A DNA stretch of 64,000 bases from positions 1-64,000 of the forward strand of contig CASEPN010000004.1 in NCBI GenBank assembly GCA_949289845.1. The letters run 5' to 3'. A program made the position numbers and the translations under genes. The notes beneath the pieces were generated by a model. The model was not told the DNA's origin. It did not search any database and was given only the letters and a program-made list of their open reading frames with translations. Below are positions 1-64,000 of the stretch, piece after piece. The DNA is from an uncultured Bacillota bacterium. Its GTDB lineage: Bacteria > Bacillota_I > Bacilli_A > RFN20 > CAG-826. Position 1 is the first letter of the stretch. The number at the start of each line of letters is the position of its first letter.

Positions 1-888
<888 letters not shown>

Positions 889-977
889 AACTTATTTCTA
901 AGCCGATCGCTTGCGATCAGGCGCATGGAGAGAGCATGGGAACGTAGCGTTCGGTCTTCAGGGAGCACCGGCAAGCG

Positions 978-1088
978 GTCCGGTGGCTATGGCGCGGTGG
1001 TCATACCCGTTCCCATCCCGAACACGGAAGTCAAGCACCGCAGTGGCGACGATAGCTCCTCCGGAGCGAAAATAGCGCGCCGCCGGGC
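978..1088 (+). rRNA. rrf: 5S ribosomal RNA
   Basis: The conserved blocks GGTGGCTATGGCG and CCCGTTCCCATCCCGAACAC are followed by GGAAGTCAAGC and a GCCGCCGG 3' strand that pairs with the 5' end. The length of about 110 nt is slightly short for a bacterial 5S. It lies about 90 nt after the 23S gene and ends just before an intrinsic terminator, so it closes the rRNA operon. The ends are set by base pairing and may be off by a few bases. Confidence 0.93.
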
Positions 1089-1094
1089 CGCGAG

Positions 1095-1120
1095 GCGTCC
1101 CCGAAAGGGGGCGCTTTTTT
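1095..1120 (+). terminator. rRNA operon terminator
   Basis: An 8-bp stem (GCGTCCCC / GGGGGCGC, one G-T pair) with a GAAA tetraloop is followed by six T residues, directly after the 5S gene. Confidence 0.9.
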
Positions 1121-1133
1121 CGTGCCCCGCCCT

Positions 1134-1139
1134 TATACT
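1134..1139 (+). promoter_or_regulatory. -10 box of a leaderless gene
   Basis: TATACT lies 6 nt before the ATG at 1146, with no Shine-Dalgarno sequence between them. Transcription should begin at or next to the start codon. Confidence 0.55.
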
Positions 1140-1145
1140 CCCCCC

Positions 1146-1550
1146 ATGGCGAAAATGATCGAGCTGCCCCCGTCGCTCCTCCTTGCGAAGCGGGGGCTAA
1201 CCCCCGAGGAAGCCTGGGGCGAGGCGGAGGACCGCCTCCACGAGGCGCTTCCTCTCCTGCTCCTTGATAAAGACGGGCCGACCTACATCGGCTCTCCTTT
1301 CGAGGGTGGCTATCTCGCGGGCTTCCTCATGGACCCTTCTAAGGAAGGGAAGGCCCCCGAGGGCTGGGAGGAGATCGAGTTCGAGGGATGCTCCGGACTC
1401 ATGGAGGAGATCCTGGAAGACCGCGAGACCTCCCTCGCCCACCTCATGGAGGAGGCAAGGATGCTATCTCTCCTCGTCGAGGAGGAGCCTCTCGACCTCG
1501 CCCGGGGCGGGATCCCCTATCTCTTCCTTCCCGCCAGGGAGGCTGGCTAG
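1146..1550 (+). CDS. hypothetical protein (134 aa)
   Basis: I do not recognise this acidic 134-residue protein. It is rich in Glu, Leu and Pro, with no signal peptide or membrane segment, and carries a Gly-rich centre (SPFEGGYLAGFL) and a C-terminal Leu/Glu helix. An in-frame ATG at 1122 would lie on the rRNA terminator, so ATG 1146 is preferred; it is preceded by a -10 box rather than a ribosome binding site. It sits between the rRNA operon and yloU. Codon use matches the neighbours, which supports a real gene. Confidence 0.6.
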   Translation: MAKMIELPPSLLLAKRGLTPEEAWGEAEDRLHEALPLLLLDKDGPTYIGSPFEGGYLAGFLMDPSKEGKAPEGWEEIEFEGCSGLMEEILEDRETSLAHLMEEARMLSLLVEEEPLDLARGGIPYLFLPAREAG

Positions 1551-1606
1551 GCCCGGCTTTCTTCCTCAGGAAGAAAGTGCGATAATGCCGCCGATTTGGA
1601 GATCCT

Positions 1607-1954
1607 ATGGACAAGAAGGACGCTAGGGAACTGGGTCGCGTGACCATCAAGGACGAGGTGATTGCCGAGGCGGCGAAGGAAGCCGCCCTCCTCTCCTATG
1701 GGGTGAAGGCGGTCGTCCCTCCCGGCTCCTCGCTCGGGCTATTTCCCGCCGACGAGAAGAAACCGCCCGTCCGCGTGCGCAAGAGCGCCCAGGGCTACGA
1801 GGTCGACATCTACGTCGTCCTCGCCTACGGGCTCAAGATGACCGAGGTCATCTCGAGCGTCCAGAAGCAGGTGTCCTTCTCCCTCCGCAGGAAGCTCCCG
1901 ATCCACCTTTCGAAAGTGAACGTCTTCGTCGAGGACGTCAAGGAAGTCCACTAG
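1607..1954 (+). CDS. Asp23/Gls24 (YloU) family envelope protein
   Basis: This 115-residue protein belongs to the Asp23/Gls24 (DUF322) family of envelope-associated proteins. The opening LGRVTIKDEVIAEAAKEAAL and the later GVKAVVP and IYVVLAYG segments fit the family, and the length is normal. In Firmicutes the gene usually precedes the DhaL-domain gene yloV/fakA, as here with a 2-nt gap. A GATAAT hexamer lies at 1581 and a GGAG at 1598, 5 nt from the start. The role in cell-envelope homeostasis comes from family knowledge. Confidence 0.88.
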   Translation: MDKKDARELGRVTIKDEVIAEAAKEAALLSYGVKAVVPPGSSLGLFPADEKKPPVRVRKSAQGYEVDIYVVLAYGLKMTEVISSVQKQVSFSLRRKLPIHLSKVNVFVEDVKEVH

Positions 1955-1956
1955 CC

Positions 1957-3642
1957 ATGAAGTCATTGAACGGGCAGGCCCTTAAGAAGCTTCTTATCTC
2001 GGGCGCCAACAACCTATATAACCATTATCCGGAGATCGACCAGCTGAATGTCTTCCCCGTGCCGGACGGGGACACCGGGATGAACATGAACCTCACCCTC
2101 CGAAGCGGGGTGAAGGAGATCGTGAACAAGGGGGACGACTCCGTCGGGACGATCGCCCTCGCCTTCGCCGACGGCGTCTTCGGGGGCGCCCGCGGGAACT
2201 CGGGCTCGATCACGAGCCAGATCTTCCGCGGCTTCGCCGAGTCGCTCCGCGGCAAGAAGGAGGCGAGCGCCCATGACCTCGACCTCGCCTTCCGGAACGG
2301 GAAGGAGGTCGCCTACCGCGTCGTCGACAACCCCGTCGAGGGCACGATCCTCACCGTCATCCGCGAGGGAAGCGACGTCGCCCACGGGAAGACGAGGAAG
2401 GACATCTCGATCGAGGGCTACCTGAAGCTCCTGGTGGAGGCCGCCAGGGTTTCCCTCGAGCACACCCCGGAGCTTCTTCCCGTCCTCAAGGAGGTCGGGG
2501 TCGTCGATAGCGGCGGAGCCGGGCTTCTCGTGATCCTCGAGGGCATGCTTTCCGCGGCGGAAGGCCGCTTCGTCGAGCGGAACGAGGAGGCGCCGAGGCA
2601 AGAGTCCGCCGCCCCCCAGAAAAGCGCCTACGCCGGCGCGATGCTGAGCGAGGAGGAGGAAGGCTACGGCTACTGCACGCAGTTCATGCTGCGCCTGGGG
2701 ACCCCGGAAGAGGGGAAGCGCCCCTTCTTCGAGGAGAAGTTCGCCCGCTTCCTCAAGAGCCACGGGAAGTCGCTCGTCTTCATGAGGAACGGCGACCTCG
2801 TGAAGGTCCATGTCCACACCCTCGCCCCGGGCGAGATGCTGAACTACGCCCAGAACTACGGCGAGTTCGTGACGATCGTCATCGAGAACATGAGCGAGGA
2901 GCACCGCAACATCCAGGAAGGGAAGGCCGCGACGGACTTCAGCGCCGCCGAAAGCGAGGTCGGGGAGCCCGACCATGAGTTCGGCCTCGTCGCCGTCTCC
3001 TCCGGGCCTGGCCTCGACAAGATGTTCCATGACTCCGGGGTCGACGTGATCGTCCCCGGGGGCCAGACGATGAACCCCGCGACGGAGGACTTCCTCCAGG
3101 CGATCAAGCGCACCAGGGCGCGCCAGGTGTTCATCCTTCCGAACAACTCCAACATCGTGATGGCCGCCTCCCAGGCGTGCGACATGCTCGAGGGCGGGCC
3201 CCAGAAGGCCAGGGTCGTCCCGAGCAAGACCATCCTCCAGGGCCTCGTCGCCTGCTCCATGTACCAGAAGGAGGGGGACGGGGAGGACATCTACGAGAAC
3301 ATGCGGAGCGTCCTCAAGGAGATCCGTTCCGGCTCCGTGACCTTCGCGATCAAGGACGCGGACATCCAGGGCGTCCACGTGACGAAGGACTACTACCTCG
3401 CGATGAAGGACGACAAGACGATCGTGAGCTGCCTCAAGGACAAGGGGGAGGCGCTCCTGGCGCTCGCCGAGTCCCTGGTCGACGAGGACTCCTGCTCCCT
3501 CACCCTCATCTACGGGGAGGACGTGAAGGAGGAGGAGGCGGAAGCCCTTGGGAAGCTCCTCGAGGAACGCTTCCCAGACGTCGAGCTGAACGTCCATCCG
3601 GGCGGGCAGCCGATCTACAGCTTCCTCATCGGCGTCCAGTAG
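1957..3642 (+). CDS. fakA: Fatty acid kinase catalytic subunit (DhaL domain)
   Basis: FakA (YloV) phosphorylates fatty acids presented by a FakB protein; the acyl-phosphate then enters phospholipid synthesis, where PlsX acts. The N-terminal DhaL kinase domain (about residues 1-200) shows the metal/ATP motif NVFPVPDGDTGMNMNLTL at about 30-47, the Gly-rich GVFGGARGNSG, and NPVEGTILTVIREG. The remaining ~300 residues match the DegV-like C-terminal region of this family. The length of 561 aa is typical. It is coupled to yloU, and plsX is two genes downstream. No fakB gene is in the window. Confidence 0.9.
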   Translation: MKSLNGQALKKLLISGANNLYNHYPEIDQLNVFPVPDGDTGMNMNLTLRSGVKEIVNKGDDSVGTIALAFADGVFGGARGNSGSITSQIFRGFAESLRGKKEASAHDLDLAFRNGKEVAYRVVDNPVEGTILTVIREGSDVAHGKTRKDISIEGYLKLLVEAARVSLEHTPELLPVLKEVGVVDSGGAGLLVILEGMLSAAEGRFVERNEEAPRQESAAPQKSAYAGAMLSEEEEGYGYCTQFMLRLGTPEEGKRPFFEEKFARFLKSHGKSLVFMRNGDLVKVHVHTLAPGEMLNYAQNYGEFVTIVIENMSEEHRNIQEGKAATDFSAAESEVGEPDHEFGLVAVSSGPGLDKMFHDSGVDVIVPGGQTMNPATEDFLQAIKRTRARQVFILPNNSNIVMAASQACDMLEGGPQKARVVPSKTILQGLVACSMYQKEGDGEDIYENMRSVLKEIRSGSVTFAIKDADIQGVHVTKDYYLAMKDDKTIVSCLKDKGEALLALAESLVDEDSCSLTLIYGEDVKEEEAEALGKLLEERFPDVELNVHPGGQPIYSFLIGVQ

Positions 3643-3643
3643 G

Positions 3644-3671
3644 AAGGAGGGGCCTCGGCCTCTCCTTTTTC
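3644..3671 (+). terminator. terminator after fakA
   Basis: AAGGAGGGGC-CTCG-GCCTCTCCTT forms a 10-bp stem with a 4-nt loop followed by T residues. It begins at the fakA stop codon and ends just before the recG -10 box. Confidence 0.75.
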
Positions 3672-3674
3672 TTC

Positions 3675-3680
3675 TATAGT
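3675..3680 (+). promoter_or_regulatory. -10 box of leaderless recG
   Basis: TATAGT is followed by six bases (TTCCCC) and then the recG ATG. There is no Shine-Dalgarno sequence and no clear -35 box. Confidence 0.6.
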
Positions 3681-3686
3681 TTCCCC

Positions 3687-5657
3687 ATGAAGGAGCCATC
3701 CCTCAGCGCCTCGCTCCGGAACGCGGGCTTCCGGACCCCTTTGGACGTCCTGGAGCACCTCCCTGTTCGCTACGAGGACCTGGCCCTCACGAAGGCGCAT
3801 GAGCCGAAGGACGGGGAGAGGGTGGTCTGCCTCGGGCATGCGATCCCCGGGTCCTTCCGTCTCACGCGGTTCCTGAGGAGATGCCTCGTGAGCTTCCGCT
3901 TCGAGACGAAGGGAGGGAGGACCCTCCTCGTAGAGGCTTGGAACCGCGAGTACTTGATGCGGGACAAGTCGTTCTCCACGCGGGAGCTCCTCCTCGTGCT
4001 GAAGCGCGAGGAACGGAGGAGGAGCTACTCCTTCCTGTCCGCCCACCGTCCGGAGGAAGGAGGGAGGCTCGTCCCCGTCTACCGCCTTCCGGAAGGGCTC
4101 TCCCAGGGCTCGTTCCGGACGCAGCTCCTCCGCCAGGAGGAGAAGCTAAGGGGCAAGGTGGAGGACATCGTCCCGGAGCATCTCCGGGCGCGCTACAGGC
4201 TGCTCCGGAGGGAGGAGGCGCTCCATAAGGCCCACTTTCCGAGCTCCTACGAGGAGGCGAAGGAAGCGCTCAGGACATTGAAGTATGAGGAAGCCCTCCT
4301 ATACGAGCTGAGGAACCTCCTCGCAAGGAAGCGCCACCGGGGCGAGGGGCGGGAGAGCCGCCGCAAGGTGGATAAAGAGAAGGTCCTTTCGTTCGTCTCC
4401 TCCCTTCCCTACCCCCTCCTCGAGGACCAGCGGAAGGCCCTCGAGGAGATCCTTTCCGACATGGACGGGAAGGGGGCGATGTACCGCCTCCTCCAGGGGG
4501 ACGTGGGGACGGGGAAGACCCTGGTCGCGGCCCTTGCCGCCTACGCGAACGGCACTAGGGGCGGGCAGACCGCCCTCATGGCGCCCACCGAAACCCTGGC
4601 AAGGCAGCACTACCTCACCCTCTCAAGGCTCTTCGAGGGCACTTCCTTCCGGGTCGCCCTTTTGACGGGCGGGACCCCGGGGGAGGAAAGGCCGGCGATC
4701 CTCCAGGACCTTCGGGACGGGGACATCGACCTCCTCGTGGGGACGCACGCCCTTTTCGCCAAGAGCGTGGATTACTTGAACCTCAGCCTCGTCATCATCG
4801 ACGAGCAGCATAAGTTCGGCGTGGCCCAGAGGACCTCGCTTTTGGGGAAGGGGGAGGGGGCCGACCTCCTCCTCATGAGCGCGACCCCGATTCCGAGGAC
4901 CCTCGCCCTCACCCTCTTCGGGGACATGGACGTCAGCACCCTCCGGGAGTTTCCCAAGGGCAGGAGGAAGGTGGAGACCAAGTGGTGCGCCCCTGACGAC
5001 CCGGAGGTCCTCCAGGCGGTGCTGGACACCCTCGACGAGGGGAGGGAATGCTTCGTCGTCCTTCCCCATATCGAGGGTGAGGACACCCTCAAAAGCGCCC
5101 GGAAGGCCTTCGATAGCTTCGCGAGGCTCTTCCCGGGGAAGTGCGTCCTCCTCCACGGGAAGATGGGGCGGGAGGAGCAGATGGAAAGCGAGCGGCTGTT
5201 CCGCGCGAAGGAACGCCCGATCCTCGTGGCGACGAGCATGGTGGAGGTCGGGATCGACGTCCCGGAGGCCGGGCTTCTCATCCTTTACGAGGCCGGGAGC
5301 TTCTCCTTGAGCGCTGCCCACCAGCTCCGGGGAAGGATCGGGCGGGATGGGAGGAAATCCCTCTGCCTCCTCGTCGACGAGAGGGGCCCCAGGGAAAGCG
5401 AGAGGATCAAGACCCTCCTCAATACGGAGGACGGCTTCCTCATCGCCGAGAAGGACCTCGCCCTCCGTGGTCCCGGGGAAGTCGCCGGCACGAGGCAGAG
5501 CGGACTCCCGGACTTCCGCCTCTTGAACGCGGTGGACGACTTCCGCATCTTCGAGTGCGCCCTCCATGACGCGGAAGCCCTTCTCGAGGACCCCTCAAGG
5601 AAGGGGGAGAGGGCGATCGCCCTCGCCGAGGAAGGGGAGGAAGTGAGCCGGGGCTAA
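3687..5657 (+). CDS. recG: ATP-dependent DNA helicase RecG
   Basis: RecG remodels stalled replication forks and Holliday junctions. The 656-residue protein has an N-terminal wedge/OB part (to about 230) and two helicase domains: Walker A GDVGTGKT near 271, DEQH box near 372, and the SATPIPRTLALTLFGDMD block that is diagnostic of RecG. The C-terminal part carries TSMVEVGIDVPEA and QLRGRIGRDG. The frame stays open upstream inside fakA, but ATG 3687 gives the family length and follows a TATAGT box by 6 nt. It is slightly shorter than the usual ~680 aa because the N-terminus is compact. Confidence 0.95.
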   Translation: MKEPSLSASLRNAGFRTPLDVLEHLPVRYEDLALTKAHEPKDGERVVCLGHAIPGSFRLTRFLRRCLVSFRFETKGGRTLLVEAWNREYLMRDKSFSTRELLLVLKREERRRSYSFLSAHRPEEGGRLVPVYRLPEGLSQGSFRTQLLRQEEKLRGKVEDIVPEHLRARYRLLRREEALHKAHFPSSYEEAKEALRTLKYEEALLYELRNLLARKRHRGEGRESRRKVDKEKVLSFVSSLPYPLLEDQRKALEEILSDMDGKGAMYRLLQGDVGTGKTLVAALAAYANGTRGGQTALMAPTETLARQHYLTLSRLFEGTSFRVALLTGGTPGEERPAILQDLRDGDIDLLVGTHALFAKSVDYLNLSLVIIDEQHKFGVAQRTSLLGKGEGADLLLMSATPIPRTLALTLFGDMDVSTLREFPKGRRKVETKWCAPDDPEVLQAVLDTLDEGRECFVVLPHIEGEDTLKSARKAFDSFARLFPGKCVLLHGKMGREEQMESERLFRAKERPILVATSMVEVGIDVPEAGLLILYEAGSFSLSAAHQLRGRIGRDGRKSLCLLVDERGPRESERIKTLLNTEDGFLIAEKDLALRGPGEVAGTRQSGLPDFRLLNAVDDFRIFECALHDAEALLEDPSRKGERAIALAEEGEEVSRG

Positions 5658-5687
5658 GGCGCCCAGGAAAGGAAGGGGGAAACCCGC

Positions 5688-5693
5688 TATAAT
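5688..5693 (+). promoter_or_regulatory. -10 box of leaderless plsX
   Basis: A perfect TATAAT is followed by 7 nt (CCGGGCT) and the plsX ATG. There is no Shine-Dalgarno sequence. Confidence 0.65.
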
Positions 5694-5700
5694 CCGGGCT

Positions 5701-6687
5701 ATGGAAAAACTAGCGATCGCCGTGGACATGATGGGCTCCGACAAGGGCCCCGGGATGGCCCTTGAGGCCGTCCGTTCCTTTCATGAGAAGAATCCTGGAG
5801 TCCTCCTTTATCTCGTAGGAAGGAAGGAGGAGCTCGGGGACGTCTCCTCGCTCGGGGAGCTCGTGGAAGCGCCCGACGTCCTTCCGATGACCGCGGGGGC
5901 GCTCGACGTCATCCGCGCGAAAGGAAGCTCGATCTACAAGGCCTCCTCCCTCGTGAGGGAGGGGAAGTGCTCGGCGGTCGTCTCCGCGGGCGGGACCGGG
6001 GCCTTCCTCTCGAGCGCCGCCCTCATCCTCGGGAAGGCGGAAGGCGTGCTCCGGCCCGCGCTGGCCGCCTCGCTCCCGAACTTCCGGACCGGGGGGCATA
6101 CGATCCTCCTCGACTGCGGCGCAAGCAACGAGAACTCCGGGGAGGAGCTCATGCAGTTCGCCCTCATGGGCGCCCTCTACCAAAGGATCGTCTACGGGGT
6201 CGATAAGCCCAAGGTGGCGCTCCTTTCCAACGGTGCGGAGGAAGGGAAGGGCTCGCCCGAAGGGAAGGAAGCCTATCGCCTCCTGAAGGAAAATCCGAAG
6301 GAAGAGTACGAGTTCATCGGGAATGTCGAGGGCAAGGACGTCCTCGAGGGCCCGATGGAGGTGCTCGTGACCGACGGATATAGCGGGAACGTCCTCATGA
6401 AGGGCGTCGAAGGGGCCGCGAAGGCGATGGGCCACCTCCTAAAGAAGGCCTTCATGACGAATATCTCCACGAAACTTGGATATCTTTTGGCAAAAAAGGG
6501 AATGGCCGGCCTCAAGGAAAGCCTCGACCCCTCCTCGATCGGCGGGGCGATGCTCCTGGGCGTAAAGGGCGTGGCGGTGAAGGCCCACGGGGCGAGCGAC
6601 CCCAAGGGCTTCCTGAGCGCGCTTTCCCTGGCTTCCCGTATGGCGAAGGGGGATATGGCCGCGGAGCTCGCGCGCCTTCTTTCGTGA
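5701..6687 (+). CDS. plsX: Phosphate acyltransferase PlsX
   Basis: PlsX makes acyl-phosphate from acyl-ACP for phosphatidic acid synthesis at the membrane. The start IAVDMMGSDKGP and the later GGTGAFLSSAALILG, LLDCGASNE and DGYSGNVLMKGVEG are characteristic, and 328 aa is normal. Its own -10 box lies 7 nt upstream. In many relatives acpP sits between plsX and rnc; here acpP is absent and rnc overlaps plsX by 4 nt (GTGA), suggesting translational coupling. Confidence 0.95.
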   Translation: MEKLAIAVDMMGSDKGPGMALEAVRSFHEKNPGVLLYLVGRKEELGDVSSLGELVEAPDVLPMTAGALDVIRAKGSSIYKASSLVREGKCSAVVSAGGTGAFLSSAALILGKAEGVLRPALAASLPNFRTGGHTILLDCGASNENSGEELMQFALMGALYQRIVYGVDKPKVALLSNGAEEGKGSPEGKEAYRLLKENPKEEYEFIGNVEGKDVLEGPMEVLVTDGYSGNVLMKGVEGAAKAMGHLLKKAFMTNISTKLGYLLAKKGMAGLKESLDPSSIGGAMLLGVKGVAVKAHGASDPKGFLSALSLASRMAKGDMAAELARLLS

Positions 6688-7400
6688 GGATGGGCAGGGA
6701 AAGGATCCTGGAGCGCCTCCAGGCCCTCGGGGTTTACCCCCGCGAGGAGAACGTCCCACTCTACGAGCTCGCCTTCACCCATAGCTCGGTGAACGGGAAC
6801 GCGGGGACTCGCCACAAGGACTACGAGCGACTCGAGTTCCTCGGGGACGCCCTGATGGGTTTCCTCGTCGGGGAGCTTTGCTACGAGCTCCACCCGGAGC
6901 TCCAGCAGGGAGGGCTGACCGCCCTCCGCGCGCATTTCATCCGGACGGAAGGGGAGGCTTCCCTTGCAAGGAAGCTTGGCTTCGGCCCCCTCGTCCTCGT
7001 CGGGAGCAGCTTCCAGGGGGACCCTGAAAAGAACGATTCCCTCATGGAAGACGTCCTCGAGAGCTTCCTCGGCGCGCTTCTTTTGGACCAGGGTCTCCCC
7101 TTCGCCCGCTCCTTCGTACGGAACATCCTCGAGGAGGAGGTGACCTCCACCGTCCTACCCTCTACGGAGAACCCCAAGAGCGAGCTCCAGGAGGTCATCC
7201 AGGCCGACCATAGGGAGTCGGTGACCTACCGCCTCATCTCGGAGAAGGGGCCCGCCCACGAGAAGACCTTCGTCGTCGGGGTCTACTTCGAGGACCAGGA
7301 GCTGGCCCGCGGGACGGGAAGAAGCAAGAAAGAGGCCGAGACCATGGCGGCCCGTCTCGCCCTCGAGAAGCTCGCCGACCGCGAGGAGGAGGGCGCCTGA
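6684..7400 (+). CDS. rnc: Ribonuclease III
   Basis: RNase III cleaves double-stranded RNA in rRNA precursors and mRNAs. The N-terminal catalytic domain has YERLEFLGDALMGFLVGE (family: ERLEFLGDAVL) and the second metal-site block DVLESFLGALLLDQG. A C-terminal dsRBD runs from about 155, with NPKSELQEVIQ and KKEAETMAARLALEKL. The start is either GTG 6684, overlapping the plsX stop, or ATG 6690; both are plausible and differ by two residues. The family gene smc, often next, is missing: ftsY follows directly with a 1-nt overlap. Confidence 0.93.
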   Translation: MRMGRERILERLQALGVYPREENVPLYELAFTHSSVNGNAGTRHKDYERLEFLGDALMGFLVGELCYELHPELQQGGLTALRAHFIRTEGEASLARKLGFGPLVLVGSSFQGDPEKNDSLMEDVLESFLGALLLDQGLPFARSFVRNILEEEVTSTVLPSTENPKSELQEVIQADHRESVTYRLISEKGPAHEKTFVVGVYFEDQELARGTGRSKKEAETMAARLALEKLADREEEGA

Positions 7401-8377
7401 TGGGCCTTTTCTCCTTCCTCCGCGAGAAGTTCTCGAAGAAGCCCCGGGACGAGCGGCAGGATAGCTACGAGAAGGGACTCAGGAAAAGCAGGGCCGCCTT
7501 CGCCGACCGGCTGAAGGAGCTTTCGAAGCGCTACGGGAAGGCCAGCGGGGCCTATTTCGAAGAGCTGGAGGAGATCCTCATCGAGGCCGACGTCGGGGTT
7601 TCGCTCACCCTCCGCCTCGTCCAAGGCCTCATGGAGAAGGCCAGGAAGGAAGGGATCGAGGACACGACAAGGCTCAACGAGGAGCTCGTCGACCTCATGT
7701 TCCTTGGCTACGTGGGCGAGGGGAAGATCGAGAACGAGATCCATTTCGCCCCCGAGGGACCGACCGTCCTCCTCATGACCGGGGTGAACGGGGTGGGCAA
7801 GACCACGACGATCGCCAAGCTCGCGCTCCGCTACCAAGGGATGGGAAAGAAGGTGATGCTCGTCGCCGGGGACACCTTCCGCGCCGGGGCGAGGGAGCAG
7901 CTTTCCATCTGGGCCGAGCGTCTTTCCTGCCCGATCGTCCTCGGAAAGGAAGGGGCCGACCCCGCCTCGCTTTGCTACGAAGGGGCGGAACGGGCCCTGA
8001 AGGAGGGGATCGACCTTCTCATCGTCGACACCGCCGGACGCCTCCAGACGAAGCAGAACCTCATGGCGGAGCTTTCGAAGATGCGGAAGGTGCTCGGGAA
8101 GATCATCCCGGGCGCGCCCCACGAGACTTTCCTCGTGATCGACGCGACGACAGGGCAGAACGGGGTCAGCCAGGCGAAAGCCTTCGAGGAGGCGACCCCG
8201 CTGACTGGAATCGTGATAACCAAGATGGACGGGACGAGCAAGGGCGGGATCATCCTCTCGATCCGTGACGAAATCGGCGTGCCCGTCCGCTTCATCGGCC
8301 TTGGGGAAAGGATGGAGGACCTCCGGGAGTTCGACCTCGAGGAGTATCTGCATGCGCTCCTCCTTGCCCATGAGTGA
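7400..8377 (+). CDS. ftsY: Signal recognition particle receptor FtsY
   Basis: FtsY is the SRP receptor GTPase that docks ribosome-nascent chain-SRP complexes at the membrane. The 325-residue protein has a short charged N-terminus, a four-helix N domain and the G domain: GVNGVGKTTTIAKLA (G1), DTFRAGAREQL, DTAGRLQTKQNLM (G3), TKMDGTSKGG (G4) and GLGERMEDLREFD (G5). The long acidic A domain of E. coli FtsY is absent, as usual in Firmicutes. It lies in an rnc-ftsY-ylxM-ffh operon with overlapping ends. Confidence 0.96.
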   Translation: MGLFSFLREKFSKKPRDERQDSYEKGLRKSRAAFADRLKELSKRYGKASGAYFEELEEILIEADVGVSLTLRLVQGLMEKARKEGIEDTTRLNEELVDLMFLGYVGEGKIENEIHFAPEGPTVLLMTGVNGVGKTTTIAKLALRYQGMGKKVMLVAGDTFRAGAREQLSIWAERLSCPIVLGKEGADPASLCYEGAERALKEGIDLLIVDTAGRLQTKQNLMAELSKMRKVLGKIIPGAPHETFLVIDATTGQNGVSQAKAFEEATPLTGIVITKMDGTSKGGIILSIRDEIGVPVRFIGLGERMEDLREFDLEEYLHALLLAHE

Positions 8378-8672
8378 GCTTGAGCGGAGGGTCCGTTTGG
8401 TCCGTCTTTACGACCTATACGGGCCTCTTCTCTCCCCGGCGCAGAGGAAGGCCTTCGAGAGCCGCTACCTGGAGGACCTATCCCTTGGGGAGATGGCAGA
8501 AGAGGAAGGCGTCTCGCGCGCAGGTATCCAGGACGCGGTGAAAAAAGCCGAAAGAAAACTTGAGGAATGCGAGGATAAGCTCGGATTCCTCGGACGGGTG
8601 GAGAAAGTCCTCGGGCTTCTCGAGGAAGGCAAGGAAGAGGAAGCGAAGGAGGTGCTTAGGGATGGCATTTGA
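8370..8672 (+). CDS. ylxM: YlxM family SRP-associated DNA-binding-like protein
   Basis: YlxM/p13 is a small helix-turn-helix protein that sits between ftsY and ffh in Firmicutes and has been linked to SRP function. The 100-residue product shows the sigma-70 region 4-like pattern LYDLYGPLLSPAQRKAFESR, then YLEDLSLGEMAEEEGVSRAG, then IQDAVKKAERKLEE. ATG 8370 lies in ATGAGTGA and overlaps the ftsY stop by 8 nt; an upstream extension in ftsY is not meaningful. The protein overlaps the ffh start by 11 nt, so the trio is probably translationally coupled. Confidence 0.9.
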   Translation: MSELERRVRLVRLYDLYGPLLSPAQRKAFESRYLEDLSLGEMAEEEGVSRAGIQDAVKKAERKLEECEDKLGFLGRVEKVLGLLEEGKEEEAKEVLRDGI

Positions 8673-9996
8673 GTCTTTGACGGAAAAGTTCCAGCGGGTC
8701 TTCAAGAAGATGCGGGGGGAGAGCACCCTCAGCGAGAAGAACATCGAAGGGGCGCTGGGGGAGATCCGGGTCGCCCTCCTGGAAAGCGACGTCAACTACA
8801 AGGTCGTGAAGGAGTTCCTCCAGCATGTGCGCGAGAAAGCGCTCGGGCAGGAGGTCCTCCTTAAGGTCAATCCGAGCGAGATGCTCGTCAAGATATGCCA
8901 CGACGAGCTCCTCGCGCTCCTTGGCTCCGGGGAGACCGCCCTGAAGCGCGGGAAGCCCCTCACGACCATCCTTCTCGTCGGCCTCCAGGGCTCGGGCAAG
9001 ACCACCACCGCGGGTAAGCTAGCCCTCCGCCTGAAGGAGAAGGAAGGGAGGAAGCCTCTCCTCGCCGGGCTTGACGTCTATCGCCCCGCGGCCATCGACC
9101 AGCTTCGGGAAATCGCTTCGAAGATCGACGTCCCCTTCTTCAGCCTCGGGACGAAGGCGGATCCCGTGGACATCGCCCTCAAGGCGCGGGAGGAGGCGCT
9201 AAGCCTGGGCAGGGACACTCTCATCCTCGACACCGCGGGACGGCTTCAGATTGACGAGCCCTTGATGGAGGAGCTCCGGAACATCATCCAGAAGGTCCAT
9301 CCGGAGGAGTCCCTCCTCCTCGTGGACGCGATGGCGGGCCAGGACGCGGTGAACGTCGCCAAGGCCTTCCATGAGTCCGTTCCTCTCACGGGCATCGTGA
9401 TGAGCAAGCTGGACGGCGATGCGAAGGGAGGCGCGGCCCTTTCGATCAAGCACATGTCCGGCCTTCCCATCAAGTTCGCCGGCGTGGGCGAGAAGCTCGA
9501 GGACCTCGAGGAGTTCCATCCCGACCGCATGGCCGACCGCATCCTCGGGATGGGGGACGTCGTGAGCCTCGTGGAGAAGGCCCAGGAGGTCATTTCCGAG
9601 AAGGAGGCCGCCCGCGCGGGGAGGAAGATGCTCGAGGGGGAGTTCACTCTCGAGGACATGATCGACCAGATGAAGATGGTCCGCCGGATCGGCTCCCTAG
9701 GGGCGATCGCGAAGATGATCCCGGGCATGCCTTCCCTCACGGACGAGCAGAAGGAGAGGGCTGAGCGCGAGATGAAGATCTTCGAGGTCGTCGTCTCCTC
9801 GATGACTCCTTATGAGAGAAGGCATCCGGAATGCCTCAAGAACTCCAGGAAGCAGCGCATCGCCCGCGGGTCCGGCACCACGCAGGCGGACGTGAACCGC
9901 GTGCTCCGCAAGTACGAGCAGAGCCGTGATATGATGAAGAAAATGAAGGGTCTCAAGGGCGGGCGCGGCCTTCCCCCGGGATTCCGCGGTTTCTAG
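8662..9996 (+). CDS. ffh: Signal recognition particle protein Ffh
   Basis: Ffh binds the SRP RNA and signal sequences and targets membrane and secreted proteins through FtsY. The 444-residue protein has the N domain (SLTEKFQRVFKKMRGES), the G domain (GLQGSGKTTTAGKLALRLK near 105, DTAGRLQIDEPLMEEL, SKLDGDAKGG) and a Met-rich M domain from about 320 with the RNA-binding RRHPECLKNSRKQRIARGSG. It ends in KKMKGLKGGRG. The start MAFESL was chosen because it matches the family N-terminus and overlaps ylxM. The SRP RNA gene was not found in the window. Confidence 0.96.
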   Translation: MAFESLTEKFQRVFKKMRGESTLSEKNIEGALGEIRVALLESDVNYKVVKEFLQHVREKALGQEVLLKVNPSEMLVKICHDELLALLGSGETALKRGKPLTTILLVGLQGSGKTTTAGKLALRLKEKEGRKPLLAGLDVYRPAAIDQLREIASKIDVPFFSLGTKADPVDIALKAREEALSLGRDTLILDTAGRLQIDEPLMEELRNIIQKVHPEESLLLVDAMAGQDAVNVAKAFHESVPLTGIVMSKLDGDAKGGAALSIKHMSGLPIKFAGVGEKLEDLEEFHPDRMADRILGMGDVVSLVEKAQEVISEKEAARAGRKMLEGEFTLEDMIDQMKMVRRIGSLGAIAKMIPGMPSLTDEQKERAEREMKIFEVVVSSMTPYERRHPECLKNSRKQRIARGSGTTQADVNRVLRKYEQSRDMMKKMKGLKGGRGLPPGFRGF

Positions 9997-10005
9997 GAGG
10001 TAGGA

Positions 10006-10890
10006 ATGGCATCCATCAAGGACAGGCTCGTCGCCTGGCATAGGCGGCGGGGCACGAAGAAGGTCGACGACGCGCGCGATCGGAACATCAAGGACGTTGA
10101 CGGGGTCGAGAGCCTCGAGTTCCCTTATGGCCCCGGAAAAGGGAAGTACTGGCGGCTGGACGTCCATCGCCCGGCGGAAAGGAAGGATCCTCTTCCCGCG
10201 ATCCTGGTTGTCCACGGGGGAGGCTTCTCCTATGGGACCAAGGAGACGTACCGCCTATACGGCCGCTACCTCGCCAAGCAAGGCTTCGGGGTCGTCGTCT
10301 TCAGCTACCCCCTGGCGCCGGAAGCGCGCTTCCCGACCCAGCTCCTGGCGGTGGACAAGGCGATGGAATGGCTCAAGAACAATGGGGAGCGACTTGGAAT
10401 ATCCTTGGAAAAGCCCCTTCTTTTTGGGGATTCCGCGGGGGGACACCTAGCGTTCCACTATGCCGAGATCTGCGGGAGGGCCGATCTGAGGACCCTCTTC
10501 CACCAGCACTGGGGCACGAACTTCAAGTGCCCTCTTGCGATCGGAGGCCTCGGGCTCAACTGCGCGACCTTCCGGAACCTTTCCGATCCCGAAGACTCCC
10601 TGAACCATTGGCTCGGGACCGCGGGGCGCCTTGGAAAGGAGCTCGATCCCCTCGCCTTCGTCGGGGACTATCTCCCGCCCATGTACCTTCTGACGGGGGA
10701 CGGGGACTTCCTCCTCGGGGAAAACCAGGCGATGCACCGGCTCCTCGACGAGGCGGGCATCCCGCACGGGTATAAGGAATACGTTGGGAAGAACGCCCCT
10801 CTTTCCCATGTGTTCCACTGCAACTTGGCCCTTGAGGAAGCCCTTGAGGCGAACCAGGACGAGATCCAGTATTTGATGAAGAGGCGCTAG
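10006..10890 (+). CDS. alpha/beta hydrolase (HSL-type esterase)
   Basis: A 294-residue serine hydrolase of the hormone-sensitive-lipase type. The oxyanion-hole motif HGGGFSYG is at 70-77 and the nucleophile motif GDSAGGHL has Ser143. Asp in LTGDGDFLL and His near the C-terminus (LSHVFH) are likely triad members. No signal peptide, so it is probably cytoplasmic. A Shine-Dalgarno AGGAGG precedes the start by about 6 nt, and it follows ffh by 9 nt, so it may be co-transcribed although this is not a usual ffh partner. The substrate is unknown; small acyl esters are the family norm. Confidence 0.85.
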   Translation: MASIKDRLVAWHRRRGTKKVDDARDRNIKDVDGVESLEFPYGPGKGKYWRLDVHRPAERKDPLPAILVVHGGGFSYGTKETYRLYGRYLAKQGFGVVVFSYPLAPEARFPTQLLAVDKAMEWLKNNGERLGISLEKPLLFGDSAGGHLAFHYAEICGRADLRTLFHQHWGTNFKCPLAIGGLGLNCATFRNLSDPEDSLNHWLGTAGRLGKELDPLAFVGDYLPPMYLLTGDGDFLLGENQAMHRLLDEAGIPHGYKEYVGKNAPLSHVFHCNLALEEALEANQDEIQYLMKRR

Positions 10891-11675
10891 TCCTCTTCCT
10901 TATGAAGGAAGCGCCGCCCTTTCTCGAGGGCGGCTTTTTCCCATTTTGCCTCCCGGAGGCCGTCGAGCTCCTCGAGGAGCTTCCGGTCTTCCTTCGTGAG
11001 GGGGAGCCGCTCGAAGAGATCCGGCCTCCTTTCCCTCGTGATGCGGAGCTGCTCCCTCCTCCTCCAGAGGCGGATCGCCTCGTGGTTCCCGGAATAGAGG
11101 ATGTCGGGGACCTTCATCCCGCGGTACTCGTAGGGCTCGGTCCACTGGGGATATTCGAGGAGGGGCTCGTTGAAGCTTTCTTCCCCAAGGGACTCGTTCG
11201 CGATCGCCCCGTCGAGGAGGCGGATGACGGAATCGGCGATCGCCATCGAGGGGATCTCGCCTCCCGTGAGGACGAAGTCGCCCATGGAGACTTCCTCGTC
11301 GACGAAGGAGGACACCCTCTCGTCGACTCCCTCGTAGTGGCCGCAGACAAGGATCGCTCCCGCTTCCTTCGATAGCCTCACGGCGTCCTCTTGCGCGAAC
11401 CTTTTGCCCCTCGGGGACATGAGAAGGACGCGGCTTCCCGGGGCCCTCCTCTTCGCCTCCTCTATCGCATCGACGATCGGCTGCGCTTTCTGGATGAGCC
11501 CCGCCCCTCCTCCGATGGAGGGGGTGTCGGTCCTGCCGTAGCGGTCCTTGGTGAAGTCGCGGATCTGGATCGCTTCGAAAGAGGCGACGCCCTTGGCAAG
11601 GGCGCGCTTGATGATGCTCTGGCTCTCGAAGCCCTCGAACATCTCGGGGAACAGGGTGAGGACCTGGATCTTCAT
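10887..11675 (-). CDS. trmD: tRNA (guanine-N1-)-methyltransferase TrmD
   Basis: TrmD methylates G37 of tRNAs reading CNN/UNN-type codons and protects the reading frame. The start MKIQVLTLFPEMFEGF, the Gly-rich IGGGAGL, the knot motif VLTGGEIPSMAIADSVIRLL and the YTEPYEYRGMKVPDILYSGNHE-like C-terminal block (here WTEPYEYRG) are clear. The length of 262 aa is slightly long. It is last in an rpsP-khpA-rimM-trmD operon on the minus strand and overlaps rimM by 4 nt. Its 3' coding end contains a plus-strand terminator and its stop shares CTAG with the esterase stop. Confidence 0.95.
   Translation of the reverse strand: MKIQVLTLFPEMFEGFESQSIIKRALAKGVASFEAIQIRDFTKDRYGRTDTPSIGGGAGLIQKAQPIVDAIEEAKRRAPGSRVLLMSPRGKRFAQEDAVRLSKEAGAILVCGHYEGVDERVSSFVDEEVSMGDFVLTGGEIPSMAIADSVIRLLDGAIANESLGEESFNEPLLEYPQWTEPYEYRGMKVPDILYSGNHEAIRLWRRREQLRITRERRPDLFERLPLTKEDRKLLEELDGLREAKWEKAALEKGRRFLHKEED
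10913..10939 (+). terminator. plus-strand terminator inside antisense trmD
   Basis: GCCGCCCT-TTCTCG-AGGGCGGC followed by TTTTT is an 8-bp perfect stem with a U-tract. It lies 22 nt after the esterase stop and is read by the plus-strand ffh-esterase unit. The same DNA encodes codons near the C-terminus of TrmD on the other strand. Confidence 0.75.
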
Positions 11676-12190
11676 AAAAGCCCCGGGATGACCTGGATGA
11701 CGATCTTCTTGCTCTCGAGATCAAGGTCGAGGACGAACTTCTTGTCGAGGAAAGGGACGGTGAAGCGCCCGCCTTCCTTCTTCTCGACGACGAGGTTGAG
11801 GACGGGGGCGTTCTGCATGGTGTCGACGACCGTCCCGAGGAGATTCCCGTCCTGGTCGAAGCAGGAGAGTCCCTTGAGGTCCTCCAGCCGGTAGTATCCC
11901 TCCGGGACGGGCGCCTCTTCCTTCCGGATGTAGAGAGAAAGCCCGCGGAGAGACTCCGCTTCCTCAGGGGTGCCGATTTCCTCGAAAAGGAAGGTGAGGG
12001 AGTTTCCCGAGGCACGGCAGGAGCGAAGCGTCAGCTCCCTTCCTCCTTCCTTTTCGTCCTCTCTTCTTGCAAGAAGCTTCCTCCCCTTGGTGAAGCGAAG
12101 CTCCGGGAAGCTCGTCAGGGAGCGGGCCTTGACCTCGCCCTTGAGGGCGAAGGGCTTACCGAGCTCGGCGACCTTGATCCACTCGTCCAT
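11672..12190 (-). CDS. rimM: Ribosome maturation factor RimM
   Basis: RimM assists late 30S maturation around S19 and the 3' head of 16S rRNA. The 172-residue protein opens with IKVAELGKPFALKGEVKARS (family: GKIVGTHGLKGEVKV) and has the second PRC-barrel domain with GYYRLEDLKGLSCFDQDGNLLGTV and the LDKKFVLDLDLESKKIVI segment. ATG 12190 is 19 nt after the khpA stop. It overlaps trmD by 4 nt, the classic pairing. Confidence 0.92.
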   Translation of the reverse strand: MDEWIKVAELGKPFALKGEVKARSLTSFPELRFTKGRKLLARREDEKEGGRELTLRSCRASGNSLTFLFEEIGTPEEAESLRGLSLYIRKEEAPVPEGYYRLEDLKGLSCFDQDGNLLGTVVDTMQNAPVLNLVVEKKEGGRFTVPFLDKKFVLDLDLESKKIVIQVIPGLL

Positions 12191-12209
12191 GGAGAAAAAG
12201 AACGCCTTC

Positions 12210-12488
12210 CTAGGCGTTCTCCCCCTCGGCCTCGGAGAAGCTTTCGAACTTCAGGTGGACCCTGGTGTTCGTGTCCTCGGCCTTGGCGGCGATGCGGATG
12301 ACCTCGCGGAGGGCGTTGGCAACGACCCCGCGCTTCCCGATGAGGCGCTTGGTGTCCTCCTCGTCGGCGCAGATGAGGATCGTGAGGTCGCGGTCCGACC
12401 CGGAGGGAATCTCGCGGATGATGATGTCGTCGGGATGCTCGACCATCGGGTCGATCAGGCCGTGGATGGCCTTGACGTAGTCGGCCAT
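12210..12488 (-). CDS. khpA: KhpA-type KH-domain RNA-binding protein
   Basis: This 92-residue protein is a single type-II KH domain. The GxxG-like RNA-binding loop is IGKRGVVANALREVIRIAA and the preceding strand is DLTILICADEEDTKRL. KhpA, with KhpB, binds RNAs and influences cell division and elongation in Firmicutes. The start MADYVKAIHGLIDPM is the family N-terminus; the frame stays open upstream inside rpsP but that extension is not family-like. It lies 2 nt after rpsP. Confidence 0.9.
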   Translation of the reverse strand: MADYVKAIHGLIDPMVEHPDDIIIREIPSGSDRDLTILICADEEDTKRLIGKRGVVANALREVIRIAAKAEDTNTRVHLKFESFSEAEGENA

Positions 12489-12490
12489 CC

Positions 12491-12763
12491 TTAGTTCTTC
12501 TTGGCCTTCGCGGCGTTGAACTTGGCGATGATGCCCTTGGCGGTCAGCATCGCGCGGACGGAGTCGCTGGGGATGGCCCCGTTCTGGAGCCACTTGAGCG
12601 CCTTCTCCTCGTCGATCACGGCCTCCTTGGCGCCCTTGGCGGGGTCGTAGATCCCGATCTGCTCGATGATGCGGCCGTCCCTGGCGGAGCGGCTGTCGCT
12701 GGCGACGATGCGGAAGAAGGGATCCTTGTGGCGTCCGATGCGGGTGAGTCTGAGCTTGACCAT
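12491..12763 (-). CDS. rpsP: 30S ribosomal protein S16
   Basis: Bacterial S16 (bS16), 90 aa, with the characteristic VKLRLTRIGRHKDPFFRIV and SRSARDGRIIEQIGIYDP. It is first in the minus-strand operon. AGGAGA lies about 9 nt upstream of the start on the minus strand. Compared with the usual Bacillota order the whole rpsP-trmD unit is inverted, because rplS and rbgA continue on the plus strand. Confidence 0.96.
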   Translation of the reverse strand: MVKLRLTRIGRHKDPFFRIVASDSRSARDGRIIEQIGIYDPAKGAKEAVIDEEKALKWLQNGAIPSDSVRAMLTAKGIIAKFNAAKAKKN

Positions 12764-12837
12764 GTTGAGTTATCTCCTATGTGCTTTCTACGGAGCGGAA
12801 TATCCCCTTCATGAAATGGTTTGTCAAGTTGATTTGC

Positions 12838-13158
12838 TTGACATCGTTAATGTGAATTGGCCTTTGCCAAAGGAAAGGGGTGGTATATTTCCGGCTAATC
12901 TAACGTCGCATGTTAACTTAGCCGGAAAGTTAGGTCTCAGGTTACTGCGGAGTATTTCGAAGACTTAGCCAGGCACTGGAGTTTTTGGCCCATTTGCGTT
13001 TGCTACCGTCGGCTTCGCTATCTGGCCTAAGGGCGTCCATGTTCGCCCTTGCCCAGGGACACTGGGTGGCGTATATTCCACGAGCACGCGAAAGCGCGCC
13101 GACGGGCTCCGCTGGGCCGACCCCCATGAACCCCGGGAATCATAAGGAGGAAATGACT
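12838..13158 (+). promoter_or_regulatory. rplS upstream region with hairpins (candidate L19 leader)
   Basis: This is the 395-nt gap between the divergent rpsP and rplS starts. It holds a TTGACA at 12838, a TATATT at 12884, and an 11-bp perfect inverted repeat at 12888-12898/12918-12928 with an inner TAAC/GTTA stem. It also holds smaller hairpins GGGCG/CGCCC (13031-13048) and CCCAG/CTGGG (13052-13066), and a second TATATT at 13072. L19 leaders are known in Firmicutes; I cannot match the consensus with certainty. The weak open frame upstream of the rplS start is not judged coding. Confidence 0.45.
12888..12928. repeat. 11-bp perfect inverted repeat upstream of rplS
   Basis: TTTCCGGCTAA at 12888-12898 is mirrored by TTAGCCGGAAA at 12918-12928. 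An internal 4-bp TAAC/GTTA stem (12901-12904/12912-12915) would extend it to a 15-bp hairpin with a 2x2 internal loop. It starts on a TATATT hexamer, so it could be an operator or an RNA element. Confidence 0.8.
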
Positions 13159-13524
13159 ATGGACATGAACTTGGTCGAAAAGGTCACTTCCCGTCAGATT
13201 CGGAACGACATCCCGAACTTCTCGGCCGGCGACACCGTCAGGGTGAGCGTCCGCATCGTCGAGAACAAGAAGGAGCGCATCCAGGCGTTCGAAGGCGTGG
13301 TCATCTCTCGCCAGGGCCACGGAGTGAGCGAGACTTTCACGGTCCGCAAGATCTCCAGCGGCATCGGCGTGGAGAGGATCTGGCCGATCAACGCCCCCTC
13401 GATCGCGAAGATCGAAGTGGTCCGCCACGGCAAGGTCCGTCGCGCGAAGATACACTACCTGCGCAAGCTCTCCGGGAAGGCCGCCCGCATCAAGGAGACG
13501 GAAGCCAAAGCGAGCCGCAAGTAG
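13159..13524 (+). CDS. rplS: 50S ribosomal protein L19
   Basis: bL19 sits at the 30S-50S interface. The 121-residue protein has [52 protein letters not shown] and [20 protein letters not shown], all family hallmarks. AAGGAGG at 13144-13150 is 8 nt before ATG 13159; the in-frame ATG at 13153 is too close to it. rplS is normally downstream of trmD on the same strand, but here it is divergent from the rpsP-trmD operon. Confidence 0.96.
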
Positions 13525-13541
13525 GCTGCTAGCTCGACGAG

Positions 13542-13564
13542 AAGGCGCCGCGAGGCGCCTTTTC
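13542..13564 (+). terminator. terminator after rplS
   Basis: AAGGCGCC-GCGA-GGCGCCTT, an 8-bp perfect stem with a tetraloop and a short T run, 17 nt after the rplS stop. Confidence 0.85.
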
Positions 13565-13604
13565 TAGTTATTGGGCAAATTCCATAATTATTTCTGTAAT
13601 CTGC

Positions 13605-13610
13605 TAGAAT
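13605..13610 (+). promoter_or_regulatory. -10 box of leaderless lipoprotein gene
   Basis: TAGAAT is followed by 6 nt and the GTG start at 13617 in an AT-rich stretch, with no Shine-Dalgarno sequence. Confidence 0.5.
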
Positions 13611-13616
13611 ATTCTT

Positions 13617-14959
13617 GTGAAGCAAGAAATTCGGACAAGATGCCGCTTTGCTTTTAGGCTTCCTGCCCTTCTCGCCGTTTCCCTTGCCATGGGAGGCCTT
13701 GCCTTCGCCTCGTGCGATAGTTCCGAGCCCAGGAACGTGCTCGGTGGCATGGACCCCTTCGAGACGGGGGAGGCGCCCTCCCTGGCGATCAGGGAAAGAG
13801 GGACGCTTGATGAAGCCGAGTCGAGCAAGGGGCTTCCCGGCTCCTATGTCCCGGGCGAGAACGATTCCTGGGAGAGGGCCACTCCGCTCAATGAGATGCG
13901 GATGGGCGGGATTCTTTCTCTTTCCGGCACCCTTGAGGCCGGGCTTTCTCTGAAAGGGGACGGGAACGGGTCGACGTGGGCCGACGAGGACTGGTATCTA
14001 CTTCATGTCCAATGCCATGGGGAAGTCTCTTGGGGGATCGATGGCGAAGGCCTCTACGCGGCGGGCTGGTTCCTTCCTGCCTCTGCGAGCTCGCCGCAAG
14101 AACTGTCGATCCTTGGCGTCGCATCTCCGGGGGATGCCGGCAAGGCAGATCTCCCTTCCCGGGTTCTTTCTTTCTTTCCGTTCGTGCGAAGGGGAATTTG
14201 GCGGAGGCCAAGGACTATTCCTTGTCCTTCTCTCTCGAGGAGCCTTCTGCTTCCGAGCCACCTTCCCCTGGCGCTTTGGATGCCGAGGAGCAGGGGCTTC
14301 CGCTCCATTTCACCCTTGCCCAGGCGCTCCCGGGCGGGGCTTCCTCTTTCCTTGGGCAGGGATCAGGCTCGATGAATCTTTCCTGGCACCCTTATTGGAG
14401 GGAGCTGGAGAGGGTGGCGCCCGGCGGCTATGTCCCGGCGATGAACATCGACTTCCTTTCCGGGGAAGTGGCAAGGGACCTTGTCGAGATCGCCATGGAC
14501 CTGGAAGGCGTATCCTCGTTTGAGATCGAGGGCGGAATTCTTCGCTACGTGGATTCGGAAGGCTGGGAGGTTCGGCACGACTTCCTTGCCAAGGAGCACG
14601 GGGAGATGATCCTTCGGGCGGCTGCGGCCTTGTTCGGGCGCTCCTCGGACGGAATCGACATGGATCGGTTCAGGATGGCGATGCCTTCTCTTGTCTATGG
14701 GCTCGGGACTGCTAAGGGCTTTGATGGCGTTTCCAACGGGAAATGGGTTCGCCTTTCCCCTTATGTCCTCCTTGAGGATGGCGTGGCTTCCTGGGGGGCC
14801 GGGGCGCTCGCCGATGGCATGGCAAGAATTAGCGATGGATGTTTCACGGACGGGCAGCGGACCGCTTATCCGGACGACTACCCGCTTGGTGAGGGAGCCA
14901 TTGCGGATGAAGGAACGGCAGGCTCAACCTACGTTCCTTTCGCCGCTTTCCCTGGCTAG
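13617..14959 (+). pseudogene. putative lipoprotein gene, frameshifted at a TTCT repeat
   Basis: Two overlapping frames together make one protein of about 448 aa. Frame one starts at GTG 13617 with a signal peptide (RLPALLAVSLAMGGLAFA) and a Cys33 lipobox-like FASC. Its sense ends near 14164; beyond that it turns Arg/Ser/Pro-rich and stops at 14375. The natural continuation (VRAKGNLAEAKDYSLSFSLE...) is in the next frame, open to 14959. The join falls at three TTCT units plus TTCC (14164-14179). One extra 4-bp unit would restore the frame. The segment ENDSWERATPL...DEDWYLLHV resembles a PPC-type beta domain, an inference. The function is unknown. It could be phase-variable, a decaying gene or an assembly error. 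Confidence 0.65.
14164..14179 (+). repeat. TTCT tetranucleotide repeat
   Basis: Three TTCT units plus a TTCC lie exactly where the reading frame of the lipoprotein gene must change. Gain of one unit (+4) brings the downstream frame into register. Confidence 0.8.
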
Positions 14960-14997
14960 CGCAATCAGGACGGGATGCTCGCCAGCGCTCCTGCGCC

Positions 14998-15003
14998 TAT
15001 AAT
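14998..15003 (+). promoter_or_regulatory. -10 box of leaderless lepB
   Basis: A perfect TATAAT is followed by 8 nt and the lepB ATG. No Shine-Dalgarno sequence lies between. Confidence 0.6.
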
Positions 15004-15011
15004 CCAACCGC

Positions 15012-15806
15012 ATGGAAAGCGGATATGGCGTGCGCAAGGAATCCTTATCTCCTCTTGGGAAGAAGAACGGGCTTTCCTGGAAGAAGAGGGCCCGCGCGAT
15101 CCTGAAGGTCATTCTTTCGGCGCTCATCGCCGTCCTTCTATCGGGGGGCTCGCAGATCCTTTACTGGCGCTACGCCTACGGGACCTTCCTGGTGAACGGG
15201 TCCTCCATGTACCCGACCCTCAACCACGACGCGGAAATGTGGGTGGACGGCAGGCTTTCCCAGATCCCTCCCGCGGATATCGGCGCCTTCGACGGAGGGG
15301 AAGGGACGGAGTATGTCTGCGATTTCGGATTGATGGACGATTCCGAGGACTTCCGTGATTCCCTTGAACGTTTTTCCATAGTTATCACCTACTTTGACGA
15401 GGATTTCCGGAATGGCGAGCTCTCGCCCGGTGCCGCCCCTAAGATCAAGCGGATCGTCGGGCTCCCAGGGGAGACCATCCAGATCGACGCTTCCGGCTCC
15501 TTGTTCGTTGACGGAGAGGAGGTTCCTCAGGACTTCGTCCCCGAATGGGGAGAGGACTATTTCCAGGACCATCTTCACGAGACCGGATCCGTGGCCTCCT
15601 ATGCGCTTGGCGAGGATGAGTACTTCCTCCTGGGCGATAACCGCGCGAAGGGCGCTTCTGACGACAGCAGGTTCGAGGGTCCCGTCTCCTCTTCCTCGCT
15701 GATCGGGAAGGCGATCGCCGTCGTCGGGAAGTGCGTCTATCGCGCCTATGACGGCTCGACGAGCTTCCAGTCCTATCGCTGGCCATGGGAGGTCATGTGC
15801 CTATGA
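15012..15806 (+). CDS. lepB: Signal peptidase I
   Basis: SPase I cleaves signal peptides on the outer face of the membrane. The 264-residue protein has one N-terminal membrane segment (about 30-52), the catalytic Ser65 in VNGSSMYPTL, the general base Lys146 in KIKRIVGLPGE and the C-terminal YFLLGDNR...SDDSR box. The stretch between Ser and Lys is longer than in typical Gram-positive enzymes (about 80 residues, acidic). The start is set by the -10 box 8 nt upstream. It overlaps rbgA by ATGA. In this position many Bacilli also carry a sip gene before rbgA. Confidence 0.93.
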   Translation: MESGYGVRKESLSPLGKKNGLSWKKRARAILKVILSALIAVLLSGGSQILYWRYAYGTFLVNGSSMYPTLNHDAEMWVDGRLSQIPPADIGAFDGGEGTEYVCDFGLMDDSEDFRDSLERFSIVITYFDEDFRNGELSPGAAPKIKRIVGLPGETIQIDASGSLFVDGEEVPQDFVPEWGEDYFQDHLHETGSVASYALGEDEYFLLGDNRAKGASDDSRFEGPVSSSSLIGKAIAVVGKCVYRAYDGSTSFQSYRWPWEVMCL

Positions 15807-16672
15807 GCGCGACTTTCTCCCAAGGCATCCATCATTTCCCGGGCCACATGAAGAAGGCCCTGGATAGGCTTGCCCCTTACGTGAAAGGGGCGGATTTCCT
15901 TGTTGAGATATGTGATGCCAGGGCCCCCTTCAGCACCAGGAACCCTCTTTTCGACACTCTTGCCGGGGCGAAGCCCCGACTCATCGTCTTGTCGAAAGGG
16001 GATCTCGCCGACGAGCCCGTCACCTCCTCATGGGTCGCGTATTTCCGCGGGAAGGGGATCCCGGCTTTCTCCGGGAACCTTGTCGCTGGGAAGATTCTTC
16101 CTCTCCTAAGGGAATGCTCGAAGGGCCTTCTTGAAAGGAAGAGGGAGAAGGAGCGGAGGATCGGGATGAAGCCCCAGGACGCGCGCATCCTCGTCTTCGG
16201 CGTCCCGAACGTCGGGAAGTCGACTTTCATCAACGCCTTGGCGGGAAGAAGGCGGCTCAAGAGCGAGAACCGCCCCGGCGTCACCAGGGCCGAGCAGTGG
16301 CTCCGGATCGAGGGGGGATTCACGTTGCTTGACACCCCGGGGATCCTTCCGATGCGCTACGAGGAGAAGGAGCAGGCGCTTCATCTCGCGCTCCTGGGTT
16401 CCATCCCGGACCGCATCCTGCCGGAAGACCAGCTTTTTCTCGCTTTGATCGGCTTTCTGCGAGAATATTACCCATCTTCTTTAAGGGAACGTTTTGGAAT
16501 CGAAGATATTTCCGGAGTTGCCCCCGAGGACATCGAGTCCGGCGTCGCCCTTCGCCGTGGCCTCCTCGGGATGCACGGGGAGCCGCGCCTTGAGGAAGCG
16601 GGATCGCTTCTCCTCCGGGAGTTCCGGGCCGGGCTTCTTGGCAAGATGAGCCTGGAGCGTCCCTGTGCTTAG
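15803..16672 (+). CDS. rbgA: Ribosome biogenesis GTPase RbgA (YlqF)
   Basis: RbgA is a circularly permuted GTPase needed for late 50S assembly. The 289-residue protein shows the permuted order: HHFPGHMKKAL at the N-terminus, LSKGD (G4) before FGVPNVGKSTFINALAG (G1) and LDTPGIL (G3). ATG 15803 overlaps the lepB stop as ATGA; the upstream GTG/ATG in frame would add six residues inside lepB. It is followed by rnhB with an 8-nt overlap, the conserved Firmicute pair. Confidence 0.94.
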   Translation: MSATFSQGIHHFPGHMKKALDRLAPYVKGADFLVEICDARAPFSTRNPLFDTLAGAKPRLIVLSKGDLADEPVTSSWVAYFRGKGIPAFSGNLVAGKILPLLRECSKGLLERKREKERRIGMKPQDARILVFGVPNVGKSTFINALAGRRRLKSENRPGVTRAEQWLRIEGGFTLLDTPGILPMRYEEKEQALHLALLGSIPDRILPEDQLFLALIGFLREYYPSSLRERFGIEDISGVAPEDIESGVALRRGLLGMHGEPRLEEAGSLLLREFRAGLLGKMSLERPCA

Positions 16673-17285
16673 CTTCGAGAGACGCTTCTTCAAGGAGGGC
16701 TATCGCTTCCTCGCCGGGGTGGACGAGGCCGGGAGAGGTCCTCTCGCAGGGCCGCTCGTCGCCGCCGCGGTCATCTTCCCGGAAGACTACCGGAACGAGG
16801 ACATCGACGATAGCAAGAAGCTGAGCGCGAGGAAGCGGGAGTCGCTTTTCGGTCCCATCCAGGAGAACGCGCTCGCCTACGGGATTGCCGTGCTTGGGGC
16901 GGAGGACATCGACAGGCTTAACATTTACCAAGCGACGAGGGTGGCGATGGGGAAGGCCTTGGAGTCCCTTTCCCCCAGGCCTGACTTCATCATCACGGAC
17001 GCGATGCCCTTGGAAGGACTCGCCTGTCCTGCCCTTCCTTTGGTGAAGGCGGACGCCCAGTGCCTGAACGTGGCGGCCGCCTCGATTCTTGCCAAGGTGA
17101 CGAGGGACCGCCTGATGGACGAGCTGGACGTGCTTTACCCGGGGTATGGGTTCCGCCGGAACAAGGGATACGGGACCAAGGAGCACCTCGAGGCGCTGGA
17201 GCGCCTTGGCCCGATCCCTGGCATCCACCGCCGTTCCTTCGGCCCGGTCAAAGCGGCTTTGGAGAAGAAAGTCTTACTGTTCTAG
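16665..17285 (+). CDS. rnhB: Ribonuclease HII
   Basis: RNase HII removes ribonucleotides and RNA from RNA-DNA hybrids. The 206-residue protein has the signature FLAGVDEAGRGPLAGPLV with the first catalytic Asp-Glu, DDSKKLSARKRE, and the later ITDAMPLEG and ASILAKVTRDRLM. The start is GTG 16665, overlapping the rbgA stop by 8 nt; no in-frame ATG lies nearby. It is close to the minimal length for the family because the N-terminal extension of some Bacilli is absent. Confidence 0.94.
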   Translation: MLSFERRFFKEGYRFLAGVDEAGRGPLAGPLVAAAVIFPEDYRNEDIDDSKKLSARKRESLFGPIQENALAYGIAVLGAEDIDRLNIYQATRVAMGKALESLSPRPDFIITDAMPLEGLACPALPLVKADAQCLNVAAASILAKVTRDRLMDELDVLYPGYGFRRNKGYGTKEHLEALERLGPIPGIHRRSFGPVKAALEKKVLLF

Positions 17286-17335
17286 GGCACTTTCCGCCCT
17301 CCCTCTCCTATAAGGGGTTTGGGAGGAACGAAGAA

Positions 17336-18148
17336 ATGCACAAAGGGAGCGATTTGCTCCTTGCCCTTTCCACGCACTACGGCGGGGACTGGGACAAGGA
17401 GATGGGGGCGGTCCGGAGAAGGGAGTACCTGAGCAAGGAGGTCATAGAGGAGTCCCTTGCGAAAGTCGGGAGCATGGGAGTGGTCACGATGCTGGACGAT
17501 TCCTTCCCGCCCCAGCTGCGGCCGGTATGGAAGCCCCCGCTGGTCCTTTACTATGAAGGGGATTTCTCCCTCGTCCAGAAAGAGGAGAAGTGCGTCACCT
17601 ACGTCGGGTCGAGGGACTGTAGCGCCTACGGGGCGAAGATGGCAAGGGAGATCGGCGCCGGGCTCGCCAAACATGGCTACGTCCTTGTCTCGGGCCTTGC
17701 CCGCGGGATCGACGCGGCGGCGATGGAAGGGGCACTCGAGGCAGGCGGGCGCGTGGTCGCGGTGCTCGGCACGGGAGTGGACGTCTGCTACCCGTTGGGA
17801 AACAAGCCTCTTTACGAGCGAATCAGGCGCTCCGGGCTTCTCCTCAGCGAGTATCCCCCGGGGACGAAGGCGAAGCCCGAGCACTTCCCGATGCGGAACC
17901 GGATCCTTGCCTTCCTGAGCAAGGTGGTGGTGATCGGGGAGGCGGGACCGAGGAGCGGCACCGCGGTCACCGCGAACTACGCGATCGGGAGCAGCAAGGA
18001 CGTCGGCTGCATCCCTTTCCGGGCGGGAGAGGGGTCCTTGTGCAACCGCCTCATCAACCAGGGGGCCTACCTGATCGACGGGCTGGACGACCTCCTCTTC
18101 CTCCTCGAGGGGCTCCCTAAGAAAGAAAATTCCGAAGAGGATAAATAA
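17336..18148 (+). CDS. dprA: DNA-processing protein DprA
   Basis: DprA loads RecA on incoming single-stranded DNA during natural transformation. The 270-residue protein carries the Rossmann-like core: VTYVGSRDCSAYG near 81, LVSGLARGIDAAAMEGAL, VAVLGTGVDVCYP, LLSEYPPGTKAKPEHFPMRNRI and EAGPRSGTAVTANYA. The start ATG 17336 follows GGGAGG by 9 nt; a TATAAG at 17309 may be its promoter. The usual C-terminal winged helix is absent, making it shorter than the Bacillus protein. An AT-rich hairpin (GATAAATAA/TTATTTATC, 18140-18161) overlaps its stop but has no T-tract. Confidence 0.93.
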   Translation: MHKGSDLLLALSTHYGGDWDKEMGAVRRREYLSKEVIEESLAKVGSMGVVTMLDDSFPPQLRPVWKPPLVLYYEGDFSLVQKEEKCVTYVGSRDCSAYGAKMAREIGAGLAKHGYVLVSGLARGIDAAAMEGALEAGGRVVAVLGTGVDVCYPLGNKPLYERIRRSGLLLSEYPPGTKAKPEHFPMRNRILAFLSKVVVIGEAGPRSGTAVTANYAIGSSKDVGCIPFRAGEGSLCNRLINQGAYLIDGLDDLLFLLEGLPKKENSEEDK

Positions 18149-18210
18149 TCCTTTATTTATCAGGGCGCACGTCTCGTCCGCCTCTCTTGCGCGGGAAAGG
18201 AAAGCACCCC

Positions 18211-18233
18211 TATATTCTTGCCTCGAGCGGAGG
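18211..18233 (+). promoter_or_regulatory. topA promoter and Shine-Dalgarno
   Basis: TATATT at 18211-18216 with a TTGCGC 18 nt upstream (18187-18192), followed by GGAGG at 18229-18233, 7 nt before the topA ATG. This is a normally led gene, in contrast to the leaderless ones. Confidence 0.5.
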
Positions 18234-18240
18234 TTTGCCT

Positions 18241-20358
18241 ATGAAGCTTGTGATCGTCGAGTCCCCGAAGAAATGCGAGACCATCCAGGGGTACCTGGGC
18301 CCGGAATACAAGGTCATGGCCTCGCAGGGCCATATCCGCGACCTCAGCACGAAGGGACGGGGAGGACTCGGCATCAACGTCGAGGAGGGCTTCCTCCCCG
18401 ATTTCGTCATAAACCCTGAGAAGAAGCGCATTGTCGACTCCCTCCGGAGGGAGTCGCGGAAGGCGGAGGAAGTAATCCTCGCGACCGACCCTGACCGCGA
18501 GGGGGAGGCCATCTCCTGGCATCTCGCCCAGGTGCTTTCCCTTCCCGTCGAGGACACGAAGCGCCTTCAGTTCCACGAGATTACCAAGCCTGCCCTGGAA
18601 GAGGCGATCGCCCATCCGGGGCGCATCGACATGAACCTCGTCAACAGCCAGGAGACGAGGCGCATGTACGACCGCGTCATCGGCTTCAAGCTGTCCGGTC
18701 TCCTCAAGCGCAAGATCAGTGCGAAGAGCGCCGGGCGCGTCCAGTCGGTCACCCTCCGCATGATTTGCGACAACGACGAGGAGATCGCCGCCTTCAAGCC
18801 CGAGGAGTACTGGACCATCTCCGCGACCATCGCCCTGGAAGGCGGGAATTCCCTTGCCCTGTCCCTCGAGAAGGTCGATGGGAAGGCCCCGGAGATCCAT
18901 TCGAAGGAAGAGGCGGACAAAATACTTGCTCGCATCGAGGGGGCGCTTCGGCTCATCTCGCTCCAGAACGTCGAGCGGAAGGTCCAGAGCAAGCCTGCCT
19001 TCACCACCTCCACCATGCAGCAGGAGGCGTATAACCGCTACCGCTTCTCGCCTTCCAGGACCCAGTCCATCGCCCAGCGCCTTTACGAGGGCGTCGCCCT
19101 CGACAAGGGGGAGAAGATTGGCCTCATCACCTACATGAGGACCGACTCCACGAGGATCAGCCCGGAGTTCTACGAGCGCCACGCGAAGCCCTACATTCTC
19201 GAGCGCTTCGGCGAGAAATACCTTGGAAAGCCCAAGGCCATGAAGAAGCAGGGGCGCATCCAGGACGCCCACGAGGCGATCCGCCCCACGGGGACCCATC
19301 GGACCCCGGAGTCCTTGAAGCCCTATCTCTCCAGCGACGAATACAAGCTCTATAAGCTCATCTACGAGCGCGCCCTCGCCTCGATGATGAGCGACCGGGT
19401 CGAGATGGTCTCGACCGCCCTCTTCGACGTGGCGGGACTCACCTTCAAGGCCAGCGGGACGAGGACCATCTTCCCGGGCTTCGAGGCGCTCCTCCACGAG
19501 GAACGGGAGGAGAAGGAGCTTCCCCTTCTCGAGGAAGGGAAGGAGTACCCCCTCCTTTCCAAGGAAGGGGAACAGAAGTTCACCAAGGCCCCCGCCCGCT
19601 TCACCGAGGCCCGGGTCGTCCGCCTCATGGAGGAAAGAGGCATCGGGAGGCCGAGCACCTACGCCTCGACGATCAAGACCCTCAAGGACCGGGGGTACGT
19701 CACTTCCGACAAGGGCGTCCTCACCCCGACGGAAAGCGGGAAGAAGACGACCCTTGTCCTCAAGAAATACTTCCCGGAGGTCGTCTCCCCCGAGTACACG
19801 GCGAACATGGAGACAAAGCTCGACGAGATTGAGGAAGGTCGCGAAAGCCGCCTCGAGGCGATGGAGGAGTTCTACGGACCCTTCATGGAGAAGTTCGAGA
19901 AGGTCCAGAAGGAGATGTACAAGGACCCGGACGAGGAGACGGGCGATCTTTGCCCCGTCTGCGGCTCGCCCTTGGTGAGGAAGAAAGGGCGCTATGGCCC
20001 CTTCGTCTCCTGCAGCGCCTATCCCAGCTGCACCTACGTCAAGAAGGAAGGGAAGACGCCTGTCTTCACCGGCGAGAACTGCCCTGAGTGCGGGAAGCCC
20101 CTCGTCGAGAGGAAGGACAGGAGGGGGCGGACCTTCGTCGGATGCTCCGGCTATCCGGAGTGCCATTACATCAAGGGCGCCGAGGGCCGGAAGAAGGAGG
20201 CTCCGGAGCATGTGAAGAAGTGCCCGGACTGCCAGGATGGCTGGCTTGTGCGCCGCCATGGGAGGCGCGGGGACTTCCTCGGGTGCACCAACTTCCCCCG
20301 CTGCCACCACATCGAAAGCATTGAGGGCTCCTCGAAGAAGGATGACAAGGACGAGTGA
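18241..20358 (+). CDS. topA: DNA topoisomerase I
   Basis: Type IA topoisomerase that relaxes negative supercoils. The 705-residue protein begins with the Toprim domain (KLVIVESPKKCETIQGYLG, later ATDPDREGEAISWHLA) and has the catalytic Tyr298 in GLITYMRTDSTRIS. The C-terminus has three four-Cys zinc ribbons (about residues 568-690), each of the form CPxC...GxFxxCxxxPxC, the third ending CHH. ATG 18241 follows a Shine-Dalgarno; an in-frame upstream ATG has none. It forms the conserved topA-trmFO-xerC block, overlapping trmFO by 17 nt. Confidence 0.97.
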   Translation: MKLVIVESPKKCETIQGYLGPEYKVMASQGHIRDLSTKGRGGLGINVEEGFLPDFVINPEKKRIVDSLRRESRKAEEVILATDPDREGEAISWHLAQVLSLPVEDTKRLQFHEITKPALEEAIAHPGRIDMNLVNSQETRRMYDRVIGFKLSGLLKRKISAKSAGRVQSVTLRMICDNDEEIAAFKPEEYWTISATIALEGGNSLALSLEKVDGKAPEIHSKEEADKILARIEGALRLISLQNVERKVQSKPAFTTSTMQQEAYNRYRFSPSRTQSIAQRLYEGVALDKGEKIGLITYMRTDSTRISPEFYERHAKPYILERFGEKYLGKPKAMKKQGRIQDAHEAIRPTGTHRTPESLKPYLSSDEYKLYKLIYERALASMMSDRVEMVSTALFDVAGLTFKASGTRTIFPGFEALLHEEREEKELPLLEEGKEYPLLSKEGEQKFTKAPARFTEARVVRLMEERGIGRPSTYASTIKTLKDRGYVTSDKGVLTPTESGKKTTLVLKKYFPEVVSPEYTANMETKLDEIEEGRESRLEAMEEFYGPFMEKFEKVQKEMYKDPDEETGDLCPVCGSPLVRKKGRYGPFVSCSAYPSCTYVKKEGKTPVFTGENCPECGKPLVERKDRRGRTFVGCSGYPECHYIKGAEGRKKEAPEHVKKCPDCQDGWLVRRHGRRGDFLGCTNFPRCHHIESIEGSSKKDDKDE

Positions 20359-21634
20359 GGTCCACGTCCTCGGGGGAGGACTGGCCGGAAGCGAGGCAGC
20401 CTGGGCGCTCCTCAAGGCCGGCTTTCCCGTCGTCCTCCACGAGAGGCGCCCCCTCAAGGGGGACGGAGCTCATGAGACGGGGCTCCTCGGGGAGCTTGTC
20501 TGCAGCAACAGCCTCAAGGGGGAGCGGCTCGACAACGCCTGTGGCCTCCTGAAGGAGGAGATGCGCCTCCTCGGCTCCTTGACGATGGAGGCCGCCTCCT
20601 TCGCCCGTGTCCCGGCGGGGAACGCCCTCGCGGTGGACCGCCAGAGGTTCGCCTCCTTCATCACCGAGCGCCTCCTTTCCACCCCGGGCTTCCGCCTCGT
20701 CCGGGAGGAGGTTTCCTCGATCCCGGAAGGGGAGCCATGGATCCTTGCGACCGGGCCTCTCACCGACGGCCCCCTCCTCTCCTGGCTCGAAACTCTTCTC
20801 GGGCAGGAGTCCCTCCATTTCTACGACGCCTCCGCGCCGATCGTCCGGAAGGATTCGATCGACATGGACGTCGCCTACTTCAAGAGCCGCTTCGGCCAAG
20901 GGGACGATTCCTACATCAACTGCCCCTTCACTAAGGAGGAGTACTTCCTCTTCGTCCGGGAGCTGGTCTCTGCCAGGCGCGTACTCGACCACGGGCGGAA
21001 GGGGGAGTTCTTCGAAGGCTGCCTCCCCATCGAGGTCATGGCCGCCAGGGACGTGGAGACGCTCCGTCACGGGCCCTTGAAGCCGTTCGGACTGAGACGC
21101 GAGGAGGGGCACCGCCCCTACGCGGTCGCCCAGCTCCGCCAGGACGATGCCCTCGGGGAGCTATATAACCTCGTCGGCTTCCAAACGAACCTCGCCTTCC
21201 CTGAGCAAAAGCGCGTCTTCTCCTTGATCCCGGGCCTCGGGAAGGCGGAGTTCGTGCGCTACGGGCTCATGCACCGGAACTCCTACGTCGACGCGGGGAA
21301 GCACCTCTCGGAGGACCTTTCCTTCGTCTCGATGCCTTCCCTTTTCCTCGCCGGCCAGCTTTCTGGGGTTGAGGGCTACGTCGAGAGCGCGGCGACGGGG
21401 ATCCTCGCGGGCCGCTACCTCGCGAGGAGGCTCATGGGGCTGCCCTTCCATCCCCTTCCCCTAAGGACGATGCTCGGGGCGCTCCTCTCCTACATCCTCT
21501 TCCCCCGGCAAGGCCGGCTCGAGCCCATGAACGCGAACTGGGGGCTCCTGGGAGTCCACAAGGAAGGAAGGGAGAAGGCTTCCGAAGAGAGCCTCGCCCT
21601 CCTCAAGGACTACCTCAGGGAGGAGGGCCTATGA
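20342..21634 (+). CDS. trmFO: tRNA m5U54 methyltransferase TrmFO (folate/FAD-dependent)
   Basis: TrmFO makes ribothymidine at position 54 of tRNA using methylene-tetrahydrofolate and FADH2, the Gram-positive alternative to TrmA. The 430-residue protein opens with the dinucleotide fold VHVLGGGLAGSEAAWALLK, then LHERRP, ELVCSNSLKGERLDNACGLLKEEM and the C-terminal FLAGQLSGVEGYVESAATGI and PMNANWGLL. The start ATG 20342 lies inside the topA end and matches the family N-terminus. It overlaps xerC by ATGA. Confidence 0.95.
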   Translation: MTRTSEVHVLGGGLAGSEAAWALLKAGFPVVLHERRPLKGDGAHETGLLGELVCSNSLKGERLDNACGLLKEEMRLLGSLTMEAASFARVPAGNALAVDRQRFASFITERLLSTPGFRLVREEVSSIPEGEPWILATGPLTDGPLLSWLETLLGQESLHFYDASAPIVRKDSIDMDVAYFKSRFGQGDDSYINCPFTKEEYFLFVRELVSARRVLDHGRKGEFFEGCLPIEVMAARDVETLRHGPLKPFGLRREEGHRPYAVAQLRQDDALGELYNLVGFQTNLAFPEQKRVFSLIPGLGKAEFVRYGLMHRNSYVDAGKHLSEDLSFVSMPSLFLAGQLSGVEGYVESAATGILAGRYLARRLMGLPFHPLPLRTMLGALLSYILFPRQGRLEPMNANWGLLGVHKEGREKASEESLALLKDYLREEGL

Positions 21635-22521
21635 GCGCCTCCCCTGAGGAGTACCTTTCCTGGCTTCGTTACGCCAGGGGCTATAGCGAAAGGACCGTCC
21701 AGGCCTACGGGAGGGACGTCAAGGACTTCCTCCTCTACCTCAAGGGGGAGGGACTGGACTACCGGAGGATCGGAAGGGACGAGATGAGGGAATATATCGC
21801 CTCCCTCCTCTCCCGCGGGCTTTCGCACCGCTCCTTGTCGAGGCACCTTTCCGCCCTCCGCGGGCTTTACTCCTACCTCATGAGGGAGGGGGCCGTCCTC
21901 ACGAGCCCTCTAGCGGGCATCCGCGCCCCGAAGGCGAGGAAGACCCTGCCCGACGTGCTTTCCATGAAGGAAAGGGAGCGCCTTCTTTCCTTCCGGGCGG
22001 AGAAGGAGGATCCCCTTTCCCTCAGGGACGAGGCGATCGTGCTCCTGCTCCTTTCGACGGGGCTCAGGGCATCCGAGCTCCTTTCCCTCGACCTCTCCTC
22101 CCTCGACTTCTCGCGGAGGCTCCTCCGGACGATGGGGAAGGGGAGGAAGGAGAGGATCGTCCCCTTCTCGAAGGACGCCGCGTCTTCCTTGGCGCGCTAC
22201 ATCGGGAAGGGCCGTCCCTCGCTAGCGAAGGAAGGGGAGAAGGCCCTCTTCCTGAACGCCAGGGGGACGAGGCTTGGGGTCCGGGGTCTCGAGGACATCC
22301 TCCGGAGGATGGGGGAGAGGCTCGGCCTCCCTCCTGGGCTTCATCCCCACGAGTTCCGCCACACGTTCGCAACCTACCTCCTCGAGGGCGGGATCGACCT
22401 CCGCACCGTCCAGGAGCTGATGGGGCACCGCTCCCTGGATAGCACCGAGATCTACACTCACCTCTCCAGGAAGACATTGCGACTCGAGCACCAGAAGGCC
22501 TTCCCCGGGAAGAAGGGGTAG
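21631..22521 (+). CDS. xerC: Tyrosine recombinase XerC-type
   Basis: Site-specific recombinase that resolves chromosome dimers at dif. The 296-residue protein has an N-terminal SAM-like DNA-binding domain (to about 100) and the catalytic domain with Arg146 (STGLRASELL), His240/Arg243 (HPHEFRHTFATYL), His266 (LMGHRSL) and Tyr275 (IYTHLS). The topA-trmFO-xerC order matches Bacillus codV, which supports XerC over a phage or integron integrase. The hslVU-codY genes that follow in Bacillus are absent. Confidence 0.9.
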   Translation: MSASPEEYLSWLRYARGYSERTVQAYGRDVKDFLLYLKGEGLDYRRIGRDEMREYIASLLSRGLSHRSLSRHLSALRGLYSYLMREGAVLTSPLAGIRAPKARKTLPDVLSMKERERLLSFRAEKEDPLSLRDEAIVLLLLSTGLRASELLSLDLSSLDFSRRLLRTMGKGRKERIVPFSKDAASSLARYIGKGRPSLAKEGEKALFLNARGTRLGVRGLEDILRRMGERLGLPPGLHPHEFRHTFATYLLEGGIDLRTVQELMGHRSLDSTEIYTHLSRKTLRLEHQKAFPGKKG

Positions 22522-22531
22522 CATTTCGGCG

Positions 22532-22705
22532 TTTACTTGGCCCTTTCCGCGCGCTAATATTTCGCTCGGCCGTCTTTTCAAGCGGCCAAATGCACACTCC
22601 GTGGATGAAGACCCGGTGTTCCCCAAGGCGGGCGAAAGAGCTTAAAAAGCGCCTGGGGTGGGACCTTTTGGAAGCGGGGGAGGAACAAACACGAAGGAGG
22701 TCTCC
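22532..22705 (+). promoter_or_regulatory. rpsB promoter and structured leader
   Basis: TTTACT (22532-22537), a 17-nt spacer and TAATAT (22555-22560) form a good promoter, giving a leader of about 140 nt. The leader holds a GGCCG/CGGCC hairpin near 22568-22587 and a larger CCCCA-GGCG/CGCC-TGGGG hairpin at 22621-22658, then AAGGAGG at 22694-22700. Autoregulation by S2 is known in bacteria; whether this leader does it is inference. Confidence 0.5.
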
Positions 22706-23707
<1,002 letters not shown>

Positions 23708-23709
23708 CC

Positions 23710-24555
23710 ATGGCCGAGAAGAACGTCATCGAACTCATCAAGCAGCTCCGCGAGCGCACCGGCGCCGGCATGATGGACTGCAAGCACGCCCTCGAGGAGA
23801 ACGGCCTCGACATCGAGAAGGCCATCGACTGGCTCCGCGAGAAGGGCATCGCCAAGAGCGCCAAGCGCGCTGGCAGGACTGCCTCCGAGGGGCTTGCCGC
23901 CCTCAAGGCCTGCACCAAGTGCGGGAAGGCCGTCATCTGCGAGGTCAACTGCGAGACCGACTTCGTGAGCGCCTCCGACAAGTTCCACGCCCTCGTCGAC
24001 ACGGTCGTCTCCTACCTCATGGACAACGAGCCCAAGTCGATCGAGGAGGCCAGGGAAGGCACCTTCCAGGCGTTCCAGGACGCCGGGATCGCCCTCGGGG
24101 AGAAGCTCGACTTCCGCCGCTTCCAGATCGTGAAGCTCGAGGAAGGGCAGGGCTTCGGTACCTACGTCCATATGAAGGGCAAGATCGCCACCCTCCTCGT
24201 CCTCAAGAAGGACGATCCGGAGCTTGGCTACGGGCTTGCGATGCACGTGTGCGCCAACGCTCCCCTCTACCTCACCCTTGCCGATGTCCCGAGCGAGGAG
24301 CGCGAGCGCGAGCTTGCCATCGCCAGGACCGAGGTCAGCGAGGATCCGAAGCTCCAGGGGAAGCCGGAGGCCGTCAAGGCCCAGATTGTCGAGCGGAAGG
24401 CCGACAAGGTCCTCTCCGCTTCTTGCCTCCTCCTCCAAGAGTACCTCCTCGAGAGCGGCAAGAAGGTCGGTGACCTCCTCAAGGAGCACGGGAATGAGAT
24501 CGTCTCCTTCGTCCGCTACCAGGTGGGCGAAGGCATCCAGAAGAGCGCCGAATAG
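23710..24555 (+). CDS. tsf: Elongation factor Ts
   Basis: EF-Ts recycles EF-Tu by GDP exchange. The 281-residue protein begins with VIELIKQLRERTGAGMMDCK and continues with ALEENGLDIEKAIDWLREKG and the core VNCETDFVSASDKF. A Cys pair (KACTKCGKAVICEVNCE) lies just before the conserved NCETDFV; Cys here is more frequent than usual. The length is typical. It shares the rpsB transcript and ends at a strong terminator. Confidence 0.96.
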   Translation: MAEKNVIELIKQLRERTGAGMMDCKHALEENGLDIEKAIDWLREKGIAKSAKRAGRTASEGLAALKACTKCGKAVICEVNCETDFVSASDKFHALVDTVVSYLMDNEPKSIEEAREGTFQAFQDAGIALGEKLDFRRFQIVKLEEGQGFGTYVHMKGKIATLLVLKKDDPELGYGLAMHVCANAPLYLTLADVPSEERERELAIARTEVSEDPKLQGKPEAVKAQIVERKADKVLSASCLLLQEYLLESGKKVGDLLKEHGNEIVSFVRYQVGEGIQKSAE

Positions 24556-24574
24556 GCTCCTCCAGAAGTGAAAC

Positions 24575-24597
24575 GGGGTCCGCGAGGGCCCCTTTTC
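24575..24597 (+). terminator. terminator after tsf
   Basis: GGGGTCC-GCGA-GGGCCCC, a 7-bp stem with a tetraloop, followed by a T-rich run, 20 nt after tsf. Confidence 0.85.
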
Positions 24598-24610
24598 CTT
24601 TTCCCTTCCT

Positions 24611-24616
24611 TAAAAT
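24611..24616 (+). promoter_or_regulatory. -10 box of leaderless SGNH hydrolase gene
   Basis: TAAAAT lies 6 nt before the ATG at 24623. No Shine-Dalgarno sequence is present. Confidence 0.5.
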
Positions 24617-24622
24617 AAGGCC

Positions 24623-25405
24623 ATGGACAGACGCTTGTTCGAAATCGGGGAGGGAGAGCTTCCCCTTGAGGAAATCCGCCCTGACTGCGGCTTCCTTTCG
24701 ATCTTCCGGAAGGTAGGGGTCGTCGGGGATTCCCTTTCCGCCGGAGAGTTCGAGTCAAGGAACCCCGATGGAACGGTTTCCTATCACGACATGCATGAGT
24801 ATTCCTGGCCCGCCATCCTCGGGCGCATCACCGGTGCCGAGTGGCATAACTATTCGCGGGGCGGGATGTCCGCGCGGGAGTTCCTGGGAGGCTATGCGGA
24901 GGAACGGGGCTATTTCGAGAAGCTCCCTTGCCTCATCGTCTCCTTGGGCACGAACGACCTCTTCGTATACCATCACCCCCTGGGGAGCGCGGAGGACGTC
25001 CATCCTCTTTCCCCAAAGGAGAACCCCGACACTTTCCTAGGGAACATTGGGGGGATCGTGAGCCGCTATCGGGCTCTGGAGCCTGCCCTTCGCCTCTTCC
25101 TAGTCGGCCCGATGAAGGACGGGTCCTCGCCCCTCAGGGATTCCCTCGTGGAGAAGGCGACGGCGGAGCTTGGGAAGGTCGCGCGCCTCTTCCCGCACGG
25201 CTATCTCCTCGACATGGCGCGCTACGGTATCGTCTGGGACGAGGAAACGAGAGGTCGCTACAGCCTCGGCTATCACCCGAACCCCATGGGCTACCACGCC
25301 TACGCCCTGATGGTGGGCAACTACATCGACTACCTTATCCGGGCGAACATGGAGGATTTCAAGGAGGTCCCCTTCATCGGGACCGGGCTTTCCTACTGTA
25401 ATTAG
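24623..25405 (+). CDS. SGNH/GDSL-family hydrolase
   Basis: A 260-residue SGNH esterase-like protein. Block I is VGVVGDSLSAG with Ser37, block II has YSRGGMSAREFLGGYA, block III is SLGTND with Asn111, and block V is probably the YHPNPMGYHAYA segment with the catalytic His. No signal peptide is seen, so it is probably cytoplasmic. It is a single-gene unit between the tsf terminator and pyrH with its own -10 box. Substrates of this family range from sugar esters to lysophospholipids; the true one cannot be told. Confidence 0.82.
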   Translation: MDRRLFEIGEGELPLEEIRPDCGFLSIFRKVGVVGDSLSAGEFESRNPDGTVSYHDMHEYSWPAILGRITGAEWHNYSRGGMSAREFLGGYAEERGYFEKLPCLIVSLGTNDLFVYHHPLGSAEDVHPLSPKENPDTFLGNIGGIVSRYRALEPALRLFLVGPMKDGSSPLRDSLVEKATAELGKVARLFPHGYLLDMARYGIVWDEETRGRYSLGYHPNPMGYHAYALMVGNYIDYLIRANMEDFKEVPFIGTGLSYCN

Positions 25406-25446
25406 GGGTTTCGTCCCTCCCTTGCCCGAGGAATGGGGCGTGCGTG

Positions 25447-25452
25447 TATAAT
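25447..25452 (+). promoter_or_regulatory. -10 box of pyrH
   Basis: TATAAT is followed by 9 nt and the ATG at 25462, leaving at most a few leader bases. A TTGCCC lies 19 nt upstream. Confidence 0.55.
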
Positions 25453-25461
25453 CTTTAGCCG

Positions 25462-26181
25462 ATGGAACCAATGTACAAGACGGTGATCCTCAAGGTTTCG
25501 GGCGAATCCCTGGCCGACGAGGGCGACAAGACGATTCTCGACAGCGCAAAGCTCGCCTCGATCGCCTCCTCGATCAAGGAGGCGCATGACCTCGGGGTCC
25601 ATATCGGGCTGGTCGTCGGGGCCGGGAACATCTGGCGAGGGAAGCTCGCCCAGAAGGTCGGCATCGAGCAGGCGACCGGGGACTACATGGGGATGCTGGG
25701 GACAATCGTGAACGCGCTCGCCCTCCAGAGCGCCCTCGAGGACCTCGGGCTTTCCACGAGGGTCATGTCCTCCTTGAACGTCCCCCAGGTGTCCGAGCCC
25801 TACATCCGGAGGAAGGCGCTTTCCCACCTCGAAAAAGGGAGGGTCGTCATCTTCGCCGGAGGGACGGGAAACCCCTTCTTCACGACTGACACGACCGCAT
25901 CCCTCCGCGCCCTGGAGATGAAGGCGGACGCCATCATCATGGGGAAGAACGGCGTGGAGGGCGTCTACGACAGCGACCCGAGGCTCAACCCCGACGCGAA
26001 GCTCCTCCAGGAACTGACCTACAAGGAGGTCCTCGACAGGAACCTCGGCGTCATGGACCTCACCGCGGTGACGATGCTGAAGGACAAAGGCATCGTGATC
26101 CGCGTCTTCAACATGGACGACTTCGGCTCCTTGGTGGGAGTCATACAGGGAAACATGATGGGAAGCACCATCCACGACTAG
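25462..26181 (+). CDS. pyrH: Uridylate kinase
   Basis: PyrH phosphorylates UMP to UDP in pyrimidine supply. The 239-residue protein shows KTVILKVSGESLADE, GLVVGAGNIWRG, DYMGMLGTIVNALALQSAL, VVIFAGGTGNPFFTTDTTASLRALEM and GVYDSDPR. This is a bacterial amino-acid-kinase-fold UMP kinase. The order rpsB-tsf-pyrH-frr-uppS-cdsA-dxr is the classic conserved cluster, here with an SGNH gene inserted before pyrH and a reversed LRR gene after frr. Confidence 0.96.
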   Translation: MEPMYKTVILKVSGESLADEGDKTILDSAKLASIASSIKEAHDLGVHIGLVVGAGNIWRGKLAQKVGIEQATGDYMGMLGTIVNALALQSALEDLGLSTRVMSSLNVPQVSEPYIRRKALSHLEKGRVVIFAGGTGNPFFTTDTTASLRALEMKADAIIMGKNGVEGVYDSDPRLNPDAKLLQELTYKEVLDRNLGVMDLTAVTMLKDKGIVIRVFNMDDFGSLVGVIQGNMMGSTIHD

Positions 26182-26191
26182 GAGGCTAATT

Positions 26192-26737
26192 ATGGAAATC
26201 GTGGTCAAGAACGCGGAAGCCAAGTGCGAAGGGGCGCTCGAGTCGCTCGGAAGAGGGCTCGGGAAGCTTCGTTCCGGGCGGGCCAACCCCGCGATGCTGA
26301 ACGGCGTTACCTGCGACTACTACGGGGAGAGGATGGAGATCACCTCCCTTGCCGGCATCTCGATGCCCGAGCCGAGGCAGCTCCTCGTGAAGCCCTATAG
26401 CAGGGAGGACATCAAGGCGATCGCCGCCGGCATCGTAGCGGCGAACCTCGGGATCAACCCCCAGGTGGAGGCCGACGCGATCCGCATCATCATCCCGCCT
26501 CTCACCGAGGACGTGAGGAAGCAGCTCGCCAAACAGGCGAAGTCCCTGAGCGAGGAAGCAAAGGTCGCCATCCGCAACATCCGGAACGAGGCCCGCGACC
26601 TCATCAAGAAGGACGAGACCATGTCCGACGACTACAAGGAGAGGGTCGAGGCGGACCTCCAGAAGGTCATCGACGCGGCGATGAAGAAGGTGGACGAGAC
26701 GCTCGCCGCGAAGCAAAAGGACATCATGACGATCTAG
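26192..26737 (+). CDS. frr: Ribosome recycling factor
   Basis: RRF splits post-termination ribosomes with EF-G. The 181-residue helical protein has LRSGRANPAMLNGVTCDYYG, the AGISMPEPRQLLVKPY block and the C-terminal VAIRNIRNEARDLIKK. It follows pyrH by 10 nt with AGGAGG just upstream of the start. A terminator follows. Confidence 0.96.
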   Translation: MEIVVKNAEAKCEGALESLGRGLGKLRSGRANPAMLNGVTCDYYGERMEITSLAGISMPEPRQLLVKPYSREDIKAIAAGIVAANLGINPQVEADAIRIIIPPLTEDVRKQLAKQAKSLSEEAKVAIRNIRNEARDLIKKDETMSDDYKERVEADLQKVIDAAMKKVDETLAAKQKDIMTI

Positions 26738-26757
26738 CCTAGTGGGCTATGAAAATA

Positions 26758-26786
26758 GGGGCGCGCTTAGTGGTGCGCCCCTTTTT
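26758..26786. terminator. bidirectional terminator between frr and LRR gene
   Basis: GGGGCGC/GCGCCCC, a 7-bp stem with a 10-nt loop that can pair further, followed by TTTTT on the plus strand. On the minus side A/T-rich sequence follows as well, so it may also end the convergent LRR gene. Confidence 0.75.
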
Positions 26787-26809
26787 CGTTGCAAATCAAG
26801 AGCGAAATA

Positions 26810-27685
26810 CTAGATTTTAAGAATACCGTCGGTGCAGGTGACCTCGGTGATCGAAGAGCCTTCCGCCCAGTCGCTCGCCTTCTTTACGAGGCTCCAGGCG
26901 GCCCTGGTGCCCTCGAAGGAGAGGCTGTCGAGCCCGCTTCCGGAGAAGACGCTGCTCCCGATCTCCTCAACGCCGACGGGGAGGCTCATCTCAAGGAGGG
27001 AGGCGCAGCCCATGAAGGCCTCGCTTCCAATGCCCACGAGCGCGCCCGGGACATCGATTTCCACAAGGGAGGAGTTCTTGAAGGCTCCCTTTCCGATGGA
27101 AAGCCCGTTACCAAGGCGACCTTCGGTCAGGTAAACGGTCTGTATCGGAGCGTCCTGGAAGGCATAGTCGCTGATTTCCGAGAGGGGTGCCTCGAAATAG
27201 ATTTCGCGAAGGGAGGAGCTTTCTTCAAGAAGGGGCTCCCCATCTCCCACGACGGCGACCCTCGCAAGCGCGCCGGAGCGATATTCAAACCGAGGAGCGA
27301 TGCAGGCAGTCGCCCCTTCCGGTGGGACGAGCTCATCGATCCGGTAGTAGCCGGTCTCCTCATGAAAGGAGAGACCGATCGTGCCAGAGGGGGTTCCTTC
27401 CTCCTCGATGCGGAGCATGTTCCCGTCGTAGTAGCCTGCTCTCCCGTCCTCGTAGTGAGTGGGAGTCTCCCCAGTTTCCGGAACGGAATTGAGGCCTATT
27501 GCGCCGACGACGATCGCCGCGGTCATGAGGGCGACGAGCAAGACGCCTAGCGATCCGGCGACGATGTAGGTGATCATCGCCTTCTTGCGGATGGCCTCCG
27601 AGCTCTGGTCTACGGAAGGCGCCTCGCTCTTGCGGATGGGCGTCCGGACGCGGGGTTCCTCGCTTTTCTTCTCTTCTTCGTCCAT
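26810..27685 (-). CDS. membrane-anchored leucine-rich-repeat (BspA/LRR_5-like) protein
   Basis: This 291-residue protein has a charged cytoplasmic tail (about 1-35), one membrane segment (ITYIVAGSLGVLLVALMTAAIVVGAIG near 38-64) and an extracellular part. The outer part contains BspA-type repeats, for example LSEISDYAFQDAPIQTVYL, LSIGKGAFKNSSLVEIDV, LVGIGSEAFMGCASLLEMSL and VEEIGSSVFSGSGLDSLSF. Such repeats mediate surface binding in gut and oral bacteria. It is inserted in reverse between frr and uppS, normally adjacent. The start ATG 27685 has TATCAT 8 nt upstream on the minus strand, consistent with a leaderless message. Confidence 0.82.
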   Translation of the reverse strand: MDEEEKKSEEPRVRTPIRKSEAPSVDQSSEAIRKKAMITYIVAGSLGVLLVALMTAAIVVGAIGLNSVPETGETPTHYEDGRAGYYDGNMLRIEEEGTPSGTIGLSFHEETGYYRIDELVPPEGATACIAPRFEYRSGALARVAVVGDGEPLLEESSSLREIYFEAPLSEISDYAFQDAPIQTVYLTEGRLGNGLSIGKGAFKNSSLVEIDVPGALVGIGSEAFMGCASLLEMSLPVGVEEIGSSVFSGSGLDSLSFEGTRAAWSLVKKASDWAEGSSITEVTCTDGILKI

Positions 27686-27747
27686 GGCTAGGGATGATAG
27701 ACGATTCCTCGCGCTCGCGCACCTAGGCTATGAGCCCTTGCGGGCGC

Positions 27748-27753
27748 TATAAT
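27748..27753 (+). promoter_or_regulatory. -10 box of leaderless uppS
   Basis: A perfect TATAAT lies 7 nt before the uppS ATG. No Shine-Dalgarno sequence is present. Confidence 0.62.
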
Positions 27754-27760
27754 TTCCTAG

Positions 27761-28483
27761 ATGCGTAAAGAAGGCCTTTCGCTGAAGATCCCCCGCCACA
27801 TCGCCTTCATCATGGACGGAAACGGACGATGGGCCAAGAGGCGTGGGCTCCCTCGTTCCGCCGGGCATAAGAGGGCCTGCGAGAGGCTCGGCGAGGTTTT
27901 CGACGCGTGCAAGGGCCTCGGCATTCCCTGCGCGAGCCTTTATGCCTTCTCCACAGAGAACTGGAGCCGCCCTGAGGAGGAGATCCGCCTCCTGATGGGC
28001 TATCTCTTGAATTTCTGCGAGAAGGAGTTCCCAAGGCTCCAGAAGGACGGGGTCCGCCTTCTTCATTCGGGGAGAAGGGACCGCCTTTCCCGTGAGGTTC
28101 TTTGCGCCCTGGACAAGGCGGTGGAGTCAAGCAAGGAGAACGATTCTCTCATCGTCAACGTCTGCCTTGACTACGGGGGCAGGGAGGAGATCGCCGAGGC
28201 CGCCCGTAGGTTCGCCCGCGATGTCCAAGGGGGCATGGACGTCGACTCGCTCGATGAGGAGGGCTTCCGGAAATACCTATATCACCCGGAGCTCCCTGAC
28301 GTCGATCTTCTGGTCCGGACGTCTGGAGAGGAGAGGATTTCCAATTTCCTACTCTTTGAGCTAGCTTATGCGGAGTTTTATTTCACTCCTACATGCTGGC
28401 CTGACTTCGGCAAGAAAGAGCTCGAGCTTGCCTTGGAGGAGTTTTCGCGGCGGGACAGGCGCTTCGGGAGGATAGAGGGATGA
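27761..28483 (+). CDS. uppS: Undecaprenyl diphosphate synthase
   Basis: UppS extends farnesyl diphosphate with cis-isoprene units to the C55 lipid carrier used for cell-wall synthesis. The 240-residue protein has IPRHIAFIMDGNGRWAKRRG with the metal-binding Asp, AGHKRACERL, LYAFSTENWSRPEEEI, VCLDYGGREEI and the C-terminal DLLVRTSGEERISNFLLFELAYAEFYF. It overlaps cdsA by ATGA. Its presence implies the organism makes a lipid-carrier-dependent envelope, unlike most wall-less Mollicutes. Confidence 0.95.
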   Translation: MRKEGLSLKIPRHIAFIMDGNGRWAKRRGLPRSAGHKRACERLGEVFDACKGLGIPCASLYAFSTENWSRPEEEIRLLMGYLLNFCEKEFPRLQKDGVRLLHSGRRDRLSREVLCALDKAVESSKENDSLIVNVCLDYGGREEIAEAARRFARDVQGGMDVDSLDEEGFRKYLYHPELPDVDLLVRTSGEERISNFLLFELAYAEFYFTPTCWPDFGKKELELALEEFSRRDRRFGRIEG

Positions 28484-29523
28484 ACCTTCAGGAAGAGTTC
28501 CGGATGAACAAGCCTGGCGAGGGCTACAAGGCCTCCCTGAGGAGCCGCGTCATCGTCGCCATCATCCTCATCCTTATCCTTGTCCCGATGATTTTCCTCG
28601 GGTCGTGGTACTTCTTCGCGGTGATGGCGCTTTTCCTTGCAATCGGGGTCTACGAAATCATGAAGGCCCCTGGCAAGAAGTACGGCTGGTGGGTGTGGGT
28701 CATCACGTACGTGGCGACCTTCCTCTACGTCTACTGGTTCGTCCTAAAGACGAATCTCGGGGCCTGGCTAGACGACCCGAACGGGTACGCCTTCTCCCTT
28801 GAGGAGCATTACGGGGGCCTCACGATCTCCGTCATCGGGATCGCGACCACGCTTGCCTCCTATTTCCTCGTCGCGCTTCTCGACAAGCGCTTCGACTTCG
28901 GGGACGTCGCCTACTTCTTTCTGATGACCTTCCTGGTGGGCATCGGCTTCCAGAGCCTATTCTTCCTCCGCTACTACCCGTTCTACCTTGCCGGGGAGAT
29001 GCCTGAATACCTCTGGTACGAAGGACTTGGAGGATCCGCGCTCATCGGGAACACGAACTTCCGCTACCTTCTCTCCTCGTCCCTCTTCTTCCTGATGGCG
29101 GCGGGCACCATCATCAATGACACCTGCGCCTACTTCGGGGGCATCTATTTCGGGAAGCACAAGCTCACGCGCATTTCTCCCAAGAAGACGTGGGAGGGCT
29201 TCGTCTTCGGCGTTGTTGGCTCCTTCCTTGCCAACTGCGCGATCCTCTTCTCCATGGCGGGCGCCGGCTACCCCGTCCTTCCTACGCTTGACCTTGCCCA
29301 TTGGTACTGGATCCTTCTTGTGGCGATCGCGATTCCTCTGATCGCTGTCCTCGGGGACCTTTCCCTCTCCCTCATCAAGAGGCACTTCGCGATCAAGGAC
29401 TTCGGGACGGTGCTCCGTGGGCACGGGGGAGTGCTCGATCGCGCCGACAGCATCATGTTCGTCTCGATCGGGCTTTCCATCCTGATGATCTTCATCGGGC
29501 ACGGGTGGAACTTCTTCGTCTGA
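28480..29523 (+). CDS. cdsA: Phosphatidate cytidylyltransferase (CDP-diglyceride synthase)
   Basis: CdsA makes CDP-diacylglycerol, the precursor of phosphatidylglycerol. The protein has 347 residues and about eight membrane segments. The family signature is near the C-terminus: DLSLSLIKRHFAIKDFGTVL then RGHGGVLDRADSIMF. The motif SPKKTWEGFVFG precedes it. It is longer than the usual ~270 aa because of a hydrophilic N-terminus and an extended central loop. It lies in uppS-cdsA-dxr-rseP with start/stop overlaps (ATGA, TGATG). Confidence 0.93.
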   Translation: MNLQEEFRMNKPGEGYKASLRSRVIVAIILILILVPMIFLGSWYFFAVMALFLAIGVYEIMKAPGKKYGWWVWVITYVATFLYVYWFVLKTNLGAWLDDPNGYAFSLEEHYGGLTISVIGIATTLASYFLVALLDKRFDFGDVAYFFLMTFLVGIGFQSLFFLRYYPFYLAGEMPEYLWYEGLGGSALIGNTNFRYLLSSSLFFLMAAGTIINDTCAYFGGIYFGKHKLTRISPKKTWEGFVFGVVGSFLANCAILFSMAGAGYPVLPTLDLAHWYWILLVAIAIPLIAVLGDLSLSLIKRHFAIKDFGTVLRGHGGVLDRADSIMFVSIGLSILMIFIGHGWNFFV

Positions 29524-30680
29524 TGAAAAGGGTTCTGCTCCTTGGCGTCTCCGGGAACATCGGCACCCAGGCGCTGGACGTGCTTGGGAAGGCGAGGGAC
29601 TCCTATTGCCTGGAAGGAATCAGCGTAGGCAGAAATTCCGATGTTGTAGATGGGATTCTCAAGGATTTTCCTACAATCCGTCTTGTGTATCTGATTGATT
29701 CGGAGAAGGCGGGTTTCCTTCGGAAGAAGCACCCATCTATCCGTTTCTTCTCCGGGGAAGAGGGCCTGGGGGAGATTGTCGAGGCCTTCCGGGGAGATAT
29801 CGTCCTCAACGCGATCCTGGGCTTCGCCGGACTCCTGCCTAGCCTTCGGGCGCTGGAGAAAGGGAAGGTGCTCGCCCTGGCGAACAAGGAGAGCCTTGTC
29901 GTCGGGGGCGCGCTCATCCCTCCGCTTCTTGAAAGGCACGGTGGCTCCATCATTCCGATCGATTCGGAGCATGTCGCCTTCCGGAAGTGTCTGAACAAGG
30001 CGAGGGGCAGGCCTTGGAAGAAGTTCCTCATCACCGCCTCCGGAGGCGCCTTTCGCGACTTCTCCCGCGAAGAGGCGAGGTACCTCCCTGCGGACTGCGC
30101 CCTCGTGCACCCGACCTGGAAGATGGGGAAGAAGATCACCATCGACAGCGCGACGATGTTCAACAAGGGCTTCGAGATCATCGAGGCGATGAGGCTTTTC
30201 TCAATCAAAAGGGAGGAGATCGAGGTCCTCATGCACCGGGAATCCCTTGTCCATAGCGCTATCCTCTTAGAGGATGGGAAGTATCTCGCCGACGTGGGGA
30301 AGCCCGACATGAGGGAGGCGATCCGCTTCGCCTTGGAAGGAGGGACTTCCTCCTCCGGCGTCGTGGAGGTCTCTTCCCTGGACGAAATCGAAGGTGCTAG
30401 CTTCGCCCCGTTTTCTTCGGAACGCTTTCCTGCCGTCTCGATCGCCATGGAGGCGGAAAGGATGGGAGGGGACAGGACCGCTGTCCTCAACGGCGCGGAC
30501 GAGGAGGCTGTGGCCCGCTACCTGAAGGGCGAGATTGGGATCCTCGGGATTGAGAAAGCGGTCGCCCTGGCGCTCCATGAGGTGCCGGGCGGGGCCGGCT
30601 TGTCGTATGATGCTCTTCGCGCATCCGACCGGAACGCCCGTTCCTTCGTGCGCAGCCTTCCTGCGAGTGCCTTGAACTGA
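29523..30680 (+). CDS. dxr: 1-deoxy-D-xylulose 5-phosphate reductoisomerase
   Basis: Dxr makes MEP in the non-mevalonate isoprenoid pathway that feeds UppS. The 385-residue protein has the NADPH motif LLLGVSGNIGTQALDVL (usually GSTGSIG), LANKESLVVGG, IDSEHVAFRKC with catalytic Asp and Glu (family: DSEHNAIFQ), SGGAFRD, HPTWKMGKKITIDSATMFNKG and FEIIEAMRLF with the third Glu. The Asn of SEHNAIF is Val here. The start overlaps the cdsA stop by one base. The frame is open further upstream, but that would lie inside cdsA. Confidence 0.94.
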   Translation: MKRVLLLGVSGNIGTQALDVLGKARDSYCLEGISVGRNSDVVDGILKDFPTIRLVYLIDSEKAGFLRKKHPSIRFFSGEEGLGEIVEAFRGDIVLNAILGFAGLLPSLRALEKGKVLALANKESLVVGGALIPPLLERHGGSIIPIDSEHVAFRKCLNKARGRPWKKFLITASGGAFRDFSREEARYLPADCALVHPTWKMGKKITIDSATMFNKGFEIIEAMRLFSIKREEIEVLMHRESLVHSAILLEDGKYLADVGKPDMREAIRFALEGGTSSSGVVEVSSLDEIEGASFAPFSSERFPAVSIAMEAERMGGDRTAVLNGADEEAVARYLKGEIGILGIEKAVALALHEVPGGAGLSYDALRASDRNARSFVRSLPASALN

Positions 30681-32014
30681 TGAACACCTTTATCACGATC
30701 CTCATCCTGATCCTGATGCTCGGGATCCTCCTTGCGACCCATGAGCTCGGGCATCTTCTTCTTGCGAAGGGATTCAACGTCTTTTGCCTAGAGTATTCGA
30801 TCGGCTTCGGGCCCAGGCTCTTCAAATTCCGGAAGAGGGGCGGCGAGACGGACTATTCCCTGCGCCTTCTTCCCTTGGGCGGCTACGTGTCGATGTACGC
30901 GGAGGGGGTCGAGCTCGAAGACGGGCAAAGCGTCCCCCCGGAACGTTCCATTGAGGGGATAAGCGCCGGCAAGCGGGCGCTCGTGATGCTCGGTGGCATC
31001 GCGATGAACCTGCTCTTCTCCCTAATCTTCACCTTCATCTACGCCCTCGCCTTCCCGAACTCCTACCAGGCCCAGGCAATCTACGTGGACACCGGGTTTT
31101 CCACTTCCATCTGCTCCGCGAGCGCCCTCTGGGGCGAAGGGGAACTAGGAGGGGAAGCCTTCGACTACGAGCACGAGAGGATCTATAGCCCTGAGATCCT
31201 GATGGATGCGAACCTCAACCAGCGCGGCTACCTCATCGACTCGGAGGTCGTGATCGGCGAGGAGACGTACGCCGCGGTCTTCCTTTCCTCCTCCCTTTCT
31301 GGGACGAGGCTCCTGGACGGGCTCACCTTCTATCCGATCGACATGGGGAAGGCTGTGACGGCCGAGGATGAGGCGCTTGGGATCTTCGGGCGCCCCGATT
31401 TCATGGCGAGCCCTTATTCCTTCAAGGGAGGCGAGACCTTCCGTCTTGACCTCATGGTCATCTCCGCGGAATCCCCGGAGGCGCGGCCGGAGCTAGATGC
31501 CGCCACTCTTGCCGAGGCGGTGGATAACCCCGTTTCCATCGAGGTCTCCGCAGTCGAGGAAGGCGGCTCCCTCCGCCTAACGGGCACGGACTTCCGCCTT
31601 GCGATCTTCGAGGCGTACGCCCCGCTCGGGGAGCGTTTCCAGACCGGGTGCGAGTACTTCGCGAACTTCTTCGTCGCGATCGGGCAAGGGCTAGGCGCGC
31701 TCTTCTCCTTTGACTTCAGCCAGCTGGGCTCGGTCGTCGCGATGGGAAGCGTTCTCTCCCAGTCCTCCGCGGCCATGGGGTGGGGAAGGACCTTCTTCTT
31801 TTATGGCGGCTACCTCGCGCTGAACCTCGCGATACTGAACCTCATCCCCATCCCTGGCCTCGACGGCTGGCAGCTTCTCGTCACCGGGGTGGAGAAGGTG
31901 TTCCGCCGCAAGATTCCGGACAAGATCAAGAACATTGTCTCCTACGTCGGTCTTGGGCTTCTCCTGCTCCTCGGCGTGGGTATCATCGTGAAAGATGTCA
32001 TTGGCTTGTTCTGA
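30680..32014 (+). CDS. rseP: RseP/RasP-type site-2 protease
   Basis: Intramembrane zinc metalloprotease that clips membrane-bound regulators or leftover signal peptides. The 444-residue protein has the HELGH zinc motif in the first membrane segment, LPLGGYVSM after it, and NLIPIPGLDGWQLL near the C-terminus as the third zinc ligand (family: PALDGGRLL; here Gly-Trp). The ~230-residue region between membrane segments 2 and 3 lacks recognisable PDZ glycine/GD motifs, so its PDZ domain is divergent or replaced. It overlaps dxr by one base; proS, often next, is absent. Confidence 0.88.
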   Translation: MNTFITILILILMLGILLATHELGHLLLAKGFNVFCLEYSIGFGPRLFKFRKRGGETDYSLRLLPLGGYVSMYAEGVELEDGQSVPPERSIEGISAGKRALVMLGGIAMNLLFSLIFTFIYALAFPNSYQAQAIYVDTGFSTSICSASALWGEGELGGEAFDYEHERIYSPEILMDANLNQRGYLIDSEVVIGEETYAAVFLSSSLSGTRLLDGLTFYPIDMGKAVTAEDEALGIFGRPDFMASPYSFKGGETFRLDLMVISAESPEARPELDAATLAEAVDNPVSIEVSAVEEGGSLRLTGTDFRLAIFEAYAPLGERFQTGCEYFANFFVAIGQGLGALFSFDFSQLGSVVAMGSVLSQSSAAMGWGRTFFFYGGYLALNLAILNLIPIPGLDGWQLLVTGVEKVFRRKIPDKIKNIVSYVGLGLLLLLGVGIIVKDVIGLF

Positions 32015-32023
32015 GGTTCTTGG

Positions 32024-35000
32024 ATGAGGGATATCACCGCGCGCTTCCTTCGTTCCATCGGCGTGCCCGAGGGCTCGCTCGACGTCGAGCTCATCGCGGC
32101 GAAGAGGGTCGCGGGGAACGTCCTTTCGATGACCATCCGGAAGGAAAGTCCCTGGCGGGCCGAGGAGCTCGAGCTCTTCATCGAGGGCCTCGGGACGATC
32201 GACTACGCCTACGAGATGTCCTACGTATACGGGAGGAGGCCCTCCCAGGGGGATCTCCTCTCCCTTTTTAACGACTGGTTCTTCCTGCACGAAAGATGCG
32301 GGGCGCATGAGCTTCTTTTCCCTGGGGAAGGGGGAATCCAGATCGTCCCGATGGAAGGGGAAGGGGCAGAGGCCCTGAAGATGAAGGCCAGCCGCTTCCA
32401 GGATTTGCTTCGCTACATCTGCTATCCGCCCGAGTTCCTCGAGGTGGGGCTCTTTGAGAAGAAGGAACAGTCTTTGGAAGAGCCAGAGGAGGCTCCCGAT
32501 GCCTTGGGCACCCAGGAGGAACCCTTCCCCGAACCTATCCCTGAACCTCAGGACGAGGACTGGGAGAAGGCCAGGGCCGAGGAAGAGGCGAGGGAAAGGG
32601 AACTCGGGAAAGAGGCCGGGAGGCTCTATGTCGAGTCGATCCGCGCGGAAAACATTGCAGAAACCAGGCGAAGGGCGAAAAAACGGGGGAACTACGTTTC
32701 CTGCTCCTCGATCAACGAGGCCCTTTCCCTCCAGTCTGGGAATGTCGAGATCGCCGGGCGGATCGCCTCCATGGACTTTAAGAGGACGAGGAAGGGCGGC
32801 TTCGGTGGAAGCATGCTTCTTTACGATGCCACCAACGGAGTCTTCTGCCGCTCCTTCTCGGGGAAGGCTCTCCCCGAGGACTTGCTGAAGTCCCTCAAGG
32901 TCGAGGATTACATCCTTGTCCGAGGGGGAATCGAGCTCGACGAGCGCATGAACGAGCTCCAGATCTACGTCCACTCCATCGAACAGCTCGGGGAATACCC
33001 GATGAGGGACGACCCCTCTCCCGTGAAGAGGGTGGAGCTCCACCTCCACACGAGAATGTCCGCGATGGACGGGATCGGCGACATGGACGCTTACTGCAGG
33101 CTTGCCGCCCATATGGGTATGAAGGCGATCGCGGTCACCGACCACGCTGTCATCCAGTCCTTCCCTGAGGCGGAGCAAGCCGGGAAGAAGCACAAACTCA
33201 AGGTGCTCTACGGCTGCGAGTTCAACATGTTCGACTACCCGAGGTATGTCTTCAACGGGACGGACGTGCCTCTTGCGCGGGGGCGCTACTGCGTCTTCGA
33301 CTTCGAGACCACCGGGCTAAGCGCCATCTACGACCGCCCGACGGAGTTCGGCGCGGTCATCCTTGAGAACGGGGTGGTCGTTGACCGATTCGACACCTTC
33401 ATCAACCCAGAGATGCCGATTCCTCCCTTCATCGCGGAGAAGACCCGCATCACCGACGAGATGGTGAAGGACGCCCCGAAGAACGACGAGGCGCTGGAGA
33501 AGATCCTCGCCTTCGTGGGGGACGCCGTCATGGTCAGCCATAACGCGACCTTCGACATCGGCTTCCTGAACGCCATGTGCGCTCGCGCGGGAAAGCCGCC
33601 CGTCAAGAACGCGGTCGTCGACACGCTAGCCCTCAGCCACTATCTCTTCCCGAACGCGAAGGGCCACCGCCTCGGCGACCTTTCCAAGAACCTGAAGCTA
33701 GAGGTGTACAAGGAAGACGCCGCCCACCGCGCGGACTTCGACGCCGAGGCCCTTTCCTCTGTCTGGCAGGCGATCATCAGCCTGCTCCTCAAGGAGGATC
33801 CCGCGCTCACGGTGAAGGGGCTGGCGAATTTGCGGAGCGACAACCCGAACCTCTTCAAGCACCTGAGGGTCAGGCACTGCATCGCGCTGGCAAGGAACAG
33901 GGAAGGCCTGCGCTCGCTTTATCGGCTCATTTCGGAAAGCCACGTCCGGTACCTGGCCTCCGGCTCCGAGCCGAAGATCCCGAGGACGGAGATCGAGAGG
34001 TACCGGAAGGACCTTATCCTGGGATCCGCCTGCTTCAACGGCGAGGTGTTCGAGGCCGCTTCGAGAGGCCGTTATGAGGATTTGGTCGAGGCGTGCCGCT
34101 TCTATGACTATGTCGAGATCCAGCCTCCCGCGAACTATTCCTACCGCGTGAACATCGGGGACTTCTCCGAAGGGCGCGTTGTGGAACTTCTCCAGCTCAT
34201 CGCCAAGGCCGCCGGGGAGGCGGGGGTGCCGGTTTGCGCGACAGGGGACTGCCACTACCCGGATCCTGAGGACAAGGTCGCGAGGGACGTCCTCATCGCC
34301 TCTCCTTCCGTCGGACGTGGGACGCATCCTTTGATGAGGGCCCGTTCCCGCGTCGCCTACTTCGATAACCCGGACCAGCACTTCCGCTCGACGGAGGAGA
34401 TGGTCGAGGCCTTCAGTGGGATCTTCCCGCCCGACTACGTCCGGAAGATCGTCATCGACAACACGAACGAGGTCGCCGACAAGTGCGAGGTGTTTCCGAT
34501 TCTCAAGGACAGGCTCTATGCTCCGACATCGAATTTCCCTGGAAGCGACAAGGAACTGCGGGATATCTGCTATCGGAACCTTCATGAGAAGTACGGGGAC
34601 AACCCCGACCCGCTCATCGTGGAACGTCTTGAGAAGGAGCTGAAAGGCATCATCGACAACGGCTATTCCGTCACCTATCTCATCGCCCACTACATCGTGA
34701 AGAAGGCCCATGAGGACGGCTATATCGTCGGTTCCCGTGGCTCGGTAGGGTCGAGCTTCACCGCGACGATGGCAAACATCACCGAGGTGAATCCGCTCCC
34801 TCCGCATTACCTCTGCCCGAAGTGCAAGCACTTCGAATGGGGCGAGGGCGTTCGCTCTGGTTTTGATCTTCCTGAAAAAAAGTGCCCGGTCTGCGGGGAA
34901 ACGATGATCCATGACGGCCAGACGATTCCCTTTGAGACCTTCCTTGGCTTCCACGCCGACAAGGTCCCGGACATCGACCTGAACTTCCCCAAGGACTACC

Positions 35001-36472
35001 AGGCCAGGGCTCACGACTACGCCAGGGAGCTTCTTTCCTCAAAGGAAGAGAACGAGGCCATCGCGAAGGGGCTCGCCCTGGATTCTCCCCACGTCGTGCG
35101 TGCCGGCACCATCTCCACGCTTGAAGACAAGAAGGCGATCGGCTACGTGAGAGGCGCCTACTTCGAGGACTACCTGAAGATGGACCCGAATTCCGAGACC
35201 CGCGGGTTCATCCGCGCCCTTGCCCATCGGATCGTCGGCTCGAAGCTGACCACTGGCCAGCATCCGGGCGGCATTGTCGTTATCCCCAGGGACATGGACA
35301 TCTTCGACTTCACCCCGTTCCAGTACCCTTCCGACGACCCTGAGAAAAGCTGGCTCACGACCCATTTCGAATTCGCGAGCATGCACGACTGCCTTTTGAA
35401 GCTGGACCTTCTCGGGCATGTCGATCCCCTGGCCCTGCGTAGCCTTTCCCTTAGGACAGGGATATCTGCCGAAAGCCTCCCCCTCGGGGATCCGAAGGTG
35501 CTTTCTCTCTTCAACTCTCCTAAGGAACTAGGGCTCAAGACGAATCCTCTCGGCTTCCTGACAGGATCGATCTGCCTCCCGGAGTTCGGCACGAACTTCG
35601 TCCAGAGGATCCTCGCAGACGTCCATCCCCATTCCTTCGACGACCTTCTGATTGTCTCTGGCCTTAGCCACGGGACGGACGTCTGGGCGAACAACATCCA
35701 GGACCTTGTGAGGGATGGGACCGCCACGCTCCGCGAGGTCGTCGGATGCCGCGACGACATCATGACCTACCTCATCTCCTGCGGGGTTTCCTCGCTCGAC
35801 GCATTCAAGATCATGGAGACGGTCCGCAAGAAGGACAAGAACCTCGACGAGAAGCAGGAGGCCATGATGAGGGAGCACGGGGTTCCCGATTGGTACATCG
35901 CCTCCTGTCGCAAGATCCAGTACCTCTTCCCGAGGGCCCATGCGACCGCCTACGTCATTAATGCTGTGCGGAACGCCTGGTACAAGCTCTATCGCCCCCT
36001 GGACTTCTACGCGACCTATTTCAGCGTCCGTTGCGACAGGAAGTTCGACCTTGAGGCGATGACCTCAGGCGAGGAGGCGGTCCTCCGCGCCTACCGGACT
36101 CTTTCGGAGAGGGCAGGCACTCCCGAGGCCAAGGACCTTGACGCCGCCTACATGAAGTCGCTTCAGGCCGCCGCGGAGCTTTATGACCGCGGCTTCCGGG
36201 TAGGGAAAGTCTCTATCACTCGCTCCCTTGTCTCGGACTGGCTCGTCGACGAGAAAGAAAATATGCTCATCCCGCCCTTCACCGCCTTAAGCGGGCTGGG
36301 GGACGCCGCCGCGGAGACCGTGGTCCGGGAACGCGAGAAGAAGCCCTTCCTCTCCCAGGAGGATCTCATGGAACGCACCTCCCTTACGAAGAAGCACCAG
36401 GAGGAGCTGAGGAGGTGCGGCGCTTTGGACGGGCTTAACGAGTCGGACCAGCTCTGGCTCTTTGACTTCTAG
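32024..36472 (+). CDS. polC: DNA polymerase III alpha subunit, PolC type
   Basis: PolC is the replicative polymerase of low-GC Gram-positive bacteria. The 1482-residue protein shows the family order: divergent N-terminal region, OB domain (about 230-330), PHP domain starting VELHLHTRMSAMDG near 337, and the DnaQ-like 3'-5' exonuclease inserted in it (DFETTG at 426, SHNATFDIGFLN, HRADFDAE). The polymerase core follows, with GSRGSVGSSFTATM, a zinc-binding CPKC...CPVC pair and catalytic Asp983/Asp985 in PDIDLNF. The C-terminus has the helix-hairpin-helix region. The length is typical. It marks the lineage as Firmicute-like. Confidence 0.97.
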   Translation: MRDITARFLRSIGVPEGSLDVELIAAKRVAGNVLSMTIRKESPWRAEELELFIEGLGTIDYAYEMSYVYGRRPSQGDLLSLFNDWFFLHERCGAHELLFPGEGGIQIVPMEGEGAEALKMKASRFQDLLRYICYPPEFLEVGLFEKKEQSLEEPEEAPDALGTQEEPFPEPIPEPQDEDWEKARAEEEARERELGKEAGRLYVESIRAENIAETRRRAKKRGNYVSCSSINEALSLQSGNVEIAGRIASMDFKRTRKGGFGGSMLLYDATNGVFCRSFSGKALPEDLLKSLKVEDYILVRGGIELDERMNELQIYVHSIEQLGEYPMRDDPSPVKRVELHLHTRMSAMDGIGDMDAYCRLAAHMGMKAIAVTDHAVIQSFPEAEQAGKKHKLKVLYGCEFNMFDYPRYVFNGTDVPLARGRYCVFDFETTGLSAIYDRPTEFGAVILENGVVVDRFDTFINPEMPIPPFIAEKTRITDEMVKDAPKNDEALEKILAFVGDAVMVSHNATFDIGFLNAMCARAGKPPVKNAVVDTLALSHYLFPNAKGHRLGDLSKNLKLEVYKEDAAHRADFDAEALSSVWQAIISLLLKEDPALTVKGLANLRSDNPNLFKHLRVRHCIALARNREGLRSLYRLISESHVRYLASGSEPKIPRTEIERYRKDLILGSACFNGEVFEAASRGRYEDLVEACRFYDYVEIQPPANYSYRVNIGDFSEGRVVELLQLIAKAAGEAGVPVCATGDCHYPDPEDKVARDVLIASPSVGRGTHPLMRARSRVAYFDNPDQHFRSTEEMVEAFSGIFPPDYVRKIVIDNTNEVADKCEVFPILKDRLYAPTSNFPGSDKELRDICYRNLHEKYGDNPDPLIVERLEKELKGIIDNGYSVTYLIAHYIVKKAHEDGYIVGSRGSVGSSFTATMANITEVNPLPPHYLCPKCKHFEWGEGVRSGFDLPEKKCPVCGETMIHDGQTIPFETFLGFHADKVPDIDLNFPKDYQARAHDYARELLSSKEENEAIAKGLALDSPHVVRAGTISTLEDKKAIGYVRGAYFEDYLKMDPNSETRGFIRALAHRIVGSKLTTGQHPGGIVVIPRDMDIFDFTPFQYPSDDPEKSWLTTHFEFASMHDCLLKLDLLGHVDPLALRSLSLRTGISAESLPLGDPKVLSLFNSPKELGLKTNPLGFLTGSICLPEFGTNFVQRILADVHPHSFDDLLIVSGLSHGTDVWANNIQDLVRDGTATLREVVGCRDDIMTYLISCGVSSLDAFKIMETVRKKDKNLDEKQEAMMREHGVPDWYIASCRKIQYLFPRAHATAYVINAVRNAWYKLYRPLDFYATYFSVRCDRKFDLEAMTSGEEAVLRAYRTLSERAGTPEAKDLDAAYMKSLQAAAELYDRGFRVGKVSITRSLVSDWLVDEKENMLIPPFTALSGLGDAAAETVVREREKKPFLSQEDLMERTSLTKKHQEELRRCGALDGLNESDQLWLFDF

Positions 36473-36508
36473 TCCCGATGTGCTAGTATCCGCTCCGCGG
36501 AAATCCGC

Positions 36509-36585
36509 CGGGACGTAGCACAGCTTGGTAGTGCGCCTGGTTCGGGACCAGGAGGTCACGGGTTCAAACCCCGTCGTTCCGACCA
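36509..36585 (+). tRNA. tRNA-Pro (anticodon CGG)
   Basis: Full cloverleaf with acceptor CGGGACG/CGTTCCG, anticodon arm CCTGG-TTCGGGA-CCAGG, T arm ACGGG-TTCAAAC-CCCGT and encoded CCA. A TAGTAT at 36485 fits a -10 box. It follows polC. Confidence 0.96.
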
Positions 36586-36595
36586 CCGAGAACGA

Positions 36596-36618
36596 ATGCC
36601 GAGAAATCGGCATTTTTG
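36596..36618 (+). terminator. terminator after tRNA-Pro
   Basis: ATGCCGA-GAAA-TCGGCAT, a 7-bp stem with a tetraloop and T-run. Confidence 0.85.
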
Positions 36619-36808
36619 TTTATTTGGCGGACTTTTGCGTAATTATTTATCTAGAGAGAGGAGCCGAAAACTAATGAGTGGCTGTTTATCTGAGTGTGTG
36701 TTCGTCTCTTGGCTTCGCCTTCTTGGGGCCTTTCGGATGTCGGGATCGCACGCGGATTGCGCCTTCGCACTTCCTTCCTGCCTTAAGTAAGAGTAATGTA
36801 TGCGCGCT
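36619..36808. other. 190-nt gap between tRNA-Pro and tRNA-Arg
   Basis: AT-richer at its start (TAATTATTTATC). It could encode a 38-residue peptide from ATG 36674 (AGGAG 11 nt upstream), but the product (MSGCLSECVFVSWLRLL...) has odd composition and no homology I recognise. A TAATGT near 36794 may be the tRNA-Arg -10 box. I see no convincing gene. Confidence 0.3.
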
Positions 36809-36885
36809 GCGCCCGTAGCTCAGCTGGACAGAGCACTTCCCTCCTAAGGAAGGGGTCAGGCGTTCGAATCGCCTCGGGCGCGCCA
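36809..36885 (+). tRNA. tRNA-Arg (anticodon CCT)
   Basis: Acceptor GCGCCCG/CGGGCGC, anticodon loop CTCCTAA, T loop TTCGAAT, encoded CCA. It reads AGG, a codon that is common in the genes of this window. Confidence 0.96.
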
Positions 36886-36894
36886 GAGCACCTT

Positions 36895-36915
36895 AGCGCC
36901 GTCTGGCGCTTTTTT
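36895..36915 (+). terminator. terminator after tRNA-Arg(CCT)
   Basis: AGCGCC-GTCT-GGCGCT, a 6-bp stem with a tetraloop, followed by T residues. Confidence 0.8.
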
Positions 36916-36935
36916 GAAAAAGGCGGACTTGCCGC

Positions 36936-37271
36936 CTAGAAGGAGCCCTCGTAGTTCGCGATGGGGATCGTGTACATCGCTCCGTGGATGGCCTGGAAGT
37001 TCCCGGTATGCTCCCGGATGAGGACCTTCAGTCCCTCGAGCCGTTCCTCGTCCAGGATGATGAACATTGTGGTGGAGCCGGCGTATTCGCTCGGGGTCTC
37101 GGCGATGTCGGACAAGGAGAGCGCCGCATGGGGGCCGTCGAGACCTTCGATGATGTGCCGGAGCCCCGCTGTCTCGAGGATCGTCGCGTTATAGCCGCTA
37201 TCGAGGATGGCCCTATGCAGGGCGTCTGTCCTCGGGCCTTTGTCGAGCACGGAATAGAGTAGGACCTTCAT
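36936..37271 (-). CDS. PII-like (PstA/CutA-fold) small protein
   Basis: This 111-residue protein starts MKVLLYSVLDKGPRTDALHR and contains GYNATILETAGL then STTMFIILDEERLEGLKVLI. The pattern matches the ferredoxin-like PII-type fold, closest in layout to the c-di-AMP receptor PstA (length ~109, xKLIIAIVQDKD start, GNTTxLIGVxDExV middle). This is pattern matching by eye, not proof. It has a GATAAT -10 at 37295-37300 and AAGGAG on the minus strand. It is divergent from a cation/proton antiporter, and PII-like proteins often control neighbouring transporters. A diadenylate cyclase is encoded at 50.6 kb. Confidence 0.5.
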   Translation of the reverse strand: MKVLLYSVLDKGPRTDALHRAILDSGYNATILETAGLRHIIEGLDGPHAALSLSDIAETPSEYAGSTTMFIILDEERLEGLKVLIREHTGNFQAIHGAMYTIPIANYEGSF

Positions 37272-37320
37272 CTGCTCTCCTTCTGGGAATCCGGATTATC
37301 CCAACCGGAGGCGACCTTGT

Positions 37321-37330
37321 GAAGCGCTTC
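37321..37330. repeat. 10-bp perfect palindrome in a divergent promoter region
   Basis: GAAGCGCTTC lies between the PII-like gene and the antiporter gene, about 38 bp upstream of the antiporter -10 box. It could be an operator, but no regulator gene is nearby. Confidence 0.35.
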
Positions 37331-37367
37331 CTTGCATGTTTTTTCCTCCTATCGCTTGGCACCATCC

Positions 37368-37373
37368 TATAGT
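37368..37373 (+). promoter_or_regulatory. -10 box of leaderless antiporter gene
   Basis: TATAGT lies 6 nt before the ATG at 37380. No Shine-Dalgarno sequence is present. Confidence 0.58.
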
Positions 37374-37379
37374 TGAGCC

Positions 37380-38795
37380 ATGCCTGAGGTATTGGATAGC
37401 ATCATTTCTGGAAGCCCGTTCGAAGTGCTTCTCCCGGTCGCGTTGATTCTTGTGCTCGCGAAGGTGCTTGGCCTTCTCTTTGAGAAAATCAAGGTTCCCG
37501 CGGTTCTCGGCTTCCTTTCCGCCGGGCTTCTGGTCGGCCTTCTCTCCTTCATTCCCGGGGAGACGGTGATCACGGACTATACGAGGACAGGGATCGACAT
37601 CCTCGGGAAGTTCGGCGTGGTGCTGATCCTGTTCAGCGCCGGGCTGGAGACCGACATGAAGAAGATGAAGGCAGTCGGCCTTCCTGCGGTAGCGATCACC
37701 ATGGCCGGGGTGTTTCTTCCGATGCTGTTCGGTTTCCTGCTTGCGTTCCTTTTTCGGGTCTATGGCGGAATCGAAGCGGACTTCCTTGAGCCTGGGATCG
37801 ACCCTGTCTGGAGCGATCTTTACTACGGAGTGATCCTCACCGCGACTAGCGTCTCGATCACGGTCGCTACACTGAAGGCCTTGGGGAAGCTTGACGGGAA
37901 GGTTGGCTCGGCCCTTGTGTCGGCGGCGATCATCGACGACGTGCTTGGGATCCTCCTCCTTTCGATCGTCCTCTCGCTTTCGGGCACGAGCTCCGGAGGA
38001 GGGGACTTCAATCTCCTAATCTACATCGTCGAGGCATGCGGGGTGACGGTCGGGGGAGTCCTGGAAATCGTCCTGGTGCTTCTCAACATGCTTATCTTCG
38101 TCTTCCTTTCGGTGGGCGCTGGCTACTTGATGAGGCGCCTCTTCAACTGGCTGGGGGAGAAGTATCCGCATCACATCCGGCTTCCGATTCTTTCCCTCGC
38201 CTTCTGCTTCCTATGGGCCTATCTCGCGCAAGGCCTCTTCCAGATCGCGGACATCACCGGCGCCTATATCGCGGGCATGATCCTTTCTCCCACGAAGCCC
38301 AAGGAATATATCGACCATCGCGCGGAGACGACGATGAACGTCTTTTTTGTCCCGATTTTCTTTGCCTCGGTTGCTCTGAAGATGTACGACGCGACCATGG
38401 ACTTTACTGATGGGCTCTTCCTGACGTTCGGCTTTCTCTATGTCTTCGCAGGGCTTCTCGGCAAGTTCCTCGGGGCTGGGACTGCCTCCCTTGCCTGCCG
38501 GTTCTCGCTAAGGGATTCCCTCGCGATCGGGACCGGGATGATGGCAAGGGCGGAGGTGCTCGTCGTGACCGCCCAGACAGGCGTGGATTCCAGCCTCGTC
38601 AGCCCAGGGATCATGCCTTTCACCCTTCTCCTCATCCTCGTCTCGAGCTTCCTTACTCCGCTTCTACTGCGCCTTATCTATTGCAAGAATGCCTCCGGTA
38701 AGGGAGGAAATGAGACTTCTTCCCAGGAAGCGCCTTCTTTAGCGAAGGATGGCAAGGAATCCGCCCTTGACAGGGAGGCCTTCGCCGTCCTATAG
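37380..38795 (+). CDS. CPA2-type cation:proton antiporter
   Basis: A 471-residue protein with about 12 membrane segments of the KefB/NapA-type monovalent cation:proton antiporter family. Recognisable parts are KVPAVLGFLSAGLLVG, LILFSAGLETDMKKM, TSVSITVATLKALGKL and ALVSAAIIDDVLGILLLS with the paired Asp residues of the ion site. MARAEVLVVTAQTG follows near the C-terminus. There is no TrkA-N or TrkA-C domain; the C-terminal tail is short and polar. It is leaderless by the -10 position. Its divergent neighbour is PII-like. K+ or Na+ specificity cannot be read from sequence. Confidence 0.88.
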   Translation: MPEVLDSIISGSPFEVLLPVALILVLAKVLGLLFEKIKVPAVLGFLSAGLLVGLLSFIPGETVITDYTRTGIDILGKFGVVLILFSAGLETDMKKMKAVGLPAVAITMAGVFLPMLFGFLLAFLFRVYGGIEADFLEPGIDPVWSDLYYGVILTATSVSITVATLKALGKLDGKVGSALVSAAIIDDVLGILLLSIVLSLSGTSSGGGDFNLLIYIVEACGVTVGGVLEIVLVLLNMLIFVFLSVGAGYLMRRLFNWLGEKYPHHIRLPILSLAFCFLWAYLAQGLFQIADITGAYIAGMILSPTKPKEYIDHRAETTMNVFFVPIFFASVALKMYDATMDFTDGLFLTFGFLYVFAGLLGKFLGAGTASLACRFSLRDSLAIGTGMMARAEVLVVTAQTGVDSSLVSPGIMPFTLLLILVSSFLTPLLLRLIYCKNASGKGGNETSSQEAPSLAKDGKESALDREAFAVL

Positions 38796-38796
38796 T
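38767..38796 (+). promoter_or_regulatory. promoter of tRNA-Ala
   Basis: TTGACA (38767-38772), an 18-nt spacer and TATAGT (38791-38796) lie within the 3' end of the antiporter gene, 28 nt before the tRNA. Confidence 0.6.
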
Positions 38797-38823
38797 CCGC
38801 TTCGCGCCGAAAGGCGTGGCGAT

Positions 38824-38899
38824 GGGGCGTTAGCTCAGCTGGGAGAGCGCCTCCATGGCATGGAGGAGGTCGTGAGTTCGATCCTCATACGCTCCACCA
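38824..38899 (+). tRNA. tRNA-Ala (anticodon GGC)
   Basis: Acceptor GGGGCGT/ACGCTCC, anticodon arm CCTCC-ATGGCAT-GGAGG, T loop TTCGATC and encoded CCA. Confidence 0.96.
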
Positions 38900-38910
38900 T
38901 CGCGATACAG

Positions 38911-38936
38911 ACTCCGGTTCGCCGGAGTTTTCTTTT
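38911..38936 (+). terminator. terminator after tRNA-Ala
   Basis: ACTCCGG-TTCG-CCGGAGT with a UUCG tetraloop and a T-rich tail. Confidence 0.9.
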
Positions 38937-38968
38937 TTCGAGAGATTAATGCGGCATCTATTCCGCTT

Positions 38969-41407
38969 ATGGGTAATATATCGGCTGGGAGAAAGGCTGT
39001 GGACAAGGACTCTCTAGATAAGAAGGCGAGGGAAATCCTCGCTAGCCTGGCGGACCGGGAGAAATGCCTCCTCCTTTTCGGAAATGGGATGTGGAAGACC
39101 CACGGCATCAAGGGCAAAGGCGTCCAGGAGGTCGAGATGCACGACGGGCCTCTCGGGCTTCGCGTCCCCCTTGACGAGAAGACCTCTGGGTTCGCTGAGC
39201 CCGTGGAAAAGGCGACGTGCTTCCCTTCGCCGGCTCTCCTCGCCTGCTCATGGGATCCTTCGCTTCTAGAGGCCGTCGGATCGATGGTTGCCAAGGAAGC
39301 AATCACACTCCATACGGATCTCCTCTTGGCTCCTGGCATCAATATCAAGAGAAATCCTCTTTGCGGACGTAATTTCGAATATTTCAGCGAAGACCCCCTT
39401 CTTGCCGGGATATTAGGGGCTTCCTATATCAAAGGCGTGCAGAAGGAAGGCGTCGGGGCCTGCCTGAAGCACTTCGCCTTGAACAACCAGGAACATAACC
39501 GTTTCGCCTATAGCGCGGAAGTCGACGAGAGGACGATGAGGGAGTTCTACCTGCGTCCTTTTGAAATCGCGGTCAAGGAGGGAGAGCCTTGGGCGGTGAT
39601 GGCCGCCTATAACCGTGTGAATGGGACGTTCTGTTCCGATAACTCCTATCTTCTGGAGGATGTCCTGTTTGGGTCCTGGAACTTTCAGGGCCCTGTCATC
39701 AGCGACTGGGGAGGGACCGCGGACCCTGTCCGTTCTCATGACTTCGGCCTTTCCTTGGAGATGCCATGTTCCTTCAGCCGCCTCCGGGAACTAAGAAGAG
39801 CCTTGAGGAAAGGGGAACTTCGGAGAAGCAAGCTGGACGAGGCCGCGCTTCGGATGGTGAAGCTTTCCTTGCTGGCTTCGAACCGGACCAAGGAGACAGA
39901 GGGATGGCGTTTTTCTGACTCCCATGGGCTTGCTAGGAAGGCCGCGGCAGAGTCGATCGTCCTTGCCCGGAATGAAAGGCATATCCTCCCTCTGAAGGAC
40001 TACAAGGAGTGTTGTGTGATCGGCGGAATCGCCGAGAGGATGCCCTTCCAAGGGAAGGGCTCGAGCAGGGTGACCGCGCAGGCGGCGACGAACTTCCTTT
40101 CCGCGGCGCCGGACGAGGACATTCCCTATGCCCAGGGATATCCGATGGGGCTTCCTAACGAGCTTTCCGCCCAGGAACTCATGCAGGAGGCGGTCGAGGT
40201 TGCTTCCGGGACTAAGAACGTGATCCTGTTCCTCGGCATTCCCGAAGGGGTGGAAAGCGAAGGCGACGACCGGAAGGACATGCGCCTTCCGTCTGATCAG
40301 ATGGCTCTTTATGAGGCGGTCAGAGCAATCAACAGGAACACGATTGTCGTCCTTGTCGGGGGAGCCCCGGTAGAGCTAGGAGGCCTTCTCGAGAGTCCCG
40401 GCCTTGTTCTTTCCTATCTCGGAGGGGAAGCTGGCGCGGAAGCGATCGAGGACGTCTTGTCCGGGAGGGTCAATCCCTCTGGGAAGCTCGCCGAGACATG
40501 GCCCTTGCGTTATTCCGACGTCCCAAGTTCTTCCTACTACGGAAAAGAAATCAGGACGGCCTCCTATATGGAGTCCTTCTTTGTCGGCTATCGGTATTTC
40601 TGCTCCGCGAAGACTGCCCCTGGACTGCCTTTCGGGCATGGGCTCAGCTACACGGAGTTCTCCTATCGCGGAGCGCGTCTCAATCCGGAGGCGAAGATGC
40701 TTGAGGTCGACTTGGAGAATGTTGGCGACTTGCCTGGAGAAGAGGTCGTTCAGGTATATGCGAGGTACGAAGGGAAGGATGCGCTTATGCCGGAAAGGCA
40801 GCTCTGCTGCTTTGCCAAGATTGCCATGCTGCCCGGCGAAAGAAAGACAATAACTCTTCAAATTTCAGATAGAACTTTTGAAATTTGGGATTCTTTAACG
40901 CATTCTTTCAAGACTCTCGCGGGAAAGTATTCCTTCTTAGTGGGTTCTTCCAGCACCGATATCCGGCTCGAGCCCATTCCTTACGAAGTTTCCCGCGACA
41001 AGGATTCCTACAAGGCCGACAAGGGGTACCTTCAGTCGCTCAAGGCGTATTTTGACTTCCGCCGGAAAGGGGTGCTCGAGGTTGATGCGGATAGCTTCTC
41101 CGCGTTGCTTGGAAGGCATCCGACGCCCGATATCGCGAGCTCTCCAAGGCCCTTCGATCTGAACTCCACCATCCGCGAGATGGAAGACTGCCAATTTGGG
41201 AAATTGGTAGGGCGAATGGTCAGAAGACGCTTCCGCGATAAGAGCGAGGCGGACCTCTCCTCGGTCATCGACGTGCCCATCCGGATGGTTTCCGGATTCT
41301 TCAGCCCTAAGTTCGCCGGCTTTGTCGTCGAATGCTGCAATGGGCGCTTCCTGCATGCGCTCATGCGCCTCTTCATCGGAACACGCGGGATGAGGTTCCG
41401 GGCCTAG
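38969..41407 (+). CDS. Glycoside hydrolase family 3 beta-glycosidase
   Basis: An 812-residue GH3 enzyme. The (beta/alpha)8 domain carries HDGPLGLR, LLAPGINIKRNPLCGRNFEYF, GVGACLKHFALNNQE and the nucleophile Asp246 in GPVISDWGG. The second domain has the VLARNERHILPL type segment and LPFGHGLSYTEFSY, followed by a fibronectin-III-like region near 600-680. A further ~120 residues at the C-terminus are unlike standard GH3. No signal peptide, so substrates are probably imported oligosaccharides. A weak TCTATT 6 nt before the ATG suggests a leaderless start. It is followed 1 nt later by a hydrolase gene, making an operon. Confidence 0.9.
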   Translation: MGNISAGRKAVDKDSLDKKAREILASLADREKCLLLFGNGMWKTHGIKGKGVQEVEMHDGPLGLRVPLDEKTSGFAEPVEKATCFPSPALLACSWDPSLLEAVGSMVAKEAITLHTDLLLAPGINIKRNPLCGRNFEYFSEDPLLAGILGASYIKGVQKEGVGACLKHFALNNQEHNRFAYSAEVDERTMREFYLRPFEIAVKEGEPWAVMAAYNRVNGTFCSDNSYLLEDVLFGSWNFQGPVISDWGGTADPVRSHDFGLSLEMPCSFSRLRELRRALRKGELRRSKLDEAALRMVKLSLLASNRTKETEGWRFSDSHGLARKAAAESIVLARNERHILPLKDYKECCVIGGIAERMPFQGKGSSRVTAQAATNFLSAAPDEDIPYAQGYPMGLPNELSAQELMQEAVEVASGTKNVILFLGIPEGVESEGDDRKDMRLPSDQMALYEAVRAINRNTIVVLVGGAPVELGGLLESPGLVLSYLGGEAGAEAIEDVLSGRVNPSGKLAETWPLRYSDVPSSSYYGKEIRTASYMESFFVGYRYFCSAKTAPGLPFGHGLSYTEFSYRGARLNPEAKMLEVDLENVGDLPGEEVVQVYARYEGKDALMPERQLCCFAKIAMLPGERKTITLQISDRTFEIWDSLTHSFKTLAGKYSFLVGSSSTDIRLEPIPYEVSRDKDSYKADKGYLQSLKAYFDFRRKGVLEVDADSFSALLGRHPTPDIASSPRPFDLNSTIREMEDCQFGKLVGRMVRRRFRDKSEADLSSVIDVPIRMVSGFFSPKFAGFVVECCNGRFLHALMRLFIGTRGMRFRA

Positions 41408-41408
41408 C

Positions 41409-42347
41409 ATGCTGATCACTTCGCTTCTGATACAGCGTTCCCTTTCTAAGCTCCACCGTGATAGGAGCGACAATAGTCCTGCTTTCCCTTTCTATGAACC
41501 TGCCTCGCTGGGACTGAAAGAGAAACCTTTCTCTTTCCGTTCGGGGCGCTGGCTTCTTCGCGGTTCCTTCTATTGGAAGGGGGAAGAGTTTCCTGAGAAG
41601 CCCCTGATTGTCTTCTTCCACGGGCTGGGCAGCGGCCGCATCGCCTACCTTCGCCTTATGGCGGCCTATGCGGGGGAAGGCTATCCCGTAGCTTCCTTCG
41701 ACTACACGGGGTGCGGCGAAAGCGAAGGGCCTTGCATCTACGGGCTTGGCCATGTCCTTAAGGACGTTCGTTCTTTCTTTGGGTGGCTGAGGACTCAGAA
41801 GAAGCATGGGTCCTTCCCGATTGTTTTTTCGGTGGGTCATTCCTGGGGCGGCTTCGCCTCTCTTCTTTCCACGGGAGAGCCGCAAGTCCGGAAAGCGATC
41901 TCTTTCGCTGGGTTCCTCTCCTATTCGGACATCGTCCTCAAGTACTTTCCCAAGAAGCTTCGGGGCCTTCTTAGGCCAGCGGTTTGCCTTTCCCTGTTCC
42001 TGGATGGAGGGCTTCTCGGCAATCCTTCCGCGAAGAAGGTCGTCATGGGTTCCTCGGCGAAGATCCTCTACATCCAAGGGACAGAGGATGAGATGGTTCC
42101 GCCTGCATGCGGGATCGAACGACTCAATGAACTTGGCCGTTGCAACGGCAGGATTCAGACGATTCCGGTTGACCACATGGGACACCAGCCGTATTTGGCG
42201 AAGGAAGCGGAACTCCATTACCTTGAGTATCTGAAGAAAGGGGAAGGCACGCTTCATCCGGCGGGAGAGGGTTCTATGGATCTAGAGCTTGCCACCCGCC
42301 TAAATCCAAGGCTCATGAAAGTCTCATTCGACTTTCTTAGGCGGTAG
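41409..42347 (+). CDS. alpha/beta hydrolase
   Basis: A 312-residue serine hydrolase. HGLGSGR at 71 forms the oxyanion region, GHSWGG holds nucleophile Ser145, TEDEMVPP carries a likely acid and VDHMGHQPYL a likely His. It lies 1 nt after the GH3 gene, so the two are co-translated or closely coupled, hinting at combined deacylation and deglycosylation of a conjugate (inference). No signal peptide. The next element is a tRNA promoter (TATATT, 42351). Confidence 0.82.
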   Translation: MLITSLLIQRSLSKLHRDRSDNSPAFPFYEPASLGLKEKPFSFRSGRWLLRGSFYWKGEEFPEKPLIVFFHGLGSGRIAYLRLMAAYAGEGYPVASFDYTGCGESEGPCIYGLGHVLKDVRSFFGWLRTQKKHGSFPIVFSVGHSWGGFASLLSTGEPQVRKAISFAGFLSYSDIVLKYFPKKLRGLLRPAVCLSLFLDGGLLGNPSAKKVVMGSSAKILYIQGTEDEMVPPACGIERLNELGRCNGRIQTIPVDHMGHQPYLAKEAELHYLEYLKKGEGTLHPAGEGSMDLELATRLNPRLMKVSFDFLRR

Positions 42348-42365
42348 GGGTATATTTCGCCACGT

Positions 42366-42450
42366 GCACTGGTGGCGGAATTGGTATACGCGCTAGTCTC
42401 AGGAGCTAGTCGGGAAACCGGTGTGAGTTCGACTCTCATCCAGTGCACCA
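42366..42450 (+). tRNA. tRNA-Leu (anticodon CAG)
   Basis: Class II tRNA with a long variable arm. Acceptor GCACTGG/CCAGTGC, anticodon arm CTAGT-CTCAGGA-GCTAG and encoded CCA. TATATT at 42351 is its probable -10 box. It lies 5 nt upstream of tRNA-Arg(CCG), so the pair is one transcript. Confidence 0.95.
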
Positions 42451-42455
42451 TGTTT

Positions 42456-42532
42456 GCGCCCGTAGCTCAGATGGATAGAGTGCAACCCTCCGAAGGTTGA
42501 GGTCAGGCGTTCGACTCGCCTCGGGCGCGCCA
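42456..42532 (+). tRNA. tRNA-Arg (anticodon CCG)
   Basis: Acceptor GCGCCCG/CGGGCGC, anticodon arm CAACC-CTCCGAA-GGTTG and encoded CCA. It reads CGG. Confidence 0.95.
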
Positions 42533-42544
42533 ATATGTAAGATG

Positions 42545-42567
42545 TCCCGATTTAATCGGGATTTTTT
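42545..42567 (+). terminator. terminator after the tRNA-Leu/tRNA-Arg pair
   Basis: TCCCGAT-TTA-ATCGGGA, a 7-bp stem, followed by six T residues. Confidence 0.85.
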
Positions 42568-42579
42568 CTTGCATGAAAC

Positions 42580-42606
42580 AATAGACAAAAGTCCACTAAT
42601 AGACAA
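42580..42606. repeat. direct repeat, candidate operator of the tetR-like gene
   Basis: AATAGACAA occurs at 42580-42588 and again at 42598-42606, spaced 18 bp start to start, with a GAC-AAAA-GTC dyad over the first copy. The second copy abuts the AT-rich region just before the TetR-type gene start, so autoregulation is plausible. Confidence 0.4.
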
Positions 42607-42616
42607 TTATATATGT

Positions 42617-43114
42617 ATGGCAGAGAAAGACAGACGTTTTCGGAAGAGCGAGTCAGCCTTGCTGAACGCTTTCGTCTCCCTTCGTCCCCAAGGGCCTGTC
42701 TCGGTTTCCGATATCATCCGTGAAGCTGACGTGAGCAAGGCGACTTTCTATCTTCACTACGCTTCTGTTCGAGAACTGGCGAACGCTGCTCTCGACCTTC
42801 TTATCTCCAAACTCGTAATGTCGATGGGAGGCCAGGAATGCGTTGAGCGGCTGATCACTGGCATTTCCCAGGAGTCGCGTCTTTGCAAGGCGGTCCTCCA
42901 GGAGAATTCCTCTTCCCTGTCTGAAGCTATCCTCCTTACTTTCCCCTTTGTCTTCGAGCCCTACTTGGGGGCGGGCCTTTCTGCCTCGGAGGGAAAGAGG
43001 CAGGCGCGCTGTCTGGCCTACGCTCTCGTGGGATACCTCCAAGGCGCATATTCAACCCGCCAAAAGCCCACCTTCGAAGGTTGGGTCAGGACAATGTCTG
43101 GGCTTCGGTTTTGA
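42617..43114 (+). CDS. TetR-family transcriptional regulator
   Basis: A 165-residue regulator. The N-terminal HTH (about 8-55) reads KSESALLNAFVSLR, then VSVSDIIREADVSKATFYLHY, matching TetR helix 2-3. The rest is the helical ligand/dimer domain, with a C-terminal segment like TetR_C-type proteins. ATG 42617 is chosen because upstream in-frame codons lie within a tRNA. It has no Shine-Dalgarno; AT-rich TTATAT precedes it directly. It is isolated between tRNA genes, with no obvious target beside it. Confidence 0.85.
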   Translation: MAEKDRRFRKSESALLNAFVSLRPQGPVSVSDIIREADVSKATFYLHYASVRELANAALDLLISKLVMSMGGQECVERLITGISQESRLCKAVLQENSSSLSEAILLTFPFVFEPYLGAGLSASEGKRQARCLAYALVGYLQGAYSTRQKPTFEGWVRTMSGLRF

Positions 43115-43134
43115 AGTGATATAGTTACGCAGCC

Positions 43135-43220
43135 GCCCGTGTGGCGAAACGGTAGACGCAGCGGACTCAAAATCCGCCGAGCCAAAACTCATGCCGGTTC
43201 GAGTCCGGCCACGGGCACCA
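43135..43220 (+). tRNA. tRNA-Leu (anticodon CAA)
   Basis: Class II tRNA with acceptor GCCCGTG/CACGGGC, anticodon arm GCGGA-CTCAAAA-TCCGC, long variable arm and encoded CCA. TATAGT at 43120-43125 is a likely -10 box. A weak CACTCC/GGGGTG stem plus T-run (43219-43241) follows. Confidence 0.94.
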
Positions 43221-43290
43221 CTCCGATCAGGGGTGTTTTTTCTTTTGCACCTATAGGACAAGCGGCCCTCTCTGCGGTATAAATCTGGCC

Positions 43291-44667
43291 ATGAGCATTG
43301 TTGCTGGCGCCCTCTTGCCGCACCCCGCATTCAGTATCCCGGAGGTGGGCAAAGGGGAAGAGCGTTCCATTGGTTCGGTAGTGGAGGCGATGGGCGAGAT
43401 CGCGAAAGAGCTCGCCTCCCTCAAGCCTGATACCATTGTGATCATTTCGGGGCACTCAGAAGGCTACCGGGACTATTTCCAGCTTTTCGACGGCGAGGTC
43501 GGCATTGGCTCAATGGCGGGCTTCGATGCCTCTGATATCAACTTCCGGGTCCTCTATGACAAGCAGTTTGTCAGGACCATGGCCGAGCTTGCACGCAAGG
43601 GCACTTTCCCTGCAGGAACAATGGGGGACAAGGGAAGCTTTCTTGATTATGGGGTCATGGTGCCCCTCTACTTCCTTAACAAGGAGATGCCCTCCGTTCA
43701 CATCGTGCGTTTGGCCATTTCTTCGCTCCCTTTCCTAAGCCACTATCTCCTTGGGAAGATTGTGGCCGAGACGAGCCAGCGCCTTGGGAGAAGAACGGTC
43801 GTCGTAGCCTCAGGGGACTTGTCCCACCATCTTTCGAAATTAGAAGACTCATCTCTTTCCGCGTTGGCCTTCCAATACGAAGAAGCCATGCAGAAGTCCC
43901 TTAAAAATGCGAATTTCCTAGATTGGCTTACTGTGGATCCCACGACTCTCGCCGCTGCAGGAGAGTGTGGCCACCGCCCCTTGTTAATCATGGCGGGCGC
44001 CCTTGACGGACGGCATGTTAAGGTGTGCCACCATACCCATGAGATTTATCTTGGGACCGGCTACTCCAGCGCTTGCTATGTAGCCGAAGGAAGCGATCCT
44101 ACCAGGAGGTTCGACTCCCTTTACCTAAGTCGGGAGGCCCTTGCCTGTTCGAACGCGAGGGCTAAGAGCGACAAAGTCGCCGCTCTTGCCCGAAAGGCGA
44201 TGGAGGTTTGGGTGGCCCAGCAGGCCAGGATCGCCTGTCCTGAAGAGGAACCCTTCTCCCTGCCTTCCAAACCGGTTTTCGTCACAATTCGGGTGCATGG
44301 CTCGATGCATGGCTGCATCGGCGCGATAAGGCCGCTTCGGTCGAAACTAGGAGAGGAAGTCATCGAAAGCGCGATCTCTGCGGCAAAAGACTCGCGCTTC
44401 CCTCCTTTGACGAAGGAAGACCTTCCTTATCTCGATGTCACTGTTGATGTCCTGGGGGCTCTCCAGAGAATCCATTCGATCTACAAGCTCGATCCGAAGA
44501 AATACGGCGTCTACGTGCAAAGCGGTAAGCGGCATGGCTTCGTCCTTCCCCGCCAGGAAGGGGCGATGACGATCGATAGCCAGCTCGCCGCGGCTAAGAG
44601 AAAGGCCGGCATCGAGTTCGATGAGCCGGTCACTCTCTACCGCGTCCCCTCGAACCAGCACCGCTAG
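43291..44667 (+). CDS. LigB-domain / AMMECR1-domain fusion (AmmeMemoRadiSam-type)
   Basis: A 458-residue fusion. The N-terminal ~270 residues form an extradiol-dioxygenase (LigB)-like domain: LLPHPAFSIPEVG, ISGHSEGYRDYF, GDKGSFLDYGVMVPLYFLN, VASGDLSHHLS. The C-terminal ~170 residues are AMMECR1: FVTIRVHGSMHGCIGAIRPL (family RGCIG, here HGCIG) and SRFPPLTKEDLPYLDVTVDV. In many anaerobes these parts accompany a radical-SAM protein in the AmmeMemoRadiSam system; none is adjacent here. TATAAA ends 7 nt before the ATG, implying a leaderless message. The biochemical role of the system is not established. Confidence 0.85.
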   Translation: MSIVAGALLPHPAFSIPEVGKGEERSIGSVVEAMGEIAKELASLKPDTIVIISGHSEGYRDYFQLFDGEVGIGSMAGFDASDINFRVLYDKQFVRTMAELARKGTFPAGTMGDKGSFLDYGVMVPLYFLNKEMPSVHIVRLAISSLPFLSHYLLGKIVAETSQRLGRRTVVVASGDLSHHLSKLEDSSLSALAFQYEEAMQKSLKNANFLDWLTVDPTTLAAAGECGHRPLLIMAGALDGRHVKVCHHTHEIYLGTGYSSACYVAEGSDPTRRFDSLYLSREALACSNARAKSDKVAALARKAMEVWVAQQARIACPEEEPFSLPSKPVFVTIRVHGSMHGCIGAIRPLRSKLGEEVIESAISAAKDSRFPPLTKEDLPYLDVTVDVLGALQRIHSIYKLDPKKYGVYVQSGKRHGFVLPRQEGAMTIDSQLAAAKRKAGIEFDEPVTLYRVPSNQHR

Positions 44668-44680
44668 ATGGCGCTTGTGC

Positions 44681-44686
44681 TAAAGT
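44681..44686 (+). promoter_or_regulatory. -10 box of leaderless membrane-protein gene
   Basis: TAAAGT lies 7 nt before the ATG at 44694. No Shine-Dalgarno sequence is present. Confidence 0.48.
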
Positions 44687-44693
44687 AGCCGCG

Positions 44694-45338
44694 ATGTCTA
44701 TCTGGAACAAATTTAGGTACGCGAACTGGAAACGCCTCTTGGCGATCGTTTTTTCGGTCATCGCGCTTGTGGGTTCGATCACGGGCTACGCGATCACCAT
44801 GATCAACAGCGCTGGCCTCGGTTCGATGGATAACTTCACGAACATGGCCCTCGAGACCCTGAGCGTCATCGTGATGCTTCTCGTCGCCTACTACCTTCTC
44901 GACGGGAACGTCAGGAACTCGAACTCCGCCTACAGGGGAGTGCTTAGCTTCGTGATGATCATGGCCCTCAATGGCGTTCTCGACATCCTCGATTTCATCA
45001 TCCAGATCGCTGCCGGGGGATTTGCTGAGATTTTCCTAAACGCGTTCATGATCGTCCTGGCCGTGGCCTCCGCGGTCATCGGCTTCGTCCTCTATCGGAA
45101 GATCATGGGCTATCTTGCGGGCTCCTACATGGCGCCCACATACAAGAACCTTATGTTCTGGACGATCGCTTTCGTCGTGGTCTGCGTCCTTTACTCCATC
45201 ACGATGGTTGTATATTCTGCGATTTTCCTTGCTGCCGACCCCTTGTCCTTGTACAGCTGGGCAGCCTTCGTTTCCGTTCTCCCGAACATCGCCTTCCCTC
45301 TCGCGATCCTCTTCACGACGATGCGGCTGGCCCACTGA
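44694..45338 (+). CDS. polytopic membrane protein, unknown function
   Basis: A 214-residue protein with about six membrane segments (near 15-37, 50-68, 82-108, 112-130, 150-175, 182-206) and a short basic N-terminus. I do not recognise a family. It stands directly upstream of the riboswitch-controlled ATPase but has its own -10 box. A role in ion or envelope homeostasis would be a guess. Confidence 0.75.
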   Translation: MSIWNKFRYANWKRLLAIVFSVIALVGSITGYAITMINSAGLGSMDNFTNMALETLSVIVMLLVAYYLLDGNVRNSNSAYRGVLSFVMIMALNGVLDILDFIIQIAAGGFAEIFLNAFMIVLAVASAVIGFVLYRKIMGYLAGSYMAPTYKNLMFWTIAFVVVCVLYSITMVVYSAIFLAADPLSLYSWAAFVSVLPNIAFPLAILFTTMRLAH

Positions 45339-45367
45339 CCATCCTTCCAAGAGGTCTCTTTTCCCTC

Positions 45368-45490
45368 TATAATCCTCGCCCGTGAGGGGAGTAGCGGTTC
45401 GCCAAGCTCGACATCCCGCCGGAGCCCATCCGGCCGGGCTTGACGGGGTCGATCAGCCCACGCCAGACCTCCAACGCCTTTTGGCAAAGG
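45368..45490 (+). promoter_or_regulatory. yybP-ykoY (Mn2+) riboswitch with promoter
   Basis: TATAAT at 45368-45373 is followed by an aptamer-like region from about 45383 to 45473. The hallmark 5' strand GAGGGGAGTAGC and 3' strand GCCAGACCTC match the yybP-ykoY consensus (AAGGGGAGUAGC and GCAAGACCUU), and GAGG (45384-45387) pairs with CCTC (45468-45471). A downstream hairpin CCTTT-TGGC-AAAGG (45477-45490) covers the Shine-Dalgarno AAAGGAG, pointing to control of translation. The family senses Mn2+ and often controls Mn/Ca P-type ATPases. Confidence 0.82.
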
Positions 45491-45497
45491 AGTGAGC

Positions 45498-48212
45498 ATG
45501 TTCGAGAACAGAAGCCCGAAGGACGTCCTGGCTGAGCTTTCGGTCGACCCGTCGCTAGGCCTTGATGGCAAGGAAATTGAAAGAAGACGCGCGCTTTACG
45601 GAGAAAACAAGCTTCAGGAGGGCAAGAAGAAAGGTCCTCTGGCCATCTTCCTTGGCGAGTTCAAGGATCCGATGGTCATCGTCCTTTTCGTCGCCGCCCT
45701 CATCTCGATGATCGTCGGCATCGTCCAGAAGGACTACGAGCAGTTCATCGACGTCGGCATCATCATGGCCGTCGTCGTCATCAACGCGATCATCGGCACC
45801 ATCATGGAGACGAAGGCCGAGAAGGCCTTGGAGGCGCTCAAGAAGCTTTCTTCCCCGACCGCGACCGTCCGCAGGGAAGGGAAGATCGTCGAGGTCAAGG
45901 CGAGCGAGCTCGTGCCCGGCGACATCGTCATCCTTGAGGAAGGACGGACCGTTCCCGCCGACCTCCGTCTTCTCAAGTCCTTCTCCATGAAGAGTGACGA
46001 GTCCTCCCTCACGGGCGAGTCTCTCCCCGTCGAGAAAGACGCCGACCTCGTCCTTACCGAGGAGGTTGGCCCTGGCGACCGCCTGAACGTCTGCTACATG
46101 TCCACCCCGATCGTTTACGGACGCGGGGAGGGCGTGGTCATCGCCACGGGCATGAACACCGAGATCGGCCGCATCGCTTCCTCCCTTGACGAAGGGGGCG
46201 AGGAGCAGACCCCTCTCCAGAAGCAGCTCGCGAAGCTTTCCAAGTTCCTGGGCATTCTTGCCGCCGGCGTCGTTGCCCTCATGCTCATCGTCAGCCTCCT
46301 ATATAGCGCCTTCCTCACCCAGGACATCGAGACCGCCTGGATCGGGGACCTCATGGACAGCGTCTCCCTCGCGGTCGCCGCGATTCCCGAGGGACTCCCG
46401 GCCGTCGTCACCATCGTCCTTGCCCTTGGCATGTCGAAGATGGTCAAGGTCAACACGAACGTGAGGCGGCTCGCCTCCGTCGAGACGCTTGGCGCAGTCT
46501 CCGTAATCTGCAGCGACAAGACTGGCACCCTCACTGAGAACAAGATGACCGTCGTCGGGGCCTATCTCCCCGGGAAGCTCTATAGGGGAGACGAGCTTTC
46601 GGGCGATTCCCTGGTCACCCTCGCGAAGGGCATGTGCCTTTGCTCGGACGCCTCCATCGAGAAAGGCGTCTATGGCGACCCCACCGAGGTCGCGCTCGTG
46701 CGCTTCGCCGACTCCCTCGGGATGAAGAAGAGCGACCTCGAGCGTTTCGAGCTCCGCGTGGACGAGCTCCCCTTCGACTCCGTCCGCAAGATGATGTCCA
46801 CCCTGAATGAAGGGGAGGGCGGCAGAAAGCTCTACACCAAGGGCGCGATCGACCAGATCCTCGCCCGTTGCACCCGCATCCTCGAGAGCGGAGCCTCTCG
46901 CCCCATCACGGAAGAGGACGTCCGGCTCGCTCAAGAAGCGTCCGCCTCGATGAGCGCCGACGCGCTCCGCGTCCTCGCGCTCGCGATAGGCGAGAAGGGC
47001 GAGGTCAAGGAGGAGAACCTGACCTTCGTCGGCCTCGTCGGCATGGTCGATCCTCCCAGGGAGGCTGCCAAGCCCGCCGTCCTCCGCCTCCGTCACGCCG
47101 GCATCACGACCATCATGATCACGGGCGACCACCGCGACACCGCCTTCGCCATCGCCAGGGAGCTGGACATCGCCTCCTCCCCCGACCAGTGCATGACGGG
47201 GGCCGAGATCGATGCCTGCACGCCGGAAGAACTCCAGGAAAGGGTGGAGCACGTGCGCGTCTTCGCCCGCGTCTCGCCCGAGAACAAGGTCGCCATCGTC
47301 AAGGCCATCAAGGCCAACGGCAGGATCGTCGCGATGACCGGGGACGGCGTGAACGACGCCCCGAGCCTCAAGCAGGCCGATATCGGCATCGCGATGGGCA
47401 TCACCGGGACGGACGTCGCCAAGGGCGCGGCCGACATGGTGCTCACCGACGATAACTTCGCCTCCATCGAGAAGGCCGTCGAGGAGGGGAGAGGCATCTA
47501 CGCCAACATCCGGAAGACGATCTTCTTCCTTCTCTCCTGCAACATCGGCGAGGTCCTCGCGATGTTCGTCTCGGTCCTCATCGGTTTCCCTGCGCCTCTC
47601 GTCGCGGTGCATCTCCTCTGGGTCAACCTCATCACCGACAGCCTTCCCGCGGTCGCCTTGGGCGCCGACAAGAAGCCAGAGGGCATCATGGACGAGCAGC
47701 CCCGCGACCCGAAGGAGAACGTCTTCGCGCGGGGCGGCTACCTCACCGTGTTCGGCTATGGCCTCGTCATCGCCCTGGCCACGATCATCGCCTTCCTCAT
47801 CCCCGCCTTAAGCAACGGGGCGTTCACCCATTCCGAGATCGTCAGCTACTTCGCGGTGGTCGACGAGGCTACGGGAATCCAGCTGAACCTCGAGGAATCC
47901 CAGTCGATGGCTTTCTGCGTCCTCTCGATCTCCCAGCTCTTCCATATGCTCGGGATGACCGACCCCGGACATACCGTCGTCCGCGTGCTTCGGGACAAGA
48001 ACTGGCTCCTCTGGGGCGCCTTCTTCGTGGGCATGGCCCTCCAGTTCCTCGTCATCGAGACCCCGGGGCTCAATAACTTCTTCAGCGTCTACACCTTGAG
48101 CGACCATCCGCTTGACTATCTTTACGTCTTCCTCCTGGCCCTGACGCCACTCGTGGCGCATGAGCTATATGTCCTCTACCGGACCATTCATAAGAGGGTG
48201 GTGGCGCGCTAG
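45498..48212 (+). CDS. P2-type Ca2+/Mn2+-transporting ATPase
   Basis: A 904-residue P-type ATPase. The phosphorylation site is Asp340 in CSDKTGTLTENKMT. Further motifs are the actuator SSLTGES, the membrane-4 AAIPEGLPAVVTIVLALGM, hinge TGDGVNDAPSLKQADIG and membrane-6 NLITDSLPAVALGAD, whose Glu, Asn and Asp match cation ligands of SERCA/PMR1-type pumps. About ten membrane segments. ATG 45498 is 5 nt after AAAGGAG; the GTG at 45492 is too close. The Mn2+ riboswitch upstream makes Mn2+ export its likeliest role, as for YoaB-type ATPases (inference), with Ca2+ as alternative. Confidence 0.92.
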   Translation: MFENRSPKDVLAELSVDPSLGLDGKEIERRRALYGENKLQEGKKKGPLAIFLGEFKDPMVIVLFVAALISMIVGIVQKDYEQFIDVGIIMAVVVINAIIGTIMETKAEKALEALKKLSSPTATVRREGKIVEVKASELVPGDIVILEEGRTVPADLRLLKSFSMKSDESSLTGESLPVEKDADLVLTEEVGPGDRLNVCYMSTPIVYGRGEGVVIATGMNTEIGRIASSLDEGGEEQTPLQKQLAKLSKFLGILAAGVVALMLIVSLLYSAFLTQDIETAWIGDLMDSVSLAVAAIPEGLPAVVTIVLALGMSKMVKVNTNVRRLASVETLGAVSVICSDKTGTLTENKMTVVGAYLPGKLYRGDELSGDSLVTLAKGMCLCSDASIEKGVYGDPTEVALVRFADSLGMKKSDLERFELRVDELPFDSVRKMMSTLNEGEGGRKLYTKGAIDQILARCTRILESGASRPITEEDVRLAQEASASMSADALRVLALAIGEKGEVKEENLTFVGLVGMVDPPREAAKPAVLRLRHAGITTIMITGDHRDTAFAIARELDIASSPDQCMTGAEIDACTPEELQERVEHVRVFARVSPENKVAIVKAIKANGRIVAMTGDGVNDAPSLKQADIGIAMGITGTDVAKGAADMVLTDDNFASIEKAVEEGRGIYANIRKTIFFLLSCNIGEVLAMFVSVLIGFPAPLVAVHLLWVNLITDSLPAVALGADKKPEGIMDEQPRDPKENVFARGGYLTVFGYGLVIALATIIAFLIPALSNGAFTHSEIVSYFAVVDEATGIQLNLEESQSMAFCVLSISQLFHMLGMTDPGHTVVRVLRDKNWLLWGAFFVGMALQFLVIETPGLNNFFSVYTLSDHPLDYLYVFLLALTPLVAHELYVLYRTIHKRVVAR

Positions 48213-48223
48213 CGCTTTCCCCT

Positions 48224-48252
48224 TTGCCAAGAGGGCGAGGAGGGCTTATAGT
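48224..48252 (+). promoter_or_regulatory. promoter of tRNA-Thr
   Basis: TTGCCA (48224-48229), a 17-nt spacer and TATAGT (48247-48252), 20 nt before the tRNA. Confidence 0.6.
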
Positions 48253-48272
48253 CTCCCCGCCCTGAGGGCAAG

Positions 48273-48348
48273 GCCGTCTTAGCGCAACTGGCAGAGCAAC
48301 TGAATCGTAATCAGTAGGTTGGGGGTTCGATTCCCTTAGACGGCACCA
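48273..48348 (+). tRNA. tRNA-Thr (anticodon CGT)
   Basis: Acceptor GCCGTCT/AGACGGC, anticodon arm ACTGA-ATCGTAA-TCAGT, T loop TTCGATT and encoded CCA. Confidence 0.96.
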
Positions 48349-48358
48349 TCGGAACTTG

Positions 48359-48383
48359 GCCTCGGTTCGTCCGGGGCTTTTTC
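48359..48383 (+). terminator. terminator after tRNA-Thr
   Basis: GCCTCGG-TTCGT-CCGGGGC, 7 bp with one T-G pair, followed by a T-run. Confidence 0.75.
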
Positions 48384-48394
48384 CGTCCTCCCCC

Positions 48395-48422
48395 TTGATA
48401 TCCTCCGCGGGCTTGCTATAAA
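48395..48422 (+). promoter_or_regulatory. promoter of tRNA-Val
   Basis: TTGATA (48395-48400), a 16-nt spacer and TATAAA (48417-48422), 26 nt before the tRNA. Confidence 0.6.
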
Positions 48423-48448
48423 ATCCGCCCTGCGTCCAAAAGGCGCAC

Positions 48449-48524
48449 GGGTGCTTAGCTCAGCTGGGAGAGCGTCTGCTTGACGTGCAGAAGGTCAGGA
48501 GTTCGATCCTCTTAGCACCCACCA
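48449..48524 (+). tRNA. tRNA-Val (anticodon GAC)
   Basis: Acceptor GGGTGCT/AGCACCC, anticodon arm TCTGC-TTGACGT-GCAGA and encoded CCA. Confidence 0.96.
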
Positions 48525-48534
48525 TCGAGAGAAC

Positions 48535-48556
48535 GCGGGCTCGGCCCGCTTTTTTC
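48535..48556 (+). terminator. terminator after tRNA-Val
   Basis: GCGGGC-TCG-GCCCGC followed by six T residues. Confidence 0.85.
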
Positions 48557-48613
48557 GTCCCGAATCGTTCCATTCTTGGTAATATCAAGGAAAGAATCAA
48601 GGAGGGGTTCACC

Positions 48614-48826
48614 ATGGCCGAGGAGAAGAAGGGGAGCGGGAAGACCTATCACATCACCCAGAGGTCCGAGGACGGGATGTGGCAGGTGAAGCTCGCCAAC
48701 GGGTCGCGGGCGCTAAAGAGGTTCCGCACCCAGAAGGAAGCGATCGAGTACGCGGAGAAGGTCTCCGACAACCAGGAGGGCTCCATCCGCGTCCACGGCA
48801 AGAACGGGAAGATGAGGAAGAAGTAG
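48614..48826 (+). CDS. DUF2188 small protein
   Basis: A 70-residue basic protein of the DUF2188 type: KTYHITQRSEDGMWQVKLANG, then RALKRFRTQKEAIEYAEKV and a tail ending IRVHGKNGKMRKK. This is the usual hypothetical of many bacteria with a YHVxP...W.VK.....R....F.TK.EAI..A pattern. AAGGAGG precedes the ATG by about 8 nt and TAATAT lies at 48578. It is a single-gene unit between tRNA-Val and tRNA-Gly. Function unknown; the basic surface suggests nucleic-acid contact. Confidence 0.8.
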   Translation: MAEEKKGSGKTYHITQRSEDGMWQVKLANGSRALKRFRTQKEAIEYAEKVSDNQEGSIRVHGKNGKMRKK

Positions 48827-48833
48827 GTCTTCC

Positions 48834-48862
48834 TCGACAAGCGCGATCTCCTTGGCTACAAT
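48834..48862 (+). promoter_or_regulatory. promoter of tRNA-Gly(CCC)
   Basis: TCGACA (48834-48839), a 17-nt spacer and TACAAT (48857-48862), 19 nt before the tRNA. Confidence 0.55.
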
Positions 48863-48881
48863 AGCGAGGCCGCGAGGCGAT

Positions 48882-48955
48882 GCATCTGTAGTTCAATGGT
48901 AGAACTCCAGCTTCCCAAGCTGGTCACGCGGGTTCGATTCCCGTCAGATGCTCCA
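48882..48955 (+). tRNA. tRNA-Gly (anticodon CCC)
   Basis: Acceptor GCATCTG/CAGATGC, anticodon arm CCAGC-TTCCCAA-GCTGG and encoded CCA. It reads GGG. Confidence 0.96.
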
Positions 48956-48964
48956 GAAGCATCG

Positions 48965-48985
48965 GCCCCCTTCCGGGGGCTTTTT
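48965..48985. terminator. terminator between tRNA-Gly and the convergent membrane gene
   Basis: GCCCCC-TTCC-GGGGGC with TTTTT on the plus strand. It adjoins the stop of the minus-strand CmpB-like gene and may serve only the tRNA. Confidence 0.8.
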
Positions 48986-49884
48986 CAGTCCTCGCGGAGA
49001 GGCCTTCCGTCCTTGTCGTAGTTCTCCGATGACCCTTTCTTCCCGGGGTCGATGAGGATGAGTCTCCGGAGGGCGCTTTCGAGCTTCCCGAACTCCTCCT
49101 TGCCCTTCCGTCTCCGTTCCTCGTCCCTTTTCCTCGTCGTTTCGGGGATGTAGGAGAGGATTTCCGCCTTCTTCCCGGCGTAGACCGCCTTGGCCTTCCT
49201 TCGGATCGCCTCGTAGCGAGCCTCGATCCCGCTTTCCCTGGCAAGCTCCCTTGCCTTTCCGAAAAGGTTCAGCGACCTGACGAGGTCATAGAGGAAGACG
49301 CCGTAGATCCCTCCCATGAAGAAGAGGAAGAGGAAGTTCACCGCGTCTCCGGCCGTTCCTCCTTCGAATAGGTAATGGAACATCGCCTGGAACATCTCGT
49401 AGATGAAGGGCCCCGCCCCGTAGTAGTAGAGCACGTCCACGACGAGCCAGATGAGGGAGAAGAGAGGGCAGACGACGCCGAGGAGGTTCCCTCTCATGTT
49501 CCGGTAGTCCCAGAGCCTGACATGGAAGCCCTTGACGAAGATGAGGCCCGCGAGGAACTCGAGGAGGACGAGGGAAATCCAGATGCATCCGATGGGGACG
49601 AGGTCCCATGCCGTCGCCCCGGATGCCTCCTCCCTCCCGAACATCCCTCCCATAGGGTTATATAAGGGAACGGAGTCGGGGAGAAGGACGTAGAACATCC
49701 AGCAAAGGGAAAGCATCACGAGGATCCCGAAGCCGTATAGAGGGAGCCACGGGCCTTCCATGAAGCCAGGGTTCACCCACTTCTTCGCCGAGAAGAACCT
49801 CCGGAAGATGACTTCGAGGAGATAGCCTCCCATCGATCCCACGAGGAAGATGAGGAGGAACACCATCAAGTACTTGCTTGCCAT
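48985..49884 (-). CDS. CmpB-type (putative ABC-transporter type IV) membrane protein
   Basis: A 299-residue protein with five to six membrane segments and a basic, helical C-terminal tail of about 90 residues. The block GYLLEVIFRR...NPGFMEGPWLPLYGFGILVM matches the PF06541-type pattern (GWxxE...G.LxGPxxPIYG). The role of the family is unclear. The start is placed at ATG 49884 (MASKYLMVF), 5 nt after a CAGAAT on the minus strand; an in-frame ATG at 49902 would add six residues. Divergent from pgpA across palindromic DNA. Confidence 0.75.
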   Translation of the reverse strand: MASKYLMVFLLIFLVGSMGGYLLEVIFRRFFSAKKWVNPGFMEGPWLPLYGFGILVMLSLCWMFYVLLPDSVPLYNPMGGMFGREEASGATAWDLVPIGCIWISLVLLEFLAGLIFVKGFHVRLWDYRNMRGNLLGVVCPLFSLIWLVVDVLYYYGAGPFIYEMFQAMFHYLFEGGTAGDAVNFLFLFFMGGIYGVFLYDLVRSLNLFGKARELARESGIEARYEAIRRKAKAVYAGKKAEILSYIPETTRKRDEERRRKGKEEFGKLESALRRLILIDPGKKGSSENYDKDGRPLRED

Positions 49885-49924
49885 GCCTGATTCTGACCCC
49901 AATGGGCGAAGGATGCCAGCGGAA

Positions 49925-49978
49925 GCTTGATCAAGCGAGCGCTTTCCTTCCGTTATTCAAATTTCTTTCCTAGGAAAG
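49925..49978. repeat. two perfect palindromes in the divergent intergenic region
   Basis: GCTTGATCAAGC (12 bp, 49925-49936) and CTTTCCTAGGAAAG (14 bp, 49965-49978) lie between the CmpB-like gene and pgpA. Centre-to-centre distance is about 41 bp. They look like operator half-site pairs; no regulator gene is adjacent. Confidence 0.6.
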
Positions 49979-50055
49979 AGGACTTTTGCAAGGTTATCGG
50001 AATAGCAAGGAAAACCGCTCTACACTCCTTTGTTTTGCCGGGATAAAGTTTGAGC

Positions 50056-50556
50056 ATGGAAAGGGATGAAAAGGACTATCTCGAGCATTGCCTTGCTCTC
50101 CTGAAGGAACGTGGCGTGACCGTGGAGGACATCGCCGACTGCGCCCGCTACCTCCAGAGCGGCTACCACCATTCCCTGAAGACAGAGGAGCTTTGCCTGA
50201 GCGTCCTCAAGGTCCTGGAGAAAAGGGAGGTGCAGTTCGCCGTCATGACGGGCATCGCCCTGGATAAGGCCGCCGAGCAGGGCCTTCTCCCCGACAAGGA
50301 GCTGGAAGGGCTCCTCATGGAGGATGCGCCCCTCTACGGGGTGGACGAGGTGCTCGCCTACGGGATCTGCAACACGTACGGCTCGATCGCCCTTACCAAC
50401 TTCGGTTTCATCGACAAGGACAAATACGGGATCATCCGGAAGCTGAACGAGGCCGGGAAGGGGACCGGTCGCTGCAACACCTTCCTGGACGACCTCGTCG
50501 GAGCGATTGCCGCTTCCGCGGCCTCGCGCTTCGCCCATAACGTGGAGGAGGAATAG
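50056..50556 (+). CDS. Phosphatidylglycerophosphatase A-like (YutG) protein
   Basis: A 166-residue soluble PgpA-superfamily protein. LLKERGVTVEDIADCARYLQ, REVQFAVMTGIALDKAAEQGLLP, LYGVDEVLAYGICNTYGSI and ALTNFGFIDKDKYGIIRKLN are typical of the Bacillus YutG branch; the Thr-Phe-Leu-Asp-Asp (TFLDD) near the end is also conserved. It may remove the phosphate from PG-phosphate, but soluble members lack the membrane part of E. coli PgpA, so the role is uncertain. TAAAGT ends 6 nt before ATG 50056, implying a leaderless message; the TTG at 50050 is less likely. It is 3 nt upstream of cdaA. Confidence 0.83.
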   Translation: MERDEKDYLEHCLALLKERGVTVEDIADCARYLQSGYHHSLKTEELCLSVLKVLEKREVQFAVMTGIALDKAAEQGLLPDKELEGLLMEDAPLYGVDEVLAYGICNTYGSIALTNFGFIDKDKYGIIRKLNEAGKGTGRCNTFLDDLVGAIAASAASRFAHNVEEE

Positions 50557-50559
50557 GAA

Positions 50560-51372
50560 ATGCCAGGCGCAAACTTCGGGAACCCGACCTTCGTCGCGGA
50601 ATTCGTCCTCGCGATATTCATCTTCCTCGGGATCGACGCCCTGCTCTTCCTCATCGTGAAGAGGTGGGCCGCCACGCTTTCCCTCCTCATCCCCGAATTC
50701 TTCGCCCTTCTCTTCTACTGCGTGGGCATGCCATTGCTCGGGCTTTTCTTCCTTATCCTCATGGGTGTCGCCGCGGTGCTCGTTCTCTTCGTCAACATGA
50801 ACGTTTTCCGCGGATATCTCTCGAACCGTGGGGATTCTGCATTGTTCCGCCTGAGCGCAAGGAAGAAGAGGAAGGAGCCGGAGCGCCTTTACGACCAGGA
50901 CGCCTTCCTTGAGAAGCTCGTCCTTGCCGCGATGAACATGTCCAGGCTCCGGAGAGGCGCCCTCATCACGATCGAGAGGAAGGACGACATCCTCGACGAG
51001 GCCAAGCTCGGCGAGGTGATCCGCCAGAAAGGGGTGCGGATCGACGCCCCCTTCGTCCCTGAGCTCGTCGAGACCATCTTCTACGAGGGGACAAGGCTTC
51101 ATGACGGGGCCATCGTCGTCAAGGACGGGATCATCCTTCGCGCGGCCGTCTTCTTCGCCGCCACGGAGCGCCCCCTGAACGGCAAGTATGGCTCCCGCCA
51201 CCAGGCCGCCATCGGAATCAGTGAGAAATCCGACTCCGTCACCCTTGTCGTCAGCGAGGAGACGGGTCGCATCGCGATCGCCTTCCAGGGCGAGCTGACC
51301 CACGTGACGCCGGATAACCTCCTCCGCGTCCTCGAGGACGACCTCTCCTACTCCGAGGACGAGGAAGACTAG
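50560..51372 (+). CDS. cdaA: Diadenylate cyclase CdaA
   Basis: CdaA makes c-di-AMP at the membrane, controlling K+ and osmolyte transport in Firmicutes. The 270-residue protein has three N-terminal membrane segments (about 12-80) and a DisA_N/DAC domain with DGA (182-184, LHDGAIVV). The RHR motif reads RHQ (213-215, GSRHQAAIGIS), an unusual substitution in a phosphate-contacting motif. It lies between pgpA and glmM; the CdaA activator gene cdaR (ybbR), usually between cdaA and glmM, is missing. The domain assignment is secure; activity is less so. Confidence 0.92.
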   Translation: MPGANFGNPTFVAEFVLAIFIFLGIDALLFLIVKRWAATLSLLIPEFFALLFYCVGMPLLGLFFLILMGVAAVLVLFVNMNVFRGYLSNRGDSALFRLSARKKRKEPERLYDQDAFLEKLVLAAMNMSRLRRGALITIERKDDILDEAKLGEVIRQKGVRIDAPFVPELVETIFYEGTRLHDGAIVVKDGIILRAAVFFAATERPLNGKYGSRHQAAIGISEKSDSVTLVVSEETGRIAIAFQGELTHVTPDNLLRVLEDDLSYSEDEED

Positions 51373-51391
51373 GAAAGAAAGCCTTCTTACT

Positions 51392-51397
51392 TATAAT
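51392..51397 (+). promoter_or_regulatory. -10 box of leaderless glmM
   Basis: A perfect TATAAT lies 7 nt before the glmM ATG. No Shine-Dalgarno sequence is present. Confidence 0.62.
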
Positions 51398-51404
51398 TTC
51401 CAAG

Positions 51405-52730
51405 ATGAAGCATCTTTTTGGGACGGACGGGATCCGCGGGGTAGCGAACGCGGACCTCACCTTGGACGTGGCCGCGCGCCTTGCCCGGGCGCTCGCCCTG
51501 ACCCACAGGCAGATATACCTTGGGATGGACACCCGCGAGTCCTCGCCCATGTTCGCGGGGCAGATCATCGCCTCCGCGCTTTCCGCGGGCGCCGATGTCT
51601 ACGACATGGGCGTGGTGGGGACGCCTGGCGTGGCCTATACCCTCGCCTCCCTTAGGAGCCCCCATCCGATCGGCATCGTCGTCACCGCCTCCCATAACCC
51701 CTACCAGGATAACGGCCTCAAGGTGATTGCCTCCGGAGGAGGGAAGCTTCCCGTGGAGGAGGAGAGGAGACTCGAAGGGGCGATGGCCTATTCCGGCCTC
51801 GAGCAGGTTAAGAACCCGGGTGTGGGCCAGTATGTCTCCGGGAAAAGCCTTCGGACCGACTACATCGATCACCTCAAGACCATCTGCCCTCGCGCTTCCT
51901 ATGAGGGGACGCTCATACTGGACTGCGCCAATGGCGCCCTGAGCGCCTACGCCTCCTCGGTCTTCCACGCCCATGGGATCAAGACGAGCATCACCGCGAA
52001 TCGTCCCGATGGGCGGAACATCAACGCCGGCGTGGGAGCGACCTCCATCGACCAGACGAGAAGGAAGGTGTTTCGGGACGAGGCGAGGCAGAAGGACCTC
52101 CTCATCGCCTTCGACGGCGATGGGGACCGCCTCATGATGGCCCTTCCGAGCGGGACGGTCATCGACGGGGACGCCCTTTCCTACCTCGTGCTCAAGGCGG
52201 AGCTCGAGCAGGGAAGGCAAGGGGACTTCGGGATCGCCCTGACGAAGATGTCCACCCTCGGCACCATCCGTTCCATCCGGGCCCTGGGCGTTGAGCCGGT
52301 GATCACCGACGTGGGTGACCGCGCCCTTGCCGAGGCGCTTCGAGACGGTGGCTTCCTCCTAGGGGCGGAGCAATCCGGGCACGTCATCTTCCCAGAGGAG
52401 ATGCCCACAGGGGACGGCATCCTCACCGCCCTCCGCTTCCTGAGCCTCTACCATAGCGAGCGCGAGATCCGCTGGGCGCTGAAGACCTACCACCCCAGCT
52501 ACCAGGAGCTGATGAACTTCTCGTTCCGCTCCCGCGAGGACCTCGGTAATTTCGTCGAGAGCACTGCCTACCGGAAGTTCGTCGCCCTGTTCGGGAAGGA
52601 AGGGGACTCCCGGGTGTTCATCCGCCCGAGCGGCACGGAGCCTGTCCTCCGCGTCCTCCTCGATTTCCCGAGCAAGCTCGAGGCAGCCGAGGCTAGGGCG
52701 AGGATCATGGACTTCATGGAGGCTCGCTAG
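51405..52730 (+). CDS. glmM: Phosphoglucosamine mutase
   Basis: GlmM converts GlcN-6-P to GlcN-1-P for UDP-GlcNAc and peptidoglycan. The 441-residue protein has LFGTDGIRGVAN, the phosphoserine loop VVTASHNPYQDNGLKVIA, the metal loop FDGDGDRLMM, and VFIRPSGTEPVLRVL. cdaA-glmM neighbourhood is conserved in Firmicutes, where GlmM binds and restrains CdaA. It has its own -10 box, so it can be expressed apart from cdaA, and it is followed after 1 nt by glmS. Confidence 0.96.
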   Translation: MKHLFGTDGIRGVANADLTLDVAARLARALALTHRQIYLGMDTRESSPMFAGQIIASALSAGADVYDMGVVGTPGVAYTLASLRSPHPIGIVVTASHNPYQDNGLKVIASGGGKLPVEEERRLEGAMAYSGLEQVKNPGVGQYVSGKSLRTDYIDHLKTICPRASYEGTLILDCANGALSAYASSVFHAHGIKTSITANRPDGRNINAGVGATSIDQTRRKVFRDEARQKDLLIAFDGDGDRLMMALPSGTVIDGDALSYLVLKAELEQGRQGDFGIALTKMSTLGTIRSIRALGVEPVITDVGDRALAEALRDGGFLLGAEQSGHVIFPEEMPTGDGILTALRFLSLYHSEREIRWALKTYHPSYQELMNFSFRSREDLGNFVESTAYRKFVALFGKEGDSRVFIRPSGTEPVLRVLLDFPSKLEAAEARARIMDFMEAR

Positions 52731-52731
52731 G

Positions 52732-54468
52732 ATGTGCGGGATCGTCGGGGCTGCCGCTAGCTTCCCGATGAGGGATTTCCTTCTAAAAAGCCTTTCAAAA
52801 TTGCAATATCGTGGCTATGACTCCGCGGGAGTGGCCTATTTCGATGAGGTTGCCGCCATCCATGCCTATCGGACGGTGGGTTCTGTCGAGATGCTGGAAG
52901 GGATGCTTCCCTCTTTCTCCTCGCGCCTTGCGATCGGCCATACCCGCTGGGCGACGAACGGGCTTCCGAGCCTGAAGAACGCCCATCCCCAGACCTCGCT
53001 CCATGGGCTCGTCACCCTCGTCCATAACGGCATCATCGAGAACGAGCAGACCCTGAGGACATTCCTGGAGAAGAGGGGCTATTCCTTCCGCTCCTCCACG
53101 GACACCGAGCTCATCGCGGACTTCCTTGAGGTCTCCCTTTCGGACGGAAACATGCCGGAGGAGGCCCTTTCCTCTCTCTTCCGTTTCCTGGAAGGTTCCT
53201 TCGCGCTGGCCATTCTCATTAAGTCCTTTCCCGGTAAACTCTATTTCGCGAAGCAGTCCTCGCCCCTTGTGCTGGGGCGCGGGGAATGCGGGCATCTCGT
53301 CGCGAGCGACCCCGCCGCCTTGGTGGGCTACGCGGATTCCTTCTACGACCTTGAGGACGGCTATTACGGCTACGTTTCGGAAGAGGAGGCGAAGCTTTAT
53401 CTCGACGGCAGGGAGATCCCGCCTTCCTTCAAGGAAAGGAACCTGGGGAAGTACGAGATCGACCTCAGGGGCTACCCCCACTTCATGATCAAGGAGATCG
53501 AGGAGGAGCCCGAGGTCCTCATGGGGCTGAAGGAGGCCATCCAGGCGATTCCGGAAGACTTAGTCAGCCTTGTTAGGGAAGCGTCCAGCATCTCGCTCAT
53601 CGGGTGCGGGTCGAGCTTCCACGCGGCCCTTCTTGCCGCCAGGGCGGCCAGGAGGCTCGGGAAGAGGGCGAACGCCATCCCCGGGAGCGAGTTCACCATC
53701 GATCCCCCGCCCTTCGAGGACGGGGCCATCTTCTTCCTCCTCTCCCAGTCCGGCGAGACGGTCGACATCCTCGACGTGCTTCCCCTTCTCCCGAAAGGAA
53801 GGGCGATCGCGGTCACCAACGCCCCCCATAGCAGGCTTGCCCGCGAAAGCGCCCATCACCTGTTCCTCGACGTCGGGGCGGAAGTCGCCGTCGCCGCGAC
53901 CAAGACCTTCCTCGGCGAGGTGGCCCTCCTCAACGGGCTTTTCCTAAGGGCCTCGGGGAAGGGAGGGACAGAAGGGATCGACGAGACATCGCGCTCTCTC
54001 CGTGAGGTGATCGCCAGGAAGCACGAGATCCGCTCTACCGCCTCCGCCATCGCAAGGGCCGGACACCTTTACTTTATCGGGCGCGCAGAGGGGAACGAGG
54101 CCGCGATGGAGTGCGCCCTCAAGGTCAAGGAGGTCGCCTGCTTCCGCTGCGAGTCCTTCCCGAGCGGGGAGCTGAAGCACGGTCCGATCGCCCTCATCGA
54201 GAAAGGCACGCCTCTCGTCGCCTTCTCCACCGGAAGAGGAGAGGCGATGGTGAGGCTGAATGCGAGGGAGGCCGAGGCCAGGGGAGCCTCTGTCCTCTTC
54301 CTCGGAAGCAGGAAGGAGGACGACTTCCCGATCGATTCCCTTCCGGGCGTCCTCGAGGCGCTCCCGCTCGTCTGCTACGGGCAGCTTCTCTCCTACTTCC
54401 TCGCCCTCGAGCTCGGGAAGCCTTGCGACAGGCCGAGGAACCTCGCCAAGTCGGTGACGGTTCGCTGA
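52732..54468 (+). CDS. glmS: Glucosamine-6-phosphate synthase (isomerizing)
   Basis: GlmS makes GlcN-6-P from fructose-6-P and glutamine. The 578-residue protein begins MCGIVGAAAS with catalytic Cys2 and LQYRGYDSAGVAY, IGHTRWATNG; two SIS domains follow from about 270 (GCGSSFHAAL, SQSGETVDILD), ending RPRNLAKSVTV. Directly after glmM with a 1-nt gap, so a glmS ribozyme riboswitch cannot fit upstream and none is seen. Coupling to glmM suggests joint supply of amino sugars. Confidence 0.97.
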   Translation: MCGIVGAAASFPMRDFLLKSLSKLQYRGYDSAGVAYFDEVAAIHAYRTVGSVEMLEGMLPSFSSRLAIGHTRWATNGLPSLKNAHPQTSLHGLVTLVHNGIIENEQTLRTFLEKRGYSFRSSTDTELIADFLEVSLSDGNMPEEALSSLFRFLEGSFALAILIKSFPGKLYFAKQSSPLVLGRGECGHLVASDPAALVGYADSFYDLEDGYYGYVSEEEAKLYLDGREIPPSFKERNLGKYEIDLRGYPHFMIKEIEEEPEVLMGLKEAIQAIPEDLVSLVREASSISLIGCGSSFHAALLAARAARRLGKRANAIPGSEFTIDPPPFEDGAIFFLLSQSGETVDILDVLPLLPKGRAIAVTNAPHSRLARESAHHLFLDVGAEVAVAATKTFLGEVALLNGLFLRASGKGGTEGIDETSRSLREVIARKHEIRSTASAIARAGHLYFIGRAEGNEAAMECALKVKEVACFRCESFPSGELKHGPIALIEKGTPLVAFSTGRGEAMVRLNAREAEARGASVLFLGSRKEDDFPIDSLPGVLEALPLVCYGQLLSYFLALELGKPCDRPRNLAKSVTVR

Positions 54469-54521
54469 ATTGGAAAAGAGGGGGCGTTTGCCTTAGAATT
54501 CAGGGAAAGCGAGGCAAGAAG

Positions 54522-55262
54522 ATGGCAACACCCCACATCAACGCGAGCAAAGGCGACTTCGCGAAGGTCGTCCTCATGCCCGGGGATCCCCTCCGGGCGA
54601 AGTGGATCGCGGAGAACTATCTTTCCGACGTCCGCCTTGTCAACGAGGTGAGGGGAGCGCTCGGCTTCACGGGAAAGGGTCCCCGCGGAGGCCTTGTCTC
54701 CGTCATGGCAAGCGGCATGGGGATGCCCTCGATCGGCATCTACTCGCATGAGCTCTTCGCTGAGTTCGGCGTGGAAAGCATCATCCGCATCGGCACGATG
54801 GGCACCTACCAGCCGGACGTCGGCCTTCGTTCGATCGTCCTTGCCCAGGGGGCCTGCACCGACAGCAACTGGATGGGCCAGCACGACCTTCGCGGAGGGA
54901 CCTTTTCCGCGATCGCCGACTTCGGGCTTCTCCATAAGGCATATCTCGCCGCGAGAAAGAAAGGCCTCGAGGTGCACGTGGGGAACATCCTTTCCGCGGA
55001 CATCTTCTACGACCATGACCCCTCGACTTGGAAGAAATGGGCCGGGCTCGGGGTGCTCGGGGTCGAGATGGAGGCCTATGGGCTTTACGCGAACGCCGCC
55101 TCCATGGACAAGAAGGCGCTCGCCCTCCTGACCGTCACGGACAGCTTCCTCGGAGGAAAGAAGCTCACGAGCGAGGAGAGGCAACTTGGCCTCGGCGAGA
55201 TGGTGGAGACCGCCCTCCTGGTGGCCGAGAGCGAGGTTGGATGCCCTATTCTGTCAGACTGA
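54522..55262 (+). CDS. deoD: Purine-nucleoside phosphorylase, DeoD type
   Basis: Phosphorolysis of purine nucleosides for salvage. The 246-residue protein has TPHINASKGDFAKVVLMPGDPLRAKW, VSVMASGMGMPSIGIYSHEL and IRIGTMGTYQ; the GVLGVEMEAYGLYANAA block holds the substrate Glu. A TAGAAT at 54494 and a weak GAGG near 54511 precede the start. It overlaps the next gene by 22 nt. The frame is open upstream within glmS, but the family start is at 54522. Confidence 0.94.
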   Translation: MATPHINASKGDFAKVVLMPGDPLRAKWIAENYLSDVRLVNEVRGALGFTGKGPRGGLVSVMASGMGMPSIGIYSHELFAEFGVESIIRIGTMGTYQPDVGLRSIVLAQGACTDSNWMGQHDLRGGTFSAIADFGLLHKAYLAARKKGLEVHVGNILSADIFYDHDPSTWKKWAGLGVLGVEMEAYGLYANAASMDKKALALLTVTDSFLGGKKLTSEERQLGLGEMVETALLVAESEVGCPILSD

Positions 55263-55864
55263 CGCTATTCATCGTGGTGGCTGTGATCATCGGCCTCCTT
55301 TTCCTTGCTATCTTCCTGCTCCCTCCCCTGAGGCGCGCCCTATACCGCCGCCATCCCATGCGCATGTTCTACCGCCATGTGATGCGGACGGCCCGGGACG
55401 GCGACTACTACCTCATCAACGACTTCACCCTCAGGACGGGGAAGGAGGAGTTCATCCACGTGGATCATCTCCTCGCCGGGGACAAGTACCTTTACGTCGT
55501 CACGGACCGCTACTACGAGGGCGCGGTGAACGCCAAGCCCGACGACTTCCGCTGGCTCCTCTACGAACGGGGCGGGGGGAAGCGCTATGTCTCCAACCCC
55601 CTCGTCGAGAACAAGACGGCGATGGAGCGCCTTTCGATCCTGAGCGGAATCCCGACCTCCTATATGGTCGGCGTGGTGCTCGTGAACGATGACTGCTTCG
55701 TGAACCGCTACGACTCGGAGGACGGCGAGAACTTCCTGGTGAGCGAACGGAAGTTCGCGCGCCTTGTCCGCGATTTCGAAGGACGGGGGGTGGAGCCCTT
55801 CCGGAAGGAAGAGCTCTGGCAGACCGTCCAGGACCTTCATGAGCTGAAGGAAGGAGATAGGTAG
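55241..55864 (+). CDS. NERD-like domain protein with one membrane segment
   Basis: A 207-residue protein with an N-terminal membrane anchor (LTLFIVVAVIIGLLFLAIFLLPP) and a soluble domain. Its order FIHVDHLLAGDKYLYVVTDR, then YYEGAVNAKPDDFRWLL, then VSNPLVENKTAMERLSIL, resembles the NERD (nuclease-related) pattern IDHVLIGxxGIFVIETKNY...NPxxQN...L. The usual catalytic-type E-x-K is TDRYY here, so nuclease activity is doubtful. It overlaps deoD and is 1 nt from the next membrane gene, so it sits in one operon. Assignment is by eye. Confidence 0.55.
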   Translation: MPYSVRLTLFIVVAVIIGLLFLAIFLLPPLRRALYRRHPMRMFYRHVMRTARDGDYYLINDFTLRTGKEEFIHVDHLLAGDKYLYVVTDRYYEGAVNAKPDDFRWLLYERGGGKRYVSNPLVENKTAMERLSILSGIPTSYMVGVVLVNDDCFVNRYDSEDGENFLVSERKFARLVRDFEGRGVEPFRKEELWQTVQDLHELKEGDR

Positions 55865-55865
55865 G

Positions 55866-56969
55866 ATGGAAGAGGAAAAGAAATATCGCGCGAATCCGCG
55901 CGCGCTTTATCGGGAAACGGCTAGTTTCCTCCCGAAGGCGCTGAAAGGGCTATGGCCCATCTTCCTCATCTCCGCGGTGTTCGCAGCGGCGGTCGGCTTC
56001 AGCGGCTACATGCCCGTGCTCCTCTTGCTGACGGTGCCCTTCATCCTTCTTCCTTTCTATGCTTCCCTCACGATCGGCGTCTCTCTCATCTCCCAAGGGA
56101 GAAATGCCGACGGGCGGACGCTTGGGAAAGGGCTCCTGGCCTATTTCCGGCCTCCTTTCTTCGGAAGCTACGGCATCACGAGGACGTTCATCTACGGGGC
56201 GCTCCTCCTCCTGCTCCTCGGGCCGGTGATCACCCTCATCGCCGCACTCACCGCCGAGAACTGGAACCCTGCCCTCATGGAGGAGATCGACGCCCTACTC
56301 TCGAGCCTTGGCTCTACGGGGAGCCTTGGGGTGAGCATCGAGGAGCTCCTCACGGAGTACCCCCAGCTCATGCTTTTCGAGAACGCGGTCCTCGCCTCGG
56401 AGCTCGGCGTCGTGTTCCTGCTTTATGTGCACCGGCAGAACCGGGCCGCCATCATCCCCCATATCGCCATCCATCTCTCGAACCCCTCCCTGGCCAGGGC
56501 TATCTTCGAGCGAGCCTTCCACGGTCCCTATGGCCTTCGGAAGGACTACTACGTCGGGGCGCTCCCAGGCTACGTCGCACCTGCGCTTGGTTATGTGATC
56601 GGGGTCTTGATCGCCGCGTTCACGCCGCTTGGCCCGCTCTGGATGTCCGCCTTCGGGCTAATGCTCGGGCTCCTCTTCCATGTCCTTTCTCTCATCTGGC
56701 ACCTTTCCTTCGTGGAAAGGCTCTTCGCGAAGTACGAGCCGCTCTTCCGCGAGGAGACGATCCTCCTCTTCCGCCAGAGCGCCGATCGCTACGAAGCCAT
56801 GGGCGAGATGGGGCGCGAGTATGCCGAGAGGATCCGCGAGAGCCTTCGTGAGCAAGAAGAGAAGGGTTCTGAGGGGGAGGTTCCTGCCCCTGAGAAAGAA
56901 GAAGAGGCGCCCGAGGACAAGGGACGCCCGAGCCTTGACGACTACGGAAGGCGGGACGGAAGCGACTAG
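55866..56969 (+). CDS. membrane protein of unknown function (367 aa)
   Basis: A protein with five to six membrane segments (about 30-48, 50-73, 112-134, 180-198, 238-260, 264-282) and a charged C-terminal tail of about 85 residues rich in Glu, Arg and Pro. The polar N-terminus and the GLLAYFRPPFFGSYGITRTF loop are not family markers I know. It follows the NERD-like gene by 1 nt. Its stop shares CTAG with the convergent sugar transferase. It may serve with its neighbour, but no function can be named. Confidence 0.75.
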   Translation: MEEEKKYRANPRALYRETASFLPKALKGLWPIFLISAVFAAAVGFSGYMPVLLLLTVPFILLPFYASLTIGVSLISQGRNADGRTLGKGLLAYFRPPFFGSYGITRTFIYGALLLLLLGPVITLIAALTAENWNPALMEEIDALLSSLGSTGSLGVSIEELLTEYPQLMLFENAVLASELGVVFLLYVHRQNRAAIIPHIAIHLSNPSLARAIFERAFHGPYGLRKDYYVGALPGYVAPALGYVIGVLIAAFTPLGPLWMSAFGLMLGLLFHVLSLIWHLSFVERLFAKYEPLFREETILLFRQSADRYEAMGEMGREYAERIRESLREQEEKGSEGEVPAPEKEEEAPEDKGRPSLDDYGRRDGSD

Positions 56970-57577
56970 CCCTTCCGGAAGATGAGCCCGAGCACCATCG
57001 GGATCGTCCTGAAGAAGATCACGAAATCCTGCCTGAAGGAGAAATTCCGTACATATTCCCCATCGTTTTTCGCTTTTTCAAGAATGTCGTGCCGGCATTC
57101 CATCCGGAGCTGGGCGAGGCCGGTGAGCCCGGGGCGCACTAGGAAGGGATCGTTCTCCTGGGCTTTCCTTGCCTCGTACAGGGGGACTTGGTACTTCGCT
57201 TCCATCATCGGACGCGGACCGATGAGGGACATGTCGCCTCGGAAGATGTTCCAAAGCTGGGGAAGCTCGTCCATCCGGCTCACGCGTAGGAAGCACGCGA
57301 ACTTCGGAAGGACTTTTTTTGTTTCCTTCAGGTCTTCCGCTCCGACATGGGAGGGTGCATCCACCCTCATCGTCCTGAATTTGTAGATGATGAAGGGCCT
57401 TTCGTCTCTCCCGAGCCTTACCTGTTTGAAAAGGATAGGACCAGGGGAGCCGGCTTTGACGAGGATCGCCCCAATCAGGAGGAAAGGGGAGGCGACAATT
57501 AGGCCAAGCCCGGAGACCAGGATGTCCATCGCTCGCTTGAAGAAGCGGAATCCGAGCGTGCCGGGCCTTCGTTTCAT
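56966..57577 (-). CDS. Sugar-phosphate polyprenyl transferase (bacterial sugar transferase)
   Basis: A 203-residue monotopic phosphoglycosyl transferase that puts the first sugar-phosphate on undecaprenyl phosphate for exopolysaccharide or glycan synthesis. The family block is present: KRAMDILVSGLGLIVASPFL (membrane re-entrant helix), SPGPILFKQVRLGRDERPF, IYKFRTMRVDA, SRMDELPQLWNIFRGDMSLIGPRP and RPGLTGLAQL. Asp-Glu in SRMDELPQ is catalytic. ATG 57577 has TATATT 10 nt upstream on the minus strand. It is alone: no glycosyltransferase cluster is next to it. Confidence 0.9.
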   Translation of the reverse strand: MKRRPGTLGFRFFKRAMDILVSGLGLIVASPFLLIGAILVKAGSPGPILFKQVRLGRDERPFIIYKFRTMRVDAPSHVGAEDLKETKKVLPKFACFLRVSRMDELPQLWNIFRGDMSLIGPRPMMEAKYQVPLYEARKAQENDPFLVRPGLTGLAQLRMECRHDILEKAKNDGEYVRNFSFRQDFVIFFRTIPMVLGLIFRKG

Positions 57578-57611
57578 TCGCCGGGCAAATATACCGCGCG
57601 GGCAAGGGAAG

Positions 57612-57636
57612 AAAAAGCCCGGCGTCATCGCCGGGC
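57612..57636 (-). terminator. terminator after tRNA-Gly(GCC)
   Basis: On the minus strand an 8-bp perfect stem (GCCCGGCG/CGCCGGGC, 57617-57636) with a 4-nt loop is followed by five T residues. Confidence 0.85.
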
Positions 57637-57645
57637 GTCTTCTCC

Positions 57646-57719
57646 TGGAGCAAGTGACGGGAATCGAACCCGCGTGTTAACCTTGGCAAGGTTACGTTCT
57701 ACCATTGAACTACACCTGC
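57646..57719 (-). tRNA. tRNA-Gly (anticodon GCC)
   Basis: Read on the minus strand: acceptor GCAGGTG with matching CACTTGC (one G-T pair), anticodon arm TAACC-TTGCCAA-GGTTA, T loop TTCGATT and encoded CCA. The only minus-strand tRNA in the window. Confidence 0.95.
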
Positions 57720-57788
57720 GCCGCTCCTCTCGAAGCGAAGCGATTATATAGAGGGTCCCTGGCGATGGCAAGAGAAAGCGACCGCTCC

Positions 57789-57813
57789 TATAATCTCCCC
57801 CGCGAAAGGAAGG
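57789..57813 (+). promoter_or_regulatory. gltX promoter and Shine-Dalgarno
   Basis: TATAAT at 57789-57794, then AAGGAAGG at 57806-57812 about 8 nt before the ATG. This gene is normally led. Confidence 0.6.
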
Positions 57814-57820
57814 TGTCCCT

Positions 57821-59497
57821 ATGGTTGGAAACGATGAGATCGCCGAGCTCCTGCTTCCCGAGACGAAGCTGACTCCCGAGGAGCTGGAGGCCCGCTACCC
57901 GGAGAGGAACCTTCCCGAAGGGGCATACGTAACGCGCTTCGCCCCCTCGCCGACCGGGTTCCTCCACACGGGGAGCCTCTTCACCGCATTCCTCGCCCAT
58001 CGGCTCGCCAAGCAGTCGGGGGGAGTCTTCTTCCTCCGGATCGAGGACACGGACACCAAGCGCACGATCGCCGGCTCCGCGGAGGAGCTGATCGAGCAGC
58101 TATCCCGCTTCGGGATCGTCGCGGACGAGGGTTTCCTCCCTGAGGGGGAGAAGGGGGCCTACGGGCCCTACCGCCAGAGCGAGAGAGGCGAGATCTATAA
58201 GGTTTTCGTGAAGAAGCTCCTCAAGGAGGGAAAGGCCTACCCTGACTTCTGCACCGCCGAGGACCTGGCGAAGATCCGCGCGGTCCAGGAGGCGAGCAAG
58301 GTCATCCCTGGCTACTGGGGGCCCTACGCGAGGGACCGCAAGCTCACGAATGAGGAAAGGAAGGAGAGGATCCTCAGAGGTGATCCATGGGTCATCCGCT
58401 TCCGGAGCGAGGGGAACCACGACCGCAAGGTCCGCTTCCACGACGAGATCCGGGGCGACCTCGACATCGCCGAGAACGACATCGACGTCGTCATCCTCAA
58501 GAGCGACGGCCTACCCACCTACCATTTCGCCCACGTCGTGGACGACCACCTGATGAGGACCAACCTCGTCTCGCGGGGCGAGGAGTGGATCCCCTCCACC
58601 CCCGTCCACCTTGAGCTCTTCCGCGCCCTTGGCTGGGAGCACCCCCGCTACGCCCACCTCCCGGTCATCATGAAGCTCGACCACGGGAACAAGAGGAAGC
58701 TTTCCAAGAGGAAGGACCCGGAGGCAGCGGTCTCCTACTTCCTGAAGGAGGGCTACCCGCCTGAGTCGCTCCTCGTCTACCTCATGTCCATCGCCAACTC
58801 GAACTTCGAGGAGTGGACCGAGAAGGAAGGCTCCTTCGACTACCGCCTCTTCTCCTTCTCCCTAGGGAAGATGTCCCTGGACGGGGCCCTCTTCGACCTC
58901 GACAAGCTGACCTTCTTCTCGCGCGAGCTCCTCGCCAAGTGGAGAGGGAAGGACATGCTCCCGCCCCTTCTTTCCTGGGCGAAGGACAACGATCCTGCCC
59001 TCGCCTCCCGCATCGAGAGGGATCCCTCCTACATGGAGAAGATCCTCGACATCGAGAAGGACCGGCCCAACCCCCGCAAGGACTACGCGAAGTGGTCCGA
59101 CGTCGGCCCGGCGACCGCCTTCTTCTACCGCGATCTCTTCGAGCCCCTCGAGGAGAAGGGCTTCCCCTACGACCCGAAGTACGAGCTCTCTTTCGTCTCC
59201 TCCTGGCTCGAGGAGTGCGCGGGGAAGATGCTCTACGGAGTCGACGAGGCCACCTGGTGGAGCGGAGTGAAGGAACTTGCCTCCAAGCGCGGCTTCGCGA
59301 CCAGGAACAAGGACTACAAGGAGCATCCCGAGGACTACGTCGGCTCCCTCGTGGACGCCGCGGAGCTCCTGCGCCTGGCGATCACGGGGGCCAAGCGCTC
59401 CCCGAACCTCCACGAGGTCATCTCGATCCTCGGGGAGGAGGAGACGAAGCGCCGACTTCTCCACGAGGTGCGCCGGGCTGAGGATTCCGTCCAATAA
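57821..59497 (+). CDS. gltX: Glutamyl-tRNA synthetase
   Basis: Class I synthetase for glutamate, 558 aa, longer than the ~480 aa norm. An N-terminal extension (EIAELLLPETKLTPEELEAR) precedes the signature VTRFAPSPTGFLHTGSLFTA, with LRIEDTD following, and the KMSKS-equivalent HGNKRKLSKRKDPE. The C-terminal anticodon-binding part is reduced. Such extended forms occur in several anaerobic Firmicute lineages. It is followed by tRNA-Glu(CTC), its own substrate. Whether it also charges tRNA-Gln cannot be read here. Confidence 0.93.
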   Translation: MVGNDEIAELLLPETKLTPEELEARYPERNLPEGAYVTRFAPSPTGFLHTGSLFTAFLAHRLAKQSGGVFFLRIEDTDTKRTIAGSAEELIEQLSRFGIVADEGFLPEGEKGAYGPYRQSERGEIYKVFVKKLLKEGKAYPDFCTAEDLAKIRAVQEASKVIPGYWGPYARDRKLTNEERKERILRGDPWVIRFRSEGNHDRKVRFHDEIRGDLDIAENDIDVVILKSDGLPTYHFAHVVDDHLMRTNLVSRGEEWIPSTPVHLELFRALGWEHPRYAHLPVIMKLDHGNKRKLSKRKDPEAAVSYFLKEGYPPESLLVYLMSIANSNFEEWTEKEGSFDYRLFSFSLGKMSLDGALFDLDKLTFFSRELLAKWRGKDMLPPLLSWAKDNDPALASRIERDPSYMEKILDIEKDRPNPRKDYAKWSDVGPATAFFYRDLFEPLEEKGFPYDPKYELSFVSSWLEECAGKMLYGVDEATWWSGVKELASKRGFATRNKDYKEHPEDYVGSLVDAAELLRLAITGAKRSPNLHEVISILGEEETKRRLLHEVRRAEDSVQ

Positions 59498-59501
59498 AAA
59501 G

Positions 59502-59530
59502 TTGCATCCTCCTTGAGGGCGTGCTATAAA
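59502..59530 (+). promoter_or_regulatory. promoter of tRNA-Glu
   Basis: TTGCAT (59502-59507), a 17-nt spacer and TATAAA (59525-59530), 9 nt before the tRNA. Located directly after the gltX stop. Confidence 0.62.
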
Positions 59531-59539
59531 ACGCTCCGC

Positions 59540-59614
59540 GGCCCTGTGGTCAAGCGGCTAAGACGCAACCCTCTCAAGGTTGAATCCCGGGTTCGATTCC
59601 CGGCTGGGTCACCA
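59540..59614 (+). tRNA. tRNA-Glu (anticodon CTC)
   Basis: Anticodon arm CAACC-CTCTCAA-GGTTG, T arm CCGGG-TTCGATT-CCCGG and encoded CCA. The acceptor strands GGCCCTG and CTGGGTC pair with one G-T and one T-T mismatch at pair 6-67. It follows gltX. Confidence 0.93.
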
Positions 59615-59625
59615 ACGAAGCGCGA

Positions 59626-59650
59626 GGCCCCGGAACTTCCGGGGCCTTTT
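59626..59650 (+). terminator. terminator after tRNA-Glu
   Basis: GGCCCCGG-AACTT-CCGGGGCC followed by TTTT, an 8-bp perfect stem. Confidence 0.9.
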
Positions 59651-59695
59651 GCTTGCCTTCCCGCCCAAGGGGAATGAGGGTATCCTTCCTTAGTC

Positions 59696-61300
59696 ATGGC
59701 AACCAAGTACGTGTTCGTAACGGGAGGCGTGGTCTCCTCCCTTGGGAAGGGCATCTTCGCCTCTTCCCTCGGCCTTCTCCTGAAGTCGGGCGGGCTCCGG
59801 ATATCGATGATGAAGCTCGACCCCTACCTGAACATCGACCCCGGGACAATGTCTCCTTACCAGCATGGGGAGGTCTACGTGACGGAGGACGGGGCCGAGA
59901 CGGACCTCGACCTTGGCCACTACGAGAGGTGGATCGACGAGAACCTCACCAAGGAAAGCTCCCTTACCTCGGGGAAGGTGTACATGTCCGTCATGGACAA
60001 GGAGAGGCGCGGGGACTACCTCGGGGCCTGCATCCAGGTCATCCCGCACGTGACCGACGAGATTAAGATGAGGATCCGCGAGGCGGCGAGGGTCCAGAAG
60101 GCGGACGTCATCATCTGCGAGATCGGTGGGACGGTGGGGGACATCGAGTCCCTTCCCTTCCTCGAGGCGATCCGCGAGATGAGACTCGAGGAAGGCTTCG
60201 GCTCCACCCTCTTCGTCCATAACACCCTCGTCCCGTATCTTCGCTCAGCGGAGGAGACGAAGACGAAGCCGACCCAGCACTCGGTGAAGGAACTCCTGTC
60301 GCTTGGCATCCAGCCCGACGCGATCGTCCTTAGGACCGAGGTGCCTCTCACGGATTCCCAGCTGAAGAAGATTTCCCTCTTCTGCAACGTTCCTCCCGAG
60401 GGGGTGTTCACCGCGCTCGACGAGAAGGTCGTCTACGACCTCCCTGTCCACCTCCATGAGCAAGGGCTCGAGTCCTATGTCCTTAGGAGGCTTGGCCTCG
60501 AGGAGAGGGAGAGCGACCTCTCCTCCTGGAAGAAGTGGGTCGACTCCTTCAAGGAGAGGAAGGGCAAGGTGAGGATTGCCCTCGTCGGGAAGTACGTCGA
60601 ATTGAAGGACGCCTATCTTTCGGTGAAGAGCGCCCTCGTCCACGCCGGGACGAGGCTTGGCCGGAATATTGAGATCGACTGGATCAAATCCTCCTCCCTG
60701 ACCGAGGAGAACTGCGCTTCCCTTCTTGGAGAGGCCGACGGGATCCTCGTCCCCGGAGGCTTCGGGGAGCGGGGGAGCGAGGGGAAGAAGCTCGCGATCC
60801 GCTATGCCCGGGAAAACGGGGTCCCCTTCCTTGGGATCTGCTTCGGGATGCAGCTCGCCATCATCGAGTTCGCCCAGCATGTCCTCGGATGGGAGGATGC
60901 CGACTCCGCGGAGTTCGATCCCCACTGCGCCCGCCCTGTCATTGACCTTCTCCGCGGGCAATACGACGGCATCGAGCTCGGGGGCACGATGCGCCTTGGG
61001 AACTATCCCTGCCTTACGAAGGAAGGGTCCCTCGCCCGGAAGCTATACGGGCAGGAAAGGATCGAGGAGCGGCACCGCCACCGCTACGAGTTCAACTCCC
61101 GCTACAGGGAGGACTTCGAGAGGGCCGGGCTTTCCTTCTCCGGGATCAATCCGGACTCCGGCCTCGTCGAGATCATCGAGCTTCCCGGCCATCCCTATTT
61201 CGTCGCCTCGCAGTTCCATCCCGAGTTCACCTCGCGCCCCCTCCGCCCCAACCCCCTCTTCCTGGGCTTCGTCGAGGCGGCGATGAAGAGAAGTGAATGA
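59696..61300 (+). CDS. pyrG: CTP synthase
   Basis: PyrG aminates UTP to CTP using glutamine. The 534-residue protein has the synthetase domain (TKYVFVTGGVVSSLGKGI, KLDPYLNIDPGTMSPYQHG, CEIGGTVGDIESLPFLEAIR) and a C-terminal class I glutamine amidotransferase with LVPGGFGERG, the nucleophile FLGICFGMQLA and FVASQFHPEF. A TATCCT ends 9 nt before the ATG and no Shine-Dalgarno is seen. It overlaps the lipid kinase gene by 4 nt (ATGA). Confidence 0.96.
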   Translation: MATKYVFVTGGVVSSLGKGIFASSLGLLLKSGGLRISMMKLDPYLNIDPGTMSPYQHGEVYVTEDGAETDLDLGHYERWIDENLTKESSLTSGKVYMSVMDKERRGDYLGACIQVIPHVTDEIKMRIREAARVQKADVIICEIGGTVGDIESLPFLEAIREMRLEEGFGSTLFVHNTLVPYLRSAEETKTKPTQHSVKELLSLGIQPDAIVLRTEVPLTDSQLKKISLFCNVPPEGVFTALDEKVVYDLPVHLHEQGLESYVLRRLGLEERESDLSSWKKWVDSFKERKGKVRIALVGKYVELKDAYLSVKSALVHAGTRLGRNIEIDWIKSSSLTEENCASLLGEADGILVPGGFGERGSEGKKLAIRYARENGVPFLGICFGMQLAIIEFAQHVLGWEDADSAEFDPHCARPVIDLLRGQYDGIELGGTMRLGNYPCLTKEGSLARKLYGQERIEERHRHRYEFNSRYREDFERAGLSFSGINPDSGLVEIIELPGHPYFVASQFHPEFTSRPLRPNPLFLGFVEAAMKRSE

Positions 61301-62166
61301 TCCTCTTCCTTCACGGAGCGCTCGCCCGGAGGGACAAAGGCATTCTCCCGCGGAGTATCCGTTCCTTTCTCATGAAGGAAGGGCTTCCCTTCAAGGAGCT
61401 TTCCGCATTGGACCGGGAAGACTATTTCAAAGAAGTTGGCTCCCTGGTGAAAGGGGACACGCTCCTCGCCCTTGGGGGAGACGGCACCCTTTCCCTTGTC
61501 GCGGACGCCCTCATGGGCATGCCTGAGGAAGAGCGTCCCGCCTTCCTCCTCATTCCCGGGGGCACCCTCGGGGACGGGGCGAGGAACATTTGGGGAAGGA
61601 AGTCCCTTCCCCGGCTCCTTTCCTCCCTCAAGGACGGCAGGAGGAAGAAGATCGACGTCCTCAGGGCGGAGCTGGAGGACGGCCCATCCGTGCATTTCCT
61701 CTACATGATCTCCGCGGGGGCTTTTTCTAGAGTGGCCTCGCGGGCCTCGAGGAGGAGCAAGGCTCTATTTGGGCGACTTACATATCTTGCCCACGCCTTC
61801 TTCGAAGCGGTTTTCTCCCGAAAGGAGATAGAGGTCTCCCTTCTCCTCGATGGCGGGAAGGTGGCAAAGGAACGACTTTCCTTCCTCCTCGTGCTGAACG
61901 GGAGGAGGATCGCGGGCCTTCCTCTTCGCAGATACGGCCCGATCGACGACGGGAAGGCCGAGGTGAGGCTAGGAAGGGGGAAGGGGCTTGGGTCCGCTCT
62001 GAGAACACTTGCTTCGCTTCCTGGAGATATCCACAAAACCCCATCTCTTTTGGCGGATTTTTCCCAAATGGTCGAGATTTGCATAGATGGAGAGCCTTAT
62101 CGCTCCACCTCCCTGCGGATCGAGGTTTTGCGCAAGGCTCTCGAAATCCTTATTCCTAGCGAGTAA
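61297..62166 (+). CDS. Diacylglycerol/lipid kinase-type (DagK_cat) protein
   Basis: A 289-residue protein with the lipid-kinase/NAD-kinase type nucleotide loop LLALGGDGTLSLVADALMG near 60-78 and LLIPGGTLGDGARNIW (family: PxGTxNDFAR). The rest matches the beta-sandwich C-terminal domain of YegS/DgkB proteins, with IDDGKAEVRL and a C-terminal VEICIDGEP. The typical GTGNDFAR reads GTLGDGAR, so substrate and activity may differ. It overlaps pyrG by ATGA, so the two are co-expressed. It may feed phosphatidic acid to CdsA. Confidence 0.82.
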   Translation: MILFLHGALARRDKGILPRSIRSFLMKEGLPFKELSALDREDYFKEVGSLVKGDTLLALGGDGTLSLVADALMGMPEEERPAFLLIPGGTLGDGARNIWGRKSLPRLLSSLKDGRRKKIDVLRAELEDGPSVHFLYMISAGAFSRVASRASRRSKALFGRLTYLAHAFFEAVFSRKEIEVSLLLDGGKVAKERLSFLLVLNGRRIAGLPLRRYGPIDDGKAEVRLGRGKGLGSALRTLASLPGDIHKTPSLLADFSQMVEICIDGEPYRSTSLRIEVLRKALEILIPSE

Positions 62167-62227
62167 AGCGCCCCGCCTTTGCGAGGATTTTCTTTAAGAA
62201 ACCCCTTTCAGCATTCAGGCCATTGGC

Positions 62228-62268
62228 TATAATCCATCCATACATATTTGGGAAAAGGAGACCCGAAC
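62228..62268 (+). promoter_or_regulatory. promoter and Shine-Dalgarno of the terminal membrane-protein gene
   Basis: TATAAT at 62228-62233, then AAAAGGAG at 62253-62260, 8 nt before ATG 62269. Confidence 0.65.
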
Positions 62269-64000
62269 ATGAAGAAAAGCGCTGTCGTTCTCTCCATCCT
62301 GGCATTCGTATTCACGGTGCTGGGCATCGTCCTCATCGGACTGACCCCGATGATTTCCGCGACGAACTGGCTTCCGACGACCGGTTTCGTCGACACCGCC
62401 CAGGCGTTCATCGACGCTTTCTTCACGAGCACCGCGCCCTACGCGAAGGCCTGGAGCCTCATGCTCGAGGGGAACATCTACTGCGTGCTAGCCTTCGCGG
62501 CCGTCTGCGTGTTCCTCGTCCTCTGGCTCGTGCACTTCATCGTGCTCCTTGCCAGGAGGCGCTACCGCTCCCTCTTCCCGAACCTCATGTGGCTCATCTT
62601 CGGCGGCATCACGACCGGCTTCTGCTGCATGGCCCTCGTCCCCGGGATGCTTCCCCTGAACGAGGCGACCGCCGCCCTCAGCACCAACCTCAACGGCGTC
62701 AACGTCTTCCGTTTCCTCTTCCTCGGGCAGGGCGAGACCGCTGCCTTCGTCAATAGCGGCGATAACCCCGCGCTCGCCTGGGTCCTTGCGATCGTGATGG
62801 CGCTCCCGGCCGCCCTCGTCTCCCTCGCCTGGCTCTTCGGCATCATCTCCGTCATCTGCGGGATCGGCGACTGCATCGCCAACCCCGGCGCCAAGCGCGA
62901 CAGGAGCAAGGCCGCCGAGCGCGCCAAGGCCCGCGCCCTTTCCGACGCCCGCCTCCCGGTGGACGACGAGGACGCTCTCAAGGCGGCGATGTACGACGAG
63001 CTCGACCCGAGCCCCAAGGCCGTCCCTGCTCCTGCCGAGAAGAAGAGCGACATCCCTGTGATCGTCCAGCACATCTACTACAACGGCCAGCCGGTCTCCG
63101 AGACCAGGACCGAGCCGAAGCCCGAGCCCAAGCCCGAGCCCAAGCCCGAGCCTGCCCCCGCCCCTGAGGTGAAGGAGCAGGAGAAGGAAATCCACATCCA
63201 CATCTATAACCCCGCGCCCGAGGCGAAGAAGGAGGAGCCGAAGCCCGAGCCCAAGCCAGAGCCTCTCCCCGAGCCCAAGCCCGCGCCCGCTCCCGTCGAG
63301 GAGGAGCGCCCGCTCACCGCTCGCGAGCTCCGCGCCATCATCAAGGAAGCGCTGGACGACCACGACCATCCCGATAACGACCGCCCGCTCACCGACGAGG
63401 ACGCCAGGCAGCTGGTCCGCGAGGAGCTGAGCGAGTACTACGATAGGGAGCTTCCCGACTTCGAGGATGACTACATCGACGAGGAGGACGAGGGGCTCCT
63501 CACCATCGACGAGCTCCGCGACGTTATCCATGACGAGATCGCCGAGGCCCTCGCGGGGCTGAAGCCCGCCGAGGAGACCCCTGCTCCTGAAGAGCCCGCC
63601 GAGGAGCCCGCGAAGGAGGAGGCAGCCCCTGCGGTCAGCAAGGACGACATCAAGGCCATCGTCCAGGAGGAGATTGCCGCGCTCGTCCGTTCCCTCGACG
63701 AGAAGGAAGCCGCCCGCAAGAGCGAGGAGGACGCCAAGGCCGAGGAAGCCAAGAAGGCTGAGGAAGCCGAGGCAGAGGCCGCCAAGGCTGAGGCCATGAA
63801 GAAGGCCGAGGAAGAGGAGGCCCTTCGCGCCAAGAAGGAAGAGGAGGAGCGCGCCGCCCGCGAGGAGGCCGCCGCCCTCCAGGCCGAGGTCGATAACGCC
63901 CAGAACGAGGCCATCCGCGCCCTCCAGGACTCCCTCCTGAAGGCCGAGGACATCCGCGAGATCCTCAAGGAAGAGCTGGCGAAGCTCCCGCGCCCCGAGC
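62269..64000 (+). CDS. large repeat-rich membrane protein (5' part, cut by window end)
   Basis: The first 577 codons of a longer protein. It has four membrane segments (about 5-27, 67-90, 103-122, 165-200), then a long hydrophilic region. Two Pro-Lys-Glu stretches follow, KPEPKPEPKPEP near 285 and a second near 325, each preceded by a HIYYN or HIYN segment. Then come at least five short helix repeats of the form (L/V)Tx(D/E)E(L/I)Rxx(I/L/V)xxE(E/A)(I/L). An Ala/Glu/Lys coiled coil (about 480-540) separates repeats four and five. No family is recognised. The layout suggests a cytoplasmic scaffold anchored at the membrane. The end is outside the window. Confidence 0.8.
   Translation, partial: MKKSAVVLSILAFVFTVLGIVLIGLTPMISATNWLPTTGFVDTAQAFIDAFFTSTAPYAKAWSLMLEGNIYCVLAFAAVCVFLVLWLVHFIVLLARRRYRSLFPNLMWLIFGGITTGFCCMALVPGMLPLNEATAALSTNLNGVNVFRFLFLGQGETAAFVNSGDNPALAWVLAIVMALPAALVSLAWLFGIISVICGIGDCIANPGAKRDRSKAAERAKARALSDARLPVDDEDALKAAMYDELDPSPKAVPAPAEKKSDIPVIVQHIYYNGQPVSETRTEPKPEPKPEPKPEPAPAPEVKEQEKEIHIHIYNPAPEAKKEEPKPEPKPEPLPEPKPAPAPVEEERPLTARELRAIIKEALDDHDHPDNDRPLTDEDARQLVREELSEYYDRELPDFEDDYIDEEDEGLLTIDELRDVIHDEIAEALAGLKPAEETPAPEEPAEEPAKEEAAPAVSKDDIKAIVQEEIAALVRSLDEKEAARKSEEDAKAEEAKKAEEAEAEAAKAEAMKKAEEEEALRAKKEEEERAAREEAAALQAEVDNAQNEAIRALQDSLLKAEDIREILKEELAKLPRPE
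63112..63297 (+). repeat. KPEP-type Pro/Glu/Lys repeat tracts
   Basis: Tandem AAGCCCGAGCCC-type units encode KPEPKPEPKPEP (63118-63152) and a second degenerate tract KPEPKPEPLPEPKPAP (63241-63288). Such linkers are extended and stiff, and the DNA repeats can change in copy number. Confidence 0.85.
63310..63990 (+). repeat. five-copy amphipathic helix repeat in the terminal protein
   Basis: Copies begin at 63310 (PLTARELRAIIKEAL), 63385 (PLTDEDARQLVREEL), 63496 (LLTIDELRDVIHDEI), 63631 (AVSKDDIKAIVQEEI) and 63934 (LLKAEDIREILKEEL). Spacing varies, so copies were probably spread by duplication with diverging linkers. Confidence 0.7.

Follow-up and report, generated by a model that had tools for sequence, protein, structure and literature searches.

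Gene structure and orthologs

The window analysed here comprises 64,000 bases and corresponds to positions 1-64000 of contig C4 (64086 bases) of an uncultured Bacillota genome. Its last part carries the 5' end of a gene whose product is referred to below as the 4-TM protein, after its four predicted membrane helices. The features of this region are as follows.

61297..62166, + strand: upstream neighbour, diacylglycerol-kinase-like (PF00781; Pfam match)
62269..64000, + strand: 5' part of the gene (ATG at 62269; no stop within the window)
62278..62358, + strand: membrane helix 1, residues 4-30, N-terminus inside (mapped from the AF2 model of ortholog P0002; loop charges)
62476..62553, + strand: membrane helix 2, residues 70-95 (mapped from the ortholog AF2 model; loop charges)
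62563..62637, + strand: membrane helix 3, residues 99-123, preceded by a basic loop in the cytosol (same basis)
62767..62880, + strand: membrane helix 4, residues 167-204, leading into a basic stretch (same basis)
63055..63087, + strand: PVIVQHIYYNG, an instance of the conserved motif P-x-[ILV]-[VI]-Q-[YHN]-[IF]
63187..63213, + strand: EIHIHIYNP, a second, lineage-restricted strand-like segment
63313..63372, + strand: repeat 1 (LTARELRAIIKEALDDHDHP), an amphipathic helix with an N-cap (strict pattern and unit profile; profile match 63310-63366)
63388..63441, + strand: repeat 2 (LTDEDARQLVREELSEYY), 25 residues past repeat 1 (strict pattern and unit profile; profile match 63385-63441)
63499..63552, + strand: repeat 3 (strict pattern and unit profile; profile match 63499-63549)
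63634..63687, + strand: repeat 4, which begins the long helix (strict pattern, unit profile and ortholog AF2 model; profile match 63637-63684)
63637..63933, + strand: Ala/Glu/Lys-rich long helix, a coiled coil or single alpha-helix (mapped from the ortholog model)
63940..63987, + strand: repeat 5 (KAEDIREILKEELAKL) (unit profile, match 63943-63987; missed by the strict pattern)

The initial annotation had placed an unrecognised protein at 62269-64000. The open reading frame is real, but the assembly truncates the gene: no stop codon is reached by position 64086, the contig end, and the conserved C-terminal domain (CTD) lies outside the window. A profile search located the sole CTD copy of the source genome at 727321-727761 on the minus strand of contig C1, 33 bases from the end of that contig (727794 bases). 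Since this copy sits at the end of C1 and the frame is still open at the end of C4, the gene is most likely split between two contig ends, inside a Pro/Glu-rich stretch.

The complete ortholog in genome G018 has 780 residues, and its N-terminal part is 98% identical to the window protein; complete orthologs in the genus range from 519 to 913 residues. An artefact or a wrong frame was rejected because of this identity and because the gene is retained across the genus. The N-terminal 257 residues match 20 of 41 genomes; every one of these belongs to the same genus, represented by 25 genomes, and there is no match in the 16 other genomes of the order. A scan of contigs with the N-terminal part returned three loci only. 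Eighteen complete orthologs and one truncated ortholog were aligned, and four columns are invariant in these 19 sequences. No Pfam or NCBIfam model matches the protein above its cut-off, the only matches being far below, in agreement with the earlier impression that no known family has this layout; the portions of the literature covered by our search hold no recognised description of the 4-TM protein or of the CTD. A sigma-70-like promoter was not found at 62050-62400, although this is a weak test.

The source order is probably one in which AGG and CGG have been reassigned in some members; for the order RFN20, the part of PMC8629427 that was consulted gives reassignment of AGG to Met (family CAG-288) and of CGG to Trp. 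An alternative code for AGG was rejected here, since the commonest residue in relatives at AGG positions is Arg in gltX, pyrG and the gene itself, and Met is not within the eight commonest residues shown at these positions. The window holds tRNA genes with the anticodons CCT (AGG codon; 36809-36885) and CCG (CGG codon; 42456-42532).

Membrane anchor and topology

The four membrane segments proposed in the initial annotation were borne out by the AF2 model of the ortholog, by hydropathy and by loop charges. With helix ends set by ourselves, the loops assigned to the inside contain 2, 4 and 11 Lys and Arg residues and those assigned to the outside contain 1 and 1. The protein is thus predicted to have four membrane helices with both the N- and the C-terminus inside; owing to the basic stretch after helix 4, the remainder of the protein is predicted to be cytosolic.

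The cytosolic arm

The region between residue 216 and the CTD, which we call the arm, is net negative in 38 of 38 proteins (median -36.5) and has a median Pro content of 13% in the same 38 arms, and Pro-rich linkers, as anticipated, are present. In the full-length AF2 model of the ortholog (overall pTM 0.38), Pro-rich parts of the arm such as residues 246-345 have pLDDT values below 50.

After the membrane helices comes the motif P-x-[ILV]-[VI]-Q-[YHN]-[IF]. Of the 76 CTD proteins examined, 33 contain it, and every one of these belongs to f1, the family of the source genome; the Gln of the motif occupies one of the four invariant columns of the alignment. The window protein does contain the pair of HIYYN/HIYN-KPEP modules that had been described as duplicated, but a repeated module is not a family-wide feature, as the second copy is present in only 3 of 19 aligned orthologs in addition to the window protein. 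The duplication is confined to the nearest relatives, and of the two motifs the first alone is old. The motif region has pLDDT values below 50 in the full-length model, and packing of the strand motif on the CTD in cis is accordingly unsupported.

The helix units of the arm take the form [LIM]-[TS]-x-x-[EDQ]-[LIV]-R-x-[IL]-[IV]-x-[ED]-E-[LIV]; one position left free by the pattern is Glu or Asp in 61 of the 68 distinct units that the pattern picks. The strict pattern occurs four times in the arm of the window protein, whereas 300 shuffles yield 0.00 on average. With a profile built from 45 repeat units, the source genome shows five matches and no more at E<=1, all within the gene at 62269, which agrees with the earlier count of at least five copies. 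The intervening Ala/Glu coiled coil was also recovered, as the Ala/Glu/Lys-rich segment at 63637-63933: in the ortholog model it is a single helix of about 98 residues (457-554; pLDDT mostly about 80-94) that begins at repeat 4 and stops ahead of repeat 5.

In 17 of 23 genus orthologs the distance between repeats 1 and 2 is exactly 25 residues; the pair as defined by the pattern is missing from the other six. Among the 17 proteins fitting both patterns, the identity of the same copy across species is 0.69, compared with 0.41 between copies 1 and 2 within a protein. The fixed spacing and the higher same-copy identity point to an old, position-specific pair accompanied by further units, and these identities make recent slippage of the repeat unlikely. 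The common function does not depend on the repeats, since the pair is lacking in 6 of 23 orthologs and 9 of the 36 proteins tested are devoid of a strict repeat. An alternative view is that the arm is low-complexity sequence that evolves fast and has hardly any role of its own, what matters being the anchor and the CTD; arm length is highly variable, and strict repeats number from 0 to 6 per protein. We consider this very unlikely, however, in view of the fixed 25-residue pair, its position-specific conservation and the invariant motif Gln.

The repeat corresponds to no described domain among Pfam and NCBIfam models, the best match to the PDB has an E value of 0.46, and the pattern survives alignment. 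The initial annotation had also proposed looking for the repeat in other proteins, including partners, and this gave largely negative results. Apart from the 4-TM gene, nothing in the source genome reaches E<=1, and in other genomes repeat units outside the orthologs are weak single units with E values of just 0.05-0.9. The repeat is present in 3 of 3417 other open reading frames of the fetched loci, one of which is a truncated ortholog and one apparently a truncated paralog. A 543-residue frame in three related genomes carries one weak match to the repeat profile (E about 0.05; G003:C7:10929-10970, G001:C22:5855-5896 and G006:C20:15535-15576).

A helix N-capping box and a hydrophobic staple have been described for motif II of glutathione transferases (GST) in the part of PMC4429112 consulted. 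By our own assignment, the repeat start [LIM]-[TS]-x-x-[EDQ]-[LIV] fits both motifs; the difference is that here the capping start recurs along an extended arm, each time on a short helix of its own.

The C-terminal domain

The CTD, of about 145 residues, is the best conserved part of the protein, with 45 invariant columns in 18 sequences. Its AF2 model has a pLDDT of 87.5 and a pTM of 0.81, and the full-length ortholog model shows the same helices and CTD. A Foldseek search of the PDB with this model gave no match at E<=0.001, the best being YjbR at E 0.016. VIA-align 2 gave Z scores of 8.3 (3h9x), 8.0 (9t2w, YdhG-like), 7.7 (2fki and 2a1v), 7.2 (2oc6), 6.9 (5jlt, the MotA C-terminal domain) and 6.0 (4hs5), with frataxins at about Z 6; these alignments cover 91-105 residues. 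The model therefore resembles MmcQ/YjbR (PF04237), YdhG/DUF1801, frataxin/CyaY and the C-terminal domain of T4 MotA in its overall alpha-beta fold. Z scores of this size make a shared arrangement likely but do not establish kinship.

There are differences from these families. The first concerns MmcQ/YjbR and YdhG/DUF1801: the CTD does not match their Pfam models and sits as the tail of a membrane protein. When 49 CTDs were compared singly with Pfam at E<=10, there were only scattered single hits (best E 0.0065), and PF04237 and PF08818 were absent from the 17 families matched, a search whose sensitivity is limited by the HMMER filters. By sequence, nothing beyond chance was found among PDB chains, and a PDB profile search was empty. 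The second difference is one of charge. Frataxin/CyaY proteins have a conserved acidic iron-binding ridge, whereas 49 of 49 CTD cores carry a net positive charge (median +9) and D42 is the only column that is acidic in at least 80% of the divergent set; R9, K25, R36, K59, K96 and K98 are basic in 84% or more. On the evidence of these sequence searches, the CTD appears to be a previously unnamed domain that has neither a Pfam nor an NCBIfam model.

Distribution of the C-terminal domain

Of 37 genus genomes, 36 contain a match to the CTD profile, and in 34 it is of ortholog grade (191 bits or more). Two further genomes, G003 and G024, have distant copies only, the ortholog of G003 being cut by a contig end, and G004 has no CTD at all. 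Matches occur in 44 of 247 genomes of a class sample and 68 of 392 of a phylum sample, two samples that overlap, and fall in families f1, f3, f8, f16, f23, f26 and f27. In the phylum sample, f1 accounts for 42 genomes with a CTD against six listed misses.

With membrane segments called by our own hydropathy cut-off, 72 of 76 complete CTD proteins have a predicted segment, and in 71 of the 76 all segments lie upstream of the first CTD. The exceptions are four proteins without a segment, among them L133, which combines the CTD with a starch-binding domain, and one with a segment downstream of its CTDs. SipW-like signal peptidases of families f1 and f3 (L117, L119, L121, L123 and L125) have a tail with one to three CTDs beyond their final membrane segment; L121 matches an NCBIfam model at E 6e-15, below its cut-off, the other four were named by eye, and L117 and L123 have no Pfam peptidase match. 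The CTD is also present in two EAL proteins (L132 by Pfam, L141 by eye) and in large surface proteins with Listeria-Bacteroides repeats (L149 and L162), Big_11 and DUF1542 (L139) or collagen repeats (L163). The Gln motif was not found in the SipW-like, EAL and surface CTD proteins.

Some CTD proteins, including large surface proteins, end in a region like ribosomal L15/L18e. This C-terminus scores above the Pfam cut-off in 5 of 19 scanned CTD proteins (L130:5115-6476, L134:6057-7505, L148:6278-8722, L149:374-6073 and L162:153-5051), and a match below the cut-off is present in L124, L137 and L131.

These companions, together with the modelled fold and the basic core, bear on the possibility that the CTD is a nucleic-acid-binding domain and that the protein ties the nucleoid, or ribosomes and RNA, to the membrane. 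The structural resemblance to MmcQ/YjbR (2fki) and the MotA C-terminal domain (5jlt) is in its favour, and a 'double-wing' mode of DNA binding has been proposed for these in the part of PMC7641849 consulted. However, Z scores near 7-8 may reflect a common arrangement only, as frataxins and secretion chaperones appear in the same list; a basic charge equally fits lipid or acidic-peptide binding; and the 4-TM protein and its close orthologs lack the L15-like domain. In this form, we regard the proposal as tentative and rather doubtful.

A mobile origin of the CTD was also considered. A tblastn search of phages with a CTD of the type found in the 4-TM protein and one of plasmids with the CTD of L148 gave no match, and neither a phage nor a plasmid origin is supported.

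Genomic neighbourhood

A protein of the diacylglycerol-kinase-like cluster is encoded directly upstream in 24 of 38 loci. Downstream, 19 of 25 genus genomes encode a T2SSE-like ATPase in the same orientation, at a distance of 3.3-8.2 kb from the CTD. In G001, G006 and G021 the ATPase gene falls on a different contig, and the distance is non-comparable in G003 (no ATPase match), G024 (no ortholog-grade CTD) and G004 (neither). The downstream cluster (L028:11592-15084 and equivalents) consists of the ATPase, a membrane protein and small proteins without a Pfam match. Its content suggests a machine that is either Tad-like or an unusual T2SS, here in bacteria that lack wall genes.

The 4-TM protein could then be an accessory factor for the assembly or positioning of this machine. 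Apart from the downstream ATPase gene, related neighbours in other genera of the family are consistent with such a role, as is G004, which has neither a CTD nor an ATPase above the cut-off. Nevertheless, a guanylate-kinase-like gene in the opposite orientation intervenes in several loci, so that the CTD gene and the ATPase do not form one operon, and the evidence for an ATPase link comes from loci of the 4-TM gene and does not extend to the many other CTD proteins. Furthermore, the f2 genomes G025, G032 and G037 have an ATPase above the cut-off and no match to the N-terminal part, and G025 also lacks a CTD. The protein matches none of the Pfam and NCBIfam models for Tad/T2SS subunits above the cut-off. 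We consider such an accessory role unlikely.

Cell-wall genes and comparison with mycoplasmas

The transpeptidase (PF00905) and Mur ligase (PF01225) families are absent from all 25 genus genomes, whereas 7 of the 16 other genomes of the order, identical for the two families, contain both; within the source family, PF00905 occurs in 4 of 66 genomes. The cells of the genus, which are gut bacteria, thus appear to have no wall, as far as gene content indicates. FtsZ-like genes are found in 31 of 37 genus genomes.

In the mycoplasma terminal organelle, HMW1-3 and P65 have an acidic Pro-rich and long helical composition. TopJ, another protein of this organelle, has an acidic Pro-rich region according to the part of PMC12325244 consulted. 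The 4-TM protein shares with these proteins a wall-less host and the presence of acidic Pro-rich and long helical segments, its orthologs having uniformly acidic, Pro-rich arms. It differs from them in its four membrane helices and its CTD, and the likeness does not extend to any demonstrated shared domain. The genomes compared here are all metagenome-derived.

By analogy, the protein might belong to a cortical skeleton that replaces functions of the wall, as do the cytoskeletal proteins of the mycoplasma attachment organelle. The loss of both wall families across the genus would fit, but the mycoplasma resemblance is compositional only and FtsZ-like genes persist. In families f2 and f5 of the same order, 6 of 6 genomes are without either wall family, yet the N-terminal part of the protein has no match in any of them, and no f2 or f5 genome is within the CTD matches of the class and phylum samples (of these genomes, only G025 is listed as searched). 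Conversely, G431 of the source family has retained transpeptidases and has CTDs. Wall loss alone is therefore not explanatory, and we regard a skeletal role as distinctly improbable.

Proposed role

Our preferred explanation, which we hold to be slightly better than an even chance, is that the protein is a cytosolic membrane tether or scaffold whose basic tip docks an anionic partner. Its four predicted membrane helices would anchor it with both ends in the cytosol, and the acidic Pro-rich arm would act as an extended multivalent stalk that holds the CTD off the membrane. Docking could take place at the capped helices and at the motif with the invariant Gln, although this motif could be a folding element instead. 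The basic CTD may bind a nucleic acid, a ribonucleoprotein (RNP) or an acidic protein arm, and the partner would be gathered at the membrane of an apparently wall-less cell. Other membrane and surface proteins of Bacilli appear to carry the same domain on cytosolic tails. The anchor, topology, arm, repeats and CTD with its charge rest on sequence and prediction, and it is from these that we infer docking, partner and purpose. Thus, of the multivalent cytoplasmic scaffold suggested in the initial annotation, a membrane protein with a cytosolic multi-helix arm is upheld by the AF2 model and the loop charges, but 'scaffold' is an interpretation of that architecture.

Among specific versions of the tether, the MotA/YjbR-like fold and the L15-like companions make a nucleic-acid or RNP partner the most attractive; the basic charge of the CTD alone would fit other anionic partners as well.

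A broader and more speculative extension, to which we give only about one chance in four, is that the CTD is a hitherto undescribed, general 'tail adaptor' of Bacilli, whose basic surface links membrane and surface proteins, through their cytosolic tails, to one shared anionic partner. Inner anchoring would then replace wall or sortase attachment in a family without wall genes, and the 4-TM protein would be a housekeeping hub. To our knowledge, the membrane organisation and surface-protein retention of wall-less bacteria are known mainly from a few mycoplasmas. The CTD occurs in most sampled genomes of the family and is common to the tails of surface proteins, signal peptidases and EAL proteins; it may therefore offer a handle on a possible common inner partner.

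The SipW-like peptidases, EAL proteins and surface proteins of related Bacilli resemble the 4-TM protein in having the CTD on a tail past the membrane segments. They differ from it in their other N-terminal functions and in a CTD that is more divergent and sometimes tandem. Two CTD paralogs lie in tandem in genus g21 of the source family (L114:4721-9163 and L115:4293-8698).
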